A stretch of 64,000 nucleotides of DNA, from assembly GCF_019038465.1 (NCBI RefSeq), contig NZ_JAFKRH010000046.1:1-64000 (forward strand). The letters are read 5' to 3'. Source of the DNA: Synechococcus sp. CCY 0621 (lineage in GTDB: Bacteria > Cyanobacteriota > Cyanobacteriia > PCC-6307 > Cyanobiaceae). The translations under genes were made by a program, and so were the position numbers. Below the pieces are notes generated by a model, which was not told the origin of the DNA, made no database searches, and saw nothing but the letters and a program-made list of their open reading frames with translations. Below are positions 1-64,000 of the stretch, piece after piece (position 1 is the stretch's first letter; each line of letters opens with the position of its first letter).

Positions 1-1
1 C

Positions 2-118
2 ATCGGCCACTTCCGCAGCCTGGGCACCAATCTCTTCGGTCTGGAAGATGTCCTCGGTGGTGGTGACCGCGACTTCGACGATCATGTGATCGGCTTCAAC
101 TTCAGCCAGGTCGTCTGA
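2..118 (+). CDS. C-terminal end of a DUF4114-type protein (partial)
   Basis: Only the last 38 codons lie in the window; the reading frame is open from base 2 to the TGA at 116-118. The peptide holds GLEDVLGGGDRDFDDHVIGF, the Asp/Gly-rich signature that closes DUF4114 domains of secreted or surface proteins in cyanobacteria and other bacteria (family knowledge). The domain is thought to bind calcium. Size and upstream domains cannot be seen. A bidirectional hairpin follows, so this gene and the convergent psaL share a terminator. Confidence 0.6.
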   Translation: MGHFRSLGTNLFGLEDVLGGGDRDFDDHVIGFNFSQVV

Positions 119-150
119 AGCCGGATCAGCACAGACGTCTAGCCAATAAA

Positions 151-172
151 AAACCCTGCCGAGGCAGGGTTT
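151..172. terminator. Bidirectional rho-independent terminator
   Basis: A 9-bp perfect stem (AAACCCTGC / GCAGGGTTT) with a 4-base loop lies between the DUF4114 gene and psaL, which converge on it. Its A/T ends supply a U-tract in either direction. Confidence 0.8.
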
Positions 173-205
173 GAAACGTCATCCGGTGAGCAGGGCGGGC
201 TTGGT

Positions 206-697
206 TCAGCCGACGCTCCAGACGCCACCGGCGATGTTGGCCAGCGGGGATTGGATGGCGGTACTGCACAGGAACCAGGCGAAGGCGGCGCCACCGCAGC
301 CACCCAGCCAGAAGCCGCTGGCGAATTCCGCCCAGCCGGCTTTGGTGAACAGGTCGGCGGGAGGGTTGTCGATGGTGGCGTCGGCGGGCTGGACGTTGGG
401 GCCGCTGCCGGCGGTGCCGTAGATCGACAGACAGATGGTCAGGATCGACACCAGGCCGATGGTGGCGAGCAGCCCGGCGGTGCTGGCGAACTCGGTGGCA
501 CGCAGGGGGCCGGTGTAGGCGAAGGGCCCGTAGAGGAAGTAGCCGTGGGCCATGCCCACCTCAAGACCACGACGGTTGGGGGAGAGGGAGGGCCGATACG
601 CCGGCAGGGCGTTCAGAAAGGCCTTGGTGAAATAGCTGCTGTTAACGGGGGTGGCCAGATTGCCGACGGTGGGGTCGGCGACAGGGGTCACGGTCAT
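206..697 (-). CDS. psaL: Photosystem I reaction centre subunit XI (PsaL)
   Basis: The 163-residue product matches PsaL, the thylakoid subunit that holds photosystem I monomers together in the trimer and binds chlorophyll and carotene. Recognisable blocks are [20 protein letters not shown] near the N terminus, the [18 protein letters not shown] segment, and two hydrophobic spans near residues 70-95 and 125-150. It lies 62 bp downstream of psaI in the same direction, so the two are probably co-transcribed as psaI-psaL. The hairpin at 151-172 ends the unit. Confidence 0.97.
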
Positions 698-759
698 GGG
701 GGGCGGATCAGGGGGTCGTCGGAAGGGGAGGCGAGTGACGCTGGGGCCTGGGCCCGTCG

Positions 760-876
760 TCAGTCGGTCGCCTCGATCACGTTGAACAGCAGGGCCATGG
801 CCACCGCTGCGCCGAGGATTCCCACCAGGGGAACCATCACGGACGGCATCCAGGCAACGGCAAATTCACCAGTCAT
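760..876 (-). CDS. psaI: Photosystem I subunit VIII (PsaI)
   Basis: A 38-residue single-span protein beginning [19 protein letters not shown] and ending NVIEATD. Length, the single helix (about residues 10-32) and the position just upstream of psaL all fit PsaI, which helps anchor PsaL in photosystem I. The start is the ATG at 876; longer open frames through this stretch are not coding. No other gene lies in the 80 bp upstream. Confidence 0.92.
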
Positions 877-959
877 GGCTTGGGCCAATAGGAACCGCCG
901 GTACTGTAAGGACCCCTTCCTGCCTGGGTTCTCAGGGGAGCGGGGGGCGACATAAAAGT

Positions 960-1925
960 TCAGCCGGCGCCGCCGCGCAGCGTGGCCCGCACCCGGTAGA
1001 TCGGTCGGCCCTGGCTCTCGTGGTAGGTGCGCATCTGCAGTTCCGCCAGCAACCCGAAACTGAACAGCTGCACCCCGCTGAGGATCGCCAGCACGGCCAT
1101 CAGCAGCAGGGGACGGTTGCCGATGTCGGCCCCCAGCAGCAGCTTCTCGCCCACCAGCCAGAAGGCGATGGCCAGGCCCGCCCCCAGGGCCAGCAGCCCG
1201 GCGAAGCCGAACACATGCATCGGCCGGGTCAGGAACCGCTTCATGAACCACACCGTCAGCAGGTCCATCAACACCCGGAAGGTGCGGTCGATGCCGTAAT
1301 GACTGCGCCCGTAGAGACGGGCCTGGTGGGACACCTTCACCTCGCCGATCCGGGCGCCTTCGATGAAGGCCAGGGCCGGCAGGAAGCGGTGCAGTTCTCC
1401 GTAGAGGTTCATGTCGCTGACCACCTCCCGCCGGTACGCCTTCAGGGAGCAGCCGTAGTCGTGCAGACGCACCCCCGTCACCCGGGCGATCAGCCGGTTG
1501 GCCACCAGGGAGGGCAGCAGCCGGTTGAGGGCTCCGTCCTGGCGCTGCTGCCGCCAACCGCTCACCAGGTCGAGGTCGTCCTGCTCCAGCCGGCCCAGCA
1601 GCAGCGGGATGTCGGCGGGATCGTTCTGGAGGTCGCCGTCGAGGGTGACGATCACCCCACCGCCGCTGGCATCGAAGCCGGCCGCCATGGCGGCCGTCTG
1701 CCCGTAGTTGCGCCGCAACAACACGGCCACCAGTTCCGGCACCTGGCTGGCCAGGTGCCGCAGCACGGCCGGGGTGCCGTCCTTGGATCCGTCGTCCACC
1801 AGCACCAGCTCGAATGGACGGCCCAGGGGCTTCAGGGCCGCCAGCAGCTTCTCCACCAGCAGGGGAATGCTGGCCTCCTCGTTGTAGAGGGGCACCACCA
1901 CCGACAGGCTGGCGGTCTCCGCCAT
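960..1925 (-). CDS. Family 2 glycosyltransferase, DPM1/ArnC type
   Basis: The 321-residue protein starts MAETASLSVVVPLYNEE, the GT-A fold opening. It carries the nucleotide-sugar/metal signatures LVDDGSKDGT and VTLDGDLQNDP. Two hydrophobic spans follow near residues 230-255 and 265-295, as in polyprenyl-phosphate glycosyltransferases (DPM1, ArnC, GtrB). It would move a sugar from a nucleotide sugar to a lipid carrier at the inner face of the membrane; sugar and acceptor cannot be told. An alternative GTG start at 1949 adds eight residues. The NlpC/P60 gene upstream is in the same direction. Confidence 0.85.
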   Translation of the reverse strand: MAETASLSVVVPLYNEEASIPLLVEKLLAALKPLGRPFELVLVDDGSKDGTPAVLRHLASQVPELVAVLLRRNYGQTAAMAAGFDASGGGVIVTLDGDLQNDPADIPLLLGRLEQDDLDLVSGWRQQRQDGALNRLLPSLVANRLIARVTGVRLHDYGCSLKAYRREVVSDMNLYGELHRFLPALAFIEGARIGEVKVSHQARLYGRSHYGIDRTFRVLMDLLTVWFMKRFLTRPMHVFGFAGLLALGAGLAIAFWLVGEKLLLGADIGNRPLLLMAVLAILSGVQLFSFGLLAELQMRTYHESQGRPIYRVRATLRGGAG

Positions 1926-1958
1926 GGCCCCACCCAGCTCAGGCTGCACGGTACCCGC

Positions 1959-2675
1959 TCAGGGAGGCAGCGGACTGCCGTCGTGGCTGTGCATCACCCG
2001 CCCCGCGCCCCGTAGTTCGGCCCGGTAGTGGCAGGCCACCGGATCCCGGTTGCGGGGATTCAGGTCGTCGATGCCGATGCCGTCACGGCCGTGCTGGCGT
2101 CCGGAACTGTGCAGGTAGCGGCCCCCGCCCAGGTGCAGGGCCACGTGGGTGCAGCGCCGAGGGGTGCCGAAGAAGAGCAGATCCCCCGGCAGCAGCAGGC
2201 TGGTGACGCCGCTGGCCACCGCCACCGGGCGGCAGAAGCGTTCCTGCAGATAGGCATCCCGGGGCAACCAGATGCCGGCCAGGGCGAAGGCGGTCTGCAC
2301 CAGCCCCGAGCAGTCGAAATCGGGACCCAGGGTGCCCCCCCAGAGGTAGCGGTTGGGCTGGTGACGGGCGGCCTCGGCGAAGGCGAGCACCGCCTCCAGG
2401 CGGGCGGCGATCCTGTCGCGATCGAGGCGGGGCAGCGGCGGCGGCGGGGCGGGCTGGCCGTGGCTCTCGAGGGCGAGCGCCTCCACCCAGCAGGGGTAGC
2501 CGTCCTCGTGCAGCCGCACCCGCAGGCGGGACTCGGCGCTGTCGAGCACCCTGAGGTGCCGGCCCGCGTGGATCTCGGTGGCCAGGCCCGGGCCCTGCGG
2601 CCGGCTGTAGGCCGGCAGCGGCCGGGTCAGGGTCCACGTGCGGCCGGGCGCCGGCAGGGTGCCTAAGGTCGCCAT
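1959..2675 (-). CDS. NlpC/P60 family cell-wall peptidase
   Basis: The 238-residue protein has an N-terminal SH3-like half (to about residue 80) and a C-terminal NlpC/P60 domain. The catalytic cysteine is C122 in GPDFDCSGLVQTAFA; a histidine follows in CTHVALHLGGG (H177) and another at H189. Such enzymes cut gamma-D-Glu to diamino-acid bonds in peptidoglycan stem peptides. No clear signal peptide is visible. The ATG at 2675 starts the first block resembling the family. Its start lies only 6 bp from that of the divergent serine hydrolase, so both promoters must lie inside the opposite gene. Confidence 0.87.
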   Translation of the reverse strand: MATLGTLPAPGRTWTLTRPLPAYSRPQGPGLATEIHAGRHLRVLDSAESRLRVRLHEDGYPCWVEALALESHGQPAPPPPLPRLDRDRIAARLEAVLAFAEAARHQPNRYLWGGTLGPDFDCSGLVQTAFALAGIWLPRDAYLQERFCRPVAVASGVTSLLLPGDLLFFGTPRRCTHVALHLGGGRYLHSSGRQHGRDGIGIDDLNPRNRDPVACHYRAELRGAGRVMHSHDGSPLPP

Positions 2676-2681
2676 CGCAAG

Positions 2682-3614
2682 GTGCCGCCGCTGATGGCGT
2701 TCTACAGCCCGGATCAGGCCATGGGCCAGACCCTGCGCCAGCTCATCGGGCATCTGGAGGAGGAGGGGCGCCCGGGGCTGGGGGAGCAGGTCTCGATCAC
2801 CTGGCTCCGTTACGGGGCTTCCCTGCTGGGCGCCGCCGAGGGCCTGGGCCAGGAGGCCTTCTGGGGCCAGGCCGTGACGGGTGCCAGCTGGGAGGGGGAG
2901 AGGCCGCGCTATCCCGCCAGCGTCGTGAAGCTGGTGTATCTGGTGGCCGCCGAAGCCTGGCTGCAACGCCAGCTGATCGAGGAGGGTCCGGAACTGCGCC
3001 GAGCCCTGGCCGACATGGTGCGCGACTCCGGCAACGACGCCACCAGCCTGGTGGTGGATCTGCTCACCGGCACCACCAGCGGCCCGTCCCTGCCCCCCGC
3101 TCGGGCGGCGGCCTGGTGCCGCCAGCGCCAGGTGGTCAACGACTGGCTGGCGCGCCTTGGCTGGAGCGAGGTGGCGGGGGTGAACGCCTGCCAGAAGACC
3201 TGGGCGGAGGGGCCCTATGGCCGCGAGCGGGACTTCTACGGCGCCCAGCTGGAGAATCGCAACCGCCTCAGCACGGATTTCACGGCCCGCCTGCTGCACG
3301 CGGTGATGGCCGGAGCCGCGGTGTCCCCGCCGGCCTGCCGCCGCATGATGGCCCTGCTGGGACGCTCCCTCGATCCCGAGGGTCGGGCCGCCGATCCCGA
3401 GAATCAGGTGGATGGTTTCCTCGGGGCTGCTCTGCCGCAGGGGTCCCGGCTGTGGAGCAAGGCCGGCTGGATGAGCCAGGCGCGCCACGACGCCGCCTAT
3501 GTGGAGGTGGAGGGCAAGGCGCCGATGCTGCTGGTGGTGTTCAGCGAGGGACGGGCCCGGGCCGCCGATGCCAGCCTGCTGCCGGCCATTGCCACCGCCC
3601 TGTTGGACGCCTGA
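2682..3614 (+). CDS. Class A beta-lactamase-like serine hydrolase
   Basis: The 310-residue protein keeps the three active-site boxes of penicillin-recognising serine hydrolases: S80-V-V-K83 in RYPASVVKLVY, S116-G-N118 in place of SDN, and K260-A-G262 in place of KTG. A start at the GTG (2682) or the ATG (2694) is possible. There is no obvious signal peptide, so a cytoplasmic role or another export route must be left open. True beta-lactamase activity is not implied; cyanobacterial members are mostly uncharacterised. The divergent NlpC/P60 partner suggests a peptidoglycan-related role. Confidence 0.78.
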   Translation: MPPLMAFYSPDQAMGQTLRQLIGHLEEEGRPGLGEQVSITWLRYGASLLGAAEGLGQEAFWGQAVTGASWEGERPRYPASVVKLVYLVAAEAWLQRQLIEEGPELRRALADMVRDSGNDATSLVVDLLTGTTSGPSLPPARAAAWCRQRQVVNDWLARLGWSEVAGVNACQKTWAEGPYGRERDFYGAQLENRNRLSTDFTARLLHAVMAGAAVSPPACRRMMALLGRSLDPEGRAADPENQVDGFLGAALPQGSRLWSKAGWMSQARHDAAYVEVEGKAPMLLVVFSEGRARAADASLLPAIATALLDA

Positions 3615-3739
3615 ATCTGAACGTGCGGCAGGAGTGGCCGGTTCAGGCCGGGCAGCGTGCGGGCCGCCTGTGTCGGGCGGAGGAGCATCGCCAGGCTCTG
3701 AGCAAACCTGGCGTGGACGGCCCTGGAAGGGCCGGAAAC

Positions 3740-3827
3740 GGAGAGGGAGGGATTCGAACCCTCGACAGAAGTTGCCCTCTGTAACTCCTTAGCAGGGAGC
3801 CGCTTTCAACCACTCAGCCACCTCTCC
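3740..3827 (-). tRNA. tRNA-Ser (anticodon GCT)
   Basis: The 88-nt minus-strand sequence begins GGAGAGGTGGCTGAGTGGTT and folds as a class II tRNA with a long variable arm. The acceptor ends GGAGAGG and CCTCTCC pair, the T-loop is GTTCGAATC, and the anticodon loop CTGCTAA carries GCT, reading AGC/AGU. The CCA end is not encoded. Confidence 0.95.
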
Positions 3828-3845
3828 AGTGGCCAAGAGAGCTTA

Positions 3846-5051
<1,206 letters not shown>

Positions 5052-5125
5052 GGACGCCGGTGCAGGGGGTGGACCATGGATTTCATGGGAATCCCGTTAG
5101 CATGCCGCGTATCCAGCGGACTGGA

Positions 5126-5626
5126 ATGGGCCACGTACTCGTTCTGAATGCGTCCTACGAACCGCTGAACATCACCACCTGGCGTCGGGCCATGGTGATG
5201 CTGCTCAAGGGGAAGGCCGAAGGCCTGGAGCACGACCCTGAAAAGACGATTCGCCCCGACCATTTCCTGCCCACGGTGATCCGGCTGCGCCAGTTCGTGC
5301 GGGTGCCCTACAAGCCGCTCCCTCTCACACGCCGCAACGTCTTCCACCGCGACGGCCACGCCTGTCAGTACTGCGGCTTCAGTGGCGAGCAGCTCTCGAT
5401 CGACCACGTGGTGCCCCGCAGCCGGGGCGGCACCGACGTCTGGGAGAACGTCACCACCGCCTGCCTGCCCTGCAACGTGCGCAAGGGCAACCGCACCCCC
5501 AGGGAGGCGGGCATGCCCCTGGCACGGGAGCCGCGCCGCCCCCTGGGCAGCCTGAGCTTCGAGGCCAACCGGCGCATCCGCTCCGGCCAGCATCAGGAGT
5601 GGGCCAAGTACGTCATCGGCGCCTGA
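5126..5626 (+). CDS. HNH endonuclease family protein
   Basis: The product has 166 residues if it starts at the ATG of MGHVLVLNASYEPLN, the conserved opening of a bacterial HNH family; an ATG 24 bp upstream is also in frame. The domain has two CxxC pairs (CQYC and CLPC) around IDHVVPRSRGGTD and a later Asn, the layout of a zinc-bound beta-beta-alpha metal nuclease. The family is nearly universal in cyanobacteria, but its substrate is not known to me. It ends 39 bp before the convergent prfA stop codon. Confidence 0.88.
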   Translation: MGHVLVLNASYEPLNITTWRRAMVMLLKGKAEGLEHDPEKTIRPDHFLPTVIRLRQFVRVPYKPLPLTRRNVFHRDGHACQYCGFSGEQLSIDHVVPRSRGGTDVWENVTTACLPCNVRKGNRTPREAGMPLAREPRRPLGSLSFEANRRIRSGQHQEWAKYVIGA

Positions 5627-5665
5627 ATCGCCCTCGCGCTCAACCACTCCGCCCATTCGCCGCGT

Positions 5666-6781
<1,116 letters not shown>

Positions 6782-6800
6782 GGGCGGCACCCGAAACGGA

Positions 6801-6827
6801 AAAAGCCGGGTGCTGGGGGCACCCGGC
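6801..6827 (-). terminator. Rho-independent terminator after rpmE
   Basis: Read on the minus strand, a 9-bp GC stem (GCCGGGTGC / GCACCCGGC, loop about 5 nt) is followed by TTTTTCC. It lies between rpmE and prfA and is the second of two hairpins there. Confidence 0.75.
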
Positions 6828-6832
6828 CGGAG

Positions 6833-6864
6833 AAAAACCGGGCCGAATCAGTTGTCTGATTCGG
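6833..6864 (-). terminator. First of two tandem hairpins after rpmE
   Basis: On the minus strand CCGAATCAG-acaa-CTGATTCGG forms a perfect 9-bp stem, with a T-run (GGTTTTTC) several bases downstream. Together with the hairpin at 6801-6827 it makes a double stop before prfA. Confidence 0.6.
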
Positions 6865-6909
6865 GCGGCCGGTGTCGGTCTGAGGATCTCAGGCTGACGG
6901 AGGACGGAG

Positions 6910-7209
6910 TCAGGCTTCCGTGGCCGCCGGGGTCTCGGCTTCGACGGCGGCGGGCGCCTCGGCAGGCTTGGCGGCCTTCTTGGCACCGGAGGCGGAATCG
7001 GTGCTGCCCATTCCGTACTTGCGCATGAAGCGATCCACCCGGCCCTCGGTGTCGAGGATCTTCTGGGTGCCTGTGTAGAAGGGGTGGTTGCCGCTCCACA
7101 CGTCGACCGTGAGTTCCGGATGGGTGGAGCCGGTGGTCATGACCACCTCCCCGTTGCAGATCACCTTGGCGTCCGGATACCAGGTGGGATGGATGTCGGC
7201 TTTCGGCAT
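6910..7209 (-). CDS. rpmE: 50S ribosomal protein L31, zinc-free type
   Basis: The 99-residue protein opens MPKADIHPTWYPDAKVICNG and includes VDVWSGNHPFYTGTQ, typical of L31. Only one cysteine of the zinc-binding set (C18) remains, and VWSGNHP stands where zinc-type L31 has CSxCHP. The last 30 or so residues are an Ala/Glu/Lys-rich tail beyond the usual length. It follows rpsI closely, and two hairpins end the unit. Confidence 0.95.
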   Translation of the reverse strand: MPKADIHPTWYPDAKVICNGEVVMTTGSTHPELTVDVWSGNHPFYTGTQKILDTEGRVDRFMRKYGMGSTDSASGAKKAAKPAEAPAAVEAETPAATEA

Positions 7210-7217
7210 AACGAAAA

Positions 7218-7625
7218 TCAGCGCTTGGAGAACTGGGGAGCTTTGCGGGCTTTCTTGAGGCCGTACTTGCGACGCTCCTTGGCCCGGGGATCGCGGCTGA
7301 GGTGGCCTTCAATCTTGAGCGGCTTGCGGTTGTCGGGCGACAGGTCGCAGAGGGCGCGGGCCGCACCCTGCTTGATGGCATCGGCCTGGCCGGTGAGGCC
7401 ACCGCCGCGCACGTTGACCAGCAGGTCGTACTGGGCTTCCAGGCCGAGGGTCTGGAGGGGGGCCTTCACCGCCGCCAGATAAACGGGGTTGTAGTTGAGG
7501 TAGTTGTCGCCGGGGCGGCCATTGATGGTGACGCTGCCGCTGCCGGGGACGACCCGCACACGGGCGACGGCGGTCTTGCGACGGCCGGTGCCCCAGTAGA
7601 CGACGCGGTTGGAGGTGCTGGTCAT
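7218..7625 (-). CDS. rpsI: 30S ribosomal protein S9
   Basis: This 135-residue S9 contains [21 protein letters not shown] and ends in the basic tail RKAPQFSKR that reaches the P-site tRNA. Its ATG overlaps the rplM stop codon by 4 bp (ATGA), the usual coupled rplM-rpsI pair. Confidence 0.97.
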
Positions 7626-8074
7626 TGGGCGGCGGTGGCGGGATCGAGGGCGAGGGGCTGGGGCTGCTGGGCGGCGTGGGGATGCTCGGCGCCCTTGTAG
7701 ACCTTCAGCTTGCGGAACAGCTGGCGGCCAAGGGCGTTGTGGGGAAGCATGCCCTTGATCGCCTTCTCGATGATGCGCTCCGGCAGACGGGCCTGCAGAT
7801 GCTCGAAGGTTTCGGTCTTCATGCCGCCGGGACGGCCGGAATGGCGCCGGTAGATCTTCTGGGTGGCCTTGTTGCCGCTGACGCGCACCTTGTCGGCGTT
7901 GATGACCACCACGAAATCACCGGTGTCGAGGTGAGGCGTGAAGGTGGGCTTGTTCTTGCCGCGCAGCACCTGGGCCACTTCACTGGCGAGACGGCCGAGG
8001 GTCTGGTCCGCTGCGTCGACCAGGTACCACTGGCGCTCAAGCGAATCGATGGAGGGTGGGGTTGTCTTGTTCAT
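7622..8074 (-). CDS. rplM: 50S ribosomal protein L13
   Basis: The 150-residue L13 has the family blocks [18 protein letters not shown] and [18 protein letters not shown], then [18 protein letters not shown]. It begins 147 bp after truA; that gap could hold a promoter or leader for rplM-rpsI-rpmE, but I see no clear motif. It is translationally coupled to rpsI. Confidence 0.97.
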
Positions 8075-8221
8075 CGCGCCGGCTGGCCGGTTTGGGGTGA
8101 GCCCATCGCAGCCGGATGGGTCGGGACAGGGAGATTCGACCCTACCGTGTCGCCGGATCCGGCGAATTCGGCGAGACGCTATCTGCGTGGGGCCACCGGA
8201 CGGGGCACCCTGCAGAGCTTC

Positions 8222-9067
8222 TCAACCGATCGGAACGCCGATGAACGGATCGGCGGGAGGATCGCGCGATTCCAACAGAAATCGCGGTTGACAATCATAC
8301 CAGGCGGCCCCAGGGAAGATGTCCGTTGGGTAGCCCACCCGCAGCAGGCAAAGCCCCTGGGGCGGGGCGGCCTCCTTCACTGCGTGGCGGGCGCCGCTGC
8401 GCCAGCGGTGCAGGAACTCCTCGGCCTCAAGGCGGCCCTCCCCGACGGCCACCAGCTGGCCCATCAGCAGGCGCACCATGCCGTACAGAAAGCCGCTGGC
8501 CTGCATCTCGGTGACCAGCAGATCTCCCTGCCGCTCGATGTGCACGTCCTGAACGGTGGTGCGGGCATGGGCGCGGCGGCTGCCCGCCCTCTGGAAGGCG
8601 GAGAAGTCGTGCTCCCCCAGCAGAGCCTCCAGACAGCGGGCCATCCGGGCCTCGTCGAGGCGCCACTGGTAGCGATGCCAGCTCCAGGGGGCCAGGAACA
8701 GGTTGGGGCTGCGGCCGTTGAAGATCGTGTAGCGGTAGCGCCGGTAGGTGGCGCTGAAGCAGGCGTGCCAGTCGGCGGGGACCTCGGCGGCGGCCCTCAC
8801 CCGGATCGTGGGCGGCAGGCGGCCGTTGAGAGCCTTCGCCCAACGGGACACGGGAATGGGGCCGGAGGCATCGAAATGCACCACCTGGGCTGCGGCATGG
8901 ACGCCGCTGTCGGTGCGGCCCGCGGCCACGGCCTGGGCGGGACGGTGAGGGTCGAGGGCGGCGATGGCCCCCTCCAGGGTTTCCTGAACGCTGCTGTGGC
9001 CGGACTGACGCTGCCAGCCGTGAAACGAGGAGCCCTCGTACTGCAGCGAAAGGGCGATCCTTTTCAG
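8222..9067 (-). CDS. truA: tRNA pseudouridine synthase A
   Basis: TruA makes pseudouridine at positions 38-40 of tRNA anticodon arms. The catalytic aspartate lies in [11 protein letters not shown]. The family's N-terminal block ([17 protein letters not shown]) is present in frame upstream of the first GTG at 8929, so a start there would remove an essential part. No ATG, GTG or TTG precedes that block at a sensible distance. The best candidate is the CTG at 9067, which overlaps the rplQ stop codon as CTGA and gives 281 residues. The start is inferred; the enzyme identity is clear. Confidence 0.88.
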
Positions 9068-9414
9068 ACCAGCTCGATGATCGCCATCTCGGCGTTGTCG
9101 CCACGGCGGGGCACCGTGCGGATGATGCGGGTGTAGCCACCCTGGCGATCGCCGTAGCGGTCTTGGGCCTTGTCGAACAGAGCGTGGACGAGTTGCTTGT
9201 CGTAGATGTAGCCGATGGCGCGGCGACGGGCGGCGAGGGTGCCGTCCTTGGCCAGGGTGATCATGCGCTCGGCTTCATCACGCAGGGCCTTGGCCCGGGC
9301 CTTGGTGGTGGTGACGCGGCCTTCACGGATGAGCTGGGTGGTCAGACCACGCAGCATGGCCTTGCGTTGGTCGGCGGGGCGTCCCAGCAGGGGGACTCGG
9401 CACTGGTGTCGCAT
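9064..9414 (-). CDS. rplQ: 50S ribosomal protein L17
   Basis: The 116-residue protein starts [20 protein letters not shown], the L17 opening, and contains [20 protein letters not shown]. It directly follows rpoA, as in most bacterial alpha operons. Its stop codon overlaps the proposed CTG start of truA. Confidence 0.97.
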
Positions 9415-9460
9415 GGTGGGGACGGGAAAGGTGGCGAAACGGGGAGGGGGGAACCGCCTT

Positions 9461-10399
9461 TCAGCCGCTGGTGCGGCTCTGGGGCAGGGAGATGCCGATC
9501 CTCTCGAGGGCCTCGATCACCTCGTCGGCGGACTTGGATCCGAAGTTCTTGATCTCCAGGAGGTCTTCGTAGCTGAAGCCCATGAGGTCGGAGACGGAGT
9601 TGACCTGGGCGCGCTTCAGGCAGTTGTAGGCGCGGACGGAGAGGTTCAGCTCCTCCAGGGGGATCTGGGCCTCAGCCGATGGCTCGGGCTCCAGGCCGGG
9701 CTCCTCGGTCATGGTGAGGGTGGCCAGTGGCTGGAACAGCTCCATCAGCTGGTTGGCCGCCTGGGCCATGGCGTCGTCGGGGGTGACGCTGCCGTTGGTC
9801 TCGATCTCGATGCGCAGGCGCTCGTGGGCCGAGCCGCCTTCGCCGACCGCGGTTTCATCGACGGTGTAGTTGACCCGACGGACGGGCATGAAGACCGCGT
9901 CGATCTGGAGCAGGTCGATGGCGGCGGTGTCCTCGTTGTGGCGATCCACCGGCCGGTAGCCGATGCCGCGCTCCACGTGGACCTCCATCTCCAGGCTGTG
10001 GCCCTCGGCCACGGTGGCGATCTCCCGATCGCCGTCGATGACCTGCACCTGGGGGGAGAACTGCAGATCCGAAGCGGTGACACGGGCCGGGCCGTTGACC
10101 ATCAGCCGGCCGATCTCGAGATCACGGCTGCGGCTGTTGACGGGAACCGACTTGCAGTTGAGCAGGATGTCGAGCACGTCCTCGCGCACACCAGGCACCG
10201 TGGCGTATTCGTGGTTGACCCCGGAGAGACGAACCGCCGTGATGGCGCTTCCTTCGAGACCACCGATCAGCACGCGCCGCAGGGCATTGCCGAGGGTGGT
10301 CGCCTGGCCCCGATCCAGGGGGCCGATCAGGAAGACGCCCGTCTGGGAACGGTCGTCGGCGACCTGGTGCTCGACCCGATCGATCTGGTAGTGCAACAC
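9461..10399 (-). CDS. rpoA: RNA polymerase alpha subunit
   Basis: The 312-residue protein has the N-terminal dimerisation domain ([20 protein letters not shown]) and, after an acidic linker, a C-terminal domain with [19 protein letters not shown] that contacts promoter UP elements and activators. Length is normal for cyanobacteria. It lies between rpsK and rplQ in the alpha operon. Confidence 0.98.
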
Positions 10400-10481
10400 G
10401 GTCAGAGGAGGTGGGAAAGGAAAGGTGGCCGCGGCAGCGGCCCTGGGGAGTCGGGTGGGAAGCCGGAGGCCTCCGGACGGC

Positions 10482-10874
10482 TCAGACCCGACGGCGCTTG
10501 GCCCGGCGGCAACCGTTGTGGGGCAGGGGGGTGACGTCGCGGATCAGGGTGATCTCGAGACCGGCCACCTGCAGGGCCCGGATGGCGGTTTCGCGCCCGG
10601 AGCCAGGACCGCGCACCAGCACTTCGATCTGACGCATGCCCTGCTCGAGGGCCCGGCGGGCGGCCGCTTCGGCGGCGGTCTGGGCAGCGAAGGGGGTGCC
10701 CTTGCGGGCTCCCTTGAAACCGCTGGCGCCGGCAGACGACCAGCTCACCACCTCACCGGCGGTGTCGGTGATGGAGACGATCGTGTTGTTGAAGGTGCTC
10801 TGGATGTGCGCGACCCCGTTGGGGACATTGCGCTTGGCCTTCTTGGGGCCTGTCTTCTTGGCTGGTTTGGCCAT
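10482..10874 (-). CDS. rpsK: 30S ribosomal protein S11
   Basis: This 130-residue S11 has [19 protein letters not shown] and ends with [20 protein letters not shown], both diagnostic. A 171-bp GC-rich gap separates it from rpsM, longer than most gaps in this cluster; no gene is visible there. Confidence 0.98.
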
Positions 10875-11045
10875 GGCGGTGACCCTGCGGGAGCAGGGAG
10901 GTGATCAAAGGACTGGGGGGAAGTCCCGGTGACGACCTCCGGGAGAGGAGGGCGGCGGGACCGGGGCCCGGTGGCTGCCGCGAGGGGCCACGGGCCGGGG
11001 AAGGGGGCAGGCAGGGAAGGCGGAACGGGCCCGGAGGCCCGGACC

Positions 11046-11411
11046 TCACTTCTTCTTGCCGGCCACGGTCTTGCGGGCGCCGCGGCGGGTGCGGGCGTTG
11101 GTGCGGGTGCGCTGACCACGCACGGGCAGGCCCATGCGATGGCGGCGCCCCCGCAGGCAGCCGATGTCCTGCAGGCGCTTGAGGGCCATGCCCTCTTCGC
11201 GGCGCAGGTCGCCCTCGAGGACGAAGGAATCGGCGGCGCCGCGCAGCTTTTGCACGTCGCCATCGCTGAGGTCCTTCACCCGGATGTCGGGGCTGACCCC
11301 CGATTTGGCGAGAATCTTGCGGGCCCTGGTGAGCCCGATCCCGTACACGTAAGTGAGTGAGATCTCAACCCTCTTGTCACGAGGGATATCGACACCGGCG
11401 ATCCGAGCCAC
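11046..11411 (-). CDS. rpsM: 30S ribosomal protein S13
   Basis: The 121-residue S13 starts [19 protein letters not shown] and contains [12 protein letters not shown] and [20 protein letters not shown]. It follows rpmJ in the order rpmJ-rpsM-rpsK-rpoA-rplQ. Confidence 0.98.
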
Positions 11412-11477
11412 GTCAGGAAACGATCAGAGGGCAATGGGGGTGGCGGCCGAAGGCGGCCGCCGTGGAAGCGTGGGGGG

Positions 11478-11591
11478 TCAACCCTGACGCTGCTTGTGCT
11501 TCGGGTTGGTGCAGATCACCATGACCCGGCCGTGGCGACGGATCACCCGGCATTTGTCGCACATTTTCTTGACTGAGGCACGCACCTTCAT
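11478..11591 (-). CDS. rpmJ: 50S ribosomal protein L36
   Basis: This 37-residue gene was read directly from the bases. It begins [17 protein letters not shown] and ends [12 protein letters not shown], keeping the zinc set Cys11, Cys14, Cys27 and His32. Only 43 bp separate it from adk, so infA, which sits here in many bacteria, is absent. Confidence 0.97.
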
Positions 11592-11634
11592 GGGCGTTGT
11601 GCTCTCCGAATTTGCAAACAGCTACCTTATCACA

Positions 11635-12186
11635 TCAGTCAACAAGGCTGGCTACGATCCTTTCTCCGATCTCCGCCACCGTGCCGGAGGCGTCGACGCT
11701 GTGGAGCAGGCCCAGCTGGCGGTAGTGGTCGATCAGTGGGGCGGTCTGCTCCTGGTACACCACCAGGCGGTTGCGGATCACCGCTTCGTTGTCGTCGGCC
11801 CGGCCACGGGAGAGCAGGCGCTGGATCAGCACCCCGTCCTCCAGCTCCAGCAGCAGCACCCGCTCGATGCGCTGGTCGAGCTCGGCCAGCAGGCCGTCGA
11901 GCGCCTCGGCCTGGGCCAGGTTGCGGGGGAAGCCATCCAGGAGCCAACCCCCCTGGTGGCCCTCCAGGCGGCTGCGCACGATGGCCAGCACCAGGGCATC
12001 GCTGACCAGCTCGCCGCGGGCCATCACCGCCTCCGCCTCCTGGCCCAGGGCGGAGCCGGCCTTCACCTCCGCCCGCAGCAGTTCACCGGTGGAGAGATGC
12101 AGCAGCTGGTGGTGCTCGGCCAGGAGCTCGGCCTGGGTGCCCTTGCCGGCGCCGGGGGGGCCGAGGAAGAGGAGTCGCTGTTTCAT
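11635..12186 (-). CDS. adk: Adenylate kinase
   Basis: The 183-residue enzyme converts ATP and AMP to two ADP. It has the P-loop GPPGAGKGTQ near the N terminus, LLDGFPRN in the nucleotide-binding core, and RGRADDNEAVIRNRL. At 183 residues it is the short-lid form without the zinc-finger lid. It lies between secY and rpmJ, the usual place. Confidence 0.97.
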   Translation of the reverse strand: MKQRLLFLGPPGAGKGTQAELLAEHHQLLHLSTGELLRAEVKAGSALGQEAEAVMARGELVSDALVLAIVRSRLEGHQGGWLLDGFPRNLAQAEALDGLLAELDQRIERVLLLELEDGVLIQRLLSRGRADDNEAVIRNRLVVYQEQTAPLIDHYRQLGLLHSVDASGTVAEIGERIVASLVD

Positions 12187-12211
12187 GGGAGAGGAGACGG
12201 GAGAACGGGAC

Positions 12212-13531
12212 CTACTGCCTGACCAGTCCTTCGTAGCGCTGGGAGATCACGTAGGTCTGGACCTGCTTGGCGGTGTCGATGGCCACGCCCACCAGGATCA
12301 GCAGGGAGGTGGCCCCCAGACCCTGGAAAGTGCGCACCTGGGTGGCGCCCTCCACGGCCGAGGGGATGATCGCAATCGCGCCCAGGAACAGGCCCCCCAG
12401 CAGGGTGAGACGGTTGGACACGCCGGAGAGGTAGTCGGCGGTGGCCGAGCCGGGGCGCACTCCGGGGATGGCGACGCCGGAGCGCTTCAGGTTGGTGGCG
12501 ATGTCCACCGGGTTGACGGTGAGGGAGGCGTAGAAGAAGGCGAAGCCGCAGATCAGGGCGAAGTACACCAGGGCATAGACCCAGGGGGTGCTGCTGGTGG
12601 GGTTCAGGTAGCCCGCCACCCGGATCAGCCAGGGGCTCTTGGTGAGGTTGGCGATGGTGAGCGGCAGGAACACCACCGCCGAGGCGAAGATGATCGGCAT
12701 GACGCCGCCGGCGTTGAGCTTCAGCGGCAGGTAGCTCTGGCGGGAGGCCAGGCTGCTGGCACCGCCCACCTGGCGCTTGGCGCTCACGATCGGGATGCGG
12801 CGGCTGCCCTCCTGCAGGAAGATGATCCCCACGATCGTCACCAGGAAGACGAGCACCAGCACGACGATGCCGCCCACCGTGGCGCGGTCGCCGCTCTGGG
12901 CCAGCTGGATGGTGGACCCCAGGGCCTTGGGCAGGGTGGCCACGATGTTGATGAAGATCACCAAGGAGGCCCCCTGGCCGATGCCCCGTTCGGTGATCAC
13001 CTCACTGACCCACATCACCACCATCGAACCGGTGACCAGGGCCAGGCTCGTCTGGACGACGAACAGCCATTCCGGCAGGCCCGGCAGGGCGTATTGCCGC
13101 AGGATCAGGGCGAAGACGATGCTCTGCAGGATCCCCCAGCCCAGGGCCACGTAGCGGGTGATCTGGGCCAGCTTGCGCCGGCCGGCCTCGCCTTCGTTCT
13201 TCTGCAGCTCCTCGAGCTGGGGCAGGGCCGCCGTCATCAGCTGGATGATGATCGAGGCATTGATGAAGGGCAGGATGCCCAGGGCGAACACGCCCAGGGT
13301 GGACAGGCCGCCGCCGGTGAAGATGTCCAGGAAGCCGATCAGCTGGCCGCCCTGGCGGATGAAGTCCTGGAAGGCGACCCGGTCGATGCCGGGCACCGGG
13401 ATGTAGATGCCGAGTCGCACCAGCAGCAGCAGGCCCAGGGTGGTGAGCACCCGATCCCGCAGGCCCTTCGACTGGACCAGCTGGACGAGGATTTCAGCGG
13501 CGCTCGGATTGCGCCCCCTGCTGAGGAGCAT
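12212..13531 (-). CDS. secY: Preprotein translocase subunit SecY
   Basis: The 439-residue membrane protein forms the Sec channel in the plasma and thylakoid membranes. It starts MLLSRGRNPSAAEILVQL; ten hydrophobic spans can be picked out, and the plug region reads GQLIGFLDIFTGGGLSTLGV. The ATG at 13531 is preferred over an upstream in-frame ATG because the family begins here. It follows rplO. Confidence 0.97.
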   Translation of the reverse strand: MLLSRGRNPSAAEILVQLVQSKGLRDRVLTTLGLLLLVRLGIYIPVPGIDRVAFQDFIRQGGQLIGFLDIFTGGGLSTLGVFALGILPFINASIIIQLMTAALPQLEELQKNEGEAGRRKLAQITRYVALGWGILQSIVFALILRQYALPGLPEWLFVVQTSLALVTGSMVVMWVSEVITERGIGQGASLVIFINIVATLPKALGSTIQLAQSGDRATVGGIVVLVLVFLVTIVGIIFLQEGSRRIPIVSAKRQVGGASSLASRQSYLPLKLNAGGVMPIIFASAVVFLPLTIANLTKSPWLIRVAGYLNPTSSTPWVYALVYFALICGFAFFYASLTVNPVDIATNLKRSGVAIPGVRPGSATADYLSGVSNRLTLLGGLFLGAIAIIPSAVEGATQVRTFQGLGATSLLILVGVAIDTAKQVQTYVISQRYEGLVRQ

Positions 13532-13639
13532 GGTGATGACGGGAGTGGGGGGAACGGGTCGATACGACCGGAGCCGCCTGCCGCAGCACAAGGCTACGGG
13601 CAGACGGCTCCGGGCTGGAAGCAGGGCAACGCCCCGGGC

Positions 13640-14095
13640 TCAGTCGATGATCTCGCAGCTGCCGCCGGCGGCTTCGATCTTGGCGCGGGCCGAGGCGGTG
13701 AAGGCGGCGGCCTGGACCGTCAGTTTGACCGTGAGTTCGCCGTTGCCGAGCACCTTGAGCGGGTAGCGGGGGCTGGTGACCAGGCCCGCCTGCTCCAGGG
13801 AGTCGAGGCTGACGGTGCTGCCCGCCTTCAGCTCACCCAGCCGTGACACGTTGATCACGGTGTAGTGGGTGGGGTTGATGACCGGGAAGTGCTTGAGCTT
13901 CGGGATCCGGCGGTAGAGGGGCATCTGGCCACCCTCGAAGCCGGGGCGGGTGGGGCTGCCGGAGCGGGACTTCTGGCCGCGCATGCCGAAGCCGCAGCTG
14001 GCGCCCTGGCCGGCGGCGATGCCGCGACCCTTGCGCAGCTTGCGCTTGCGGGACCCCTTCTGGGGCTGGAGGTTGTTGAGAGAGAAGGACGTCAT
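13640..14095 (-). CDS. rplO: 50S ribosomal protein L15
   Basis: The 151-residue L15 begins [19 protein letters not shown] and has the Gly/Arg-rich stretch [19 protein letters not shown] typical of the family. It directly follows rpsE: rpmD (L30), which separates the two in many bacteria, is missing, as expected for cyanobacteria. Confidence 0.97.
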
Positions 14096-14103
14096 GGCGG
14101 GCC

Positions 14104-14772
14104 TCAGGAGTAAATCTGCTCGAGGGAGATGCCCCGCTCCTTGGCGGTCTCCTTGTGGGTGCGCAGGCCTTCGAGGGCCTGCATGGCGGCGCGGGCGTTG
14201 TTGAGCGGGGTCTTGGAGCCCAGCCGCTTCGCCAGCACGTTCTTGATGCCGGCCAGTTCGAGCACGGTGCGGATCGAACCGCCCGCGATCACCCCGGTAC
14301 CGGGGGCAGCCGGCCGGATCAGCACGCTGGCGGCGCCGTCGCGGCCGTTGCTGAGGGTGGGGATCGAGCTGGTGCGGGTGAGGGGCACCTTGACCAGATG
14401 CTTCTTGCCGTCGGCCACGCCCTTGCGGACAGCGCCGATGACATCGCCGGCCTTGCCGACACCCACGCCCACCTGGCCGCGCTCGTTGCCGACAACGACG
14501 ATGGCCCGGAAGCTCATCTTCTTGCCGCCCTTGACGGTCTTGGAGACGCGGCGGATCTGCACCACCCGCTCCTGCCATTCGGAGTCACGTTCCTGGCCGC
14601 GACGGTTGTCACGGCCGCGGCCGCCGCCGCCCCGGCGGTCGCCCTTGGCATCGCCACGGCCACCGCCGCCACCGCCGCCCCGGCGCTGCTCCTGCTGGCC
14701 TTCAGCAGCGGCGGGGACATCGGAGGCCGCAGGCACGGCGCCGGTCTGGATCTGGTCGTTGGTTTCGGTCAT
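14104..14772 (-). CDS. rpsE: 30S ribosomal protein S5 with Gly/Arg-rich N-terminal extension
   Basis: The conserved S5 core ([20 protein letters not shown], then [19 protein letters not shown]) starts about 65 residues in. Before it lies a low-complexity tail rich in Gly and Arg with [11 protein letters not shown] and [15 protein letters not shown]. Total length is 222, against roughly 165-175 in common S5 proteins. S5 helps with decoding accuracy and mRNA unwinding at the entry channel; the basic RGG-like tail could add RNA contacts, which is an inference. Confidence 0.96.
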
Positions 14773-14786
14773 GGTGAGAGCAGGGA

Positions 14787-15152
14787 TCAGAACTGAAGGC
14801 CCGCTTCCCGGGCGGCGTCAGCAAGGGCCTTGACCCTGCCGTGGTACAGGTTGCCGCCGCGATCGAAGACCACCTGCTGGATGCCCTTGGCGAGGGCGCG
14901 CTGGGCGACGAGCTGGCCCACCGCGACGGAAGCGTCACAGGTGGAGCTGGCCTGGACGCTGGTGCGCAGGTCCTTGTCGAGGGTGGACGCGGCGCAGAGG
15001 GTGCTCTGGGCGTCGTCGTCGATGACCTGGGCGTAGATGTGATTGTTGGAGCGGAACACGGCCAGCCTGGGACGGGCGGCTGTGCCGGAGAGCAGACGAC
15101 GCAGGCGGCGGTGACGCTTCTGGGTCTGCTGTTTGCGGGAGAGGGTAGACAT
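14787..15152 (-). CDS. rplR: 50S ribosomal protein L18
   Basis: The 121-residue L18 has [20 protein letters not shown] and ends [20 protein letters not shown], which binds 5S rRNA in the central protuberance. It sits between rplF and rpsE. Confidence 0.97.
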
Positions 15153-15184
15153 GGGGGATCAGACGGATGACGCTCGAGCAGACC

Positions 15185-15724
15185 TCATTTCTTGCCGGTC
15201 TTGCCGGCCTTGCGCAGAATCCGCTCACCTTCGTACTTGATGCCCTTGCCTTTGTAGGGCTCGGGGGGACGAATGCCGCGGATCTTGGCCGCCTCGTTGC
15301 CCACCAGCTCCTTGTCGGGGCCGGAGACGAAGACCGAGGTGTTGTTCTCGACCGAGAAGGTGACTCCTTCGGGGGGAACCATCTCCACCGGGTGGCTGTA
15401 GCCGGCGCTGACCACGAGCTTGCGCCCCTGGACCTGGGCGCGGTAGCCGACGCCGACGATCTCGAGCTTGCGGGTGAAGCCCTGGCTGACCCCTTCCACC
15501 ATGTTGGCGACGAGGGTGCGGCTGAGGCCGTGGCGCTCACGGGAGCGACGGTGGGTGCTGGTGGGACTCACCACCACCGTGCCGCCTTCCTGGCTGACGC
15601 TGACGCCCTCCGGGAGAACGCGGCTGAGTTCCCCTTTGGGACCCTTCACGGTGACCGCCAGGCCATCGAGGCTGACGGTGACCTTGTCGGGAATGGGGAT
15701 CGGGGCTTTACCGATACGAGACAT
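15185..15724 (-). CDS. rplF: 50S ribosomal protein L6
   Basis: The 179-residue protein starts [20 protein letters not shown] and has the two L6 repeats, the second ending [20 protein letters not shown]. The ATG at 15724 is the family start; the open frame upstream is not coding. Confidence 0.97.
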
Positions 15725-15740
15725 GGAACAACTCCTGGGA

Positions 15741-16142
15741 TCAGTAGACGTAGCAGAGCACTTCGCCGCCGACGCCCTGCTTGCGGGCATCACGGTCGCT
15801 CATCACACCCCGGGAGGTGGAGATGATCGCCACGCCGAGGCCGCCCAGCACCTTGGGCAGCTGGCGGGTGTTCTTGTAGATGCGCAGGCCGGGCTTGCTC
15901 ACCCGCTGCACGGAGCGGATGGTGGGCTGGCGGTGCTTGCCGCTGTATTTCAGCTCAAGCACCAGCTGGCGCTGCACGCCCTCGCCTTCTTCGGCGATGG
16001 CGGCGATGAAGCCTTCCTGCTGCAGCACGTTGGCGATGCTGCGGGAAAGCCGCGAGGCGGGAATCCTGGTGCGCTCGTGGCGCTTTTCACTCGCGTTGCG
16101 AAGGCGAGTGAGCATGTCTGAGATCGGGTCGTGGTTGGCCAT
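15741..16142 (-). CDS. rpsH: 30S ribosomal protein S8
   Basis: The 133-residue S8 opens [19 protein letters not shown] and ends in [20 protein letters not shown], the conserved C-terminal rRNA-binding block. It follows rplE directly; rpsN (S14), found between them in many bacteria, is not here. Confidence 0.97.
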
Positions 16143-16162
16143 GGTCGTGTCCGGGAGGGGGC

Positions 16163-16702
16163 TCAGGTATTGCGGAACGGCATTCCCATTTCGCGGAGGA
16201 GGGCCCGGCCCTCTTCGTCGTTACGGGCGTTGGTCACGATCGTGACGTCCATCCCCCGGATGGCATCGATCTTGTCGAAGGAGATCTCGGGGAAGATGAT
16301 CTGCTCCCGGATCCCCAGGGTGTAGTTGCCCCGTCCGTCGAAGCTCTTGGGGCTCACGCCGCGGAAGTCGCGGATGCGTGGCAGCGCCAGGTGGATGAGA
16401 CGCTCGAGGAAGGCATACATCCGCTCGCCCCGCAGGGTGACGGCCACGCCGATCGGCATGCCCTGGCGGATCTTGAAGCCGGCGATGGCCTTCTTGGCGC
16501 GGGTCACCACCACCTTCTGACCGGTGATGGTCGCCAGTTCGGTGATCGAGGCCTCGAGGGCCTTGGCGTTCTGGGCGGCTTCACCGAGGCCCCGGTTGAC
16601 GGTGACCTTGACCACCTTGGGAACCTCGTGGACGTTGGAGAGGTTGAGATCCTTCAGCAGCTTGGGCTGGATCGTCTCCCGGTAGCGCTGTTTGAGTGAC
16701 AT
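16163..16702 (-). CDS. rplE: 50S ribosomal protein L5
   Basis: The 179-residue L5 contains [20 protein letters not shown] and [20 protein letters not shown]. It binds 5S rRNA and contacts S13. The 111-bp gap to rplX is G-rich with no sign of a gene. Confidence 0.97.
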
Positions 16703-16813
16703 GACGGGGGGATGGGGGGGCGCTTCTGGACGTGGTCAGAAGGCGGACGGGGGAGGGGAGCAGGGAAGCGAAGCGGGGGGGGGCGCCGTGCGGGGTGGCG
16801 CGGTGGGGGGCGG

Positions 16814-17170
16814 TCAGTCGAGCACCTCCCCGGTCTTTTTGAGGCGGCGCTTCTTGCTGCCGTCGTCCTGGACGACGATCTCCACCCGGCTGGCGACCTT
16901 GTTGGCGGTGGAATACAGCATCACGTTGGAGGCGTGCAGGGACGCTTCTTCGGTGACGATGCGGCCCGTCTCGCCTTCCTGGGTGGGTTTGACGTGGCGG
17001 GTGCGCAGGTTGATGCCCTGCACCACGACACGGTTCTCGTTGGGCAGGGTGCGCAGCACCTCGCCGGTCTTGCCCCGATCCTTGCCGGCGATCACCTGGA
17101 CGGTGTCACCTTTGCGGATGCGCATCTTGATGCGCTCGACGGGCCGGGCCTTGGGGGTTGCGGTGGCCAT
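16814..17170 (-). CDS. rplX: 50S ribosomal protein L24
   Basis: The 118-residue protein has the KOW motif in [20 protein letters not shown], then [19 protein letters not shown]24 starts assembly of the large subunit. Its start lies one base from the rplN stop codon. Confidence 0.97.
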
Positions 17171-17171
17171 C

Positions 17172-17537
17172 TCAGATCACCTCCGGAGCCAGGGACACGA
17201 TCTTGGTGAAGTTGCGCTCGCGCAGTTCCCGGGCGACCGGACCGAAGACCCGGGTGCCCTTGGGGTTGTTGTCGTTGCCCAGGATCACGGCGGCGTTGTC
17301 GTCGAAGCGGATGGCGTTGCCGGTGTCACGGCGCAGCGTGGCCCGGGTGCGCACCACCACGGCCTTGACCACATCCGACTTCTTGACGCCCATGTTGGGC
17401 ATGGCGTCCTTGACGGCGGCCACGATCACATCGCCCACGTGGGCGTAGCGACGGTTGGTGCCGAGCACCCGGATGCACTGGATGCGCTTGGCGCCGCTGT
17501 TGTCAGCGACGTTGAGGAAAGTTTCCTGCTGAATCAT
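17172..17537 (-). CDS. rplN: 50S ribosomal protein L14
   Basis: The 121-residue L14 begins [20 protein letters not shown] and includes [20 protein letters not shown], both highly conserved. It lies between rpsQ and rplX. Confidence 0.98.
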
Positions 17538-17547
17538 GGGGGGTTCC

Positions 17548-17799
17548 TCAGCCGGCGCTGGTGGTGGAGAGAACTTCAGCCACGGCCCACCGTTTGGTGC
17601 GGCTGAGGGGACGGGTCTCGGTGATGCGGACCCGGTCGCCCACGCGGCAGCTGTTGGCTTCGTCGTGGGCTTTGTAGCGGGTGGTGCGGCGGACGGTCTT
17701 CTGATAGATGGGGTGGGGGAAGCGGTTTTCCACCGCCACCACCACCGTTTTGTCCATCTTGTCGCTGACGACGGTGCCGACCCTTTCCTTGAGTGCCAT
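17548..17799 (-). CDS. rpsQ: 30S ribosomal protein S17
   Basis: The 83-residue S17 starts [20 protein letters not shown] and has [19 protein letters not shown] and [18 protein letters not shown]. The ATG at 17799 was chosen from the family start. Confidence 0.97.
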
Positions 17800-17816
17800 G
17801 GGGATCGAGGGGGGAA

Positions 17817-18029
17817 TCAGGAGGCGACGGTGGAGCGCTGACGCTCCTCCTGCACCGTCAGCAGGTGGGCCAGCTTGATGCGGGACTCCTTGAAGCGGTG
17901 CGGGTGCTCCAGACGGCGGGTGGCCTGCTGGAAGCGGAGGTCGAACAGTTCGCGGCGGACGCCATCGATCTGTTCGGCGATCTGGGCGTCGCTGAGCGAA
18001 CGCACATCGGTGATGGTGGGACGGGCCAT
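17817..18029 (-). CDS. rpmC: 50S ribosomal protein L29
   Basis: This 70-residue two-helix protein contains [20 protein letters not shown], the L29 signature. It is followed by rpsQ and nearly touches rplP upstream. L29 sits at the exit tunnel near the trigger factor and SRP sites. Confidence 0.96.
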
Positions 18030-18031
18030 GG

Positions 18032-18490
18032 TCAGGACTCCACTGCGAGGGCGGGTTCGGGGGCGGTTGCCACCTGATCGGCCAGGGCGAGGAACTTCGT
18101 CTTGAGCGGCAGTTTGTACTGGGCCAGACGCATGGCTTCCTTGGCGATTTCGGGCGTGATCTCGGGGCCACCCATCTCGAAGAGAATGCGGCCCGGCTTG
18201 ATCACGGCCACCCAGAATTCCGGGTTGCCCTTACCGGAACCCATGCGGGTTTCGGCAGGCCGCATGGTGACGGGCTTATCGGGGAAGATCCGGATCCAGA
18301 TCTGGCCCCCCCGCTTGACGTAGCGGGTCATGGCACGGCGGCTGGCCTCGATCTGACGGGAGGTGATCCACCCGCACTCCTGGGCCTGCAGGGCGAAATC
18401 GCCGAAGGCGATCGTGTTGCCGCGCGTGGCGACGCCGCGCATGCGGCCTCGCTGCTGTTTTCGGAACTTGACGCGTTTTGGACTCAGCAT
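18032..18490 (-). CDS. rplP: 50S ribosomal protein L16
   Basis: The 152-residue L16 starts [19 protein letters not shown] and has [20 protein letters not shown]. It closes against rpmC with a 2-bp gap and lies 16 bp after rpsC. Confidence 0.98.
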
Positions 18491-18506
18491 GGTTCAGGCC
18501 TCCTGA

Positions 18507-19235
18507 TCACTCCTCGTTGGAGCGGTCTTCGAACTGTTGCGGCCGGCGGTTCGCCCGGCGTTTCGGTGCTCCACCCACGGGCAGCTGGTCTTGCTGACCG
18601 GGAAGCACCTCTCCTTTGAACACCCAGACCTTGATGCCCAGGACCCCGTAGGTGGTGGTGGCCACCTTGGTGGCGTAGTCGATGTCGGCGCGGAGCGTGT
18701 GCAGGGGCACGCGACCCTCGCGGGTCCACTCCGTCCGGGCGATTTCGGCGCCGTTGAGGCGGCCGCTCACCTGGAGCTTCAGACCCAGCACCCCGGCCCG
18801 CTGGGCGCGTTGCACCGCCATGCGCATGACGCGCCGGAAGGCCACCCGCTTCTCCAGCTGCTGGGCGATGTACTCAGCCAGCAGGAAGGCGTCGGCGTCG
18901 ACCCGCTCCACCTCGACCACGTTGATGCGCACCTGACGGTGGGCGTCGCCGAGGGTCTTCTGGATGCCGGTGCGCAGCTCCTCGATGCCGCTGCCCTGGC
19001 GGCCCACGAGAACGCCCGGACGGGCGGTCTTGAGTTCCACTTCGAGCTGGTCGGCCTTACGGGCGATCAGCACGTCGCTGATGCCGGCGGCGGCGTACTT
19101 CTTGTTGATGAACGACCGGATCCGGTCGTCCTCCTGAAGGAGGACGGGATAGGTCTTGCTTGGGGCGTACCAGCGGGAGCGGTGATCCTGGGTGATCCCC
19201 AGGCGCAGGCCGGTTGGATGGATCTTGTGTCCCAT
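18507..19235 (-). CDS. rpsC: 30S ribosomal protein S3
   Basis: The 242-residue S3 starts [20 protein letters not shown]. The KH domain has [19 protein letters not shown], and the C-terminal domain contains [19 protein letters not shown]. The ATG at 19235 is the family start rather than the upstream open frame. Confidence 0.98.
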
Positions 19236-19254
19236 CGGGCGGTGTCCTCGGGGG

Positions 19255-19614
19255 TCAGGCGGTGGGCGCTGCCACAGCAATGCTGATGTGGCAGGTTTGC
19301 TTTTTGATGGCGAAGGCGCGGCCCTGGGCCCGGGGCCGGAACCGCTTCAGGGAGGGTCCCATGTCGGCACTGGCCTGGCTGATGACCAGGGTCGCCGGAT
19401 CGAGGCCGAGGTTGTGCTCGGCATTGGCGACCGCGGAGCGGAGCACCTTGGTGATCGGGCCGGTGGAGCGGTAGGGCATGAACTCGAGCATGATCAGGGC
19501 GTCGCGGTAGGTGCGACCCCGGATCTGATCGAGAACCCGGCGCACCTTCGACACGGAACCGCGGATGAAGCGGCCGTGTGCCAGGGCCTGGGTGTCGGGT
19601 GTGGTGGTTGCCAT
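19255..19614 (-). CDS. rplV: 50S ribosomal protein L22
   Basis: The 119-residue L22 has [20 protein letters not shown] and [20 protein letters not shown], whose loop lines the peptide exit tunnel. It is followed by rpsC. Confidence 0.97.
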
Positions 19615-19618
19615 CGGA

Positions 19619-19894
19619 TCAGCGGCCTCCCTTCTTGTCTTTGATGTGACCGCGGAATGTGCGGGTGGGGGCGAATTCGCCCAGCTTGTGGCCCACCATC
19701 TGCTCCGTCACGTAGACGGGCACGTGGGCCTTGCCGTTGTGAACGGCAATGGTGTGGCCGATCATCATCGGCAGGATGGTGGAGGCCCGTGACCAGGTCT
19801 TGATCACGGTCTTGTCGTCGGCTGCGTTCTGCTTCTCCACCTTGCGAAGCAGGTGGTCGGCGACGAACGGGCCTTTTTTGAGTGAGCGTCCCAT
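19619..19894 (-). CDS. rpsS: 30S ribosomal protein S19
   Basis: The 91-residue S19 begins [20 protein letters not shown] and has [20 protein letters not shown]. It is placed between rplB and rplV, as usual. Confidence 0.98.
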
Positions 19895-19929
19895 GGCGGA
19901 TCAGGCGAACAGCAGAGCGGTGTGGGTCA

Positions 19930-20793
19930 TCAGGAGTCGCGTCCGCCACGGCTCCGTTTGGAGGTGCGGCGTCGTTTCCGCAGCACGAACCGGTTGCTCG
20001 GCTTGTTGCGCTTGCGGGTCTTGAGGCCCAGGGCGGGTTTGCCCCAGGGCGTGACAGGACCGGAGCGGCCGATCGGTGCCCGGCCTTCGCCGCCCCCGTG
20101 GGGGTGGTCGCAGGGGTTCATCACGCTGCCGCGCACTTCCGGACGGCGGCCCAGCCAGCGCTTGCGACCGGCCTTGCCCAGGCTGGTGTTGCGCTGTTCG
20201 GCGTTGCCCACCTCACCGAGGGTGGCGTAGCACTCCCGGCGCACCAGCCGCACCTCGGTGGAGGGCAGCTTGAGGGCGACGTAGTCACCTTCCTTGGCCA
20301 CCACCTGGGCACTGGCCCCGGCGGTGCGCACCATCTGGCCGCCGCGTCCGGCGTAGAGCTCGACGTTATGGACGCTGGAGCCCAGGGGGATCGCCGACAG
20401 GGGAAGGGCGTTGCCGTTCTCGATCGGGGCGTCCGGACCGGAGATGACGCTCTGGCCCACGGCCACGTTGGCGGGAGCGAGGATGTAGCGCTTCTCGCCG
20501 TCGGTGTAATAGAGCAGCGCCAGACGGGCGTTGCGGTGCGGGTCGTAGTGGATCGCAGCCACCTTGGCGCTCACCCCGTGCTTGTCGCGACGGAAGTCGA
20601 CGATGCGGTAGAGGCGCTTGTGGCCACCGCCGCGGTGGCGGCAGGTGATCACGCCGCGGTTGTTGCGGCCCTTGTGGCGGTGCTTGGACACCACCAGCCC
20701 CCGTTCCCGGTTCTTGCCCGTGATGTCGCTGAAGTCGGTGACGACCAGCGTGCGGGTGCCGGGAGTGTTGGGCCTGTACTTACGGATTGCCAT
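19930..20793 (-). CDS. rplB: 50S ribosomal protein L2
   Basis: The 287-residue L2 starts [20 protein letters not shown] and ends with the peptidyl-transferase-region block [20 protein letters not shown]. Length is normal. It lies between rplW and rpsS. Confidence 0.98.
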
Positions 20794-20808
20794 GACGTTT
20801 CAGATCCC

Positions 20809-21111
20809 TCAGGACTCAGGGAACAACTGGATGGCGTTGCCTTCGGCAAGGCGCACCACCGCTTTCTTCACCTGGGCGCGTTTGCCGGCGAAGCGACCCA
20901 CCCGACGGGAGCGGCGGGGGGGATTCATGGTGCTGACGCCGACGACCTTGACGTCGAACAGATGCTCGACGGCCGCCTTGATGTCGGGCTTGGCGGCCCG
21001 ATGGTCCACCTCGAAGGTGTACTGGTTGATCTCGATGGCCCGGGTGGCCTTCTCGGTGATCAGCGGGCGACGGATCACGTCCGCCAACCGGCCTGCAAAA
21101 CGCTCAGACAT
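20809..21111 (-). CDS. rplW: 50S ribosomal protein L23
   Basis: The 100-residue L23 starts [20 protein letters not shown]. It binds trigger factor and SRP at the tunnel exit. Its start overlaps the 3' end of rplD by 8 bp, so the two are coupled. Confidence 0.96.
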
Positions 21112-21739
21112 CGCCGTAGACCTCCTGAATCTTCGCCAGTGCCTCTTCGCTGAGCACCAGCTTGTTGGCATGGAGCAGATCGAACACGTTCAGCTGATCA
21201 GCGGCGATCAGCTTCACCTTCTCGAGATTGCGCACCGAGCGGGTCACCGCCTCGGGAGCGCCATCGAGGATCAGCAGCACCTTGTCGCCGGCCTCGATGC
21301 CGAAGCGGGACAGGGCGGCGGTGATCTCCTTGGTTTTGGGGGTGTCGAGCCCGGCGCCGAAGCCCTTCACCACGATGATGTCCGCGACGCGGCTCATCAG
21401 GGCGGTGCGCAGGGCCAGGCGACGCTCCTTGCGGTTCATCGCCACGGCATAGCTGCGGGGCTTGGGTCCGAAGATCACGCCACCGCCGGGCCGCAGGGGG
21501 GTGCGGATCGAGCCCTGGCGGGCCCGGCCGGTGCCCTTCTGCTTGTAGGGCTTGCGGCCGCCACCGGCCACTTCGGCGCGGGTGAGGGTGCTGGCGGTGC
21601 CCTGACGGGTATGGGCCAGCTGGCGGACGACGGCCCTGTGCAGCAGGCCGTTGGCGGATGTTTCCTTGGCGACCTTGAGGTCGAGGGGAGCCTTGCCGCT
21701 CTCCTTGCCTTGCCAGTCGCGAATCACACAGTCAGTCAT
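21104..21739 (-). CDS. rplD: 50S ribosomal protein L4
   Basis: The 211-residue L4 contains [20 protein letters not shown] and [20 protein letters not shown], the extended tunnel loop. In some bacteria L4 represses its own operon; nothing in this sequence shows that here. It overlaps rplW by 8 bp. Confidence 0.97.
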
Positions 21740-21750
21740 GGGTGTTCTCC

Positions 21751-22398
21751 TCAGTTCGCTGCGGGGACGCCCACCCGCCGGGCCGGGCGGATGTCGAGCA
21801 GGGCGCCGGGCTTGCCGGGAACCGAGCCCTTGACGACGAGCAGATTGCGTTCCGCATCCACCTTGAGGATGGTGAGGCCGCGGGTGGTGATCTGCTTGCC
21901 GCCGTAACGGCCAGCCATCCGTTTGCCGGGGTAGACCCGGCCTGGGGTGGTGCCGGCGCCGATGGAGCCTGGCTCGCGGTGGTTCTTGGAGCCGTGGCTC
22001 ATGGGGCCGCGGCTGAAGCCGTGGCGCTTCTGGAGGCCCGAGAAACCACGGCCGATCGTGTCGCCGCTGACGTCAACCTTCTGGCCGGGGCTGAAGTCAC
22101 CGACGGTGACGGGCGCCCCCAGCTCGAGACCGTCGATGGCCTCCAGCCGGTACTCCTTGAGGTGCCGCAGGGGCGCCTCGCCGGATTTGGCCAGGTGGCC
22201 CTTGGCGGGCTTGTTGACGAGCTTCTCGCGGATGTCGCCGAAGCCGAGCTGCACCGCGGTGTAACCGTCGGTGGCTTCGCTCTTGATTTGGGTGATGCGG
22301 CAGGGACCCGCTTCGATCAAGGTGACCGGAATGGATTTGCCTTCTTCGTCGAAGAACTGGGACATACCCAGCTTCTTCCCAAGAATGCCGATGGACAT
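21751..22398 (-). CDS. rplC: 50S ribosomal protein L3
   Basis: The 215-residue L3 starts [20 protein letters not shown] and includes [20 protein letters not shown]. It is the first gene of the cluster: rpsJ, which leads the S10 operon in many bacteria, is missing upstream, in line with cyanobacteria, where rpsJ sits with the str operon. The ATG at 22398 is the family start. Confidence 0.97.
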
Positions 22399-22813
22399 GG
22401 GAGGGAGAACAACACCAGCTGGACAGCCGCGGCGTGCCGCCATGGATTCAGGGCCAGGGCCCGAAATCCGTGGAGGACCCGCTGGGCGGCGGGGGGGCTG
22501 AATTCGTGGAATCGCAGATTGACCCGAAGGTCAGGGGCTAGCGAGGCGAATCAGCGGGCTGGGACTTGCCGGAAGCGGTGAGGCCTCGGGCAGTATCCCG
22601 ACGCTCGCGACAACGACGAAGCGTTGCAGGAGTCGTACGGGCCAGGAAGGGTTCGTCACCACTGACGGACCCCGTGCTGTTCTCTGGAGGCCCGGCTAGC
22701 GGACGGGCACAGATCATCAGCACAAGAGTCAACACTACCCCATGGTGTGCACCACCACCCCCGGGCCCCTCATCGGCTGCCAGACTCAGCCGGCGATTCG
22801 CCTGCCGCTCCCG
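22399..22813. promoter_or_regulatory. Divergent intergenic region upstream of rplC and ndhN
   Basis: This 415-bp stretch has no convincing gene on either strand. It must hold the promoter for the minus-strand ribosomal cluster and that of ndhN. A TTGACT hexamer reads on the minus strand at 22728-22733, but no well-spaced -10 partner stands out, so no exact promoter is claimed. Confidence 0.5.
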
Positions 22814-23275
22814 ATGCCTCTGCTGATGACCGGCCGTGGTTTCCGCACCGAGCTGGAGCGCTGCGGTGCCCTCGCCCTTTTCGTTCCCCTGGAGGGGGGC
22901 GCCGAAACGCGCCTGCTGCGGCGGCTGCGGGCGGCCGGCTACCGGGCCCACCTCACCTCCGCCCGCGGGCTTGGGGATCCGGAGGCCTATCTCCTGCAAT
23001 TGCATGGCATCCGTCCGCCCCACCTGGGCCACCACAGCGTCGGCCGGGCGGCGGCCGTGGGTGAGGTGCAGCGGGTGATGCCCCTGCTGGGTCCCCAGCT
23101 GGCGGGCGACGGGCCGGTGCTGCTGTGGCTGCTGGAGGGCCAGGTGCTCAGCAGCTCCGAGCTCGCCGCCCTCTGCGACCTCTGCCGCCGCGAACCGCGG
23201 CTGAAGCTGGTGGTGGAGATGGGCGGCGCCCGCGCCCTGCGCTGGCAGCCCCTTGAACAGCTCGTTCCTGCCTGA
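22814..23275 (+). CDS. ndhN: NAD(P)H-quinone oxidoreductase subunit N
   Basis: The 153-residue protein begins [20 protein letters not shown] and contains [20 protein letters not shown] and [20 protein letters not shown], matching NdhN. This is a peripheral subunit specific to cyanobacterial and chloroplast NDH-1, which takes part in cyclic electron flow and respiration. The ATG at 22814 is the family start; open frame upstream is not coding. A cation/proton antiporter gene follows 48 bp later. Confidence 0.95.
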
Positions 23276-23323
23276 GCCGGGTCCACCACATAGCCTTGGC
23301 CGGTCCCGCGGACTCCAAGCGCG

Positions 23324-24574
23324 TTGAGTGAGCGGCTGGCATTGATCTGGGGTTCGGCCTTCTTCGCCGGTTCCCTCGCCCAGGCGACGGCCTGGGTCAC
23401 CGGCCAGCCCGCGGTGGTGCTGCTGCTGGGCATGGGCCTGCTGGCGGGCCATGCCGGCTTCGACATCGTCCACCCCGAGAACCTCGGCGCCGGCCTCGAG
23501 CCGTTGGTGGGCCTGCTGGTGAGCCTGGTGCTCTTCGATGGCGGGCTCAACCTGCGCCTGGCCGGCCGCGACCTGCAGCGTTCGGTGCTGCAACTGGTGC
23601 TGGTGCGCCTGGTGCTGGGGCTGCCCGTGGCCGCCCTGCTGGCCCACGCGCTGGCGGGCCTGCCCTGGTCGCTGGCGCTGGTCTTTGGCGCGATCGCCCT
23701 GGCCACAGGTCCCACGGTGGTCACCCCGATGGTGCGCCAGCTTCAGCTGGCCCCGAAGCTGGGCCAGCTGCTGGAGGCCGAAGGTCTGATCCTCGAACCG
23801 GTGAGTGCGGTGCTGGGCCTGGTGCTGCTCCAGGTAACCCTGGGCGACCTGGGCGGTTGGCAGGAGGTGGCCTCCCGGCTGTTGCTGCGCCTGGGGGGCG
23901 GGGTGGCCCTCGGCGGACTGGCCGGCCTGCTGCTCTCGGAGGCCCTCCGCCGCCTGGGCTCCCTGGCGGCGGCCAGGGGCGGGGAGGGGACGGCTGAGCC
24001 CAATGGCCTGGAGCTGCAACTCACCCTGGGGGTGCTGTTTCTGATGTTCAGCGGCTGCGAGGCCCTGCTGCCGCAATCGGGCCTGCCGGCGGCGGTGAGC
24101 GCCGGGGTGGTGGTGGGGCTGCGCCTCGATGCGGCCGCCACCCAGCTCGATGCGCTGATCCGCCAGCTGGCCATGCTGGCCATCACCGTGCTGTTCCCCC
24201 TGCTGGCGGCCGATGTCTCCTGGGCGGAGCTGAGCCCCCTGGGACTGGGGGGCGTCGGTTGCGTCGTGGCCCTGATGCTGGTGCGCTGGCCGCTGATCCA
24301 GCTCACGGGCCTGGGGCTGCCGAGCCTCGACTGGAAGGAGAAGGCGCTGCTCAGCTGGATCGCTCCGCGCGGCATCGTCACTGCGGCGGTGGTGAGCCTC
24401 TTCGCCCTGGAACTCGACCGGGCCGAGGTGCCCGGCGGCGGCGCCCTCAAGGGGCTGGTGTTCCTGACGATCCTGATGACCGTGGGCCTGCAGGGGTTCA
24501 CCGCCCCCTGGCTGGTGAACCGTCTGGGGCTCGCCCAGCCCGAGGCGACGCCGGAGCTGCCCCAGGCCGGCTGA
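23324..24574 (+). CDS. CPA1-family Na+(K+)/H+ antiporter
   Basis: The 416-residue membrane protein has about twelve hydrophobic spans. Family marks are VLFDGGLNLRL in an early helix, ALATGPTVVTP, and IAPRGIVTAAVVSLFALEL near the C terminus, as in NhaP-type exchangers. It would exchange monovalent cations for protons across the plasma membrane in pH and salt balance. There is no long cytosolic C-terminal domain. The start is a TTG at 23324 (TTG AGT GAG). It lies between ndhN and ldpA in the same direction. Confidence 0.88.
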   Translation: MSERLALIWGSAFFAGSLAQATAWVTGQPAVVLLLGMGLLAGHAGFDIVHPENLGAGLEPLVGLLVSLVLFDGGLNLRLAGRDLQRSVLQLVLVRLVLGLPVAALLAHALAGLPWSLALVFGAIALATGPTVVTPMVRQLQLAPKLGQLLEAEGLILEPVSAVLGLVLLQVTLGDLGGWQEVASRLLLRLGGGVALGGLAGLLLSEALRRLGSLAAARGGEGTAEPNGLELQLTLGVLFLMFSGCEALLPQSGLPAAVSAGVVVGLRLDAAATQLDALIRQLAMLAITVLFPLLAADVSWAELSPLGLGGVGCVVALMLVRWPLIQLTGLGLPSLDWKEKALLSWIAPRGIVTAAVVSLFALELDRAEVPGGGALKGLVFLTILMTVGLQGFTAPWLVNRLGLAQPEATPELPQAG

Positions 24575-24619
24575 GCCCCCCTGCTGGTGGCAGGATCGGC
24601 CCACCCCGTTGCGCACCCC

Positions 24620-25657
24620 ATGGCGGCCATGGCCCGGGACCCGGAGCAGGCCCTGGCCCACGGGTGCTGGGTGAAGCTGATCGGCGGGGCCAGCAACCAG
24701 GATCTGGCCGCCATCGAGGATCTGGCCGGCATCCATGCCCTGGCCGGGGTGCACTGCATCGATGTGGCGGCCGACCCGGCCGTGGTGGCCGCCACCCGCC
24801 GCGGCCTGGCCTGGGCGGAGTCCCACGGCGCGGCGCGCCCCTGGCTGATGGTCAGCCTCAGCGATGGCCTCGACCCCCATTTCCGCAAGGCCTGGTTTGA
24901 TCCGCAGCGTTGTCCGCCGTCCTGCCCGAGGCCCTGCGAGCGGGTCTGCCCCGCCCTGGCCATCGACGGGCGGGGGGTGGTGGAGCAGCGCTGCTACGGC
25001 TGCGGCCGCTGCCTGCCCGCCTGCCCCCTGGGGCTGATCGAGGAGCGCAGCCAGGTGCTGGAGCCGGCTGCCGTGGGGGCCCTGCTGGCGCAGCTGGCCC
25101 CGGACGCTGTGGAGTTGCACACCCGGCCCGGACGCCTGGACGCCTTCGCCGAACGGGTGCTGCAGCTGGCCGCCAGCGGCGTGGCCCTGCGCCGGGTGGC
25201 GGTGAGCGCCGGCCTGGAGGGGGGCGCCACGGCCGAAGGGCTGGCGGCGGAGCTGTGGCAGCGGTTCCGCCTGCTGCGCGGGGCCGGTTTCCGCCCCCTC
25301 TGGCAGCTGGATGGGCGGCCGATGAGCGGCGACGTCGGGGCCGGCACGGCCCATGCGGCGGTGGGGCTGCTGGAGCGGCTGGCTCCGCTGGCGCCGCCGG
25401 GCCCGCTGCAGCTGGCCGGGGGCACCAACGCCCACACCCTGGCGGTGCTGGGGCGCACCGGTACCGGGCCGCGGGCGGCCGGGGTGGCTGGGGTCGCGTT
25501 TGGGGGGGTGGCCCGCCGGCAGCTGCAGCCGCTGCTGCAGGAGGCCCAGGCGGAGGGACGGCGGCTGCTGGACCTGCCCCGACTCTGGCCCCGGGCCCTG
25601 GAGATCGCTGCGGCGCTGGTGGACCCCTGGCTGGCCCGCGATGTCGCCGGGCCCTGA
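24620..25657 (+). CDS. ldpA: LdpA, iron-sulfur protein of circadian clock input
   Basis: The product has 345 residues from the ATG at 24620; a GTG at 24587 would add 11. It has a ferredoxin-like cluster region with CPPSCPRPCERVC and CYGCGRCLPACPLGL, enough cysteines for two clusters. The N-terminal region HGCWVKLIGGASNQDLAAIE is typical of LdpA. In Synechococcus elongatus LdpA tunes the clock period to light through cellular redox state. The gene lies downstream of ndhN, with one antiporter gene between. Confidence 0.88.
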   Translation: MAAMARDPEQALAHGCWVKLIGGASNQDLAAIEDLAGIHALAGVHCIDVAADPAVVAATRRGLAWAESHGAARPWLMVSLSDGLDPHFRKAWFDPQRCPPSCPRPCERVCPALAIDGRGVVEQRCYGCGRCLPACPLGLIEERSQVLEPAAVGALLAQLAPDAVELHTRPGRLDAFAERVLQLAASGVALRRVAVSAGLEGGATAEGLAAELWQRFRLLRGAGFRPLWQLDGRPMSGDVGAGTAHAAVGLLERLAPLAPPGPLQLAGGTNAHTLAVLGRTGTGPRAAGVAGVAFGGVARRQLQPLLQEAQAEGRRLLDLPRLWPRALEIAAALVDPWLARDVAGP

Positions 25658-25672
25658 GGCCTGGCTAGAACG

Positions 25673-27355
25673 ATGGGCAGCTCCCCCCGGCGCCCCCTGG
25701 AGCCTTCGCCCCACCCGTCCCTCTCCCCCCAGCGGGTCACCGACGACCTGGACCGTCTGCTGGCCGTGCTGCCGCCGGTGGTGCAGCGGGCCCTGGCGGG
25801 GCCAGAGCAACGGGAGGGGTTGCTGGAGGTGGTGCTCGACCTGGGCCGGGTGCCGGAGGCCCGCTACCCCGGCCGTGTGCTGGCCCTGGGGGGCGACGCC
25901 ATCGAACGTTCCGACCTGGCGGCGGTGCTGCAACGCCTGGGTCCCTTCGGTGGCGACAACCGGGCCGGCATCGAGCGCACCTTGCACCGGATCAGCGCCA
26001 TCCGCAACCGCACCGGCGACGTGGTGGGGCTCACCTGTCGGGTGGGTCGGGCGGTGTTCGGCACTGTGGCCATGGTGCGCGACCTGCTGGACACCGGCCA
26101 GTCGCTGCTGCTGATGGGCCGCCCCGGGGTGGGCAAGACCACGGCCCTGCGGGAGATCGCCCGGGTGCTCGCTGACGACCTGCAGCGCCGCGTGGTGGTG
26201 ATCGACACCAGCAACGAGATCGCCGGCGACGGCGACATCCCCCACCCCGCCATCGGCCGGGCCCGGCGCATGCAGGTGGCGCGCCCGGAGCTGCAGCACC
26301 AGGTGATGATCGAGGCGGTGGAGAACCACATGCCCGAGGTCATCGTCATCGATGAGATCGGTACCGAACTGGAGGCCCAGGCGGCCCGCACCATCGCCGA
26401 ACGGGGCGTGATGCTGGTGGCCACGGCCCACGGCAACGAACTGGCCAACCTGATCCGCAACCCCACCCTGAGTGATCTGGTGGGCGGGATCCAGTCGGTG
26501 ACCCTGGGGGACGAGGAGGCCCGCCGCCGCCGCACCCAGAAGACCGTGCTGGAACGGGCCGCCGAGCCCACCTTCCCCCTGGCGGTGGAGATGCACAGCC
26601 GCCACCGCTGGCTCGTGCACCGCGATGTGGCCGGCACCGTGGATCTGCTGTTGCGGGGCCAGCCCACCCACCCCCAGGCGCGGGAGCTGGGCAGCGACGG
26701 CCGCCTGCTGCTGCGTGAAGACGGCCCCGTCCGCCCGGCCCCGCCGCCCGCCTGGGCCACTGCCGTGGCCCCCCGGCGCCCCGGTCCCGCTCCTCTGGCG
26801 GTGGTGCCCCTACCCGATCCGACGGCGCCCCGGCCAGTGGCGGCCCCTGCCCTGCGGATCTACGGGGTGGGAGTGGCGGCCCAGCAGCTGGAGGAGGCGG
26901 TGCGGCGCCGCCAGCTGCCGGTGGAGGTGGTGGAGGAGCCGGAGCAGGCCGATGCGCTGCTGAGCGTGCGCGGCCAGCTGGGCCGTGATCCGGAGCTGCG
27001 GCGCCAGGCCCGCGACCTGGGCCTGCCGATCCTTGTGATCAAGTCGGACACCCCCCACCAGCTGCAGCGGGCCATGGAGCGCCTGCTGGAGCGGCGCCAG
27101 GGGGGAGGCGGCACTGTGGATGGGGAAGAGCCGGTCGGCGTCGGCGCGGACCGCCCCGATGACGCCCATGCGGCCCTGGAGGAATGCCGGCTGGCGGTGG
27201 AGCAGGTGGTGCTGCCCCAGGGCCGGCCGGTGGAGCTGCTGCCCCGCAGCGAGGCGGTGCGGGCCCTGCAGGCCGAGCTGGTGCACCACTACCGCTTGCG
27301 CAGTGCGGTCTTCGGCCGCGGCCGCCAGCAGCGGCTGCGGGTCTTTCCCGCCTGA
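25673..27355 (+). CDS. R3H domain and AAA ATPase protein (Ycf45-like)
   Basis: The 560-residue protein has a central ATPase with P-loop GRPGVGKTT (149-157) and Walker B EVIVIDEIG, resembling chloroplast Ycf45 and the sporulation ATPase SpoIIIAA. A proline-rich linker follows near residue 350. The last 60 residues (RALQAELVHHYRLRSAVFG) look like an R3H single-stranded nucleic-acid-binding domain. The family is nearly universal in cyanobacteria with no settled role, to my knowledge. It starts 15 bp after ldpA. Confidence 0.85.
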   Translation: MGSSPRRPLEPSPHPSLSPQRVTDDLDRLLAVLPPVVQRALAGPEQREGLLEVVLDLGRVPEARYPGRVLALGGDAIERSDLAAVLQRLGPFGGDNRAGIERTLHRISAIRNRTGDVVGLTCRVGRAVFGTVAMVRDLLDTGQSLLLMGRPGVGKTTALREIARVLADDLQRRVVVIDTSNEIAGDGDIPHPAIGRARRMQVARPELQHQVMIEAVENHMPEVIVIDEIGTELEAQAARTIAERGVMLVATAHGNELANLIRNPTLSDLVGGIQSVTLGDEEARRRRTQKTVLERAAEPTFPLAVEMHSRHRWLVHRDVAGTVDLLLRGQPTHPQARELGSDGRLLLREDGPVRPAPPPAWATAVAPRRPGPAPLAVVPLPDPTAPRPVAAPALRIYGVGVAAQQLEEAVRRRQLPVEVVEEPEQADALLSVRGQLGRDPELRRQARDLGLPILVIKSDTPHQLQRAMERLLERRQGGGGTVDGEEPVGVGADRPDDAHAALEECRLAVEQVVLPQGRPVELLPRSEAVRALQAELVHHYRLRSAVFGRGRQQRLRVFPA

Positions 27356-27468
27356 GGGGGCCTGGCACCGGGGTGGCCGCCGGCGAGTTGACGAAGGACC
27401 AGCCGCTGTGGGTAACTAGCAAGGCGCCGGTTTCGGACCGACGTCTTTTCCCATCCCATGGGCTTGAT

Positions 27469-27540
27469 TGGGCCGTCGCCAAGCGGTAAGGCATCGGGTT
27501 TTGGTCCCGACATTCCTAGGTTCGAATCCTAGCGGCCCAG
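27469..27540 (+). tRNA. tRNA-Gln (anticodon TTG)
   Basis: The 72-nt cloverleaf has acceptor TGGGCCG pairing with CGGCCCA, T-arm GGTTCGAATCC, and anticodon loop TTTTGGT with anticodon TTG. No CCA is encoded. Confidence 0.95.
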
Positions 27541-27561
27541 TTTTTTCTCCCCTTCCCACCG

Positions 27562-28356
27562 GTGCCTGAACGCCCGCTTCTGGTGTTCGACTTCGATGGC
27601 GTGCTGGTGGACGGCATGGTCGAGTACTGGTGGTCGGCCCGGCGGGCGGCCCTGGCCCTGGTGGCTGGGGGTTGTGCCAGTGGTGCCGCCACCGCCCTGT
27701 GGCACCTGCCGGAGCAGGCACCGGCGGGCTTCGCCCGGCTGCGGCCCCTGATCCACAAGGGCTGGGAGATGGTGCTGATGGCCGCCGAGCTGGGGCGGCC
27801 CGAGATGGATCTCGCCGCCGCCGTGGCCGACTACGACACCTTTCTGGCCCGGGCCCTGGAGCGCTGGGGCTGGAGCACCGCGCAGCTGCAGCGGGCGCTC
27901 GAGGACCTGCGCCAGGAGGCGATCGCCACCGATCTGGACGCCTGGCTGGCTTTGCACCGCTTCTACCCCGGGGTGGAGGCGCGCCTGGGCCGGCTGGCGG
28001 CGGAGGGGGCCGACTGGGCCGTGCTCACCACCAAGGGCGGGGCCTTCGCCGCCCGGCTGCTGGCCGCCGCTGGCCTCAAGCCCCTGGCCCTCTACGGCCA
28101 CGAACAGGGCAGCAAGCCCTCGGTGCTGGGGCGGCTGGTGGCGGAGCGGGATCCAGGCGAGCGCCCCCTGTGGTTCGTGGAGGACCGCCGTCCCACCCTC
28201 GAGCTGGTGCGGCGGATGCCGGGACTGGAGGCGGTGCGCTGCTACCTGGTGGCGTGGGGATACCTGGGCCCGGGGGACGGCGAGGGGCTGGCACCCCTGG
28301 GGATCCGCTGGCTGGAGCCCGCCGCTTTCGAAGCCCCCCTGGCGCAATGGCCATGA
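27562..28356 (+). CDS. HAD-superfamily hydrolase
   Basis: The 264-residue protein has HAD motif I, DFDGVLVDG, right at the N terminus (nucleophile Asp about residue 10), a Thr in motif II (AVLTTKGGAF), a Lys in EQGSKPSVLG, and a late Asp in WFVEDRRPTL. These mark a phosphatase of the HAD family with an alpha-helical cap. The substrate is unknown. The start is a GTG at 27562, 21 bp after tRNA-Gln. A LexA-like box and recA follow. Confidence 0.82.
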   Translation: MPERPLLVFDFDGVLVDGMVEYWWSARRAALALVAGGCASGAATALWHLPEQAPAGFARLRPLIHKGWEMVLMAAELGRPEMDLAAAVADYDTFLARALERWGWSTAQLQRALEDLRQEAIATDLDAWLALHRFYPGVEARLGRLAAEGADWAVLTTKGGAFAARLLAAAGLKPLALYGHEQGSKPSVLGRLVAERDPGERPLWFVEDRRPTLELVRRMPGLEAVRCYLVAWGYLGPGDGEGLAPLGIRWLEPAAFEAPLAQWP

Positions 28357-28364
28357 GCCGCTAG

Positions 28365-28378
28365 AGTACGCCCGTACT
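28365..28378. promoter_or_regulatory. LexA (SOS) box upstream of recA
   Basis: AGTACGCCCGTACT is a perfect inverted repeat (AGTAC-4-GTACT). It fits the cyanobacterial LexA consensus RGTACNNNDGTWCB, recalled from the literature, at every position except D. It lies 146 bp before the recA ATG and just after the HAD gene stop codon. Confidence 0.75.
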
Positions 28379-28524
28379 ACAGATTGATACGCCGGAGTCC
28401 CCGGGTGGCACTGGTTGTCCAGAGGCCACAGGATGGCGCCCGGTTCCGGCCCCCAATCTCTGCCTCCACCCACCGCTTCGACGGCTCCAGCCTGCTGCGG
28501 CCCGTTCCATCACCCACCCCCACC

Positions 28525-29730
28525 ATGCCTGCCGATTCCAGGGCCACCTCCGCCTCCTCTGCCTCCTCCGGCTCTCCCTCCCCGTCCACCTCCTACGTCT
28601 CCGCCGCTGCCCCCAGCGGCGATCCCAAGGCCGCCGCTGAGCGCGACAAGGCCCTGGGCCTGGTGCTGACCCAGATCGAGCGCAACTTCGGCAAGGGTTC
28701 GATCATGCGGCTGGGGGATGCCTCCCGCATGCGGGTGGAAACGGTCCCCACCGGGGCCCTCACCCTCGATCTGGCCCTGGGGGGCGGCTATCCCAAGGGC
28801 CGGGTGGTGGAGGTCTACGGGCCGGAGAGCTCCGGCAAGACCACCCTCACCCTCCACGCCATCGCCGAGGTTCAGAAGCGAGGCGGCGTGGCGGCCTTCG
28901 TTGACGCCGAGCACGCCCTCGATCCGGTCTATGCCGCTGCCCTGGGGGTCGACATCGAGAACCTGCTGGTCTCCCAGCCGGACACCGGCGAGATGGCTCT
29001 GGAGATCGTCGACCAGCTGGTGCGCTCGGCCGCCGTCGACGTCGTCGTCGTCGACTCGGTGGCGGCCCTGACGCCCCGGGCGGAGATCGAGGGGGAGATG
29101 GGCGACCTGGCGGTGGGCAGCCAGGCCCGGCTGATGAGCCAGGCCATGCGCAAGATCACCGGCAACATCGGCAAATCCGGCTGCACGGTGATCTTCCTCA
29201 ACCAGCTGCGCCAGAAGATCGGCGTCACCTACGGCAACCCGGAAACCACCACCGGTGGTAACGCCCTCAAGTTCTATGCCTCGGTGCGTCTCGACATCCG
29301 CCGCATCCAGACGCTCAAGCGTGGCACCGAGGAGTACGGCATCCGGGCCAAGGTGAAGGTGGCCAAGAACAAGGTGGCGCCCCCCTTCCGGATCGCCGAG
29401 TTCGACATCCTCTTCGGCCGCGGCATCAGCACCCTGGGCTGCCTGCTGGATCTGGCCGAGGAAACCGGTGTGGTCACCCGCAAGGGCGCCTGGTACAGCT
29501 ACGAGGGCGACAACATCGGCCAGGGCCGCGACAACACGATCACCTGGCTGGAGCAGAACCCCGGGCCGAAGGAGGTGATCGAGCAGCTCACCCGCCAGAA
29601 GCTCACCGAGGGTTCCGAGGTCACCGCCAACTCGATGAAACCGCTGGCGGCGGCGGCCAAGCTGGCGGCGGCCAAACCCCAGGCTGGAGAGGACGCCGCT
29701 GAGCTGGAGGAGCTGCCCGCCGCCGGCTGA
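28525..29730 (+). CDS. recA: Recombinase RecA
   Basis: The 401-residue protein drives strand exchange and SOS induction. The P-loop is GPESSGKTT; other hallmarks are [20 protein letters not shown] and [21 protein letters not shown] low-complexity Ser/Ala/Pro segment of about 35 residues precedes the core, which begins [19 protein letters not shown]. The ATG at 28525 is chosen; in-frame bases upstream run into the promoter and LexA box. It converges on the DUF1815 gene with a 12-bp gap. Confidence 0.98.
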
Positions 29731-29742
29731 TCAGCGGGCCCG

Positions 29743-30075
29743 TCAGGATGGGGCCGCGACGGTTTCTGTGGAGGGCTGCAACACCAGCACCACCCGCTGC
29801 AGTTCCTGGATGGCGTCGGCGCCCTCCAGCTTCACCAGCTCCTGGCCGTTGCGGGATTCCACCCAGCTGATGCCGAAATCGGAGACCAGCAGCCGCACCA
29901 TGTGGTTGTCGCCCAGGTCGGCCACGAAGGAGGCGCCATGGCCGTCGCGGCCATCGCCGCAGGTGTAGCAGGTGGCCACATGACCCTGTTTCTTCAGAGA
30001 CACGGCCAGGGCCTGCAGGCTCAGGATCAGATCCTCAACGGCCGAGCGGTATTGCTCGGCCAGCCGGAGAAACAT
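29743..30075 (-). CDS. DUF1815 family protein
   Basis: The 110-residue protein starts MFLRLAEQYRSAVEDLILSL and includes ATCYTCGDGRDGHGASFV and HMVRLLVSDFGISW. I recognise it as DUF1815, a small soluble family confined largely to cyanobacteria, without known function. It has a CxxC pair. It follows DUF2839 in the same direction after 113 bp. Confidence 0.8.
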   Translation of the reverse strand: MFLRLAEQYRSAVEDLILSLQALAVSLKKQGHVATCYTCGDGRDGHGASFVADLGDNHMVRLLVSDFGISWVESRNGQELVKLEGADAIQELQRVVLVLQPSTETVAAPS

Positions 30076-30188
30076 GGAAGGTGCCCATCACGATCCGCAG
30101 ATCATAAGGATTTCTTCCGATTCCTGCTAGGTGCAAATGCTCATATGCGGAGACCGGCACCCGGCCTCTCCGCGGCGGCGGTGTCTCC

Positions 30189-30440
30189 TCAGCCGTCCGA
30201 CAGGGTCCACCAGCCGGCCGCCGGGCCGAGGAAGCGCACTGTCACCCAGAGCAGGGCCAGGCCGCCGATGCCGATCCAGGCGCCCTTGGTGGTGATCGCC
30301 ACGAAGCGGGAGGCCTGGTTGCGGGTCAGGGGCAGCCAGGCGACGATCCGGGGCGAGGTGTCGACGTCCTTGGCCTTGCTGACGCGTGGCTTGTCCCGGG
30401 GCGGCAGTCCCTGTTCGGCCCGGCGTTTGGCTTCCCCCAT
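30189..30440 (-). CDS. DUF2839 family small membrane protein
   Basis: The 83-residue protein begins MGEAKRRAEQGLPPRDKP, then has one or two hydrophobic spans in the second half (GAWIGIGGLALLWVTVRFLG). This is the layout of DUF2839, found in cyanobacteria. Its role is unknown. It lies 28 bp downstream of the helicase-like gene and is probably co-transcribed with it. Confidence 0.8.
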   Translation of the reverse strand: MGEAKRRAEQGLPPRDKPRVSKAKDVDTSPRIVAWLPLTRNQASRFVAITTKGAWIGIGGLALLWVTVRFLGPAAGWWTLSDG

Positions 30441-30468
30441 CAGGGCTCAGACGGCAACTGGAGGCAGG

Positions 30469-31926
30469 CTAGGGGTCGGGCCGCAGCCGGGACAGCTCCA
30501 CCCAGGGTTCGAGGGCGGTGAACACCAGCCGTCCCCAGCTGCGGCCCCGCAGGCGGCCATCCAGCACCGCCAGCCGCCCGCCGCTGCGCCGCAGCCCGGC
30601 CACACCCCGCTGCAGTCGGTTGAGGGCCTCCGGCAGCAGCAGTTCCCGGAACCAGTCACGGCCCTGCTGGCGCAGCACCCCGACCCGGGCGGCGGTGAGG
30701 GGATCCTCCAGGCTGGCGATCGGCAGCAATCCCACCACAACCTGGCAGGGCAGGGGCAGCCGCGGCTGGTGCTCCAGCCACCAGCTCCAGCTGCAGCACA
30801 CCACGCCGTTGCTCTCCGGTGACGTGTTCTGGTGGCACACCCGGCTGCCGAACTCGGCGGCCAGGCCGCTGGCCAGACCCAGGCACAGGGCCGAATCGTC
30901 GATCAGCACCACGGTCAGGCCGCTCTGGCCCAGCACCAGCCGCCGGCCCTCCTCCAGCAGGTGCTGGGCGTAGTGGGGGCTGTTGGGCAGCGGCTGGCGC
31001 AGGGGGGCGAACAGGGGCAGGGGGTCGGACAGGGGGGGATCGGCCAGATCCAGCACCACCGCCGGCACCAGCCCCAGGGCGGCGGCGGCAGCGGGCTGGC
31101 CCTCCGCCGCCCGGCCGGTGGCCAGCTCACCGATCAGCACCGCCCCCCGTCCCACCAGCAGGCCGGCCAGTTCGCCCAGGGGTTCGAGCGGTTGGCGCAG
31201 CAGGTTCCATTGCAGCAACGACGGCTCCACCCGGGCCCAGCTGCTCCAGCCGGCGCCGGCGCTCAGCCAGCGGGGCCACGGCTCCGGCAGGGGTTCGAGC
31301 AGGCGCAGCAGGTGGCGCAGGGGGGCTTCGTCGTCATCGGCCAGGGCCACCAGCCGGTGGGGGGAGCGGGGATGGGCCAGCACCCGGCGGCTGAGCCGTT
31401 CGTGCAGGCTGAGCAGACAGGCTTCGGCGCTGGGCTGGGCGCGGCGCAGCTGATCCCAGTGTCGGGGCTCCAGTTCCACCTCCAGGGCCTGGCGCAGAGC
31501 CACGTCCAGCAACTCGGCCTCGGGGATCACCAGCTGCCGGTCCCCCAGCTCGCCGTTGCGCCAGGCCGTCACCAGCTCGCGGTGGTCGAGCAGCCACAGC
31601 TGGGAGCCGGCCGGTGCCCCGGGCCCTTCCCAGCAGGGCAGTTCCAGCCCCACGCTGCGCAGGCGCGGCCATTCCACCAGCAGCAACCGCTGGCGAAGGG
31701 CCGGTGTCACCACCAGGGCAAGGGGCGTTTCGCTCAGGGCCAGGGGCACCAGCAGGCTGATCCACCAGCTGGGGGCGGTGCCGGGGGCCAGCCGCACCAG
31801 GGTGTGGTCGGCGCGGCGCAGGCTGCGGGCCACCAGCCGGCTCAAGGTGAGGTGATGGGGCCAGCGTTCCACCCCCTCTCGCTGCAGGAGAGCCTTGAGG
31901 TGCTGGTGGGCGCGGGCTTCCAACAT
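30469..31926 (-). CDS. Putative Rad3/DinG-like helicase homologue, motifs degenerate
   Basis: The 485-residue protein starts MLEARAHQHLKALLQREGVE. Its position next to tyrA and overall layout recall a picocyanobacterial protein usually named Rad3/DinG-like helicase. I see no intact Walker A: the expected spot reads LVRLAPGTAPSWWIS. A late LTVVLIDDSALCLGL could be a helicase C-terminal segment. ATPase activity is therefore doubtful. It diverges from tyrA across 43 bp. Function is inferred with low certainty. Confidence 0.55.
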   Translation of the reverse strand: MLEARAHQHLKALLQREGVERWPHHLTLSRLVARSLRRADHTLVRLAPGTAPSWWISLLVPLALSETPLALVVTPALRQRLLLVEWPRLRSVGLELPCWEGPGAPAGSQLWLLDHRELVTAWRNGELGDRQLVIPEAELLDVALRQALEVELEPRHWDQLRRAQPSAEACLLSLHERLSRRVLAHPRSPHRLVALADDDEAPLRHLLRLLEPLPEPWPRWLSAGAGWSSWARVEPSLLQWNLLRQPLEPLGELAGLLVGRGAVLIGELATGRAAEGQPAAAAALGLVPAVVLDLADPPLSDPLPLFAPLRQPLPNSPHYAQHLLEEGRRLVLGQSGLTVVLIDDSALCLGLASGLAAEFGSRVCHQNTSPESNGVVCCSWSWWLEHQPRLPLPCQVVVGLLPIASLEDPLTAARVGVLRQQGRDWFRELLLPEALNRLQRGVAGLRRSGGRLAVLDGRLRGRSWGRLVFTALEPWVELSRLRPDP

Positions 31927-31969
31927 CGCTGGATCGTAGGAAGCTGGCCCCAGCCGATCCGCAGCGACG

Positions 31970-32860
31970 ATGACACCCCTCTGGCAGCGCGAACCGGTGG
32001 GCGTGGTGGGCCTGGGGCTGATCGGGGGCTCCCTGGGGCTGGACCTGATGGCGGCCGGAGCGCAGGTGCGGGCCCTGGTGCACCGGCCGGCCACCGCCGC
32101 ACGGGCCAGGGAGCGCGGCCTGGCCACCGAGGTGAGCACCGATCCGGCCGTACTGGCTGGCTGCGGGCTGGTGGTGCTGGCCCTGCCCCTCGACCGCCTG
32201 CTGGATCCGCATCCCGCCCTGGTGACGGCCCTGCCGGTTGGGGCGGTGGTCACCGATGTGGGCTCGGTGAAGGGGCCGGTGCTGCGCTGCTGGCGGGGGG
32301 TGCTGGCGGGGGCCGGCGACGGCCCTGGTGCGTCCCGCTTCGTGGCTTCCCATCCGATGGCCGGCACCGCCCGGGCCGGGGTGGAGGCGGGGGAGGCCGG
32401 CCTGTTCCGCGGCAGGCCCTGGGTGGCAACTCCCGAGGCCGGCACCGATCCGGCGGCGCTGCAGGCGGTGCGGGAGCTGGCGGAGGCGCTTGGGGCGCGC
32501 TGGCTCTGCTGCGGCGCCGAGGCCCATGACCGCGCCGTGGCCCTGATCTCCCACCTGCCGGTGTTGGCGGGGGCGGCCCTGCTGCAGGCGGCCGATGCCG
32601 GGGGCGGCGAGATCGCGGCCGGGGCGGAGCTGGTGCGGGCCCTGGCCTCCACTGGCTTTGCCGACACCACCCGCGTCGGCGGCGGCAATCCGGAGCTGGG
32701 GATGTTGATGGCGCGCGCCAACCGGGCGGCGTTGCTGGAGGCCCTGGATCACTACCGCCAGTCCCTCGCATCCCTGGAAGCGATGGTGGTGGGGGAGGAA
32801 TGGTCGGCCCTGCAGCAGTCGCTGGCGCGCAGTCAGGCGCTGCGGCCGGACTTTCTCTGA
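31970..32860 (+). CDS. tyrA: Prephenate/arogenate dehydrogenase
   Basis: The 296-residue enzyme makes tyrosine from arogenate or prephenate. The NAD(P) fold is at GVVGLGLIGGSLGLDLM; VTDVGSVKGPVL and FVASHPMAGTARAG hold the substrate and catalytic histidine region, and LISHLPVLAGAALL follows. Cyanobacterial TyrA enzymes usually prefer arogenate and NADP; the sequence alone does not prove this. It has no fused chorismate mutase or ACT domain. Confidence 0.94.
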   Translation: MTPLWQREPVGVVGLGLIGGSLGLDLMAAGAQVRALVHRPATAARARERGLATEVSTDPAVLAGCGLVVLALPLDRLLDPHPALVTALPVGAVVTDVGSVKGPVLRCWRGVLAGAGDGPGASRFVASHPMAGTARAGVEAGEAGLFRGRPWVATPEAGTDPAALQAVRELAEALGARWLCCGAEAHDRAVALISHLPVLAGAALLQAADAGGGEIAAGAELVRALASTGFADTTRVGGGNPELGMLMARANRAALLEALDHYRQSLASLEAMVVGEEWSALQQSLARSQALRPDFL

Positions 32861-32911
32861 ACTCGGGATGCCGATAGGCTCCCAACGACTCCATGGCATC
32901 CGGGCCGGGTG

Positions 32912-34024
32912 ATGAAGACCAGGCCATCGAGACAATCCCAGCGCCTCCGCAGCGCTGCCGGCAGCAGCGGCATCCGCAGCAGGCGGATCAGGCCCGGATC
33001 CTCACCGGGTGCCGTGGTGTTCGTGGGCGAGCAACGGTTGGCGAAGGTGCAGATCGATGTCATCCACTACGACGGGGACGGCTGGTCGGAAGAGCTGGAT
33101 GTGTCGGTGCGAAGTTGCGCTGACGTGGTGCGCCAGGACAGCATCACCTGGATGAACGTCAGTGGCGTTCATGACGTCGACCTGGTGGAGCGCCTCGGCG
33201 AGTGCTTCGGCATCCATCCGATGACACTGGAGGACATCGCCAACACCACCCAGCGGCCCAAGGTGGAGGAGTTTCCGGGCTACGTCTTCATGGTGCTGAA
33301 GATGATCGCCTTCAACGAAGACAGCCAGAACATTGATATCGAACATGTGAGTGTGATCCTCGGTGATCACTTCGTGATCTCCTTCCTCGAGGATGATGGC
33401 GATGTCTTTGATGGGGTCCGTGATCGCATCCGGGCCTCCAGTGGCCGCATCCGCTGGATGAAGGCCGATTACCTCGCCTACTCCCTGCTGGACGCCGTTG
33501 TCGACCATTACTTCCTCGCCGTGGAGCGGATGGGCGACATCATCGAGGAGGTGGATGACCGGCTACTGGAAGATCCCCACCCCGGAGACATCAAGGAGAT
33601 CCACAGCCTCAAGCGGTCGATCCTGAGCCTGCGCAAAGCCGTCTGGCCGATCCGGGAGGAGGTGGCCATGATCTGCAAGAGCGAATCTTCGCTGCTGTCG
33701 GCTGATTGTCGGGTGTTCTGGCGTGATCTTTACGACCACTGCATCCAGATCATCGATCTGGTGGAAACCCACCGCGACATTCTCGGCGGCATGCACGACA
33801 CCTATCTGTCGACCCTCAGCCACCGCATGAACGAGGTGATGAAGGTGCTGACGATCATCTCGACGATCTTCATTCCGCTCACGTTCATTGCCGGTGTCTA
33901 TGGCATGAACTTCAAGGAGATGCCCGAGCTGGAGTGGCGCGGTGGGTACTACTCGGTGTGGGCGGTGATGATCGTGATCGGCGTCAGCCTGTACCTCTTT
34001 TTCCGTCGCAAGCAGTGGCTCTGA
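32912..34024 (+). CDS. corA: CorA-type magnesium/cobalt transporter
   Basis: The 370-residue protein ends with two transmembrane helices; the pore motif YGMNF follows the first (FIPLTFIAGVYGMNFKEMP), as in CorA channels that import Mg2+. The long cytoplasmic N-terminal domain includes HPMTLEDIANTTQRPKVEEF, a conserved stretch. The ATG at 32912 is taken; a GTG one codon upstream is equally possible. The first 35 residues are basic and not typical of the family, so a start further in is conceivable. Confidence 0.93.
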   Translation: MKTRPSRQSQRLRSAAGSSGIRSRRIRPGSSPGAVVFVGEQRLAKVQIDVIHYDGDGWSEELDVSVRSCADVVRQDSITWMNVSGVHDVDLVERLGECFGIHPMTLEDIANTTQRPKVEEFPGYVFMVLKMIAFNEDSQNIDIEHVSVILGDHFVISFLEDDGDVFDGVRDRIRASSGRIRWMKADYLAYSLLDAVVDHYFLAVERMGDIIEEVDDRLLEDPHPGDIKEIHSLKRSILSLRKAVWPIREEVAMICKSESSLLSADCRVFWRDLYDHCIQIIDLVETHRDILGGMHDTYLSTLSHRMNEVMKVLTIISTIFIPLTFIAGVYGMNFKEMPELEWRGGYYSVWAVMIVIGVSLYLFFRRKQWL

Positions 34025-34187
34025 AGAGTGGCTCAGCGGCATCCGGTCGGCGCTCACCCAAGGGATGTAGCAACCGCCACTGGCTTTGGTATTTGTTCCC
34101 CTGCGCTAAGGATCATTGCCACCGTCTGGGGTCCGTGGGCAATGGCCGTTGCCGTTTCTAGCGTTGGAGAGCCATCAGTGAACGACC

Positions 34188-34586
34188 GTGAGTTTTCTGA
34201 GCGAAGCCATGCAACTCCTGAAGGAGGCCGGCGCTGCGGCGGGCCTGTCGGAAGGGGCCATCAAGTGCCATGCCGGCTGCTATCGGGAGAACCTGTCCCG
34301 CTGCAACGACGCCATGCTCCAGTACGAGCGGGTCTGGCTGCAGCAGCAGTTGCGGGCCCTGCGCGATTGCCAGGGCCATCCAGTGTTGATGGACCGGGTG
34401 GGGGGCGAGGAGCGTCTCAACGGGCTGGTGTCCCAGAGCGTGCTGTTCCAGCTGCTGCTGCAGAACGAATTCGCCAGGCGGGGCCTGACACCGGTCGACC
34501 ACCATGGCCCGGTCGTGGCCGCCGAGGAGGCCTGGGAGATCACCAGCGTGCAGGTGAAGCGTGAGTGGGGCATCCTGCCGGTCTGA
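34188..34586 (+). CDS. Conserved hypothetical protein
   Basis: The 132-residue soluble protein starts at a GTG (an ATG seven codons later is possible). It has AIKCHAGCYRENLSRCNDAM with three cysteines, but no domain I recognise. Its last 22 bp overlap the start of the ATP-grasp gene, which suggests translational coupling and a shared task. The 163 bp before it show no clear motif. Confidence 0.65.
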   Translation: MSFLSEAMQLLKEAGAAAGLSEGAIKCHAGCYRENLSRCNDAMLQYERVWLQQQLRALRDCQGHPVLMDRVGGEERLNGLVSQSVLFQLLLQNEFARRGLTPVDHHGPVVAAEEAWEITSVQVKREWGILPV

Positions 34587-35524
34587 TCGCGCTGCTGCAC
34601 CTGGGGCGGATCCACGACGAGACGCCGGCCCTGCGGGCCTTCCTCGCCGATCGCGGCATTGCCAGTGAGCTGGTACCCCTGCCATCACCCACCGACGGCG
34701 CCACCACCGACTGGGGGCGCTTCGATCGGGTCAGCGTGCGCGACTGCCGCGAAAGCCATCGCCACCCCGACTTCCTTCCCCGCATCAGCGCCCTGGCGGA
34801 ACAGCTCGAGGGCCTCGGGGTGCCGCTGGTCAATCCGCTGCCGGTGATCCAGGCGGGTCACGCCAAGAGTGCTTACCTGCCCCAGCTGGGGCGGGAGGGG
34901 GTGGCCCTGATCCCGAGTCGCTGGCTGCCCCGGGGCTGGCGCGGTTCGCTGGCGGCGCTTCTGGAGGCGTGCGGCTGGGGCGAGGCGGTGCTCAAGCCGG
35001 CGATCGGCGCCAGGAGCTGGAACACCTACCGGGTGCGCCGTGCGGGCCCTCGCCTGGCGATCACCGCGGCCGATGGCAGTGCGGCTGTGGCGGCCGCGGA
35101 CGCCGATGGCTGGCTGGAGCGGCTGGCGCGGGACGGGGAGGTGTGCCTGCAGCGCTTCCTGCCCCAGATCTGCCAGGCGGGGGAGCTCAGCGCGGTGTTT
35201 CTGGGCGGAGAGTTCTCCCACGCCGTGGTCAAGAGCGTGGCGGCAGGGGGCTGGATCGCCCACGAAGGGTTCGGGGGCCGCAACCGGCTGGGGAAGGCGA
35301 GTGCGGCGGATCGGCGCTGGGCCGCTGCGGTGGAGGAGCGCCTGCGCCGGCGCTTCGGCGTGCTGCCCTACGCCCGCATCGACGGGATCCGCGACGAGGG
35401 CGGCGAGCTGCTGCTGCTGGAGTGTGAGCTGGTGATCCCCCGGCTGTTCCTCAGCGAGGGGGAAGCCTTCGGCCGTTATGCCGACGTCCTGGTGGGGCCC
35501 ACCAGCACCCGCATGGCCTGGTAG
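34565..35524 (+). CDS. ATP-grasp enzyme, RimK/glutathione synthetase-like
   Basis: The 319-residue protein has an N-terminal nucleotide-like domain and an ATP-grasp core: EAVLKPAIGARSWNTYRV supplies the ATP-binding lysine and glycine region, and LLLLECELVIPRLFLSE the metal-binding acidic end. Such enzymes join a carboxylate to an amine through an acyl phosphate. Substrates are unknown. The start is a GTG at 34565 inside the end of the previous gene. The 3' end overlaps the convergent gene by 49 bp. Confidence 0.75.
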   Translation: MGHPAGLIALLHLGRIHDETPALRAFLADRGIASELVPLPSPTDGATTDWGRFDRVSVRDCRESHRHPDFLPRISALAEQLEGLGVPLVNPLPVIQAGHAKSAYLPQLGREGVALIPSRWLPRGWRGSLAALLEACGWGEAVLKPAIGARSWNTYRVRRAGPRLAITAADGSAAVAAADADGWLERLARDGEVCLQRFLPQICQAGELSAVFLGGEFSHAVVKSVAAGGWIAHEGFGGRNRLGKASAADRRWAAAVEERLRRRFGVLPYARIDGIRDEGGELLLLECELVIPRLFLSEGEAFGRYADVLVGPTSTRMAW

Positions 35525-36186
35525 CCGTCGAGGCTGGGCGGCTCGCTCTCGGGAAGCTCCTCGGAGCGCAGGGCCACGGCCACGGTGGCAACCCAGGGGC
35601 GTGTACCGGCGTCGGTGGGGAACACCAGCACCACGGTGCCGCCCGAGGGGGTGGTGGCGGGATCTTCCGCCACGATCTCCTGGGCCACGCGGGTGCGGCG
35701 GCACTGCAGGGCACGGGACTCCAGCAGGGCCACGAACTCGCCGCTGCTCCAGCGGGCCTCGCTGCCCTGGCAGGGGAAGCGCTCGCTGAGGGCGGCGACA
35801 CCGAGCTCCTCGATGGCGCTGCTGCGCCGGGCATCCCAGACGAGCAGCAGGCTGGCGTCATGGCTGAGGGCGTTCTGCTCCACCCGCTCGCGGTCGAGCA
35901 CGAGCCGCCGCTCCAGGCCCTGCTTCTCCGCTGGCATCGACAGGCAGACCTTGAGGGCCTGGGCCACCTCGCAGCTGCGACCTTCGCAGAAGCCCCGGTG
36001 GGCCGTGAGGATGTCGTCGGCGGCGGCCACGATCTCCAGGGCCGGCAGGCTCTGGCTCAGGTTCTGCATCATCGCGTTGAACAGCACACCCCCATCACCG
36101 AAGGGGCCGCGGTCGGGATCGGTGGCTGCGAGCATCTGATCGATGGCGGAGCGCACCAGCTCCCGCCTCCAGGTCAGATACGTCAT
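35476..36186 (-). CDS. Hypothetical protein
   Basis: The 236-residue protein has no domain I recognise. It starts MTYLTWRRELVRSAIDQMLA and contains AHRGFCEGRSCEVAQALKV and GTVVLVFPTDAGTRPWVATV; no signal peptide or membrane span is visible. Upstream lies a comparatively AT-rich 120 bp, likely its promoter. The 3' end overlaps the ATP-grasp gene by 49 bp. Confidence 0.65.
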   Translation of the reverse strand: MTYLTWRRELVRSAIDQMLAATDPDRGPFGDGGVLFNAMMQNLSQSLPALEIVAAADDILTAHRGFCEGRSCEVAQALKVCLSMPAEKQGLERRLVLDRERVEQNALSHDASLLLVWDARRSSAIEELGVAALSERFPCQGSEARWSSGEFVALLESRALQCRRTRVAQEIVAEDPATTPSGGTVVLVFPTDAGTRPWVATVAVALRSEELPESEPPSLDGYQAMRVLVGPTRTSA

Positions 36187-36306
36187 GGGAATTCGCTCCT
36201 GGTGCAGTTTTTTTCAGTGTGTCTCGCGTGGCAGAAACCAGCCACGACCCGTTACATTCCCCGCTTTTTGTATCGAGATTTACGAAATCTTGTGTGGGAT
36301 CCGTGA

Positions 36307-37044
36307 TCAATGGGCCCCTGGCCCGTTGGAGCAAGGCGCGACGTGGCGCCGCAGCCGCAGCATCGGCGTCTCGCCCTCGAAGCCTTCGTCATAGGTGGTG
36401 GGCTCCAGTTGCCCTTGCCACCCCGGCGGCAGGCCGGCCAGCAGGGGCTCCACCCATGGATGCACCCGGGGGTGGCGTTCGATCGTGTGGGCCGGATAGA
36501 TCCGCAGCTCCTGCCGGCTCACCCGCAGCAGTTCGGCCAGGGCGCGCCGGTGCCAGTCGAGGTCGAAGTCGGGCTGTTCGCTGAGGCCGCCGTCGGCGAT
36601 CGGGGCGTAACAGAAGAGGAGATGGCCGCAGAGCACCAGATCGAAGCTGGCCGCCTCAAAGGGAAGGGAGGGCAGCGCCGCGGCGCGGTAGGCCTGGGGA
36701 TGGTCCCGCCGGTCGGCCAGAAAGGTTTCGAGGGCCTCCATCTTTCCCTGGCGAAACCGGGCCTGGTCGAAGTCCGGCCGCAGCGTCGGGCTCAGGGCCA
36801 GGCGCTCCATGGTGAAGGCGACGTCGTCGCGGCAGCGGCTCTCCAGCTCTGGCAACGACAGGGTGTAGAGGGGATCGGCCGCCACGCTCTCCACCCCGGC
36901 GGCGCGGGCCAGGGCGGTGAAGGAACCGGGTCCGCCGGGGCAATCGAGCACCCGCTGGCCCCGCCAGTCCGCCAGATCGAGGTTGAAGAACGCCAGCGCG
37001 TCAGCCCCGGTGCGACCGAAGAACACCACCCTTGGCAGATCCAT
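36307..37044 (-). CDS. SAM-dependent methyltransferase-like protein
   Basis: The 245-residue protein has a class I methyltransferase opening, QRVLDCPGGPGSFTALARAA, in place of the usual DxGxGxG, and FDLVLCGHLLFCY around motif IV. Substrate unknown. In this family the cysteine-containing motif I often occurs in proteins annotated only as methyltransferase-domain, so the activity is inferred. It lies 9 bp downstream of the META-domain gene. Confidence 0.72.
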   Translation of the reverse strand: MDLPRVVFFGRTGADALAFFNLDLADWRGQRVLDCPGGPGSFTALARAAGVESVAADPLYTLSLPELESRCRDDVAFTMERLALSPTLRPDFDQARFRQGKMEALETFLADRRDHPQAYRAAALPSLPFEAASFDLVLCGHLLFCYAPIADGGLSEQPDFDLDWHRRALAELLRVSRQELRIYPAHTIERHPRVHPWVEPLLAGLPPGWQGQLEPTTYDEGFEGETPMLRLRRHVAPCSNGPGAH

Positions 37045-37053
37045 ACGTGCCTC

Positions 37054-37845
37054 TCAGGGCCCCGGAACGCGCCGCAGGCTGAGGGCGATGGCGCCGTCGG
37101 CCCGGCGCAGCTCCAGGGACTCGCCTTCGAGTCGCAGGCTGGAGGCCGTCGGCAGGGCGGCCAGGAACTGCTGCTCCTGCTCCATCACCCCGGCGCCGGC
37201 GCAGCGCTTTCTGGTCGCCACCGGGGTGCCGATGCGCAGGCGGGAGCCCTCCAGCCGCACCGGCGCCGTGAAGCGGTTGCAACCCGCCGAACCGGCTAGT
37301 TGGCCGGCCTTGACGACCCGCAGCGAAAGGCTGGTGCCCAGGATCGGGCTCACCAGCGCCTGGCGGCCGTTGTTGAACCCCGCCACCCGCCAGGTGCTGC
37401 CCACCAGCCGCTGCGACTGGGCCACCAGCTCCAGCAGGGTCCGGCCGTCGGCCGAGAGCAGCCGCAGGCGCTCGCCGTCGAGGCGGAAACCCCGGCTGCT
37501 GGTGAGCGCCGTCTGGAAGGCTTCGGCCTGCTGCATCACCGCCGGCGGGCAGGCCATCTTGGTGCTCAGGCCCCGGGCCGACACCTGCAGGCCCGTCCCC
37601 CGGACCGTGACGGGGGCGCCGAAGCGGTTGCAGCCGTCGCTGCCCGCCACCCGGCCAGCCTCGAAGCGCAGGGTGATGCTGGTGCCGTTCTGGGGCTGGC
37701 GCTGCCCCAGCCGCTCCAGCACCCAGGCGGTGCCTTCCAGCGGGGCAGGGGAGGGTGTCGCCGCCAGCGCAGCGGTTTGCGGCGCCGCCGCCAGGAGGGC
37801 CAGCAGGGCGACCAGTGGCCGCAGGCCCAGGTGTTGGCTGTTCAT
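37054..37845 (-). CDS. Secreted protein with two META (HslJ-like) domains
   Basis: The 263-residue protein has a signal peptide (LVALLALLAAAPQTAALA) followed by two copies of the META/HslJ fold. The first holds TAWVLERLGQ and GSDGCNRFGAPV; the second holds STWRVAGFNN and GSAGCNRFTAPV. Both keep the GCNRF core and a late paired Cys (MACP, RCAG). HslJ is an envelope lipoprotein linked to novobiocin resistance in E. coli; here a periplasmic role is likely, function unknown. It lies just before a small membrane protein. Confidence 0.82.
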   Translation of the reverse strand: MNSQHLGLRPLVALLALLAAAPQTAALAATPSPAPLEGTAWVLERLGQRQPQNGTSITLRFEAGRVAGSDGCNRFGAPVTVRGTGLQVSARGLSTKMACPPAVMQQAEAFQTALTSSRGFRLDGERLRLLSADGRTLLELVAQSQRLVGSTWRVAGFNNGRQALVSPILGTSLSLRVVKAGQLAGSAGCNRFTAPVRLEGSRLRIGTPVATRKRCAGAGVMEQEQQFLAALPTASSLRLEGESLELRRADGAIALSLRRVPGP

Positions 37846-37861
37846 CGTGATCACGGGCAAC

Positions 37862-38011
37862 TCAGGACCCCAGGCGGGCGGCGATCCAGGCGCCCATGCC
37901 GCCGGCGGAGGGGTGGGGCACCGCGTCGCGGTCGACCCACCAGAGCGAGAGCGCCAGCACGTTCAGTCCCACAACCAGGGCGTAGATCCGCCAGCCTTCC
38001 GGCAGCTTCAT
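37862..38011 (-). CDS. Small single-span membrane protein
   Basis: This 49-residue open frame starts MKLPEGWRIYALVVGLNVLA, with one transmembrane helix near residues 9-25 and a polar tail. It fits tightly between the metallophosphoesterase (55 bp upstream) and the META gene (16 bp downstream), all in one direction. I do not recognise a family. Confidence 0.5.
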   Translation of the reverse strand: MKLPEGWRIYALVVGLNVLALSLWWVDRDAVPHPSAGGMGAWIAARLGS

Positions 38012-38066
38012 GACATCGGCTTGCGATGGCGGCGACGATAGAACTGCCGGCGCGGTCCCCGCCAGT

Positions 38067-39119
38067 TCAGGCGCTGGGCCGCCGTTGCAGCTCCCGGCCG
38101 GCGGCATCGCGGAGCGAACGGGGCAGCCGTTGCGGGTCGATGCGCCGCAGGGTGCGCAGATCGAAGCTGGTGTCCACCAGCCGGGGCGGGCTGCCGACCA
38201 GATCCAGCACGGTGAGGGTCTGGAAGGGGGTGGTGGTCTGGCCCAGCAGCCGGCGGGGGCCGCTGCCCATGGCGCCGAGGTGGAACAGGTCCAGCTGGCC
38301 CAGGCGGGCCGGGAAGTAGGCGTGCTGATGGCCACTCACGTAGCCCTCCACCCCATGGCGCTCCAGCAGCTGCTGCAGGGCCGCCGCCTGCGCCAGCACC
38401 TCCCCGGGCCGGTCGCGGCCCTGGCTGACGGCCCGCAGCGGCAGGTGGCCCACCACCAGGCGCCGGCTGGCGGAGCGGGCGGCGGGGCCCGCCAGGATTC
38501 GCTCGGCCCAGCGCCATTGCTCCGCCGGCACCTGGGCGGTGGAGGCGTCCCAGACCAGCACGAACACGTCGTCCTGGCGGATGGCGTAGTGGAAAGGAAA
38601 GTTGCCGCTGTCGACGAAGCGCAGACCGAGGCTGTCGCGGCGCGCCCGCCAGAAGCGGGCCGCCTCGGCGCGGTCGTCGGCGAACAGGAAGCGGCCAGCG
38701 GCGCTGGCGCCGGAGGCATCGTGGTTGCCCATGGCCGGCGCGAACGGCAGGCCAGCACGGCGCAATGGGGCGAGCACGCTGCGATCGAAGCCCGCCCACA
38801 TGGCGGCCAGCCGCTGGCGGCCCAGTCCCGCCTTCTGGCCCGCCACCATGTCGCCGGCGCAGATCACCAGGTCCGGGCGCAGGGGTGGGATCAGGGCCAC
38901 ACCGCGGTGCACCTCGTCGATGTAGGTGGTGGAGCCGTAGGCGGCGTTGAGATCGCTGATCAGCACCAGGCGGGTGCCGCTGCGGGGCGGGGCCGCCAGG
39001 CCGGCGGCGGCAGTGATAGCGGCCCGGACCGTGGCCGGTTTCCAGACCTGCCAGAGACCAGCCCCGAGGGCCAGGCCGGAGAGGGAGAGCAGCTGGCGTC
39101 GGCCGAGGGGTGGTGGCAT
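38067..39119 (-). CDS. Exported calcineurin-like metallophosphoesterase
   Basis: The 350-residue protein has an N-terminal RRQLLSLSGLALGAGLW segment that looks like a Tat or Sec signal. The metal-binding motifs follow: DLNAAYG, CAGDMVAGQ, APAMGNHDASG, LVVGHLPLRA and YVSGHQHAYF, in the usual order for two-metal phosphoesterases. The first motif reads DLN rather than DxH, so one metal ligand may differ. Substrate unknown; probably periplasmic. Confidence 0.82.
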   Translation of the reverse strand: MPPPLGRRQLLSLSGLALGAGLWQVWKPATVRAAITAAAGLAAPPRSGTRLVLISDLNAAYGSTTYIDEVHRGVALIPPLRPDLVICAGDMVAGQKAGLGRQRLAAMWAGFDRSVLAPLRRAGLPFAPAMGNHDASGASAAGRFLFADDRAEAARFWRARRDSLGLRFVDSGNFPFHYAIRQDDVFVLVWDASTAQVPAEQWRWAERILAGPAARSASRRLVVGHLPLRAVSQGRDRPGEVLAQAAALQQLLERHGVEGYVSGHQHAYFPARLGQLDLFHLGAMGSGPRRLLGQTTTPFQTLTVLDLVGSPPRLVDTSFDLRTLRRIDPQRLPRSLRDAAGRELQRRPSA

Positions 39120-39156
39120 GGCGGCAACGTGGCGATCCAACGCTCAGGGTGGCCCT

Positions 39157-40458
39157 TCAGGGCGCCACGCGCCGGAATCCGTAGCCCAGGTAATCGAAGC
39201 CGCTCACCCGGCCGGCGCTATCGCTGGCGAACGGCACCTGCACCGGTGCGGAGAGCACCCCGGGCCAGAGCAGGTGGAAGGTGTCGCCGTTCCAGGGGGT
39301 CAGCGGAGCCCGGTAGCGGGCCGGACCGGCCAGCACCTCCAGGGAACCGTTGTGCTCGGCCACCGTCCAGGTGCCCCACAGGTCGTTGATGTAGGTGCCG
39401 GTGTAGGCCGCCAGGGGCCGGGACGGCGGCTTCGCATCGGCGGGCCTGGGCCCGGATCCTGGGTTGCAGGTCGGCCTCGCCGGGGCGGCCGTGAGGTTGC
39501 GGTTGGCCAGGATCGCCACGGCGAAGCGCTTCTGGGGCACCACCAGCAGCAGGGTGCGCACGCCATCAAGGGCGCCGCCCTTCTCCAGCACCTTGAGGCC
39601 GTTGTAGTGGTACACCCCCCAGCCGGGGGCGTAGTCGAAGCCGGAGTCGGCATCGATGGGGGGGAACTCGGCGAAGCCCGGCTCCTCGGCGATCACCGGC
39701 TCGAACATCGCCTTGACGGCCGTCTCCGAGAGCACCCGCCGGCCATCGATCTCGCCGCCGCGGGCCAGCAGGGTGAGGAAGCGGCCCAGGTCGTTGGCGC
39801 TGCTGGCGAAGCCGCCGGCGGCGATGAACAGGGCGCTGAGGTTGGGGGGCACCACCTGCAGGCGATCCCCCACCAGGGCATGGGAGCGGCTCACATCGGT
39901 GAGGCTGCCGGGGACGGCGGCGCTGCCGACCAGGGTGCTGGCCACGCCCGTGCGGGTCATGGCCAGGGGCTCGAAGATCAGGCTGCGGGTGAGTTCGGGG
40001 AAGGGCTGGCCGCCGGCCTTCGCTGCCAGCTCACCGGCGAGGAAGAAGCCGATGTTGGAGTAGGCAGGGCGGTCGCGGAAGGAGGTGGCGGGCTCCACGT
40101 AGCGGATCCGGAGCAGCACGTCGGCGTCGCCGTAGCCGAGGTGATCGAAGAGGTCGCCGAAGAAAGCGGGGAAGCCGGCGCGGTGCGTGAGCAGATCCCG
40201 GGCATTCACCCAACGGCCCGCATAGGCGTCATGGAGGCGGAAGTCCGGCAGCAGCGACACCATCGGCTGCTCCCAGTCCAGCTTCCTGCGATCCACCAGG
40301 GCGGCCACCGTGGCGGCGGTGAAGGTCTTGGAGACGCTGGCCAGCTGGAACACCGTGTCGGCGGTGGTGGGGGCGCCGGTGGCCAGATCGCGCACCCCGA
40401 AGCCCTCCACCAGCGTCAGCCGGCCGTCCTGCACCAGGGCGATGGCGGCTCCGGGCAC
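39157..40458 (-). CDS. Class C beta-lactamase-like serine hydrolase (N terminus disrupted)
   Basis: The 433-residue frame keeps S-V-S-K in FQLASVSKTFTAATV, Y-S-N in RPAYSNIGFFLAG, and a late Lys-Gly-Gly (EKGGALDGV), so the active site is complete. The frame starts at a GTG within the mature domain. A fitting signal peptide (MKRLPGVRVLLLALVLAA) begins at the ATG at 40578 in the same frame, but a TGA at 40507-40509 cuts it off. That ATG overlaps the RND gene stop codon as ATGA. Two compensating indels or one nonsense change would explain this. As it stands, export and perhaps function are lost. Confidence 0.7.
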   Translation of the reverse strand: MPGAAIALVQDGRLTLVEGFGVRDLATGAPTTADTVFQLASVSKTFTAATVAALVDRRKLDWEQPMVSLLPDFRLHDAYAGRWVNARDLLTHRAGFPAFFGDLFDHLGYGDADVLLRIRYVEPATSFRDRPAYSNIGFFLAGELAAKAGGQPFPELTRSLIFEPLAMTRTGVASTLVGSAAVPGSLTDVSRSHALVGDRLQVVPPNLSALFIAAGGFASSANDLGRFLTLLARGGEIDGRRVLSETAVKAMFEPVIAEEPGFAEFPPIDADSGFDYAPGWGVYHYNGLKVLEKGGALDGVRTLLLVVPQKRFAVAILANRNLTAAPARPTCNPGSGPRPADAKPPSRPLAAYTGTYINDLWGTWTVAEHNGSLEVLAGPARYRAPLTPWNGDTFHLLWPGVLSAPVQVPFASDSAGRVSGFDYLGYGFRRVAP

Positions 40459-40574
40459 GGCGTATTCGGCCAGGCCCAGCGGCCGATGCGGCGGGCCGCG
40501 GCGGCATCAACGCCGCTGCCGGGGTGCGGCCAGGACCAGGGCCAGCAGGAGCACCCGCACCCCAGGAAGACGCT

Positions 40575-43500
40575 TCATGCCGCAGGACTCGGAGGGTGAC
40601 GCAGGGAAGTCTGGCCAGGCGCGGCTCTGGTGGCCCGTGCCAGCAGGCCGTGGGCGGCCGGCACGTAGTACAGGGCCAGGGCCGTGGCCCCCACCAGGCC
40701 GCCGGCCACCGCGATCGCCAGCGGCGGCCAGAAGCCGGAGGGATCGAGCATCAGGGGCAGGAAGCCGACCACGGTGGTGATCGTGGTGGCGAGCACATGG
40801 CGGGTGGCGTGCTCCACCACGGCGGCGGTGGCGGCAGGGTCGCCGCTGCGGGCCAGCGGATCGGCGCGGATGGCGGTGAGCACCACGATCGCGTCGTTCA
40901 CCGCAAGCCCGATCAGCCCGAGGGTGCCGAGGATGGCGGTGAAGCCGAAGGGAGAGCCGCTGAGCCTCAGGGCCAGGGCCGCCAGCCCCACCGACAGCAG
41001 CGCCACCGACGCGATCAGGGCGGCCATCCGGAAGGAGCGGAAGGACAGCACCAGGGTGGCGGTCATCAGGATCGCCAGCACGCCCACGGTGGAGAGCAGG
41101 TTTCCGACCGCCTCGCCGCGGGCATCGGCCTCGCCGCCGTAGGCCAGGCTCACCCCGGCCGGCAGCTGCCAGCCCTCCTGCTCGAGCTGGCGGCGGAAGT
41201 CCCGCAGCACGGAATCGGGCAGCGCCCCCGCCGTCAGGAAGGCCTGCACCGTGTTGATCCGCTGCCCGTCGCGCCGTTCGATCGCGGCCAGCTCCGGCTC
41301 CAGCCGCAGCCCGGCCAGGGCCCCGAGGGGAATCGGTGCCTCGCTGCCGGGCGCCACCAGATCCAGCGAGGCCACCTGCTGGAGATCGCTGCGCTGGGCC
41401 TCGGCCACCCGCACCCGCACCGGCACGGTGGTGACCCCCTCCAGGATCGAACCGCCGACGCTGCCCTCAAGGCCGCCCTGGAGCTGGCGGGCGATGGCGC
41501 GGTTGTCGAGGCTGCTGCGGCGGGCCTGCTCCTCGTCCACCGCCAGGGCCAGGCGGGGCACGGCCTCGCTCAGGCTGGCGGCGGTGTGGGTCACCGGCTC
41601 CAGCTGGGCCAGGTGGCGGCGCAGCTCGTCGCCGCTGCGGCGTAGCTGCTCCAGATCAGCCCCCTCCAGCCGCAGCTCGATCGGCGCCTCGAAGGGGGGC
41701 CCCTGCTCCAGCTGCTTCACCAGGATCTGGGCCTCGGGGAACTCCTGATCCAGCGCCTGCTGGAGGGAGCGGATCGTCGTCCGCACCCCTTCGGCCCCGC
41801 GCAGTTGCACCAGGCCCTGGGCGTAGTGGGGGGCGTTCTCCTCGGAGGCGATCACGTTGTAGAAGAAGGCCGGCGCGCTCTCGCCGAGAAACCAGTGCAC
41901 GTCGTCGACGTGGGGGTCCTGACGGATCCGCTGCCGCACCGCCATCGCCAGGGCCTCGGTGTGCCCCAGGGCGCTCTGCTGGGGCAGCCGCAGCTCGATC
42001 TGGAACTGGTCGCGGTTGGTGGGCGGGAAGAACTGCTGCTCGAGGCTGCCAAAGGCCAGAAACCCCAGCAGCGGCAGCACAAGGCAGAGGGCCACCCCCG
42101 GCCCGGGATGGTGCAGGGTCTGGAGCAGGGAGCGGCGGTAGGGGCGGTCGAGGAGGGCCGGGGTGATGCCCTGCTCCCACCAGCGCATGCCCGGCCCCAG
42201 GGGCTGCCAGGGCTTCAGCCGGGCGGTGAGGGCCGGGATCACCGTCAGCGAGAGGAACAGGGAGCTGGCCAGGGCCAGGATCACGGTGAGGCCGATGGTG
42301 CCGATGAATTCCCCGGTGGCCCCCGGTGAGGTGGCGATGGGCACAAAGGCCAGCACGGTGGTGAGGGTGGAGGCCAGCAGCGGCACCAGCAGGTACCGCA
42401 CCGAGTGGCGCACCGCCGCGGAGGGGCTGTCGCCGGAGCGCAGCCGCTGCTGCACCTCGTCAACCACGACGATGGCGTTGTCGATCAGCAGCCCCAGGGC
42501 GATCACCAGGCCGGTGGCCGACATCTGGTGCAGGGGCACCGCCAGCACCCGCATCCAGCCGAACACCATCAGGGCGGAGAGGGGCAGGGCCACCCCCACC
42601 ACCAGGGCGGCCCGGCCGCCGAGCATCAGCACCGACACGGCCACCACCAGCAGCGAGCCGGTGATCAAGTTGCCGATCACGCCGTCGAGACGCTCCTGGA
42701 CGTAGCGGCTCTGGTCGAGCACGGTGTGCAGCCCCAGGCCCTCGGGCAGGGTGGCGCGCACCGCGTCGAGCTGGGCACGGGCCTGGCGGGCCCAGAGGTC
42801 GACCCGGGCACTGGAGGCCACCGTGGCCGACACCACCACGGCCGGTCGGCCCCGCACCAGGGCCAGGCGGGAGGCGGGTTGGCGCACCCCGCGGCTGACG
42901 GCGGCCACCTGCCCCAGGCGGGCGCCGGCACCGTCGGCGCCGGTCTGCAGGGGGATGGCGCGGATGCGCTCCAGGGAGTCGAGGGCGCCATCCACCTCCA
43001 GCAGCAGCTCGCTGCGGGGGCCCCGCACCTGGCCGGCGGCCTCCTTGGCGTCGCTGGCGGCGATCCGTTCGGCGAGCCCGCCTGGGGTGAGGCCGAGCCG
43101 GGCCAGCTCCCGGGCGCCGATCTCCACCCGGATCTCCTCCTCGGGTTCGCCGCTGAGTTCCACCCGGTCGGTGCCGGGGAGGGCGCGCAGGCGGCTGGCC
43201 AGGTCGTCGGCCAACCGGGTCAGCAGGCCCAGGTTGGGGGGGCTATCGAGCTCCCAGGTGAGGCCGACGATCAGGGCGCTGGCGCCGATGTTGCCGTCGC
43301 GGAACTCCGGGTCCGTTGCCTCCGGCGGCAGGTCGGGGGTGGCGTCGTCGATCTTGCTGCGCACCTTGCCCCACACCGGCGCCACCTGGCGGATCGACTC
43401 CTTGAGGCTCACGGCGATCACCGAGGTGCCGGTGGAGGAGGTGGAGTCGAGGTGGTCCACCTCCTCCAGCTCGAGCAGGGCCTCCTCGAGGGGTTCGGTC

Positions 43501-43682
43501 ACGAGGGACTCGACCCGCTCCGGCGTGGCCCCCGGCAGGGCGGTGACCACCAGGGCGTTGCGCTGGGTGATCAGGGGGTCCTCCAGCCGCGGCAGGGTGA
43601 CCAGGGCCGACAGCCCCCAGACCACCACCAGCAGCAGGGTGAGCAGCTGCAGCTGGCGGTTCCGGTGAAAGATGTCGAACAT
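40575..43682 (-). CDS. RND-family efflux transporter, inner-membrane pump
   Basis: The 1035-residue protein has the RND layout: one span at the N terminus (LLTLLLVVVWGLSALVTLP), a large periplasmic loop, a helix block (residues about 330-480) with VIALGLLIDNAIVVVDEVQQ, a second loop and a second helix block with GLIGLAVNDAIVVLTAIRA. It matches AcrB/CusA-like proton-driven exporters; the acidic LLIDNAIVVVDEV helix is typical of the drug/solute type. It is read after the adaptor gene, with which it shares a 1-bp overlap at 43682. Confidence 0.9.
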   Translation of the reverse strand: MFDIFHRNRQLQLLTLLLVVVWGLSALVTLPRLEDPLITQRNALVVTALPGATPERVESLVTEPLEEALLELEEVDHLDSTSSTGTSVIAVSLKESIRQVAPVWGKVRSKIDDATPDLPPEATDPEFRDGNIGASALIVGLTWELDSPPNLGLLTRLADDLASRLRALPGTDRVELSGEPEEEIRVEIGARELARLGLTPGGLAERIAASDAKEAAGQVRGPRSELLLEVDGALDSLERIRAIPLQTGADGAGARLGQVAAVSRGVRQPASRLALVRGRPAVVVSATVASSARVDLWARQARAQLDAVRATLPEGLGLHTVLDQSRYVQERLDGVIGNLITGSLLVVAVSVLMLGGRAALVVGVALPLSALMVFGWMRVLAVPLHQMSATGLVIALGLLIDNAIVVVDEVQQRLRSGDSPSAAVRHSVRYLLVPLLASTLTTVLAFVPIATSPGATGEFIGTIGLTVILALASSLFLSLTVIPALTARLKPWQPLGPGMRWWEQGITPALLDRPYRRSLLQTLHHPGPGVALCLVLPLLGFLAFGSLEQQFFPPTNRDQFQIELRLPQQSALGHTEALAMAVRQRIRQDPHVDDVHWFLGESAPAFFYNVIASEENAPHYAQGLVQLRGAEGVRTTIRSLQQALDQEFPEAQILVKQLEQGPPFEAPIELRLEGADLEQLRRSGDELRRHLAQLEPVTHTAASLSEAVPRLALAVDEEQARRSSLDNRAIARQLQGGLEGSVGGSILEGVTTVPVRVRVAEAQRSDLQQVASLDLVAPGSEAPIPLGALAGLRLEPELAAIERRDGQRINTVQAFLTAGALPDSVLRDFRRQLEQEGWQLPAGVSLAYGGEADARGEAVGNLLSTVGVLAILMTATLVLSFRSFRMAALIASVALLSVGLAALALRLSGSPFGFTAILGTLGLIGLAVNDAIVVLTAIRADPLARSGDPAATAAVVEHATRHVLATTITTVVGFLPLMLDPSGFWPPLAIAVAGGLVGATALALYYVPAAHGLLARATRAAPGQTSLRHPPSPAA

Positions 43683-44863
43683 CAGGGCGCCTCCGTCACC
43701 CGGACCCCGGGCACGACGCGGTGGGTGCCGGCGGCGATCACCCGGTCGCCGGGGCGCAGGGTGCCGCGCACGAGGGAGCGGTCGCCCTCGGTGTGCAGGG
43801 GCTCCACCAGGCGCCGGGCCACCCGCCGCCCCCGTTCTGGCGCGGCGTCGGCCGGCACCAGCACATAGACCGACCAGAGGCCCCGTTCGGCGGCCACCAG
43901 GGCGGTGGTGGGCAGCCAGAAGCCGGCGCCCATCTCGGTGCGCCGCAGGCTGAGGCGGGCCGTGGCCCCCACCGGCAGATCCTCGGCCGGCAGCCTCAGC
44001 ACCACAGTGGCGGTGCGGCTGCCGGCATCGAGTTCCGGCAGCAGGGCGCTGACGGTGGCCTGCAGGCGGCGATCGCCGACGCGCACGGGATGGCGCTGCC
44101 CCGGCCGCAGGTCCTGGGCGGCGTCGGGCGGCACCCCCACCCGCGCCTCCAGGGGGGCGGACTCCACCAGGGTGATCAGCGCCTGGCCGCCGCTCACCAC
44201 CACGCCCTCATCGAGTCGCCGCCGGCTCACCGTGCCGTCGAAGGGGGCCACCAGCACGCTTCGGGCCAGGTCGACATCGATCTGGCGCAGGCGGGCCTCG
44301 GCCTCCTCGACCTGGCCTTCGGCCTGGACCAGACGGCTGCGCAGGGCGGCGCTGCCATGGATCTGCTGGTCGAGGTCCTCGCGGGAGATCGCCCCCTGGG
44401 CATGGAGCCGCCGGCGGCGGTCGCGCTGCAGTTCGGCCAGGGTGAGCTGCTGCCGCACCTCCTCAACGGCGGCCCGGGCGACATCCCGCTGGGCCAGCGA
44501 CTGCTGGCGCTGGGCCCGGAGCCGGCGGCGGTCGAGGTGGGCCAACGGCTGGCCGGCCATCACCCGGTCCCCCTCCTCCACCAGCACCTGCTCGAGGGTG
44601 CCGGGGAGCTCGAAGCCGAGGCTGCTGCTGCGGCCGGCCACCACCTCGCCGGTGTAGTCGCGGCTGGTGAGGTAGCTGGTCACTGGCTGGGCGGTCACCA
44701 CCGCCACCGGCAGGGGGCGCTGGACCTGGGGGCGGGGCTGGCGGGACACCGCCACGGCGATCGCGAGGCCGGCGGCGGCCGCAGCGATTGCGATCGGTGG
44801 CCCCCAGCGGGTCCGTCGCAGGGCGCTCAGCAGCGCTGGCGGCATCGCGGGGGCGGAATCCAT
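43682..44863 (-). CDS. RND efflux periplasmic adaptor (HlyD/AcrA family)
   Basis: The 393-residue protein starts MDSAPAMPPALLSALRRTRW, has one membrane anchor (PIAIAAAAAGLAIAVAV), then a lipoyl-like half (YTGEVVAGRSSSLGFELPGT), a coiled-coil hairpin rich in Gln/Arg/Leu (residues about 95-180), and the second half with VLVAPFDGTVSRRRLDEGV. It would bridge the RND pump to an outer-membrane channel, not encoded here. It is the first gene of the operon, divergent from the PadR regulator. Confidence 0.9.
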   Translation of the reverse strand: MDSAPAMPPALLSALRRTRWGPPIAIAAAAAGLAIAVAVSRQPRPQVQRPLPVAVVTAQPVTSYLTSRDYTGEVVAGRSSSLGFELPGTLEQVLVEEGDRVMAGQPLAHLDRRRLRAQRQQSLAQRDVARAAVEEVRQQLTLAELQRDRRRRLHAQGAISREDLDQQIHGSAALRSRLVQAEGQVEEAEARLRQIDVDLARSVLVAPFDGTVSRRRLDEGVVVSGGQALITLVESAPLEARVGVPPDAAQDLRPGQRHPVRVGDRRLQATVSALLPELDAGSRTATVVLRLPAEDLPVGATARLSLRRTEMGAGFWLPTTALVAAERGLWSVYVLVPADAAPERGRRVARRLVEPLHTEGDRSLVRGTLRPGDRVIAAGTHRVVPGVRVTEAP

Positions 44864-44893
44864 GGGGGGACGGCGGCGGGACCCCCTCTGCCC

Positions 44894-44959
44894 GGCACAA
44901 CCTGTGCCAGGCACAGAGCTATGCAACAGATTGGGTATGCGCCAAAGTGTATGCGCAAC
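44894..44959. promoter_or_regulatory. Candidate operator array between the efflux operon and padR
   Basis: Two overlapping inverted repeats, GGCACA-3-TGTGCC (44894-44908) and CTGTGC-3-GCACAG (44902-44916), are followed by three direct copies of TATGC: TATGCAAC at 44920, TATGCGC at 44936, TATGCGCAAC at 44950. They are spaced 14-16 bp, about 1.5 helical turns. The stretch lies in the 173-bp divergent region and may bind the PadR protein; this is an inference. Confidence 0.45.
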
Positions 44960-45036
44960 TTGTTTGGTAGGTCAATCGGGTCCGGCGGCGGCTGGGCCAG
45001 GATCGACTCCCCAGCCGCCGCGATCTCCTCCCTGCC

Positions 45037-45588
45037 ATGGCCCTGGCGCACACGATCCTCACGGTGCTCTGCGAGAAGGACGCCAGCGGCTACGACATCA
45101 GCAAGCAGTTCGAGGAGACGATGGCCTGCTACTGGACCGCCAGCCAGCAGCAGATCTACCGGGAGCTGGCGCGGATCGAGGCGAACGGCTGGGTCCGCTG
45201 CCAGGTGGTGCCCCAGCAGGGACGGCCGGACCGCAAGGTGTACGCCATCACCGAGGCGGGCCGGCGGGAGCTCAGCCAGTGGGCCGCCGAGCCCTCGCTG
45301 CCCACCCCGATCCGCGAGGACCTGCTGGTCAAGGTGCTCGGCGGCCCCTACAGCGAGCCCGCCCAGCTGCTGGCGGAGGTGCGCCGCCGCCGCGCCGTCC
45401 ATGCCGGCCAGCTCGCCTCCTATCGGGAGAAGGAGGCCCTGTTCCGCAGCCACCCAGCCCTGCCGCTGCAGGAGCAGTACCGCTACCTCACCCTGCGCCG
45501 GGGCATCCTGTTCGAGCAGGAATGGATCCGCTGGTGCGATGAGGTGATCGCTTTTCTGGAGGGGCAGCCACTGGATCGCGACGGCTGA
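45037..45588 (+). CDS. PadR-family transcriptional regulator
   Basis: The 183-residue protein has a winged helix at the N terminus (TILTVLCEKDASGYDISKQF, then QQQIYRELARIEANGWV and RKVYAITEAGRRELSQW) and a C-terminal helical dimerisation part, the PadR/Vir layout. PadR proteins commonly repress a neighbouring efflux or detoxification operon and release on ligand binding. Its divergent position from the RND operon fits that role. Confidence 0.88.
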   Translation: MALAHTILTVLCEKDASGYDISKQFEETMACYWTASQQQIYRELARIEANGWVRCQVVPQQGRPDRKVYAITEAGRRELSQWAAEPSLPTPIREDLLVKVLGGPYSEPAQLLAEVRRRRAVHAGQLASYREKEALFRSHPALPLQEQYRYLTLRRGILFEQEWIRWCDEVIAFLEGQPLDRDG

Positions 45589-45612
45589 CGGCGGGGAAGC
45601 TGCTGCTCCGGC

Positions 45613-46206
45613 TCAAGGGCTGGCCGGCTCAAGGACGCGATGGGAGGGAATCGGATCGAGGGCCATCAGGCGACGTTCCACGGCGGATCCATTCGCCTGC
45701 CACCAGGCCGCCATGGCGTCCCCCGCCTTCGGGCCATGGATGCGGTGGCTGACGATCACGGCGGTGCCGTGGCCGTCAGTCTGGCGCCAGCGGGCGAAGA
45801 CGGCTTCGCTGAAGGCGCGGGTGGGGAAGAGGGCCACGACCAGGTGCTCGGCGGGGCGGTCGGCGGTGCGGGGAATGGAAGCCGTGCGCAGCACCGTGGC
45901 CCCGTGGCGCCGGTAGTTGGCGAGGGCCCGGTTGGCCACCTCGGCCAGCCCTTCCCCATCACGCACCCCGGAGTAGGTGTTGATGGTGACCATGTCCGTC
46001 CAGCGACTCAGGTCGTCCTGGCCCGCCGGGGTGAACTCGTGCTGGTGCTGGGACGACCAGCGCAGCCGGTAGGTCTGACCGGAAAAGTCCAGCGTCACCG
46101 GGGCCGCCGGGGGGCCGGCTGCCGCGGGCGTGCCGATCACAGCGCTCAGCGCACCAACCACCAGCAGCGGGGCGGCCCAGCGACGCAGGCCATGGGGGCT
46201 GGACAT
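45613..46206 (-). CDS. Exported hypothetical protein
   Basis: The 197-residue protein has a signal peptide (RRWAAPLLVVGALSAVIG, cleavage near TPAAAG) and a mature part starting VTLDFSGQTYRLRWSSQHQH. Other marks are EFTPAGQDDLSRWTDMVTI and HGTAVIVSHRIHGPKAGDAM. I do not recognise a named family. The ATG at 46206 begins the signal peptide; the longer open frame above it opposes the pseudoenzyme gene and is not coding. Confidence 0.68.
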   Translation of the reverse strand: MSSPHGLRRWAAPLLVVGALSAVIGTPAAAGPPAAPVTLDFSGQTYRLRWSSQHQHEFTPAGQDDLSRWTDMVTINTYSGVRDGEGLAEVANRALANYRRHGATVLRTASIPRTADRPAEHLVVALFPTRAFSEAVFARWRQTDGHGTAVIVSHRIHGPKAGDAMAAWWQANGSAVERRLMALDPIPSHRVLEPASP

Positions 46207-46296
46207 GGCATGTCGCAATCGGGGGCAGGGTAGGAAGCTCACCGGGATCGGCAGGCGCCAGGGCGCGTAGCGTTGCCGCTTGCTGCCCGAACCGGT

Positions 46297-47544
46297 GTGG
46301 ATCGTCGCTGGTTCGCCCCACAGGCACGACGGGTCCTCGGTGCTCTCCTGGCGGGTTGCCTGGGCGGAGCGGCCCCCGTCCAGGCCGGGACCGCCGAGGG
46401 CGTCCCGCCGGCGGCCGGCATCCTGCGGATCGTTCGCCAGCGCATGGCCGACGACCATCTGAGGGCGGTGATCGTGCGGGTGACGATCGACGGCAAGGAA
46501 GTGGTCACCGAGGCGATGGGCGAATCCCTGACGGGGGTGCCCGCGACGGAGGACATGCACGTCCGCAACGGTGCGATCGCCATCTCCTACGTGGCGACGT
46601 TGCTGCTGCAACTGGTCGACGAGAACAGGGTGAGCCTCGACGACAAGCTCGCCAGGTGGCTGCCGGAGATCCCGAATGCGGAGCGGGTCACGCTCGGTCA
46701 GCTCGCCCGGATGACCTCCGGCTACCGCGACTACGTGATCGGCAATGCCGCGTTCGAAAAGACCCTGCTCGAGAACCCGTTCCGGCAGTTCTCCGTGCAG
46801 GACCTGCTCGCCTACGCGGACCTGAAGACGCTCTGGTACGAGCCCGGCACGAGCTGGAACTACGCCCACACGAACTACGTCCTGCTGGGCCTGGCGCTGG
46901 AGCGCATCACGGGGCAGACGATGCCCGTGCTGATGCAGGAGCGGATCTTCGGGCCCCTGAAGCTCCGCAACACGCGGGACCCCGGCGGCACCCCCGCGAT
47001 CGCGCCGCCGGTGCTGCACGCCTTCTCGTCGGAACGGCGCCAGAGCCTCGGCATCCCGGCGGGGACGCGCTTCTACGAGGAGTCGACCTTCTGGAACCCG
47101 TCGTGGACGATCACCCGCGGCGCTGTGCAGTTCACCACCATCCACGACATGGCCACCTCCGCCGAGGCGATCGGAACGGGCCGGTTGTTGTCGCCGCAGA
47201 GCCACAGGCTGCAGATCGCTCCGACGCTGCGGGGCTTTGGCCGGCCGATCGAGGGCTGTGCGACCTGCGCCACCCTCAGCGACGTCTACACCTATGGCAT
47301 CGGGATCGTGCTCTCGGGCCCCTGGCTGCTGCAGAACCCGCTGTTTTCCGGGCAGGCCGGGGTGATGGCCTACCTGCCGTCACGGAAGATCGCGGTGGCG
47401 GTGGCGGTCACCTTCGACGAAGAGGCCTTTGATGCCAGCGGTGTCTACTGCAATGCCGCCGATGACATCTTCCGCGCGATCGGGGCCTATCTGGCGCCGC
47501 AGGACGCCCCGCCCGTCAGGGCCCCTGCCAGAGAAAGGTGTTGA
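46297..47544 (+). CDS. Beta-lactamase-fold protein lacking catalytic residues (pseudoenzyme)
   Basis: The product has 415 residues from the GTG at 46297; a TTG 24 bp upstream is possible. A signal-like segment (VLGALLAGCLGGAAPVQA) precedes a serine beta-lactamase (PF00144-like) domain. Where the family has F-R-x-G-S-x-x-K, this protein has RNGAIAISY, so Ser and Lys are Ala and Ile. The YxN box reads YAH (NYAHTNYVLLG), and the third box lacks its His (SGQAGVMAY). Surrounding sequence is well kept (LVDENRVSLDDKLARWLPEI). It is likely a folded, non-hydrolytic homologue, perhaps a binding protein. It overlaps the next gene by 29 bp, convergent. Confidence 0.75.
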   Translation: MDRRWFAPQARRVLGALLAGCLGGAAPVQAGTAEGVPPAAGILRIVRQRMADDHLRAVIVRVTIDGKEVVTEAMGESLTGVPATEDMHVRNGAIAISYVATLLLQLVDENRVSLDDKLARWLPEIPNAERVTLGQLARMTSGYRDYVIGNAAFEKTLLENPFRQFSVQDLLAYADLKTLWYEPGTSWNYAHTNYVLLGLALERITGQTMPVLMQERIFGPLKLRNTRDPGGTPAIAPPVLHAFSSERRQSLGIPAGTRFYEESTFWNPSWTITRGAVQFTTIHDMATSAEAIGTGRLLSPQSHRLQIAPTLRGFGRPIEGCATCATLSDVYTYGIGIVLSGPWLLQNPLFSGQAGVMAYLPSRKIAVAVAVTFDEEAFDASGVYCNAADDIFRAIGAYLAPQDAPPVRAPARERC

Positions 47545-48085
47545 AGGATCTCTCACCCAGCTGGCTGCGGTACTTGAGGGTGTTCTCGCTGGAGAGACTC
47601 ACCACGGCGCCGAGCCGGTCGGCCAGCTTGATGCACTGCTGGAACTGCGGGGCGCTGTAGCACTGCACATCCAGCTGGTTGCAGCCCGCCGTGGGGAGAA
47701 GACTGGCCTGGAACGGTTGGATGCTGCAGAAGATGGGTTTGGGGTACAGCCGACGCAGCAGATAGAAGTCCTCCAAGGAGTAGTTGGCGAAGAAGTGGTC
47801 GTCCACCTGGATCGCGTCGCCATGGCGGGCTTCGGCCACCAGTTGGTCGATTCGCAGCCCCCGGTACTGGGGCGACTGCACCCACACCACCGGCAGCAGA
47901 CCCTGGCGCCGGGCCGCCTGGGCCGCCTCCTGCTGCATCGCCTCCGACACCTTGCGGACATCGAGGAACACCACCTTGAAGTCGCTGCCCCGGATGTCGG
48001 CCATCACCCCGTTCAGCGACTGCCGGGAGGTGTAGTACCAGATCTGGGGCTGCGACAGCCAGGTGCCGTTGGGGGCCGCCTGCAC
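47516..48085 (-). CDS. Probable exported protein of unknown function
   Basis: The product has 189 residues from a GTG; blocks include PQIWYYTSRQSLNGVMADIR, FKVVFLDVRKVSEAMQQEA and GDAIQVDDHFFANYSLEDFY. These have the alternating strand-helix look of a TIM-barrel, but I cannot name a family. Upstream, in frame, LAAALAGGLTLGAAAVQA is a convincing signal peptide, yet the only start available is a CTG near 48151, with a stop codon above it. The true start is uncertain. The 3' end overlaps the pseudoenzyme gene. Confidence 0.55.
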   Translation of the reverse strand: MQAAPNGTWLSQPQIWYYTSRQSLNGVMADIRGSDFKVVFLDVRKVSEAMQQEAAQAARRQGLLPVVWVQSPQYRGLRIDQLVAEARHGDAIQVDDHFFANYSLEDFYLLRRLYPKPIFCSIQPFQASLLPTAGCNQLDVQCYSAPQFQQCIKLADRLGAVVSLSSENTLKYRSQLGERSFNTFLWQGP

Positions 48086-48210
48086 CGCTGCGGCGCCCAG
48101 GGTCAGGCCCCCGGCCAGGGCGGCGGCCAGAGAGCGGAATGGGTTGGCCAGAGCGGAGTCCCTGGGATCGGTTTAGTGTGCCCCCCGGCGGTTCAACCCG
48201 CTTGCGTGCC

Positions 48211-49782
48211 ATGCCGTCATCCCTTCCCCGCCAGACCTGCGTGCTCGTGGTGGGGGCGGGTCCCACCGGCCTGCTGCTGGCGGGGGAACTGCAGCGCCGC
48301 GGCGTTCCCAACCTGCTGATCGACGCCCGCGCCGAAGCCCTGCACTGGGACCGGGCCACGGTGATCCACCCCCTCTCCCTGGAGATCTTCGAGGCGCTGG
48401 GGCTGGTGGACCGGTTTCTCGAGGCCGGCTGCCGGCAGCGCAGGATCCTGATCCACGCCGATGGCCAGCGGCTGGGGGAACTGGATCTGGCCGAGTGCGG
48501 CAGCCGCTTCGGCTTCAACCTCGGCCTCTCCGAAGAAGTGACCGAAACCATCCTCACGGACCACCTCGAGGGCCAGGGGGGCACGGTGCACCGCTCCTGC
48601 CGGCTGGTGGGTCTGGAGTCACACGGTGACGGGGTGACCGCCACGGTGGTCTCTGGCGACGGGGTGGAGCAAACCGTGCAGGCCCGCTGGCTGGTGGGCT
48701 GCGACGGCATGCGCAGCACCACCCGGGCGCTGAGCGGCCTGGACTTCGAAGGCCATGGCATCAGCCGCCCCTGGGCCGTGTTCGATGCGGCGGTGGAGGG
48801 CTGGGCCGACAGCCACGAGGTCAACGCGGCGTATCTGGACGCCTCGCCCCTGATCCTCACGGCCCTGCCCGAGGGCCGCTGGCGGGTGTACCTGCGGCCC
48901 ACCGTCGAGGAGGGCGATCTGGTGGCCGAGGCCGCCGCCGTGCTGGGGCGCTACCTGCCGCAGGCCCGCTTCAGCGCCGTGGAGAACCCCAGCCGTTTCC
49001 ACTGCCACAGCAGGGTGGCCAGCGCCTTCCGCGCCGGGCCCGTGTTCCTGGCCGGCGATGCCGCCCATGTCTGCTCCCCGGCCGAGGGGCACGGCATGAA
49101 CTGCGGGCTGCATGATGCCGCCAACCTGGCCTGGAAGCTGGCCCTGGTGCACCAGGGGGCCGCAGACCCGGTCCTGCTGGACAGCTACGAGCAGGAGCGG
49201 CGTCCGGTGGCCCAGCAGATCTGCCGCTCGGGCGACGCCACCGAGCAGGCCCACGGGCTGCAGGAGCGCGCTGAGCGCGCCGCACGCGACCGGGCGATCG
49301 CCGCCATGCTGGCCAACCCGGTGGCCCGCCAGCAGGAGGTGGTGGCGGAAACCGAGATGAACGTCAGCTACGCCGGCTCGGCGATCATCGGCGGTGGCGA
49401 GGGCCAGCCCTTTGCTGCCGGACAGCGCCTGCCCACCACGATCGCGCTGCCGCCCGGGGCCGGTGCGTCCCTGCTGCACGCGCTCAGCCACCGCTGCGGC
49501 CACACGCTGCTGCTGCTGGCCGGCCCGGAAGCGCCTCCGGAGGCCCTCGCCGGCCTGCAGGCCGACCTGGAGGCCGACAGGGCCGCCGGCTCGGTGCCGC
49601 CGGCGCTGGTGGAGGCGGTGGTGGCCGTGCGGCTGGAGGAAGCGGCCAGCCTGGGCCTGGGGCCCCTCACCCTGCTGGCGGTGCGGCCGGACGGCTTCAT
49701 CGGCCTAAGGGCCGACGTGGATCACCGCAGCGCGGTGCGTCGGTATGGGGGGCTGGTGATGGGACGCCTGAACCCTGCCTAG
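48211..49782 (+). CDS. FAD-dependent aromatic monooxygenase
   Basis: The 523-residue protein has the FAD dinucleotide fold CVLVVGAGPTGLLLAGELQR at the N terminus, a DG-type mid motif (RWLVGCDGMRSTTR), and FLAGDAAHVCSPAEGHGMNC, which binds the FAD ribityl and pyrophosphate. This is the p-hydroxybenzoate hydroxylase/phenol hydroxylase group using NAD(P)H and O2. A C-terminal thioredoxin-like portion seems present. The substrate is unknown. The ATG at 48211 is the family start. Confidence 0.88.
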   Translation: MPSSLPRQTCVLVVGAGPTGLLLAGELQRRGVPNLLIDARAEALHWDRATVIHPLSLEIFEALGLVDRFLEAGCRQRRILIHADGQRLGELDLAECGSRFGFNLGLSEEVTETILTDHLEGQGGTVHRSCRLVGLESHGDGVTATVVSGDGVEQTVQARWLVGCDGMRSTTRALSGLDFEGHGISRPWAVFDAAVEGWADSHEVNAAYLDASPLILTALPEGRWRVYLRPTVEEGDLVAEAAAVLGRYLPQARFSAVENPSRFHCHSRVASAFRAGPVFLAGDAAHVCSPAEGHGMNCGLHDAANLAWKLALVHQGAADPVLLDSYEQERRPVAQQICRSGDATEQAHGLQERAERAARDRAIAAMLANPVARQQEVVAETEMNVSYAGSAIIGGGEGQPFAAGQRLPTTIALPPGAGASLLHALSHRCGHTLLLLAGPEAPPEALAGLQADLEADRAAGSVPPALVEAVVAVRLEEAASLGLGPLTLLAVRPDGFIGLRADVDHRSAVRRYGGLVMGRLNPA

Positions 49783-49815
49783 GATCCAATCAACTGTGTG
49801 CGCCTCCGCAGGGCC

Positions 49816-50397
49816 ATGCTTACCCTGCCCCGCCAACTCAGCCAAGCGCTGCGGCTCACGCCGGCCCAGTTCGCCGAACTCTGTGCGGCCAATCCGGAAG
49901 CGGTGCTGGAGCTGGCGGCTGACGGGCGTTTGATCGAGATGACCCCTGCAGGCGGCGAAACCGGCCGGCGCAACAACCAGCTGGCTGTTCAGCTGGGTCT
50001 GTGGGCCCGCACCCAGCCCGGTTGGTGCGTGTTCGACAGCTCCACCGGTTTCCTGCTGCCGGATGGCTCCGTGCTGAGTCCGGATGCCAGCGCGGTGCGG
50101 CTGGAACGCTGGCAGGCCCTCTCCAGCGAAGCGCGCCAGGGTTTTCCGCCCCTCTGCCCGGATCTGGTGGTGGAGCTGGCCAGCCCATCCGACCGGCTGC
50201 CTGACCTGCGCCGCAAGATGGCGACCTACCAGGCGAATGGGGCCCGGCTGGGCTGGCTGCTGTTGCCCGAAACCCGTGGCGTGGAGGTTTGGCACGCCAG
50301 TGGCGAACCGCAGCGGCTGGAGGGCCTGGCGGTGCTGGAAGGGGAGCCGGAACTCCAGGGGCTGCGGCTGGATCTGGCGGAGCTCTGGGACGGCTGA
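49816..50397 (+). CDS. Uma2 family (DUF820) putative restriction-fold nuclease
   Basis: The 193-residue protein matches Uma2: AANPEAVLELAADGRLIEM, then GGETGRRNNQLAVQLGLW, with the PD-(D/E)XK residues in LSPDASAV, PDLVVELASPSDRL and RRKMATYQANGARLGWLL. The family is heavily expanded in cyanobacteria and of unknown role. A GTG at 49798 could add six residues. It lies 33 bp after the monooxygenase. Confidence 0.85.
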   Translation: MLTLPRQLSQALRLTPAQFAELCAANPEAVLELAADGRLIEMTPAGGETGRRNNQLAVQLGLWARTQPGWCVFDSSTGFLLPDGSVLSPDASAVRLERWQALSSEARQGFPPLCPDLVVELASPSDRLPDLRRKMATYQANGARLGWLLLPETRGVEVWHASGEPQRLEGLAVLEGEPELQGLRLDLAELWDG

Positions 50398-50463
50398 CGG
50401 GTGATCCGTCACCGTGCGGGCGCTGCTCGCCAGGATGGTGACCTCAGCGTCAGTGAGAGACCC

Positions 50464-52173
50464 GTGCCGACAGCCATAGAGCAAGCAGTGCCGACAGCAG
50501 TGACAACCAGCACGTTTTCGGACTTTGCCCAGCGGGCCGACTACTCGCTGCTGGATTCCCTGCGGCCGGATCCCCAGGCCACTGGCGATGGTCAGGATCA
50601 CAGGCCCCGCCAGGTGTTCTCGGGGCATTACGTGCCGGTGATTCCAACCCCGCTGCCGGCGCCGGAGCTCGTGGCGCACAGCCGCACCCTCTTCCATGAG
50701 CTGGGCCTGGGCGATGGGCTGGCCCATGAGGAAGCTTTCCGCCGGCTGTTCTCCGGCGACATCAGCGTGGCCACAGCGCCCATGCGCCCGTATGGCTGGG
50801 CCACCGGCTATGCCCTCTCGATCTACGGCAGCGAATACATCCAGCAGTGCCCGTTCGGCACCGGCAACGGCTACGGCGATGGCCGGGCCATTTCCGTGTT
50901 CGAAGGCGTCTTTGGCGGCCGGCGCTGGGAAATGCAACTCAAGGGCGGCGGCCCGACGCCCTACTGCCGCGGCGCCGATGGCCGCGCCGTGCTGCGCTCC
51001 AGCGTGCGCGAGTTTCTGGCGCAGGAGTTCATGCACGCCCTGGGGGTGCCCACCTCCCGCTCGCTGACGCTCTATGTCTCGCGATCGGAAACCGTGCGCC
51101 GGCCCTGGTATTCGCCGAACTCCCGCTCGTTCGATCCCGACATCCTGGTGGACAACCCGGCGGCGATCACCACCCGGGTGGCCCCGTCCTTTCTTCGGGT
51201 CGGCCAGCTGGAGCTGTTCGCCCGCCGCGCCCGCAGCGCTGCCCATCCGGAGGCGCGCAACGAGCTGCGGATGATCGTGGCGCACCTGATCGAGCGCAAC
51301 TACCGCCAGGAGATCGATCCGGCCCTGGACTTCGTTGATCAGGTGGTGGAACTGGCGCGGTTGTTCCGCGGACGGCTCACGTCTCTGGTGGCGAACTGGA
51401 TGCGGGTGGGCTACTGCCAGGGCAATTTCAACAGCGACAACTGCGCGGCGGGGGGGTACACCCTCGACTACGGCCCCTTCGGCTTCTGCGAACTGTTCGA
51501 TCCCCGCTTCCAGCCCTGGACCGGCGGCGGCCAGCATTTCTCCTTCTTCAACCAACCGGTGGCCGCCGAAGCCAACTTCCAGATGGTCTGGGCCTCTCTC
51601 CGGCCCCTGCTCGAGGGCAACCCAGAGGCGCTGGCGAGGCTGGATGAGATCCGCGACGGCTTCGCGGAAGCGATGGGCCAGGAGCTCGAGGCGATGTGGG
51701 CCAGCAAGCTCGGCCTGATCCACTACGACGCCGAGTTGGTGCAGGACCTGCTGCAGTTGATGGTGGCCTCCAAGGCCGACTACACGATCTTCTTTCGCAG
51801 GCTGTCTGACATCCCCGAGCACGTCTCGGCCCTGCAGGAGAGCTTCTACATGCCCTGCTCAGAGGAGCTCGATGCCCAATGGACGCAGTGGCTGCAACGC
51901 TGGCGGCATGAGGTGACGGGCAGTGGCGACCTGAGCGCGACATCGGCAGCGATGAAGCACGTGAATCCCGCGGTCAGCTGGCGCGAATGGCTGATCGCCC
52001 CGGCCTACGAACAGGCGGCGCAGGGTGATTACGACCTGGTCAGGGAACTGCAGGAGGTGTTCCGCCATCCCTACGACGCCCTGCCGCCGGAGCTGGCGGC
52101 GACCTATGACCGAATGAGGCCCAGGGAATTCTTCAACGCCGGAGGGGTGTCGCACTACAGCTGTTCGTCCTGA
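50464..52173 (+). CDS. selO: SelO/YdiU family protein adenylyltransferase
   Basis: The product has about 569 residues from the GTG at 50464; GTG at 50401 is an alternative. SelO has a pseudokinase fold that transfers AMP to Ser, Thr or Tyr. Conserved blocks are [54 protein letters not shown] and [18 protein letters not shown]. The C terminus reads SHYSCSS: Cys replaces the selenocysteine present in animal homologues. It is the last clearly core-like gene before the toxin-antitoxin row. Confidence 0.93.
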
Positions 52174-52179
52174 GCTGTC

Positions 52180-52350
52180 TCAGGCCTCGATCAACCACAG
52201 GGCCTCGCGGCCACGAGCAACGCCTTCGCAGCAGAGGCGGCAGTCAAAGCTCACCAGCCGGCCGCCGCGGTGCACCGCCAGCTCGTCGCGCAGGTGGTTC
52301 ACGAGCTCCAGATCCACCGGTGCTCCCTTCCAAACCGGCAACGCCACGTT
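52180..52350 (-). pseudogene. Possible C-terminal gene remnant
   Basis: A minus-strand frame of 56 codons reads like real protein (ALPVWKGAPVDLELVNHL, then GGRLVSFDCRLCCEGVARG and ending LWLIEA), but no start or upstream domain fits. It stops where the vapB region begins, so it may be the tail of a gene cut by that insertion. Family not recognised. Confidence 0.3.
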
Positions 52351-52449
52351 GAGGGGCGCCGCGGCAGAGCCGGCGCCGCGGATCCCGCAGCAGGCGGCAT
52401 GGGAGCGCAGGCCTGGTCTAGACTTGATATCGATCAACTGTGGGGTGTC

Positions 52450-52710
52450 ATGCGCGCCAAGTTGTTCCGCAACGGCCGCAGCCAGGCGGTGCGGCTGCCG
52501 GCCGAGTTCCGCTTTGAGGGCACAGAGGTGGAGGTGCATCGCGATCCCGAGAGTGGCGCTGTGGTGCTCACACCGGTGCGGCCATCGGCCCGCGCCCTGC
52601 TGGATCAAAGGGATGACCTGCTGCAGGAGCCTGGGTTCCACGCCGAGCTGGAAGCGTTTTTCGAGGGGTTGCGCGACACGCGCCCTGCGGAACCGGTGGA
52701 GTTCCTCTGA
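52450..52710 (+). CDS. vapB: VapB-type antitoxin, AbrB/SpoVT fold
   Basis: The 86-residue protein starts MRAKLFRNGRSQAVRLPAEF, the swapped-hairpin DNA-binding domain of VapB/AbrB antitoxins, and ends in an acidic C-terminal part (LEAFFEGLRDTRPAEPVEFL) that would neutralise the toxin. Its TGA overlaps the vapC ATG by one base. The pair likely represses its own promoter. Confidence 0.85.
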   Translation: MRAKLFRNGRSQAVRLPAEFRFEGTEVEVHRDPESGAVVLTPVRPSARALLDQRDDLLQEPGFHAELEAFFEGLRDTRPAEPVEFL

Positions 52711-53108
52711 TGGCTGCGGCAAAGGGGAGGCTGATGCTCGACACCAACGCCGTGAACGCCTTTCTGAAAGGCCTGTCGCCGTGCCTGGATACCTGGGTGT
52801 GTGAGCAACGCTGTTGCCTGTCGTCGATCGTGGTGGCGGAGATCCGTTACGGCCTGGAGAAGCTGCCGCCAACGTCGCGGCTGCAAGCGCTGGTGGAGAA
52901 CACTCTCAAGACCCTGGAGATCCTGCCCTGGTCGGAAACCTGCGCCAGGGTGTATGGCCGGCTGCGGGCCGATCTCGATCGCAACGGGAAGCCGTTGGCG
53001 GCGATGGATCTGCTGATCGCCAGCCATGCCCTCAGCGAAGGTTGCGCCCTGGTGACGGCGGATCAGGCCTTCACCAATGTGGCCGATCTGCACCTGGAGG
53101 CCTGGTAA
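52710..53108 (+). CDS. vapC: VapC-type PIN-domain toxin
   Basis: The 132-residue PIN protein keeps acidic residues in LMLDTNAVNAFL, SSIVVAEIRYGLE, AAMDLLIASHA and LVTADQAFTNV. Together these form the Mg-dependent RNase site of VapC toxins, which cut tRNA or rRNA. The gene looks intact and is coupled to vapB by TGATG. It is the leftmost module of the row; helicase relic 1 lies 55 bp downstream. Confidence 0.87.
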   Translation: MAAAKGRLMLDTNAVNAFLKGLSPCLDTWVCEQRCCLSSIVVAEIRYGLEKLPPTSRLQALVENTLKTLEILPWSETCARVYGRLRADLDRNGKPLAAMDLLIASHALSEGCALVTADQAFTNVADLHLEAW

Positions 53109-53163
53109 TGGCCAGCAGGCAGGGGTTGGCCAGGTGCCTTCCCACTTGGCGTTGTGCCCCCCC

Positions 53164-53375
53164 TCACACCGCCAACGCCATTACCGGCAGCCACATCGAC
53201 GGGATCTGCCGCTCCAGCCGCCAGCGGATCGCCATGGCTCTCCCCTTCGTGGCTTTCATACGTGGCAAACCCCAGGCAAACAAATGGCTCGGTGACCTTG
53301 CCCTACCTGCCCCGTGTTACTGAGCAGAAGCCGGCGACGACGCGCACGAACAGCAGCACTCGGATGCAGCGGTGT
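53164..53375 (-). pseudogene. Helicase 3'-end relic 1
   Basis: About 212 bp resemble the last part of the helicase gene at 56345-56550 in the same orientation. They start with the same stop-codon edge (TCACACCGCC), include CGCCAGCGGATCGCCAT and the CTTCGTGGCT segment, and carry on to CGCACGAACAGCA. The frame is broken. The match ends where the ParE/RelE-type toxin gene ends, at 53376. Confidence 0.75.
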
Positions 53376-53639
53376 TCAGCCGCCGACCAACCGGTCGTAC
53401 TCGGCATGACTACCGATCCAGAACCAATGAACGCCGGCATCGGTCGGCAGGCCCAGGGCTCGGTAGTGGAGACCAACTCTCACGCTGTGGAGCCTGCGAC
53501 CGGCCAGAAGCTTGAACTGGAGTGACGGATGGGAGGAATCAGCCTTCAGAAGGGCAAAGTTCTTATCGGCGAGAGCCTGGACTTGCGGAGGTAAAGATTG
53601 ATAGCAGCGCCAGAATCTGAGCGATGCTGTGTGTTTCAC
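53376..53639 (-). CDS. ParE/RelE-superfamily toxin
   Basis: The 87-residue protein contains LPPQVQALADKNFALLKADS and RVGLHYRALGL, ending HWFWIGSHAEYDRLVGG. It matches the small RelE/ParE-fold proteins whose C terminus carries the WIGxHxEYD box. Its ATG overlaps the antitoxin stop codon by 4 bp (ATGA). It appears intact. Confidence 0.8.
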   Translation of the reverse strand: MKHTASLRFWRCYQSLPPQVQALADKNFALLKADSSHPSLQFKLLAGRRLHSVRVGLHYRALGLPTDAGVHWFWIGSHAEYDRLVGG

Positions 53640-53836
53640 AACGAACGGTGTGGCTGGTTGCGGTAGTCGTCTTCTGCCTCCGCCAGGAGAGCATCGAGCT
53701 TGCCGTCAGCGATGTCGGTCTCAAGCTGGCGGTCCCACGCCGCAGCATCGAATGCAGCAAACCAGCGTCTGAACTCCGCCAGGGCCCCAGGGTCAAGGGC
53801 TTCGACGGCCTCCTCAAGTGATTTCACATCGGCCAT
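53636..53836 (-). CDS. Antitoxin partner of the ParE/RelE-type toxin
   Basis: The 66-residue acidic protein starts MADVKSLEEAVEALDPGALA and contains RRWFAAFDAAAWDRQLETDI, the usual partner seen with this toxin family. It lies directly upstream of the toxin and shares ATGA with it. Confidence 0.78.
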   Translation of the reverse strand: MADVKSLEEAVEALDPGALAEFRRWFAAFDAAAWDRQLETDIADGKLDALLAEAEDDYRNQPHRSL

Positions 53837-53900
53837 GCCCGTCTGCCCGATCCACTGATCACCAGTTTGCCTCGAACCGCTCGCCGTCGCTCGCACCCCC

Positions 53901-54135
53901 TCAAACCGCCAATGCCATCACCGGTACGAATACCGCCGGAATCGCCCGCTCCAGCCGCCAGCGGATCGCCATCGGCCGCTTCCCTCGTGGCTCTCCCAGT
54001 GGAACAGGGAGGGGCCGAGGGCCAGGTCGCGGTAGCGGGTGGTGAGTGAGAAGAGGGCTTCGCTTATGCGCAGGGTGATGAACAGCAGGTCTGTGGCGGT
54101 GGGCTGGTGCTAGAGCACGCCTTCGCGGTGGCGGC
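53901..54135 (-). pseudogene. Helicase 3'-end relic 2 with internal deletion
   Basis: Starts with the same stop-codon edge (TCAAACCGCC after a C-run). It reads back in frame as GKRPMAIRWRLERAIPAVFV, then jumps at a shared TGGCTC to a segment coding FHWES, TTRYRDLALGPS and LLFITLRISEALFS. These match the helicase C-terminal domain about 150 bp further up. Residue differences show a diverged allele, not a recent copy. The rest of this 370-bp stretch (53837-54206) has no gene. Confidence 0.75.
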
Positions 54136-54206
54136 CGTGCGCGCCCATGGCCTTGTGGTCGTGGCCGCAGGGGGGAGGACACCGCTGAGGCGCTCCTCTT
54201 CGGCCA

Positions 54207-54420
54207 TCAGAGCAGCTGGCGGAACTGCTGAGGCGTTCAGACCTGCATCACGGGCGATCGCGCCCATGGTGATGGCGTTGATCGGGTCGTGGCGCGGAAT
54301 CACGAGGCGCCGCTCACCATTGCTCAGGATCAGATGACCGGATTCGCGGACGATCCGATACCCCAGCTTGAGAAACACTCTTACGGCTTCCTTCTGACTG
54401 ATCCCCGGCAGACGCGGCAT
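54207..54420 (-). pseudogene. hicA: HicA toxin gene with a 1-bp frameshift
   Basis: The frame starts MPRLPGISQKEAVRVFLKLG and has the catalytic-His region RESGHLILSNGERRLVIPRH, as in HicA mRNA interferases. After IARDAGL the frame shifts. Removing one A at the GGTCTGAACG site (near 54235-54237) restores GLTPQQFRQLL and a stop codon at 54207, giving the usual 70 residues. With the extra base the frame runs on to 54064 and makes 118 residues with an unrelated tail. The catalytic His remains, so partial activity cannot be excluded. Confidence 0.8.
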
Positions 54421-54618
54421 TTAAAACGCCAGTTCCAGTGTCTCCACACTGCGCACGCCACCCTCCTCAGCTTCCACTTCCAGCCAGAGGGCAATCGCTT
54501 CGCGGATGTTCGCCAGTGCTTCGTCCCGGCTGGATCCCTGGGAGTGGCAGCCCGGCAGGTCAAGACAGCTCACCGACCAGCCTTCTTCCGTTTCCAGCAG
54601 CCGGATGCGGTAGCTCAT
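54421..54618 (-). CDS. hicB: HicB antitoxin
   Basis: The 65-residue protein starts MSYRIRLLETEEGWSVSCLD and has LPGCHSQGSSRDEALANIRE, the RNase H-like HicB core. It lacks a C-terminal DNA-binding domain, as short HicB forms do. It directly abuts the hicA start (TAAATG) and is upstream of it, the hicB-hicA order. It is intact while its toxin is frameshifted. Confidence 0.85.
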   Translation of the reverse strand: MSYRIRLLETEEGWSVSCLDLPGCHSQGSSRDEALANIREAIALWLEVEAEEGGVRSVETLELAF

Positions 54619-54695
54619 GTCGGTCTCACTCCCTGTCCTGCGTTCAGGCTAAGCGGCATGGGCCAAGCCTCTGTGACGAAGCTCCCCAACCCCTC

Positions 54696-54864
54696 TCAAA
54701 CCGCCAACGCCATCACCGGAACGAACGCCGCCGGAATCGCCTTGTGCGGCCGCCAGCGAACAGCGCCCGAGGCTGAGGCATTCCGCCAGCAACTGGGGCC
54801 GCCGACTGGGCAGCGACTCGCGCAGGTTGGCCAGCACCCGCTCGCTGGTCACACGACCAAGCTG
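54696..54864 (-). pseudogene. Helicase 3'-end relic 3, a fusion of two helicase segments
   Basis: The first 60 or so bases match the helicase 3' end (stop-codon edge TCAAACCGCC). At CCGCCAGCGAA it switches to a segment from inside the gene (native 57250-57370), coding RVTSERVLANLRESLPSRR and LGRCSLAA where the intact helicase has RVSSQRVLANLRESLPSRR. CCGCCAGCGAA also occurs at both native places, so a microhomology deletion of about 0.85 kb explains it. The remaining bases of 54619-54970 hold no gene. Confidence 0.85.
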
Positions 54865-54970
54865 CAGCCTGCAGACAGCGAGGTGAAGGCACTGACTGCG
54901 GCGGTGCTGGTGGTGCCTTTGGGTGGAGATGCCGGCTAGCCTCAAACCCATTCATGGTTGGGGCGCACCC

Positions 54971-55213
54971 TTGACCACCATCGAGATCACCCTCCCTGAT
55001 GCGCTGGCGGCGGAAGCCAGCGGAGCTGGTCTGCTGGCGCCAGAAGCGATCGAGCGCCTGCTGCGAGACAAGCTGGCCTCAGACCGCATTGTCCGTCTGC
55101 AAGACGCCAGGGCTGCTCTTGCTGCTGACCCGCCGGAGGTGCTGACCCGGCAAGAGATCAACCAGCAGATCAGCGCGTACCGCAAGGGTCAGCGGCTTGC
55201 GGCTGGTTCTTGA
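54971..55213 (+). CDS. Antitoxin for the PIN toxin
   Basis: The product has 80 residues from a TTG: TTIEITLPDALAAEASGAGL, then LAPEAIERLLRDKL and LTRQEINQQISAYRKGQRL. This fits small helical antitoxins paired with PIN toxins. Its end overlaps the toxin gene by 17 bp, so both are co-translated. An upstream in-frame ATG (54923) is less likely. Confidence 0.75.
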   Translation: MTTIEITLPDALAAEASGAGLLAPEAIERLLRDKLASDRIVRLQDARAALAADPPEVLTRQEINQQISAYRKGQRLAAGS

Positions 55214-55580
55214 TACCAACACGGCCATCTCCGGCCTGATCTGGCAGGGAGTTCCCGGGCAGCTCATCGATGCAGCCGTCCTGGGGCGGGTTCAGTTGAT
55301 CAGCACCGTTCCTATGCTCGCCGAGTTGGAAGGTGTGCTGCAGCGCACGAAGTTCAGGGAACCGATCCAGCGTCTTGGCGTGGCGGTTGCCGATCTGTTT
55401 GATGGCTATGCCGCTCTCGTGGAGCGCGTGGAACCTGCTGATCTGGGAGGCCCCGTCAGCCGGGATCAGGACGACGATGACGACCTGCTGGCCTTGGGCA
55501 GCCATCAGGGGATTGCGATTGTCGTTGCCCACGATGCGATGAGGATTCTTCGGGAATCAGGGGGATCTACGGCACGTTGA
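55197..55580 (+). CDS. PIN-domain toxin
   Basis: The 127-residue protein starts at a TTG and has LVLDTNTAISGLIWQG with the first Asp, LAELEGVLQRTKF with a Glu, and DQDDDDDLLALGSHQGIAIV with the acidic cluster, then VAHDAMRIL. This is the COG1569-like PIN group of putative toxin RNases. It appears intact. Helicase relic 4 follows 19 bp later. Confidence 0.8.
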   Translation: MRLVLDTNTAISGLIWQGVPGQLIDAAVLGRVQLISTVPMLAELEGVLQRTKFREPIQRLGVAVADLFDGYAALVERVEPADLGGPVSRDQDDDDDLLALGSHQGIAIVVAHDAMRILRESGGSTAR

Positions 55581-55599
55581 GCCGCAGGGCTCTCCCCCC

Positions 55600-55680
55600 T
55601 CACACCGCCAACTCCGGAACGAACGCCGCGGGAATCGGCGGCTGCGACCGCCAACGAATCGCCATCGGCCGCTCGTTCTC
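55600..55680 (-). pseudogene. Helicase 3'-end relic 4
   Basis: This 81-bp copy of the helicase gene end has the same stop-codon edge (TCACACCGCC). It reads back as ERPMAIRWRSQPPIPAAFV, against ERPMAIRWRLQRAIPAAFV in the intact gene, and lacks 6 bp near the stop codon. It is the shortest copy and lies between the PIN pair and the DUF433 pair. The rest of 55581-55738 shows no gene. Confidence 0.8.
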
Positions 55681-55738
55681 GTTGATGGTGACCCTTGGAT
55701 TCGCCTATCCTTGAGAGAAATCGCTGGATGGATCTACG

Positions 55739-55969
55739 GTGACAGCAGCAATTCCTCTGATCACCTGCACGCCGGGAATCCGAAGCGGCAAACCCTGCAT
55801 TGCTGGCACCCGCATCAGTGTTTCGGATGTGTTGGAGTACCTGGCCAGCGGCATGAGTCAGGAGGAAATCCTGGCCGATTTTCCTGATCTGCGGGTGGAG
55901 CATCTTCAGGCTGTCTTGAGTTATGCGGCAGATCGTGAAAAGCGACTGAGTGACCTTACGACCGCCTGA
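55739..55969 (+). CDS. DUF433 antitoxin
   Basis: The 76-residue protein starts at a GTG and has GIRSGKPCIAGTRISVSDVL, LASGMSQEEILADFPDL and VEHLQAVLSYAADRE. These are the DUF433 signature, a winged-helix-like antitoxin fold. It is followed 8 bp later by the DUF5615 toxin. Confidence 0.88.
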   Translation: MTAAIPLITCTPGIRSGKPCIAGTRISVSDVLEYLASGMSQEEILADFPDLRVEHLQAVLSYAADREKRLSDLTTA

Positions 55970-55977
55970 TTGCTCCG

Positions 55978-56316
55978 ATGGCTGGGCCCCTACTGTTTGA
56001 TGAAAATCTCAGTCCCCGTCTGGCATCTGCAATGGCTGGCTCCTTTCCAGGCAGCATCCACATTCGCGATGTAGGCCTCAAGGGTGCAACGGATCTTGAA
56101 ATCTGGAGCTTTGCTCAGCAGCGTGGGTACACCATCGTCACGAAGGATGATGACTTTCGTGGACTGAGCCTTTTAAGGGGTGCACCACCCAAGGTGCTGT
56201 GGCTGGTTGTGGGCAACACCAGCACTCAAAATATGTCAAGGATTCTGTTGACCGGGCGGGATGTGATCGTGGCGTTCATCAAGGAACCCAACACTTCACT
56301 ACTGACGTTGCGCTGA
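55978..56316 (+). CDS. DUF5615 PIN-like toxin
   Basis: The 112-residue protein starts MAGPLLFDENLSPRLASAMA with the first acidic residue pair and has GLKGATDLEIWSFAQQRGY and IVTKDDDFRGLSLLRGAPP. This PIN-like family is the regular partner of DUF433. It appears intact. It ends 28 bp before the helicase stop codon. Confidence 0.88.
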   Translation: MAGPLLFDENLSPRLASAMAGSFPGSIHIRDVGLKGATDLEIWSFAQQRGYTIVTKDDDFRGLSLLRGAPPKVLWLVVGNTSTQNMSRILLTGRDVIVAFIKEPNTSLLTLR

Positions 56317-56344
56317 GGCTGAGCAGCATCTTCGACTCACCCCC

Positions 56345-59300
56345 TCACACCGCCAACGCCAACTCCGGCACGAACGCCGCCGGTATCGCCCGCTGCAACC
56401 GCCAGCGAATCGCCATCGGCCGCTCCCCCTCGTGGCTCACGTAATCCGCGAACCCCAGACACAGAAACGGCAGCGTCACCCCGCCGCGCTTGCTTTCCTC
56501 CCGCACGAACAGCATCACCCGGCTGCCACGCTCGGCGTGGTGGATGTAGCGCTGGCCCGTGGGTGAGGCTTGCCGAGTGTTGCTCTGGCTCTCCCAGTGG
56601 AACTCCCACGGGGAGATGGCGTAGTCGTTGTAGCGGGTAGTGGGGGAGAACAAGCGTTCGGATTTCTTGAGGGTGATGAAGAAGACATCGCACTGAGTTG
56701 CCCGATCAAACAACACCCCCGACTGGCCGGTGGTTTGCTGGTTATCGGTGATCAACCCAAAAGCGGCGTAGATCTCGGCGCGGCTGTAGCGGGCGTGGAG
56801 AGCCAGGGGCACGGGTTGATCCCACACCAGTGGAGGGGCGAGGTGGTCGGTGCGCTCCAACAGGAGTGCGAACAGTTCGCGCAGCTCATCGAGAAAGGCT
56901 GGACAGGCCCAGAGACGATCCAGCGCGTCTTGCAGAGCAAGGCGATCCGGCGACGATCCCCAGAGCTGGAGCAGCAGCATGCGCCAACGCCGGCGGTCTG
57001 TTTCGCTCAGGTTCCGAACCTCAGGCGGCTGTCCATGGGCGAGGCCCTGCAGGAGGAACGAGAGGCGGTCGACGTCGTCCAGGTGGAGCAAACGCCCCAC
57101 TCCCCGCCCCAGCCGCATTTCATCGTCGCTGGGCTCCCCTGAGGCCGCCCCGGCCAACCACCCCAACTCCCGCTGCAGCAACGCCCAGGAACCCGCCACC
57201 CTGTAAAACTCCCCCTGCTCCATCCCGAGCCCCTCCAGCAACCCCGCCAGCGAACAGCGCCCGAGGCGGCGGGCCTCGGCGAGCAGCTGGGGCCGGCGGC
57301 TGGGCAGCGACTCGCGCAGATTGGCCAGCACCCGCTGGCTCGACACCCGATCGAGCTGGAGGCTGCAGCCGGCCGGCAGGAAGGGAAAGCCTTCCTTGAT
57401 CTGCTGCTCCAGCTGGTCGCGCGTGCCGCCGAGCAGGGCGCGGTAGCGCAGATCAAAGCGGAAGCTCCGGTGCGCCTGGCCGATGAAATCCAGCACAGTG
57501 AGGCAGCTTTTGCCCCGGCAGAGGCGCAAACCGCGGCCGAGCTGCTGCAGGAAAACGATCGCGCTCTCGGTGGGCCGCAGGAACAGCACCGTGTCGATCT
57601 CGGGGATGTCGAGGCCTTCGTTGAACAGATCCACGGCGAACAGGATCTGCAGCTCGCCGGCGCGCAGGCGGCGGATCTGCTCGGCGCGCTCGTCACGGGG
57701 GCTGGACGCATCCAGGGCGGCGGCGCGCAGGCCGGCGGCCACGAACTTGCGGGCCATCCAATGGGCGTGCTCCACGCTCACGCAGAAGCCCAGGGCCCGC
57801 ATCGAATCCAGGTTGGTGATCTTGTCTGCCAGTTCGCGCAGGATCAGGCGCAAGCGGGCGTCGTCGGCGGTGTAGAGGTTGGACAGGGCTTCTGTGGCGT
57901 AGCCGTTGCGGCGCCACTCGATCCGCGACAGGTCGGTGCCGTCGTGGAGGCCGAAGTAGTGGAAGGGTGTCAGAAGGCCCTGCTCCAAGGCGCTCCAGAG
58001 GCGCAGCTCGGCGGCAATCCGGCCACTAAACCAATGGAGGATGTCCTCGCCGCCGGTGCGCTCGGGGGTGGCGGTGAGGCCCAGCAGCAGGACGGGCGCC
58101 AGGTGGCGCAGCCAGCGCTCGTAGCTGGCGGAGGCGGCGTGGTGGAACTCATCGACGATCACCACGTCGAACGTGTCCGGCGCCAGGTCCAGCGGATCCA
58201 GCCCAGCGAGCGACTGCACCGAGGCGAACACGTGGCGCCACTGGCTGGGGCGCTGGCCGTCCACCAGCAGTTCGCCGAAGGAGCCATCGCGCAGCACCTG
58301 GCGGAAGGTGGCGAGGCTCTGATGCAGGATTTCGCGCCGGTGGGCCACGAACAGCAGACTCGGGTGCCCCGGACCGCCCTGGCGGGCGTAATCGAGGGCG
58401 GCGATCACGGTTTTGCCCGTGCCGGTGGCGGCCACCACCAGGTTGCGCCAGCGGCCATGGAGGCTGCGCTCGGCGGCGAGCTTTTCGAGGATCTCCTGCT
58501 GGTAGGCGTAGGGGCGGATGTCGAAGAAGCTGAGCGGGGTGGCGTCAGCCGCCGAGTCGCCCGCCGACTCCTCGCGCACGGCCCGATCAAAGCGGCGTTG
58601 CTCCAGTTCGCTGGCCCGGTAGGGCTCGAACTCGCCCTCCTCCCAGTAGCTCTCAAAGGCGGCCTGGAACTTGGCGAGGATCCCCTCGTTGTCGTGGGCG
58701 GAGAGGCGCACGTTCCACTCCAGGCCGTCGTGCAAGGCGGCGGTGGAGAGGTTGGAGGAGCCGATGTAGGCGGTGGAGGCAGGGGCGGCGCCCGAGAGGC
58801 CAGGCCGATGGAACAGCCAGGCTTTGGCGTGCAAGCGGGTACGGCGGGTGTCGTAGCTGACGCGCACCTCGGCGCCATGGGCCACCAGCCAGTCGAGGGC
58901 GCGGCGATCGGTGGCGCCCAGGTAGACGGTGGTGAGCACCCGCAACGGACGGCGGGGCTGTGCCCGTAGATACCCATCCAGCGCCGGCTGAAGCAAGCGC
59001 AGGCCGCTCCACTTGATGAAGGCGCAGAGCAGGTCGATCCGCTGGGCGGAGGGGATTTCGTGGATCAGCGCCTGCCCCACCGACGGTTCGCCGCTGGCGT
59101 TCACCAGCAGGGTGCTGTCGGCCAGGGGGATGAGCGGGCGGATGGTGGCGGCCTGGCCGGGCAGGAGTGCCGTGGATCGGATCTCCGAGAGCAGCCGGGC
59201 GGAGGGGTGCAGAAGGTCGGCTTGGGAGATGGCGCGGGGTGCCTGGCTCTGGAGCAGGCCCACCAGCTGGTTCACCAGGGCCAGCTGGTGCTCAGGGGTG

Positions 59301-59491
59301 GAGCCACCGCTCAGGTGCTCCAGGGCAACGCGCGCCAGACCCGCGAGGTGCCGGGCCAACAGGCGCGGGGCTTCCTGGGGATCCAGACCGTCGGCGGCGA
59401 ACAGGGTTTCCTGGAGTTGGCGCAGCTGTTGCTCCAGGCCCTCGGTGAGGAGTTGCTGGTAGAGGCCGGGGGGTGGGGCCTGGTCGGACAT
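56345..59491 (-). CDS. PLD nuclease, SF2 helicase and DUF3427 fusion protein
   Basis: The 1048-residue protein has three parts. Residues about 140-300 form a phospholipase-D-type nuclease with RLHAKAWLF (H221, K223) and GSSNLS (244-249). Residues about 325-680 form an SF2 helicase with ATGTGKT (355-361), DEFHH (447-451), GLTATPER and QQLGRGLRL. The C-terminal third is DUF3427-like, with LFSPTTRYNDYAISPWEFHW. Such fusions occur in bacterial defence islands and are suspected to restrict foreign DNA; that is inference here. Its 3' end is the source of relics 1-4 among the neighbouring toxin modules. Confidence 0.9.
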   Translation of the reverse strand: MSDQAPPPGLYQQLLTEGLEQQLRQLQETLFAADGLDPQEAPRLLARHLAGLARVALEHLSGGSTPEHQLALVNQLVGLLQSQAPRAISQADLLHPSARLLSEIRSTALLPGQAATIRPLIPLADSTLLVNASGEPSVGQALIHEIPSAQRIDLLCAFIKWSGLRLLQPALDGYLRAQPRRPLRVLTTVYLGATDRRALDWLVAHGAEVRVSYDTRRTRLHAKAWLFHRPGLSGAAPASTAYIGSSNLSTAALHDGLEWNVRLSAHDNEGILAKFQAAFESYWEEGEFEPYRASELEQRRFDRAVREESAGDSAADATPLSFFDIRPYAYQQEILEKLAAERSLHGRWRNLVVAATGTGKTVIAALDYARQGGPGHPSLLFVAHRREILHQSLATFRQVLRDGSFGELLVDGQRPSQWRHVFASVQSLAGLDPLDLAPDTFDVVIVDEFHHAASASYERWLRHLAPVLLLGLTATPERTGGEDILHWFSGRIAAELRLWSALEQGLLTPFHYFGLHDGTDLSRIEWRRNGYATEALSNLYTADDARLRLILRELADKITNLDSMRALGFCVSVEHAHWMARKFVAAGLRAAALDASSPRDERAEQIRRLRAGELQILFAVDLFNEGLDIPEIDTVLFLRPTESAIVFLQQLGRGLRLCRGKSCLTVLDFIGQAHRSFRFDLRYRALLGGTRDQLEQQIKEGFPFLPAGCSLQLDRVSSQRVLANLRESLPSRRPQLLAEARRLGRCSLAGLLEGLGMEQGEFYRVAGSWALLQRELGWLAGAASGEPSDDEMRLGRGVGRLLHLDDVDRLSFLLQGLAHGQPPEVRNLSETDRRRWRMLLLQLWGSSPDRLALQDALDRLWACPAFLDELRELFALLLERTDHLAPPLVWDQPVPLALHARYSRAEIYAAFGLITDNQQTTGQSGVLFDRATQCDVFFITLKKSERLFSPTTRYNDYAISPWEFHWESQSNTRQASPTGQRYIHHAERGSRVMLFVREESKRGGVTLPFLCLGFADYVSHEGERPMAIRWRLQRAIPAAFVPELALAV

Positions 59492-59799
59492 GGGAGACCC
59501 GCTTCCTGAACCGCTGTACTTTCCGTGGATCGCCAGCCAGGAAGGGGACTGGGCTGTGGCGATGTTATGCGGGTCCGGATAACGTGTCAGCCAGCATTGA
59601 CGACCAAAGCCGGATGCTTGCTGCAGCGAGGGATTTGCTCAGTGAAGCAAAGATCCTTTAGTCGTCTTATGCCGAAGGAGGGATAGAAAGGGGTGGTTTA
59701 TGCGGATCCGTCCAATCAGCGTTCGAAGGATGTGTCGTCCTTGATGGGAGCCAGCAAGGCAGCGTTGCGTGGCCGTAGCCGAGAGGCTACAGTTGGCTT
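59492..59799. other. Intergenic region between the helicase and the cassette array
   Basis: About 308 bp without a convincing gene. A 25-codon frame (GTG at 59582, ending LAAARDLLSEAKIL) reads like protein and could be a gene remnant. It should hold the helicase promoter and the left edge of the higBA cassette. No attC or attI site could be placed with confidence, although a GCGTTCGAA resembling an attC end occurs near 59720. Confidence 0.4.
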
Positions 59800-60102
59800 A
59801 TGGTTGAAGTCCGCCAGACAGAGCGGTTCGTCCAGTGGCTTGCGGATCTGCGTGATCTGAGGGCCAGGGCGAAGGTTCAGGCCAGGATCGAACGTCTTAT
59901 CGGCGGCAATCCTGGTGACGTCAAACCCGTAGGGGCTGGCGTTTCGGAGCTGCGGATCAACTATGGCCCTGGATACAGGGTCTACTACCTGCAGAGGGGC
60001 TCCGCATTGATCATCCTGTTGGCTGGATGAGACAAGTCCTCACAAGTCAAGGACATCGATGAGGCCCTTCTGCTGGCAGATAACCTGACGGAGGAGATTT
60101 GA
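59800..60102 (+). pseudogene. higB: HigB/RelE-family toxin gene with an in-frame stop codon
   Basis: The first 76 codons (EVRQTERFVQWLADLRDLRA, then INYGPGYRVYYLQRG and LIILLAG) match HigB-like RNase toxins. The TGA at 60028-60030 sits exactly where the family has the second Gly of LLAGGDKSSQ, and the next codons DKSSQVKDIDEALLLADNL continue the family tail in frame to a second stop codon at 60100-60102. A single GGA to TGA change explains it. The true stop codon overlaps the higA ATG as TGATG. Confidence 0.85.
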
Positions 60103-60410
60103 TGAAAGTCAAGACCAGCCCCTACGACGTTGCCGAACAGCTACGAACTCCGGCAGAGATGGCGGCCTATCTGGAGGCCTGCATCGAGGAGGCGGATGGA
60201 GATGTTGCATTCATTGCCAAAGCCTTGGGTGACATCGCACGCGCCCAAGGGATGACCAAAGTGGCCAAGGATTCAGGACTATCCAGAGAGAGCCTCTATA
60301 AGGCATTATCGGGGGAGCGAAGCCCGAGCTTTGACACCATCCTCAAAGTCGTATCGGCACTGGGTCTGAAGCTGAGCGCCAGTGTGAGAAGTGAGGCGGA
60401 GGTGTCTTGA
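60102..60410 (+). CDS. higA: HigA-type antitoxin
   Basis: The 102-residue protein has TSPYDVAEQLRTPAEMAAYL at the N terminus and a Cro/CI helix-turn-helix in GMTKVAKDSGLSRESLYKAL, followed by SPSFDTILKVVSALGLKL, the layout of the HigA partner of this HigB type. It is intact while its toxin carries a stop codon. attC site 1 follows 52 bp later. Confidence 0.87.
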   Translation: MKVKTSPYDVAEQLRTPAEMAAYLEACIEEADGDVAFIAKALGDIARAQGMTKVAKDSGLSRESLYKALSGERSPSFDTILKVVSALGLKLSASVRSEAEVS

Positions 60411-60462
60411 GCTCTGCTGAAGAGGCGAAGGTCAGCAATCGCTGCCTGTTGAGAAGGACACC

Positions 60463-60552
60463 TTCGAACAAGCCCCTGGAGTGGACAGGCCGCCAGCAAT
60501 TCTGCTTCGATACCGATAACTCCTTGCCTGCCACTCAGGGGCAGCGTTAGGC
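60463..60552 (+). repeat. Integron attC site 1
   Basis: The 90-bp imperfect palindrome has outer box TTCGAAC on the left and GTTAGGC (perfect GTTRRRY) on the right. Inner arms AAGCCCCTG and CAGGGGCA pair, as do TGGACAGGC and GCCTGCCA, leaving the extrahelical base typical of attC. It closes the higBA cassette and is nearly the same as attC 4. Confidence 0.85.
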
Positions 60553-60557
60553 ATGCG

Positions 60558-61340
60558 ATGAGCATCACCAGGCCGTACCGAAGAACTTGTCGCCAGTTCG
60601 CAGACGGGAGCTACTCCGAGGGCGGCCGGTGGATGTATTTATTGCATCCGAAGTACGCGAAAGACCCACGGCACTATGTGCGCGCCTTCCTACTCATCCA
60701 GCAGGACGTGCTCGAGCTCTTCTCTTATGTTGAGCCGAGCGATGCCAACCTTAGTACGTACTCGCACCGCATCCAGCAACTACTGATGCGATCGTGTGTC
60801 GAAATCGAGGCCAACTTCACTGCAATATTCCTCGACAACGAATACAGAAGGGCCACGTCAGGCCAGAACCTGAACATTGGCGACTACAAGCTGATTAATC
60901 TGTCTCACAGCCTTTCGGCATACCAAGTGCGAATCCCGGGGTGGAAGGGCGCAGCTGGAATCCGGCGTCCATTCGCGCCTTGGCTGTCGGATCACCCATT
61001 ACCCTGGTACCAGGCGTACAACAAGTCGAAACATAACCGCCACGAGAACTTTCACTTGGCTACCTTCGACTCAATGATGGACGCCTTTTGTGGCTTGAAC
61101 ATCTTGCTTTCAGCTCAGTTTATGGGCGAAGAATACGGGCCAGGCAGCAAGTCTCTTTCGATCAGTGGGGCGTGCTACACGTACGAGGGCGATGACGGTA
61201 TGGAGCCGTCCATTGGCGACATGCTTCGTATTAAGTTCCCTGAGGACTGGCCCGTTGAGGAGAGATATGAGTTCACGTGGCCTGCCATTTCGAGCCAAGA
61301 TGACCCCTTCGAGAATTTTGATTACGCGGCTCATGCCTAA
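60558..61340 (+). CDS. HEPN-like cassette protein, putative RNase
   Basis: The 260-residue protein has no clear named family. PWYQAYNKSKHNRHENFHLA (150-169) holds R161-x4-H166, the Rx4-6H pattern of HEPN RNases, with a polar residue after Arg, and lies in a predicted helix after SCVEIEANFTAIFLDNEYRR. HEPN proteins are often toxins or anti-phage effectors; that role is inferred. The ATG lies 5 bp after attC 1, and its TAA is inside the attC 2 outer box, as is common for cassettes. Confidence 0.72.
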   Translation: MSITRPYRRTCRQFADGSYSEGGRWMYLLHPKYAKDPRHYVRAFLLIQQDVLELFSYVEPSDANLSTYSHRIQQLLMRSCVEIEANFTAIFLDNEYRRATSGQNLNIGDYKLINLSHSLSAYQVRIPGWKGAAGIRRPFAPWLSDHPLPWYQAYNKSKHNRHENFHLATFDSMMDAFCGLNILLSAQFMGEEYGPGSKSLSISGACYTYEGDDGMEPSIGDMLRIKFPEDWPVEERYEFTWPAISSQDDPFENFDYAAHA

Positions 61341-61424
61341 CATCGCCATACACCTGAGCCGCCACCAAAGTGATTTTTCTGTGTCGCCCGGCTCACTGCG
61401 GCCAGGTGATGGCGAGCGTTAGAT
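61335..61424 (+). repeat. Integron attC site 2
   Basis: A textbook site: outer boxes GCCTAAC (RYYYAAC) and GTTAGAT (GTTRRRY) are perfect, and inner arms ATCGCCAT / ATGGCGA and ACACCTGAGCC / GGCTCACTGCGGCCAGGT pair imperfectly. It differs in sequence from sites 1 and 4. Confidence 0.92.
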
Positions 61425-61439
61425 GCATAACTAAAATCA

Positions 61440-62285
61440 GTGACTAAAACGATGGAAAGCCTTCGCGAAGTTTGCGTCGAGAGAATTGCCACTGAAATCA
61501 ATGATGCATTTGACGTGGAGTCAAATGCCATGAATGATGTTGACAGGAACGAGGATCTGCTTTCAAATAGACTGATCCATTCTATCCGCAACGCTTTGGG
61601 TCAGCCTTGCGGCCATCAAGGGGAGATTAATCGCAGGAGCAACCTCTACATGGCAGTTCAGGCGTACAAAGCCACGGGACGACTAGAGCAAGACCACGGT
61701 GATATTGCAATTGTTGTGACTGACTTAGATCATCGCATCACTGGAACGGGCTTTTACGAGGCCAAGGCTGAATCTCATGACGGCTTGTATCCATCATATA
61801 AAATGAGGCAGCTCAGGCGACTTGAGTCAAAAACTCCTCGCCTGGCTGTTGTTATGTACGAGAGACATGCAAAGCCTGTGAGCGACGATGCGTATTTTTG
61901 CTCGCTGCCCTATCTTGCGGCAAGAAAGATCACACCATTAAGGCATTGTCGAGTTCTTCCTGCATCTTGGGTTAGGCAGTTTCCCAGGCTTGAGGCTGCA
62001 GCGAGCCAAATACTGCCGACCTCTTTTGGACACCACTTTGTTACAAAGTACCTTCTGGGGCGAGATCTCGATTATTCACGGACTTCGGCAAACGCAATTG
62101 AACGCTGGGTTCGCGTAACAAGAAGAGCGGTTCCTGTTATCCTGGAAATTGTGATTTCTCGAAATCCAGACTGGCAATACACAGGTAATCCTGTACGAAT
62201 CCTTCCTGGATCCATAGCAACAGATCTTCTATCCACTAGGCGTGAGCCACTTGCTCTTGAACCTCCCATTAATCCCAGCATCTAA
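61440..62285 (+). CDS. Cassette protein with PD-(D/E)XK-like nuclease signature
   Basis: The product has 281 residues from a GTG; ATG at 61452 is an alternative. GDIAIVVTD (D88) followed by GTGFYEAKAES (E107-x-K109) resembles the PD-(D/E)XK catalytic core of restriction-type nucleases; the N-terminal part is helical. No named family recognised. The TAA lies within the attC 3 outer box. A defence role is an inference from fold and context. Codon use is more AT-rich than the core genes. Confidence 0.7.
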   Translation: MTKTMESLREVCVERIATEINDAFDVESNAMNDVDRNEDLLSNRLIHSIRNALGQPCGHQGEINRRSNLYMAVQAYKATGRLEQDHGDIAIVVTDLDHRITGTGFYEAKAESHDGLYPSYKMRQLRRLESKTPRLAVVMYERHAKPVSDDAYFCSLPYLAARKITPLRHCRVLPASWVRQFPRLEAAASQILPTSFGHHFVTKYLLGRDLDYSRTSANAIERWVRVTRRAVPVILEIVISRNPDWQYTGNPVRILPGSIATDLLSTRREPLALEPPINPSI

Positions 62286-62364
62286 CATCAAGATACAGAA
62301 GACGGGAGCGGAGCTTGCTTTTGATGCTGAGGCTATCCCCCGCTTCTGATCTTGAGCGTTCGAC
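62280..62364 (+). repeat. Integron attC site 3
   Basis: 85 bp with outer box ATCTAAC (perfect RYYYAAC) and GTTCGAC (one deviation from GTTRRRY). The arms ATCAAGATACAGAAG and CTTCTGATCTTGA pair with a small bulge. Same orientation as the other sites. Confidence 0.82.
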
Positions 62365-62397
62365 AGACCAGAAAACAGACTTAAAAACTGATAAGTT

Positions 62398-62421
62398 TAT
62401 ACTGAAGTGAGCGGCAGGAGG
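62398..62421 (+). promoter_or_regulatory. Candidate -10 element and Shine-Dalgarno of cassette 4
   Basis: TATACT (62398-62403) in an AT-rich stretch and AGGAGG (62416-62421), 10 bp before the ATG of the CoiA-like gene, suggest that this cassette carries its own expression signals. No strong -35 box is visible. Confidence 0.4.
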
Positions 62422-62431
62422 CACCAACAGG

Positions 62432-63379
62432 ATGGGCAAAGAGATTCTCTACTCATTTGCAAATAATGAAAAAGGGGAACTTGTCAAAGCAGATGCGGCC
62501 CAACGGGGTGGTGCCTACTACTGCCCATCGTGCCATAAAGAGATGGTTCATCGAATGGGGGAAAAGGTCCGTCCTCACTTTGCGCACAAGAATCTTAGCC
62601 AGAATTGCAGCCCAGAGACAGTTCTACACTTTGGTTTCAAGAGGCTCTTGCATGAAAGAATCTCTAAGTCACTTCAGGCTGGGGAGCGAATATCGATACA
62701 ATGGAAATGCGAGGCATGCTGTGGCTGCCATTTGGGGAACCTGCTCAAGCGAACTGCTCATGCTGAGGAAGAGTACAACCTCGGGGCATGCAGGCCAGAC
62801 ATTGGGCTACTAAGCAAGGAAGGAGATGTTGTTGCAGCAATTGAAATTGTAGTATCGCATTCACCCGAACAATCAACTATTGAGTTCTACAAGGCAAATG
62901 GCATTCCATTGCTAGTCTTTAAGCTGAAGTCGGATACAGAGCTGAGCCGAGTCGAAGAAGAGGTTCTTAAGCCTGACATTGTGGATGTGTGTCTAAATCC
63001 GAAATGCCCTAAGTGCAATGAACACATGCCACGCCTCAAGCTACTAATCATCGATGGCAAGTGCTGGAAATGTCACTCCGCGATGAAGGTTGGCGCGTTA
63101 AGGGGAGACGCGGGGTATGAATGCGAATTTAACCTTGACCACATAGCCCTTGCAAATCGACACGGAGCCAATATTAAGACAAGATACAGCAAGACAGTTA
63201 GACATGGATACGCTGCGAACACGTGCAAGCGATGCAACGCATTTATTGGCGACCACTATCTTTTTGCAGACTATGTCGCAGCAGACGAGTACCCCAGAAC
63301 TGAACTTGACGCTGGTTACTATTGCCCTAATTGCTGTAATGAACCAGATGATGATTACGATGATATTACTGAGGATTGA
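62432..63379 (+). CDS. CoiA-like competence/nuclease family cassette protein
   Basis: The 315-residue protein has a zinc-ribbon opening (YYCPSCHKEMVHRMGEKVRP, then HFAH), then a restriction-fold core with CRPDIGLL (D123) and AAIEIVVSHS (E138), as in CoiA-like nucleases; the usual Lys/Gln two residues after Glu is Val. Further Cys pairs (CPKC, CWKC, CKRC, CPNC) suggest more zinc sites towards the C terminus. CoiA proteins act in natural transformation; a defence or DNA-processing role here is inferred. A good SD precedes the ATG. Confidence 0.75.
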   Translation: MGKEILYSFANNEKGELVKADAAQRGGAYYCPSCHKEMVHRMGEKVRPHFAHKNLSQNCSPETVLHFGFKRLLHERISKSLQAGERISIQWKCEACCGCHLGNLLKRTAHAEEEYNLGACRPDIGLLSKEGDVVAAIEIVVSHSPEQSTIEFYKANGIPLLVFKLKSDTELSRVEEEVLKPDIVDVCLNPKCPKCNEHMPRLKLLIIDGKCWKCHSAMKVGALRGDAGYECEFNLDHIALANRHGANIKTRYSKTVRHGYAANTCKRCNAFIGDHYLFADYVAADEYPRTELDAGYYCPNCCNEPDDDYDDITED

Positions 63380-63401
63380 CTTGACATTAATAGACGGGGC
63401 T

Positions 63402-63493
63402 GTCGAACAGGCCCCTCGAGTGGACAGGCCGCCTTCATCCCTGTGCTTCGCCACCAAAGGATCCTTGCCTGCCACTCAGGGGCAGCGTTAGGC
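63402..63493 (+). repeat. Integron attC site 4
   Basis: 92 bp, outer boxes GTCGAAC and GTTAGGC. The inner arms GTGGACAGGCCGCC and TCCTTGCCTGCCACTCAGGG are the same as in attC 1; only the central spacer differs. The shared arms suggest a common origin of these two sites. Confidence 0.87.
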
Positions 63494-63508
63494 CTTTGGA
63501 GTGCACCC

Positions 63509-64000
63509 GTGAGTAGTGAAATCTTTAACTGCCTCTTTCGTGAGCGAGCCGACATCTTTCGAGCGGCATTCTCGACGGTGTCCACTGATGTCTTCTACGA
63601 CCAAGAGAACAAATGTCTGCGCCATGCGGGTGAATACGGGATGTACCGTGAGTCAATTGTTCGGGACTTCTTAAAGTTCATTACTCCGCGCGGCCTTGAC
63701 GTTTCAACGGGATTCATCATTTCTGCTATGGAGGATGTGAGTACGCAATGCGACATCGTGATCTTTGACTCCAAGATGACGCCGATGTACGAGGAAGGCG
63801 ATCGACAACGGTTCTTTCCGATTGAGTCGATCTTTTGCGTTGGCGAAGTGAAGTCGAAGATATCAAAGCTGCAGTTCGCTGATACGCTGAACAAGCTTGC
63901 AGCAGTCAAGGCAATCGGCGAGAGAATTAAAAGCCCATCGGTGATTCGGAGAATGCATCCGGGCAACTTCGATCCAGTCAACTATCCCTTCGACCTTGTC
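63509..64000 (+). CDS. Cassette protein, DUF6602-like, PD-(D/E)XK-type signature (partial)
   Basis: The first 164 codons, from a GTG 16 bp after attC 4, run off the window. It has FRERADIFRAAFSTVSTDVF, QCDIVIFDSKMTP (D82) and FPIESIFCVGEVKSK (E113-x-K115), a restriction-fold metal site. It resembles DUF6602, from memory; no search was done. It is cassette 5 of the array. Confidence 0.7.
   Translation, partial: MSSEIFNCLFRERADIFRAAFSTVSTDVFYDQENKCLRHAGEYGMYRESIVRDFLKFITPRGLDVSTGFIISAMEDVSTQCDIVIFDSKMTPMYEEGDRQRFFPIESIFCVGEVKSKISKLQFADTLNKLAAVKAIGERIKSPSVIRRMHPGNFDPVNYPFDLV

Follow-up and report, generated by a model that had tools for sequence, protein, structure and literature searches.

On the reading of its recombination sites, the gene at 61440..62285 (+ strand) of the window, by which we mean the whole 64,000-nucleotide stretch of DNA analysed here, is part of a five-cassette integron array, and the 281-amino-acid protein that it encodes is, to judge from structure prediction, very likely to have the PD-(D/E)XK fold. 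Going by the libraries and literature searched, the family of this protein is a new and unnamed one of a known kind. We lean towards the protein being a stand-alone, metal-dependent PD-(D/E)XK defence nuclease that would tell foreign DNA by its structure or its modification; here we infer the cleavage, the defence role and the trigger.

The open reading frame of cassette 3 was found exactly where an earlier note on this DNA had placed it. It begins with a GTG codon, 22 bases past the crossover G, and its stop codon lies inside the R'' site of the cassette; an ATG at 61452, four codons downstream of the GTG, is an alternative start. No sigma-70-like promoter was found between the crossover and the start codon, a result that carries no weight either way. 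A DNA search of the 3.23 Mb host genome returned a single copy of the gene. The GC content of cassette 3 is 48% compared to 69% for positions 1-59000 of the window, and its GC3 is 44% compared to 87% for the adjoining mREase_IV gene, and, given this low GC, the cassette 3 gene was probably acquired from elsewhere.

The cassette array and its flanking genes

In all five cassettes, the first seven bases, counted from GTT, recur as an exact reverse complement close to the cassette's own end, as expected of a once-closed circle. The R'/R'' pairs lie at 59721/60463, 60546/61335, 61418/62280 (GTTAGAT/ATCTAAC), 62358/63402, and 63487/64349. Cassette 3 (61419..62358, + strand) starts with TTAGAT and has its own R'', ATCTAAC, at 62280, giving the 7-mer R'/R'' self-match. 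Its attC site (62280..62364, + strand), with R'' at 62280-62286 and R' at 62358-62364, is predicted to form a bottom-strand hairpin (z -3.8), and the R' of the preceding attC site, that of cassette 2 (61335..61424, + strand, hairpin z -4.9), is the start of cassette 3. All four attC sites that were folded gave bottom-strand hairpins, so that a bottom-strand hairpin with extrahelical bases, a feature of attC sites, is present for cassette 3, while the fifth site, that of cassette 5 at 64349-64433 of the contig, ends in a decayed R'. The boundaries used are the five of the array, among 13 GCGTT sites in 59000-66000. A closure scan of the 74-kb contig produced eight closures, four of them a linked chain at 59721-63487 and four unlinked; since ten shuffles of the same contig produced 17 closures, single unlinked closures were left uncounted there and at other loci. 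A strict attC scan gave one true site, and an ungapped-stem scan missed all known sites. Cassettes 1, 4, and 5 have attC sites of a single type, nearly identical to one another, and an exact pattern for them matches three times in the genome, all in this array; cassettes 2 and 3 have attC sites of different types, which suggests another source for these two.

Cassette 1 (59722..60546, + strand; attC 60463-60552, z -3.3) carries a weakly ParE-like ORF, with a likeness below the cut-off, and downstream of it an HI1420-type antidote gene (PF21716, 3e-29); the two genes, at 59800-60407, are probably a toxin-antitoxin pair, and neither is matched by PADLOC. Cassette 2 (60547..61418, + strand) encodes a 260-aa protein with no family match (gene 60558-61337), and cassette 4 (62359..63487, + strand; attC 63402-63493, z -1.5) a 315-aa CoiA_N-like protein (gene 62432-63376) that is cysteine-rich and, at its N-terminus, also similar to the beginning of DruB. 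Cassette 5 (63488..64000 in the window and on to ~64433 of the contig, + strand) encodes a DUF6602 protein with PADLOC matches to PD_DExK (1.8e-29) and NucC (5.8e-18), and is thus a second nuclease-like cassette in the array.

At the left edge of the array stands a homologue of PADLOC mREase_IV, a type IV restriction model (56345..59491, - strand; 1048 aa, 893 bits). To the right, at 64541-70495 of the contig (L006 9542-15493), lies the gene for a DUF4011 helicase of 1984 aa that includes an MTES_1575 nuclease domain and matched the PADLOC models PDC-S37 and Hhe with 1072 and 753 bits, respectively. With an mREase_IV homologue and a PDC-S37/Hhe-like helicase-nuclease on either side, the array looks, by its gene content, like part of a defence island. 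A Uma2 family gene, a family given in Pfam as putative restriction endonuclease, lies at 49798-50394 of the window. The earlier note had remarked that a methyltransferase partner is missing, and indeed none was matched in cassettes 1-5, the two large flanking genes, or four genes further upstream.

No intact intI was detected beside the array with the integron-integrase profile TIGR02249, which matched solely on contigs C15 and C21 of the genome, and there with no single match above the family cut-off. The best match (C15 133591-134327; L019 8592-9328) is in two pieces, in different frames and with one internal stop, so the integron integrase of the host genome, on a contig other than that of the array, looks broken or is the product of an assembly error. 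On C21 the match is weaker but intact, and the gene seems to be an ordinary recombinase, because TIGR02249 gives sub-cut-off matches in all 14 control genomes.

Relatives and conserved residues

The description of the protein as unassigned was borne out by the libraries, as no Pfam, NCBIfam, or PADLOC model matched it at E <= 1 and PHROGs also gave no match. Neither the Hjc profile nor the Shedu/DUF4263 profile matched, the protein having no Pfam family at E <= 1 and no family in PADLOC, and a search of solved structures by sequence returned chance matches only. The seven relatives (described below) that were scanned have no Pfam domain above chance and, like the window protein, no PADLOC family; the five in alignment A2 gave only chance-level lines, namely Pfam SID at 0.021 in one and two PHROGs matches at 0.074 and 0.12 in one member each; and no Pfam family was found for the Providencia relative (L017) or for L024. 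Profile comparison with cassettes 2, 4, and 5, a Uma2 protein, and SelO also yielded nothing, the best being cassette 4 with a probability of 1% and an E-value of 0.057, although with single-sequence partners this comparison carries little weight.

The relatives come from a cyanobacterial MAG (L002; best segment 58%, residues 5-281), from Pseudomonas sp. PIC25 (L003; 49%, residues 34-243), from two more genomes of the host's class, G262 (L005/L025) and G125 (L024), from an IMG/VR viral contig (L007), and from a Vibrio plasmid (L008). A further relative (L017) occurs in Providencia, Proteus, and Morganella, in 31 plasmid records of which 29 are predicted to be conjugative, and compared to the copy used here 26 of the 31 stand at 99% or above and five at 81%. 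Searches of phage records returned no relatives, as did searches of plasmids with the window and Pseudomonas proteins, and among viral contigs there was one contig with a relative. Two overlapping draws of genomes gave 2 positives of 386 (the host itself and G262) and 3 of 388 (the host, G125, and G1252, which is apparently the genome of L002), with G262, undrawn or missed, absent from the matches of the second draw. Draws centred on the Pseudomonas genome recovered only that genome itself (1/369 and 1/398).

An alignment was made of eight members including the window protein, the others being 17-59% identical to it. Thirteen columns are invariant in all eight (E38, K77, E83, G87, D88, G102, E107, A108, K109, Q124, Y140, G207, and L210), which gives the family signature (mostly W)-x-E-(D/N)-x-(I/L) ... 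(Y/F)-K ... E ... G-D ... G-x-x-x-x-E-A-K ... Q ... Y ... G-x-x-L. The earlier note had singled out D88 and E107-x-K109 as lying about 20 residues apart, and its numbering is right when counted from the GTG, with D88 standing 19 residues before E107-A-K109. On the + strand of the window, the codon of D88, in the G-D motif, lies at 61701..61703 and those of E107-A108-K109 at 61758..61766, while the codon of E38, the acid of the first conserved helix, is at 61551..61553 and that of Q124, which belongs to the helix following the ExK strand, at 61809..61811. The chance that the three named residues would all fall within 13 of 281 columns is ~8e-5, but L002, L003, and L007 were fetched by peptide patterns holding EAK, which favours E107 and K109 in those rows, so the independent weight lies mainly on D88 and on the members retrieved with a profile or with tblastn (L005, L008, L017, and L024).

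The settings of the relatives are varied. The Vibrio relative, which has DUF3265 and toxin-antitoxin genes around it, is preceded by GTTATGT at 7955 of L008, and its stop codon is directly followed by ACATAAC at 8760, the first of three occurrences in that stretch. With this matching GTTATGT/ACATAAC pair, the Vibrio relative too reads as an integron cassette; the pair was read by eye, the closure scan having missed it because the second attC half is absent. At L008 8760-9100, the attC site seems to be interrupted just after R'', perhaps by an insertion element. On the viral contig, the relative has an Rz-type lysis gene on one side and a terminase small-subunit gene on the other; 1.7 kb upstream of it, across the lysis genes, is a type II-like DNA methyltransferase gene strongly matched by PADLOC MTase_II (L007 3178-4221, 1.7e-121). 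The Providencia plasmid relative is near umuDC and a DNA polymerase III theta-subunit gene. The Pseudomonas relative is preceded by an NA37 gene and a protein without family; this gene for a 37-kD nucleoid-associated protein and that for the familyless protein of 443 aa, at L003 3330-5788, possibly form one operon. In the cyanobacterial MAG, the adjoining Uma2 gene matched PADLOC PDC-S03 (2.8e-77) and an HNH gene with a weak likeness to PtuB is nearby, and in L025 DUF433, DUF5615, and an HNH gene with PtuB likeness are near the relative. In L024, the relative has a TPP-enzyme gene on one side and genes for DUF2887 and enoyl-CoA hydratase on the other, with nothing defence-like among them. Neither a forward closure of the window type nor, among the neighbours scanned, a methyltransferase was found at L002, L003, L024, and L025, and no DNA methyltransferase is listed in the annotation surrounding the Vibrio and Providencia relatives.

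Predicted fold

An AlphaFold2 model built on four sequences had a mean pLDDT of 57.7, with residues 71-140 at 75-89 (ten-residue means). The elements of the model are H34-52, E69-77, H80-86, E89-95, E100-110, H122-131, and E136-140, of which the helix at 34-52, holding E38, is of low confidence (pLDDT < 50). The PD-(D/E)XK core has the same order of strands and helices as this model, and its helix-strand-strand-strand-helix-strand topology was matched in the prediction, with the first helix at pLDDT < 50. The Asp and the (D/E)-x-K in neighbouring core strands, also a feature of the fold, are present in the model and in 8/8 members. The motif is thus in predicted strands, as the earlier note had it, with D88 at the edge of strand 89-95 and E107 and K109 inside strand 100-110, and Q124 falls in helix 122-131.

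When the 965 chains of a Foldseek list were aligned to the model with VIA-align, 31 reached Z >= 5 and none reached Z >= 8. Rows 1-8 are archaeal Hjc, the best being 2eo0 with a Z of 7.5 at 3.1 A over 101 residues (model residues 70-208), followed by RecU (5.9), SPARDA nucleases (5.8, 5.7, and 5.1), I-Ssp6803I (5.7), and D212 (4.8), while human Rep15 takes up the remaining three of the top 17 (Z 5.9, 5.7, and 4.8). We take the other 14 of these 17 best rows (Hjc, RecU, SPARDA, I-Ssp6803I, and D212) to be PD-(D/E)XK nucleases. According to the tool, models that lack a clear match typically reach a best Z of 7-8, so the Z of 7.5 is not decisive by itself. The restriction enzymes R.SwaI, PaqCI, and HinP1I were among the weaker rows. 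Foldseek itself gave nothing at E <= 0.001 against the PDB, where human Rep15 ranked first, and nothing at E <= 0.001 against viral models, where YqaJ-like, UL24, and one PD(D/E)XK entry were listed. A second model, with the phage-contig member first, was too poor for searching (mean pLDDT 37.6), and it has the same element order up to the helix after the ExK strand. The fold assignment is therefore based on topology, motif position, and invariance taken together. The earlier reading of the protein as PD-(D/E)XK nuclease-like gained from Hjc, RecU, I-Ssp6803I, D212, and SPARDA in the best rows, at moderate Z and with Rep15 mixed in, and from a motif that is invariant in distant relatives, and no fold prediction in another class appeared.

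The Hjc motif is D...ExK, and Hjc, which supplied the best structural rows (2eo0, 4tkd, 2wcz, and 1gef), resembles the cassette 3 protein as a single polypeptide with this motif. It differs in that the listed chains are 116-130 aa long compared to 281 aa here, with an identity of 9-13%, and in that the cassette 3 protein has no Pfam match.

Proposed function and its alternatives

The roles of the D, E, and K residues and of the accessory residues are known from the PD-(D/E)XK superfamily. In the cassette 3 protein, D88 and E107 would hold the metal, K109 would position the attacking water, and E38 and Q124 would complete the active site. Residues ~69-140 would form the catalytic core, and the later part, with its conserved G207-x-x-L210, would probably serve substrate choice or assembly. 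Foreign DNA would most likely be told by structure (ends or branches) or by base modification and then cut, the gene acting as a one-gene defence module that may move on integron cassettes, plasmids, and phages. The choice of target by structure or modification is proposed because no methyltransferase was found in the settings scanned, save at a distance in the viral contig, and the view of the earlier note that a nuclease here would need some other means of telling foreign DNA is a reasonable one. Support for a role in defence would come from gene content, namely the mREase_IV, PDC-S37/Hhe-like helicase, and NucC-like cassette 5 neighbours in the array and its flanks and the PDC-S03 gene beside L002.

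Shedu is a system of one gene and no methyltransferase, and, as is proposed for the cassette 3 protein, it is a stand-alone PD-(D/E)XK nuclease. In the source consulted, Shedu (SduA) is described as a PD-(D/E)XK defence nuclease that senses DNA ends via its own extra domain (PMC12904381), which gives a precedent for the proposed way of working. The cassette 3 protein, unlike Shedu, matches no Pfam or PADLOC model, and the absence of Shedu from the structural rows shown excludes nothing.

Of the other explanations, a modification-dependent nuclease, similar to type IV enzymes, would cut modified DNA only and so would also need no methyltransferase. We hold this to be unlikely, if the most credible of the alternatives: it would agree with the lack of a matched methyltransferase nearby, with the mREase_IV homologue next to the array, and with a conserved C-terminal part as a possible reader, but no domain was matched in the window protein, nor above chance by Pfam in the seven relatives, and the neighbouring mREase_IV homologue is encoded separately, on the opposite strand. 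The Hjc resolvases in the top structural rows, with RecU after them, and the position of the Providencia relative near umuDC and the theta gene would also suit a DNA-structure nuclease (a junction resolvase or an end or branch cutter) acting in the recombination or repair of mobile elements and not in defence. This seems rather improbable, since Hjc, a small representative of the fold, may owe its top rank to its size, and the scattered distribution (2/386 and 3/388 genomes, the host included) and carriage on integrons fit defence better.

The NucC-like cassette 5 and the addiction-type antidote gene of cassette 1 indicate that genes of the abortive-infection or toxin type are stored in this array, and the cassette 3 protein could likewise be an effector or toxin, an inactive nuclease that on infection destroys host DNA or RNA, but cassette 3 has one long gene and no sensor or antitoxin gene, making this quite improbable. 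A conventional type II restriction enzyme, with its methyltransferase elsewhere in the genome or recently orphaned, would account for R.SwaI, PaqCI, and HinP1I in the weaker structural rows and for the strong MTase_II match upstream of the phage-contig relative, yet it is very improbable given that no methyltransferase was found among the scanned neighbours of the window gene and of L002, L003, L024, and L025, or in the annotation near the Vibrio and Providencia relatives. That the protein is not PD-(D/E)XK at all, its model fitting merely a common sheet-helix arrangement, as the Z values below 8 and the Foldseek list headed by Rep15 could suggest, we also consider most improbable, because the catalytic residues occupy the positions that the fold requires, and relatives of as little as 17% identity keep them unchanged.

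The stand-alone defence nuclease that we favour would join a class of genes already described, as integrons as stores of antiphage cassettes have been published. As summarized in a review (PMC12409362), at least 16 of the 179 cassettes of the V. cholerae integron are antiphage and 9 of 57 tested V. parahaemolyticus cassettes are protective, and the same review refers to antiphage cassettes in Vibrio and mobile integrons reported by Darracq 2025, Kieffer 2025, and Getz et al. The cassette 3 gene resembles these in that they are small cassettes and its Vibrio family member reads as one; it differs in lying in a genome of another phylum, with the gene also in class-mates of the host. VP1805 and VP1823, restriction endonuclease-like proteins described from the V. 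parahaemolyticus integron (PMC10734457), are, by their description, of the same fold class in an integron array. In the literature searches, integron cassettes together with phage defence and restriction or nuclease returned the review PMC12409362 alone, the four accessions or locus tags of the Vibrio and Providencia family members were not mentioned, and no cyanobacterial integron was named in titles found for integrons, gene cassettes, cyanobacteria, and Synechococcus.

More tentatively, and on comparison of sequences and their settings, this one-gene, methyltransferase-free family may act against phages and plasmids via DNA structure and may have crossed between Vibrio and cyanobacteria as a cassette, with spread by conjugative plasmids and phages. 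The finding extends the range of small genes carried by integrons by an unnamed nuclease-like family, in an array that lies among matches to defence models. That integrons store defence genes, an idea tested in Vibrio and mobile integrons in the papers cited, could be examined elsewhere by means of one small gene. If the proposed function is true, the family would represent a compact nuclease that makes the choice between self and non-self within one 281-aa chain.
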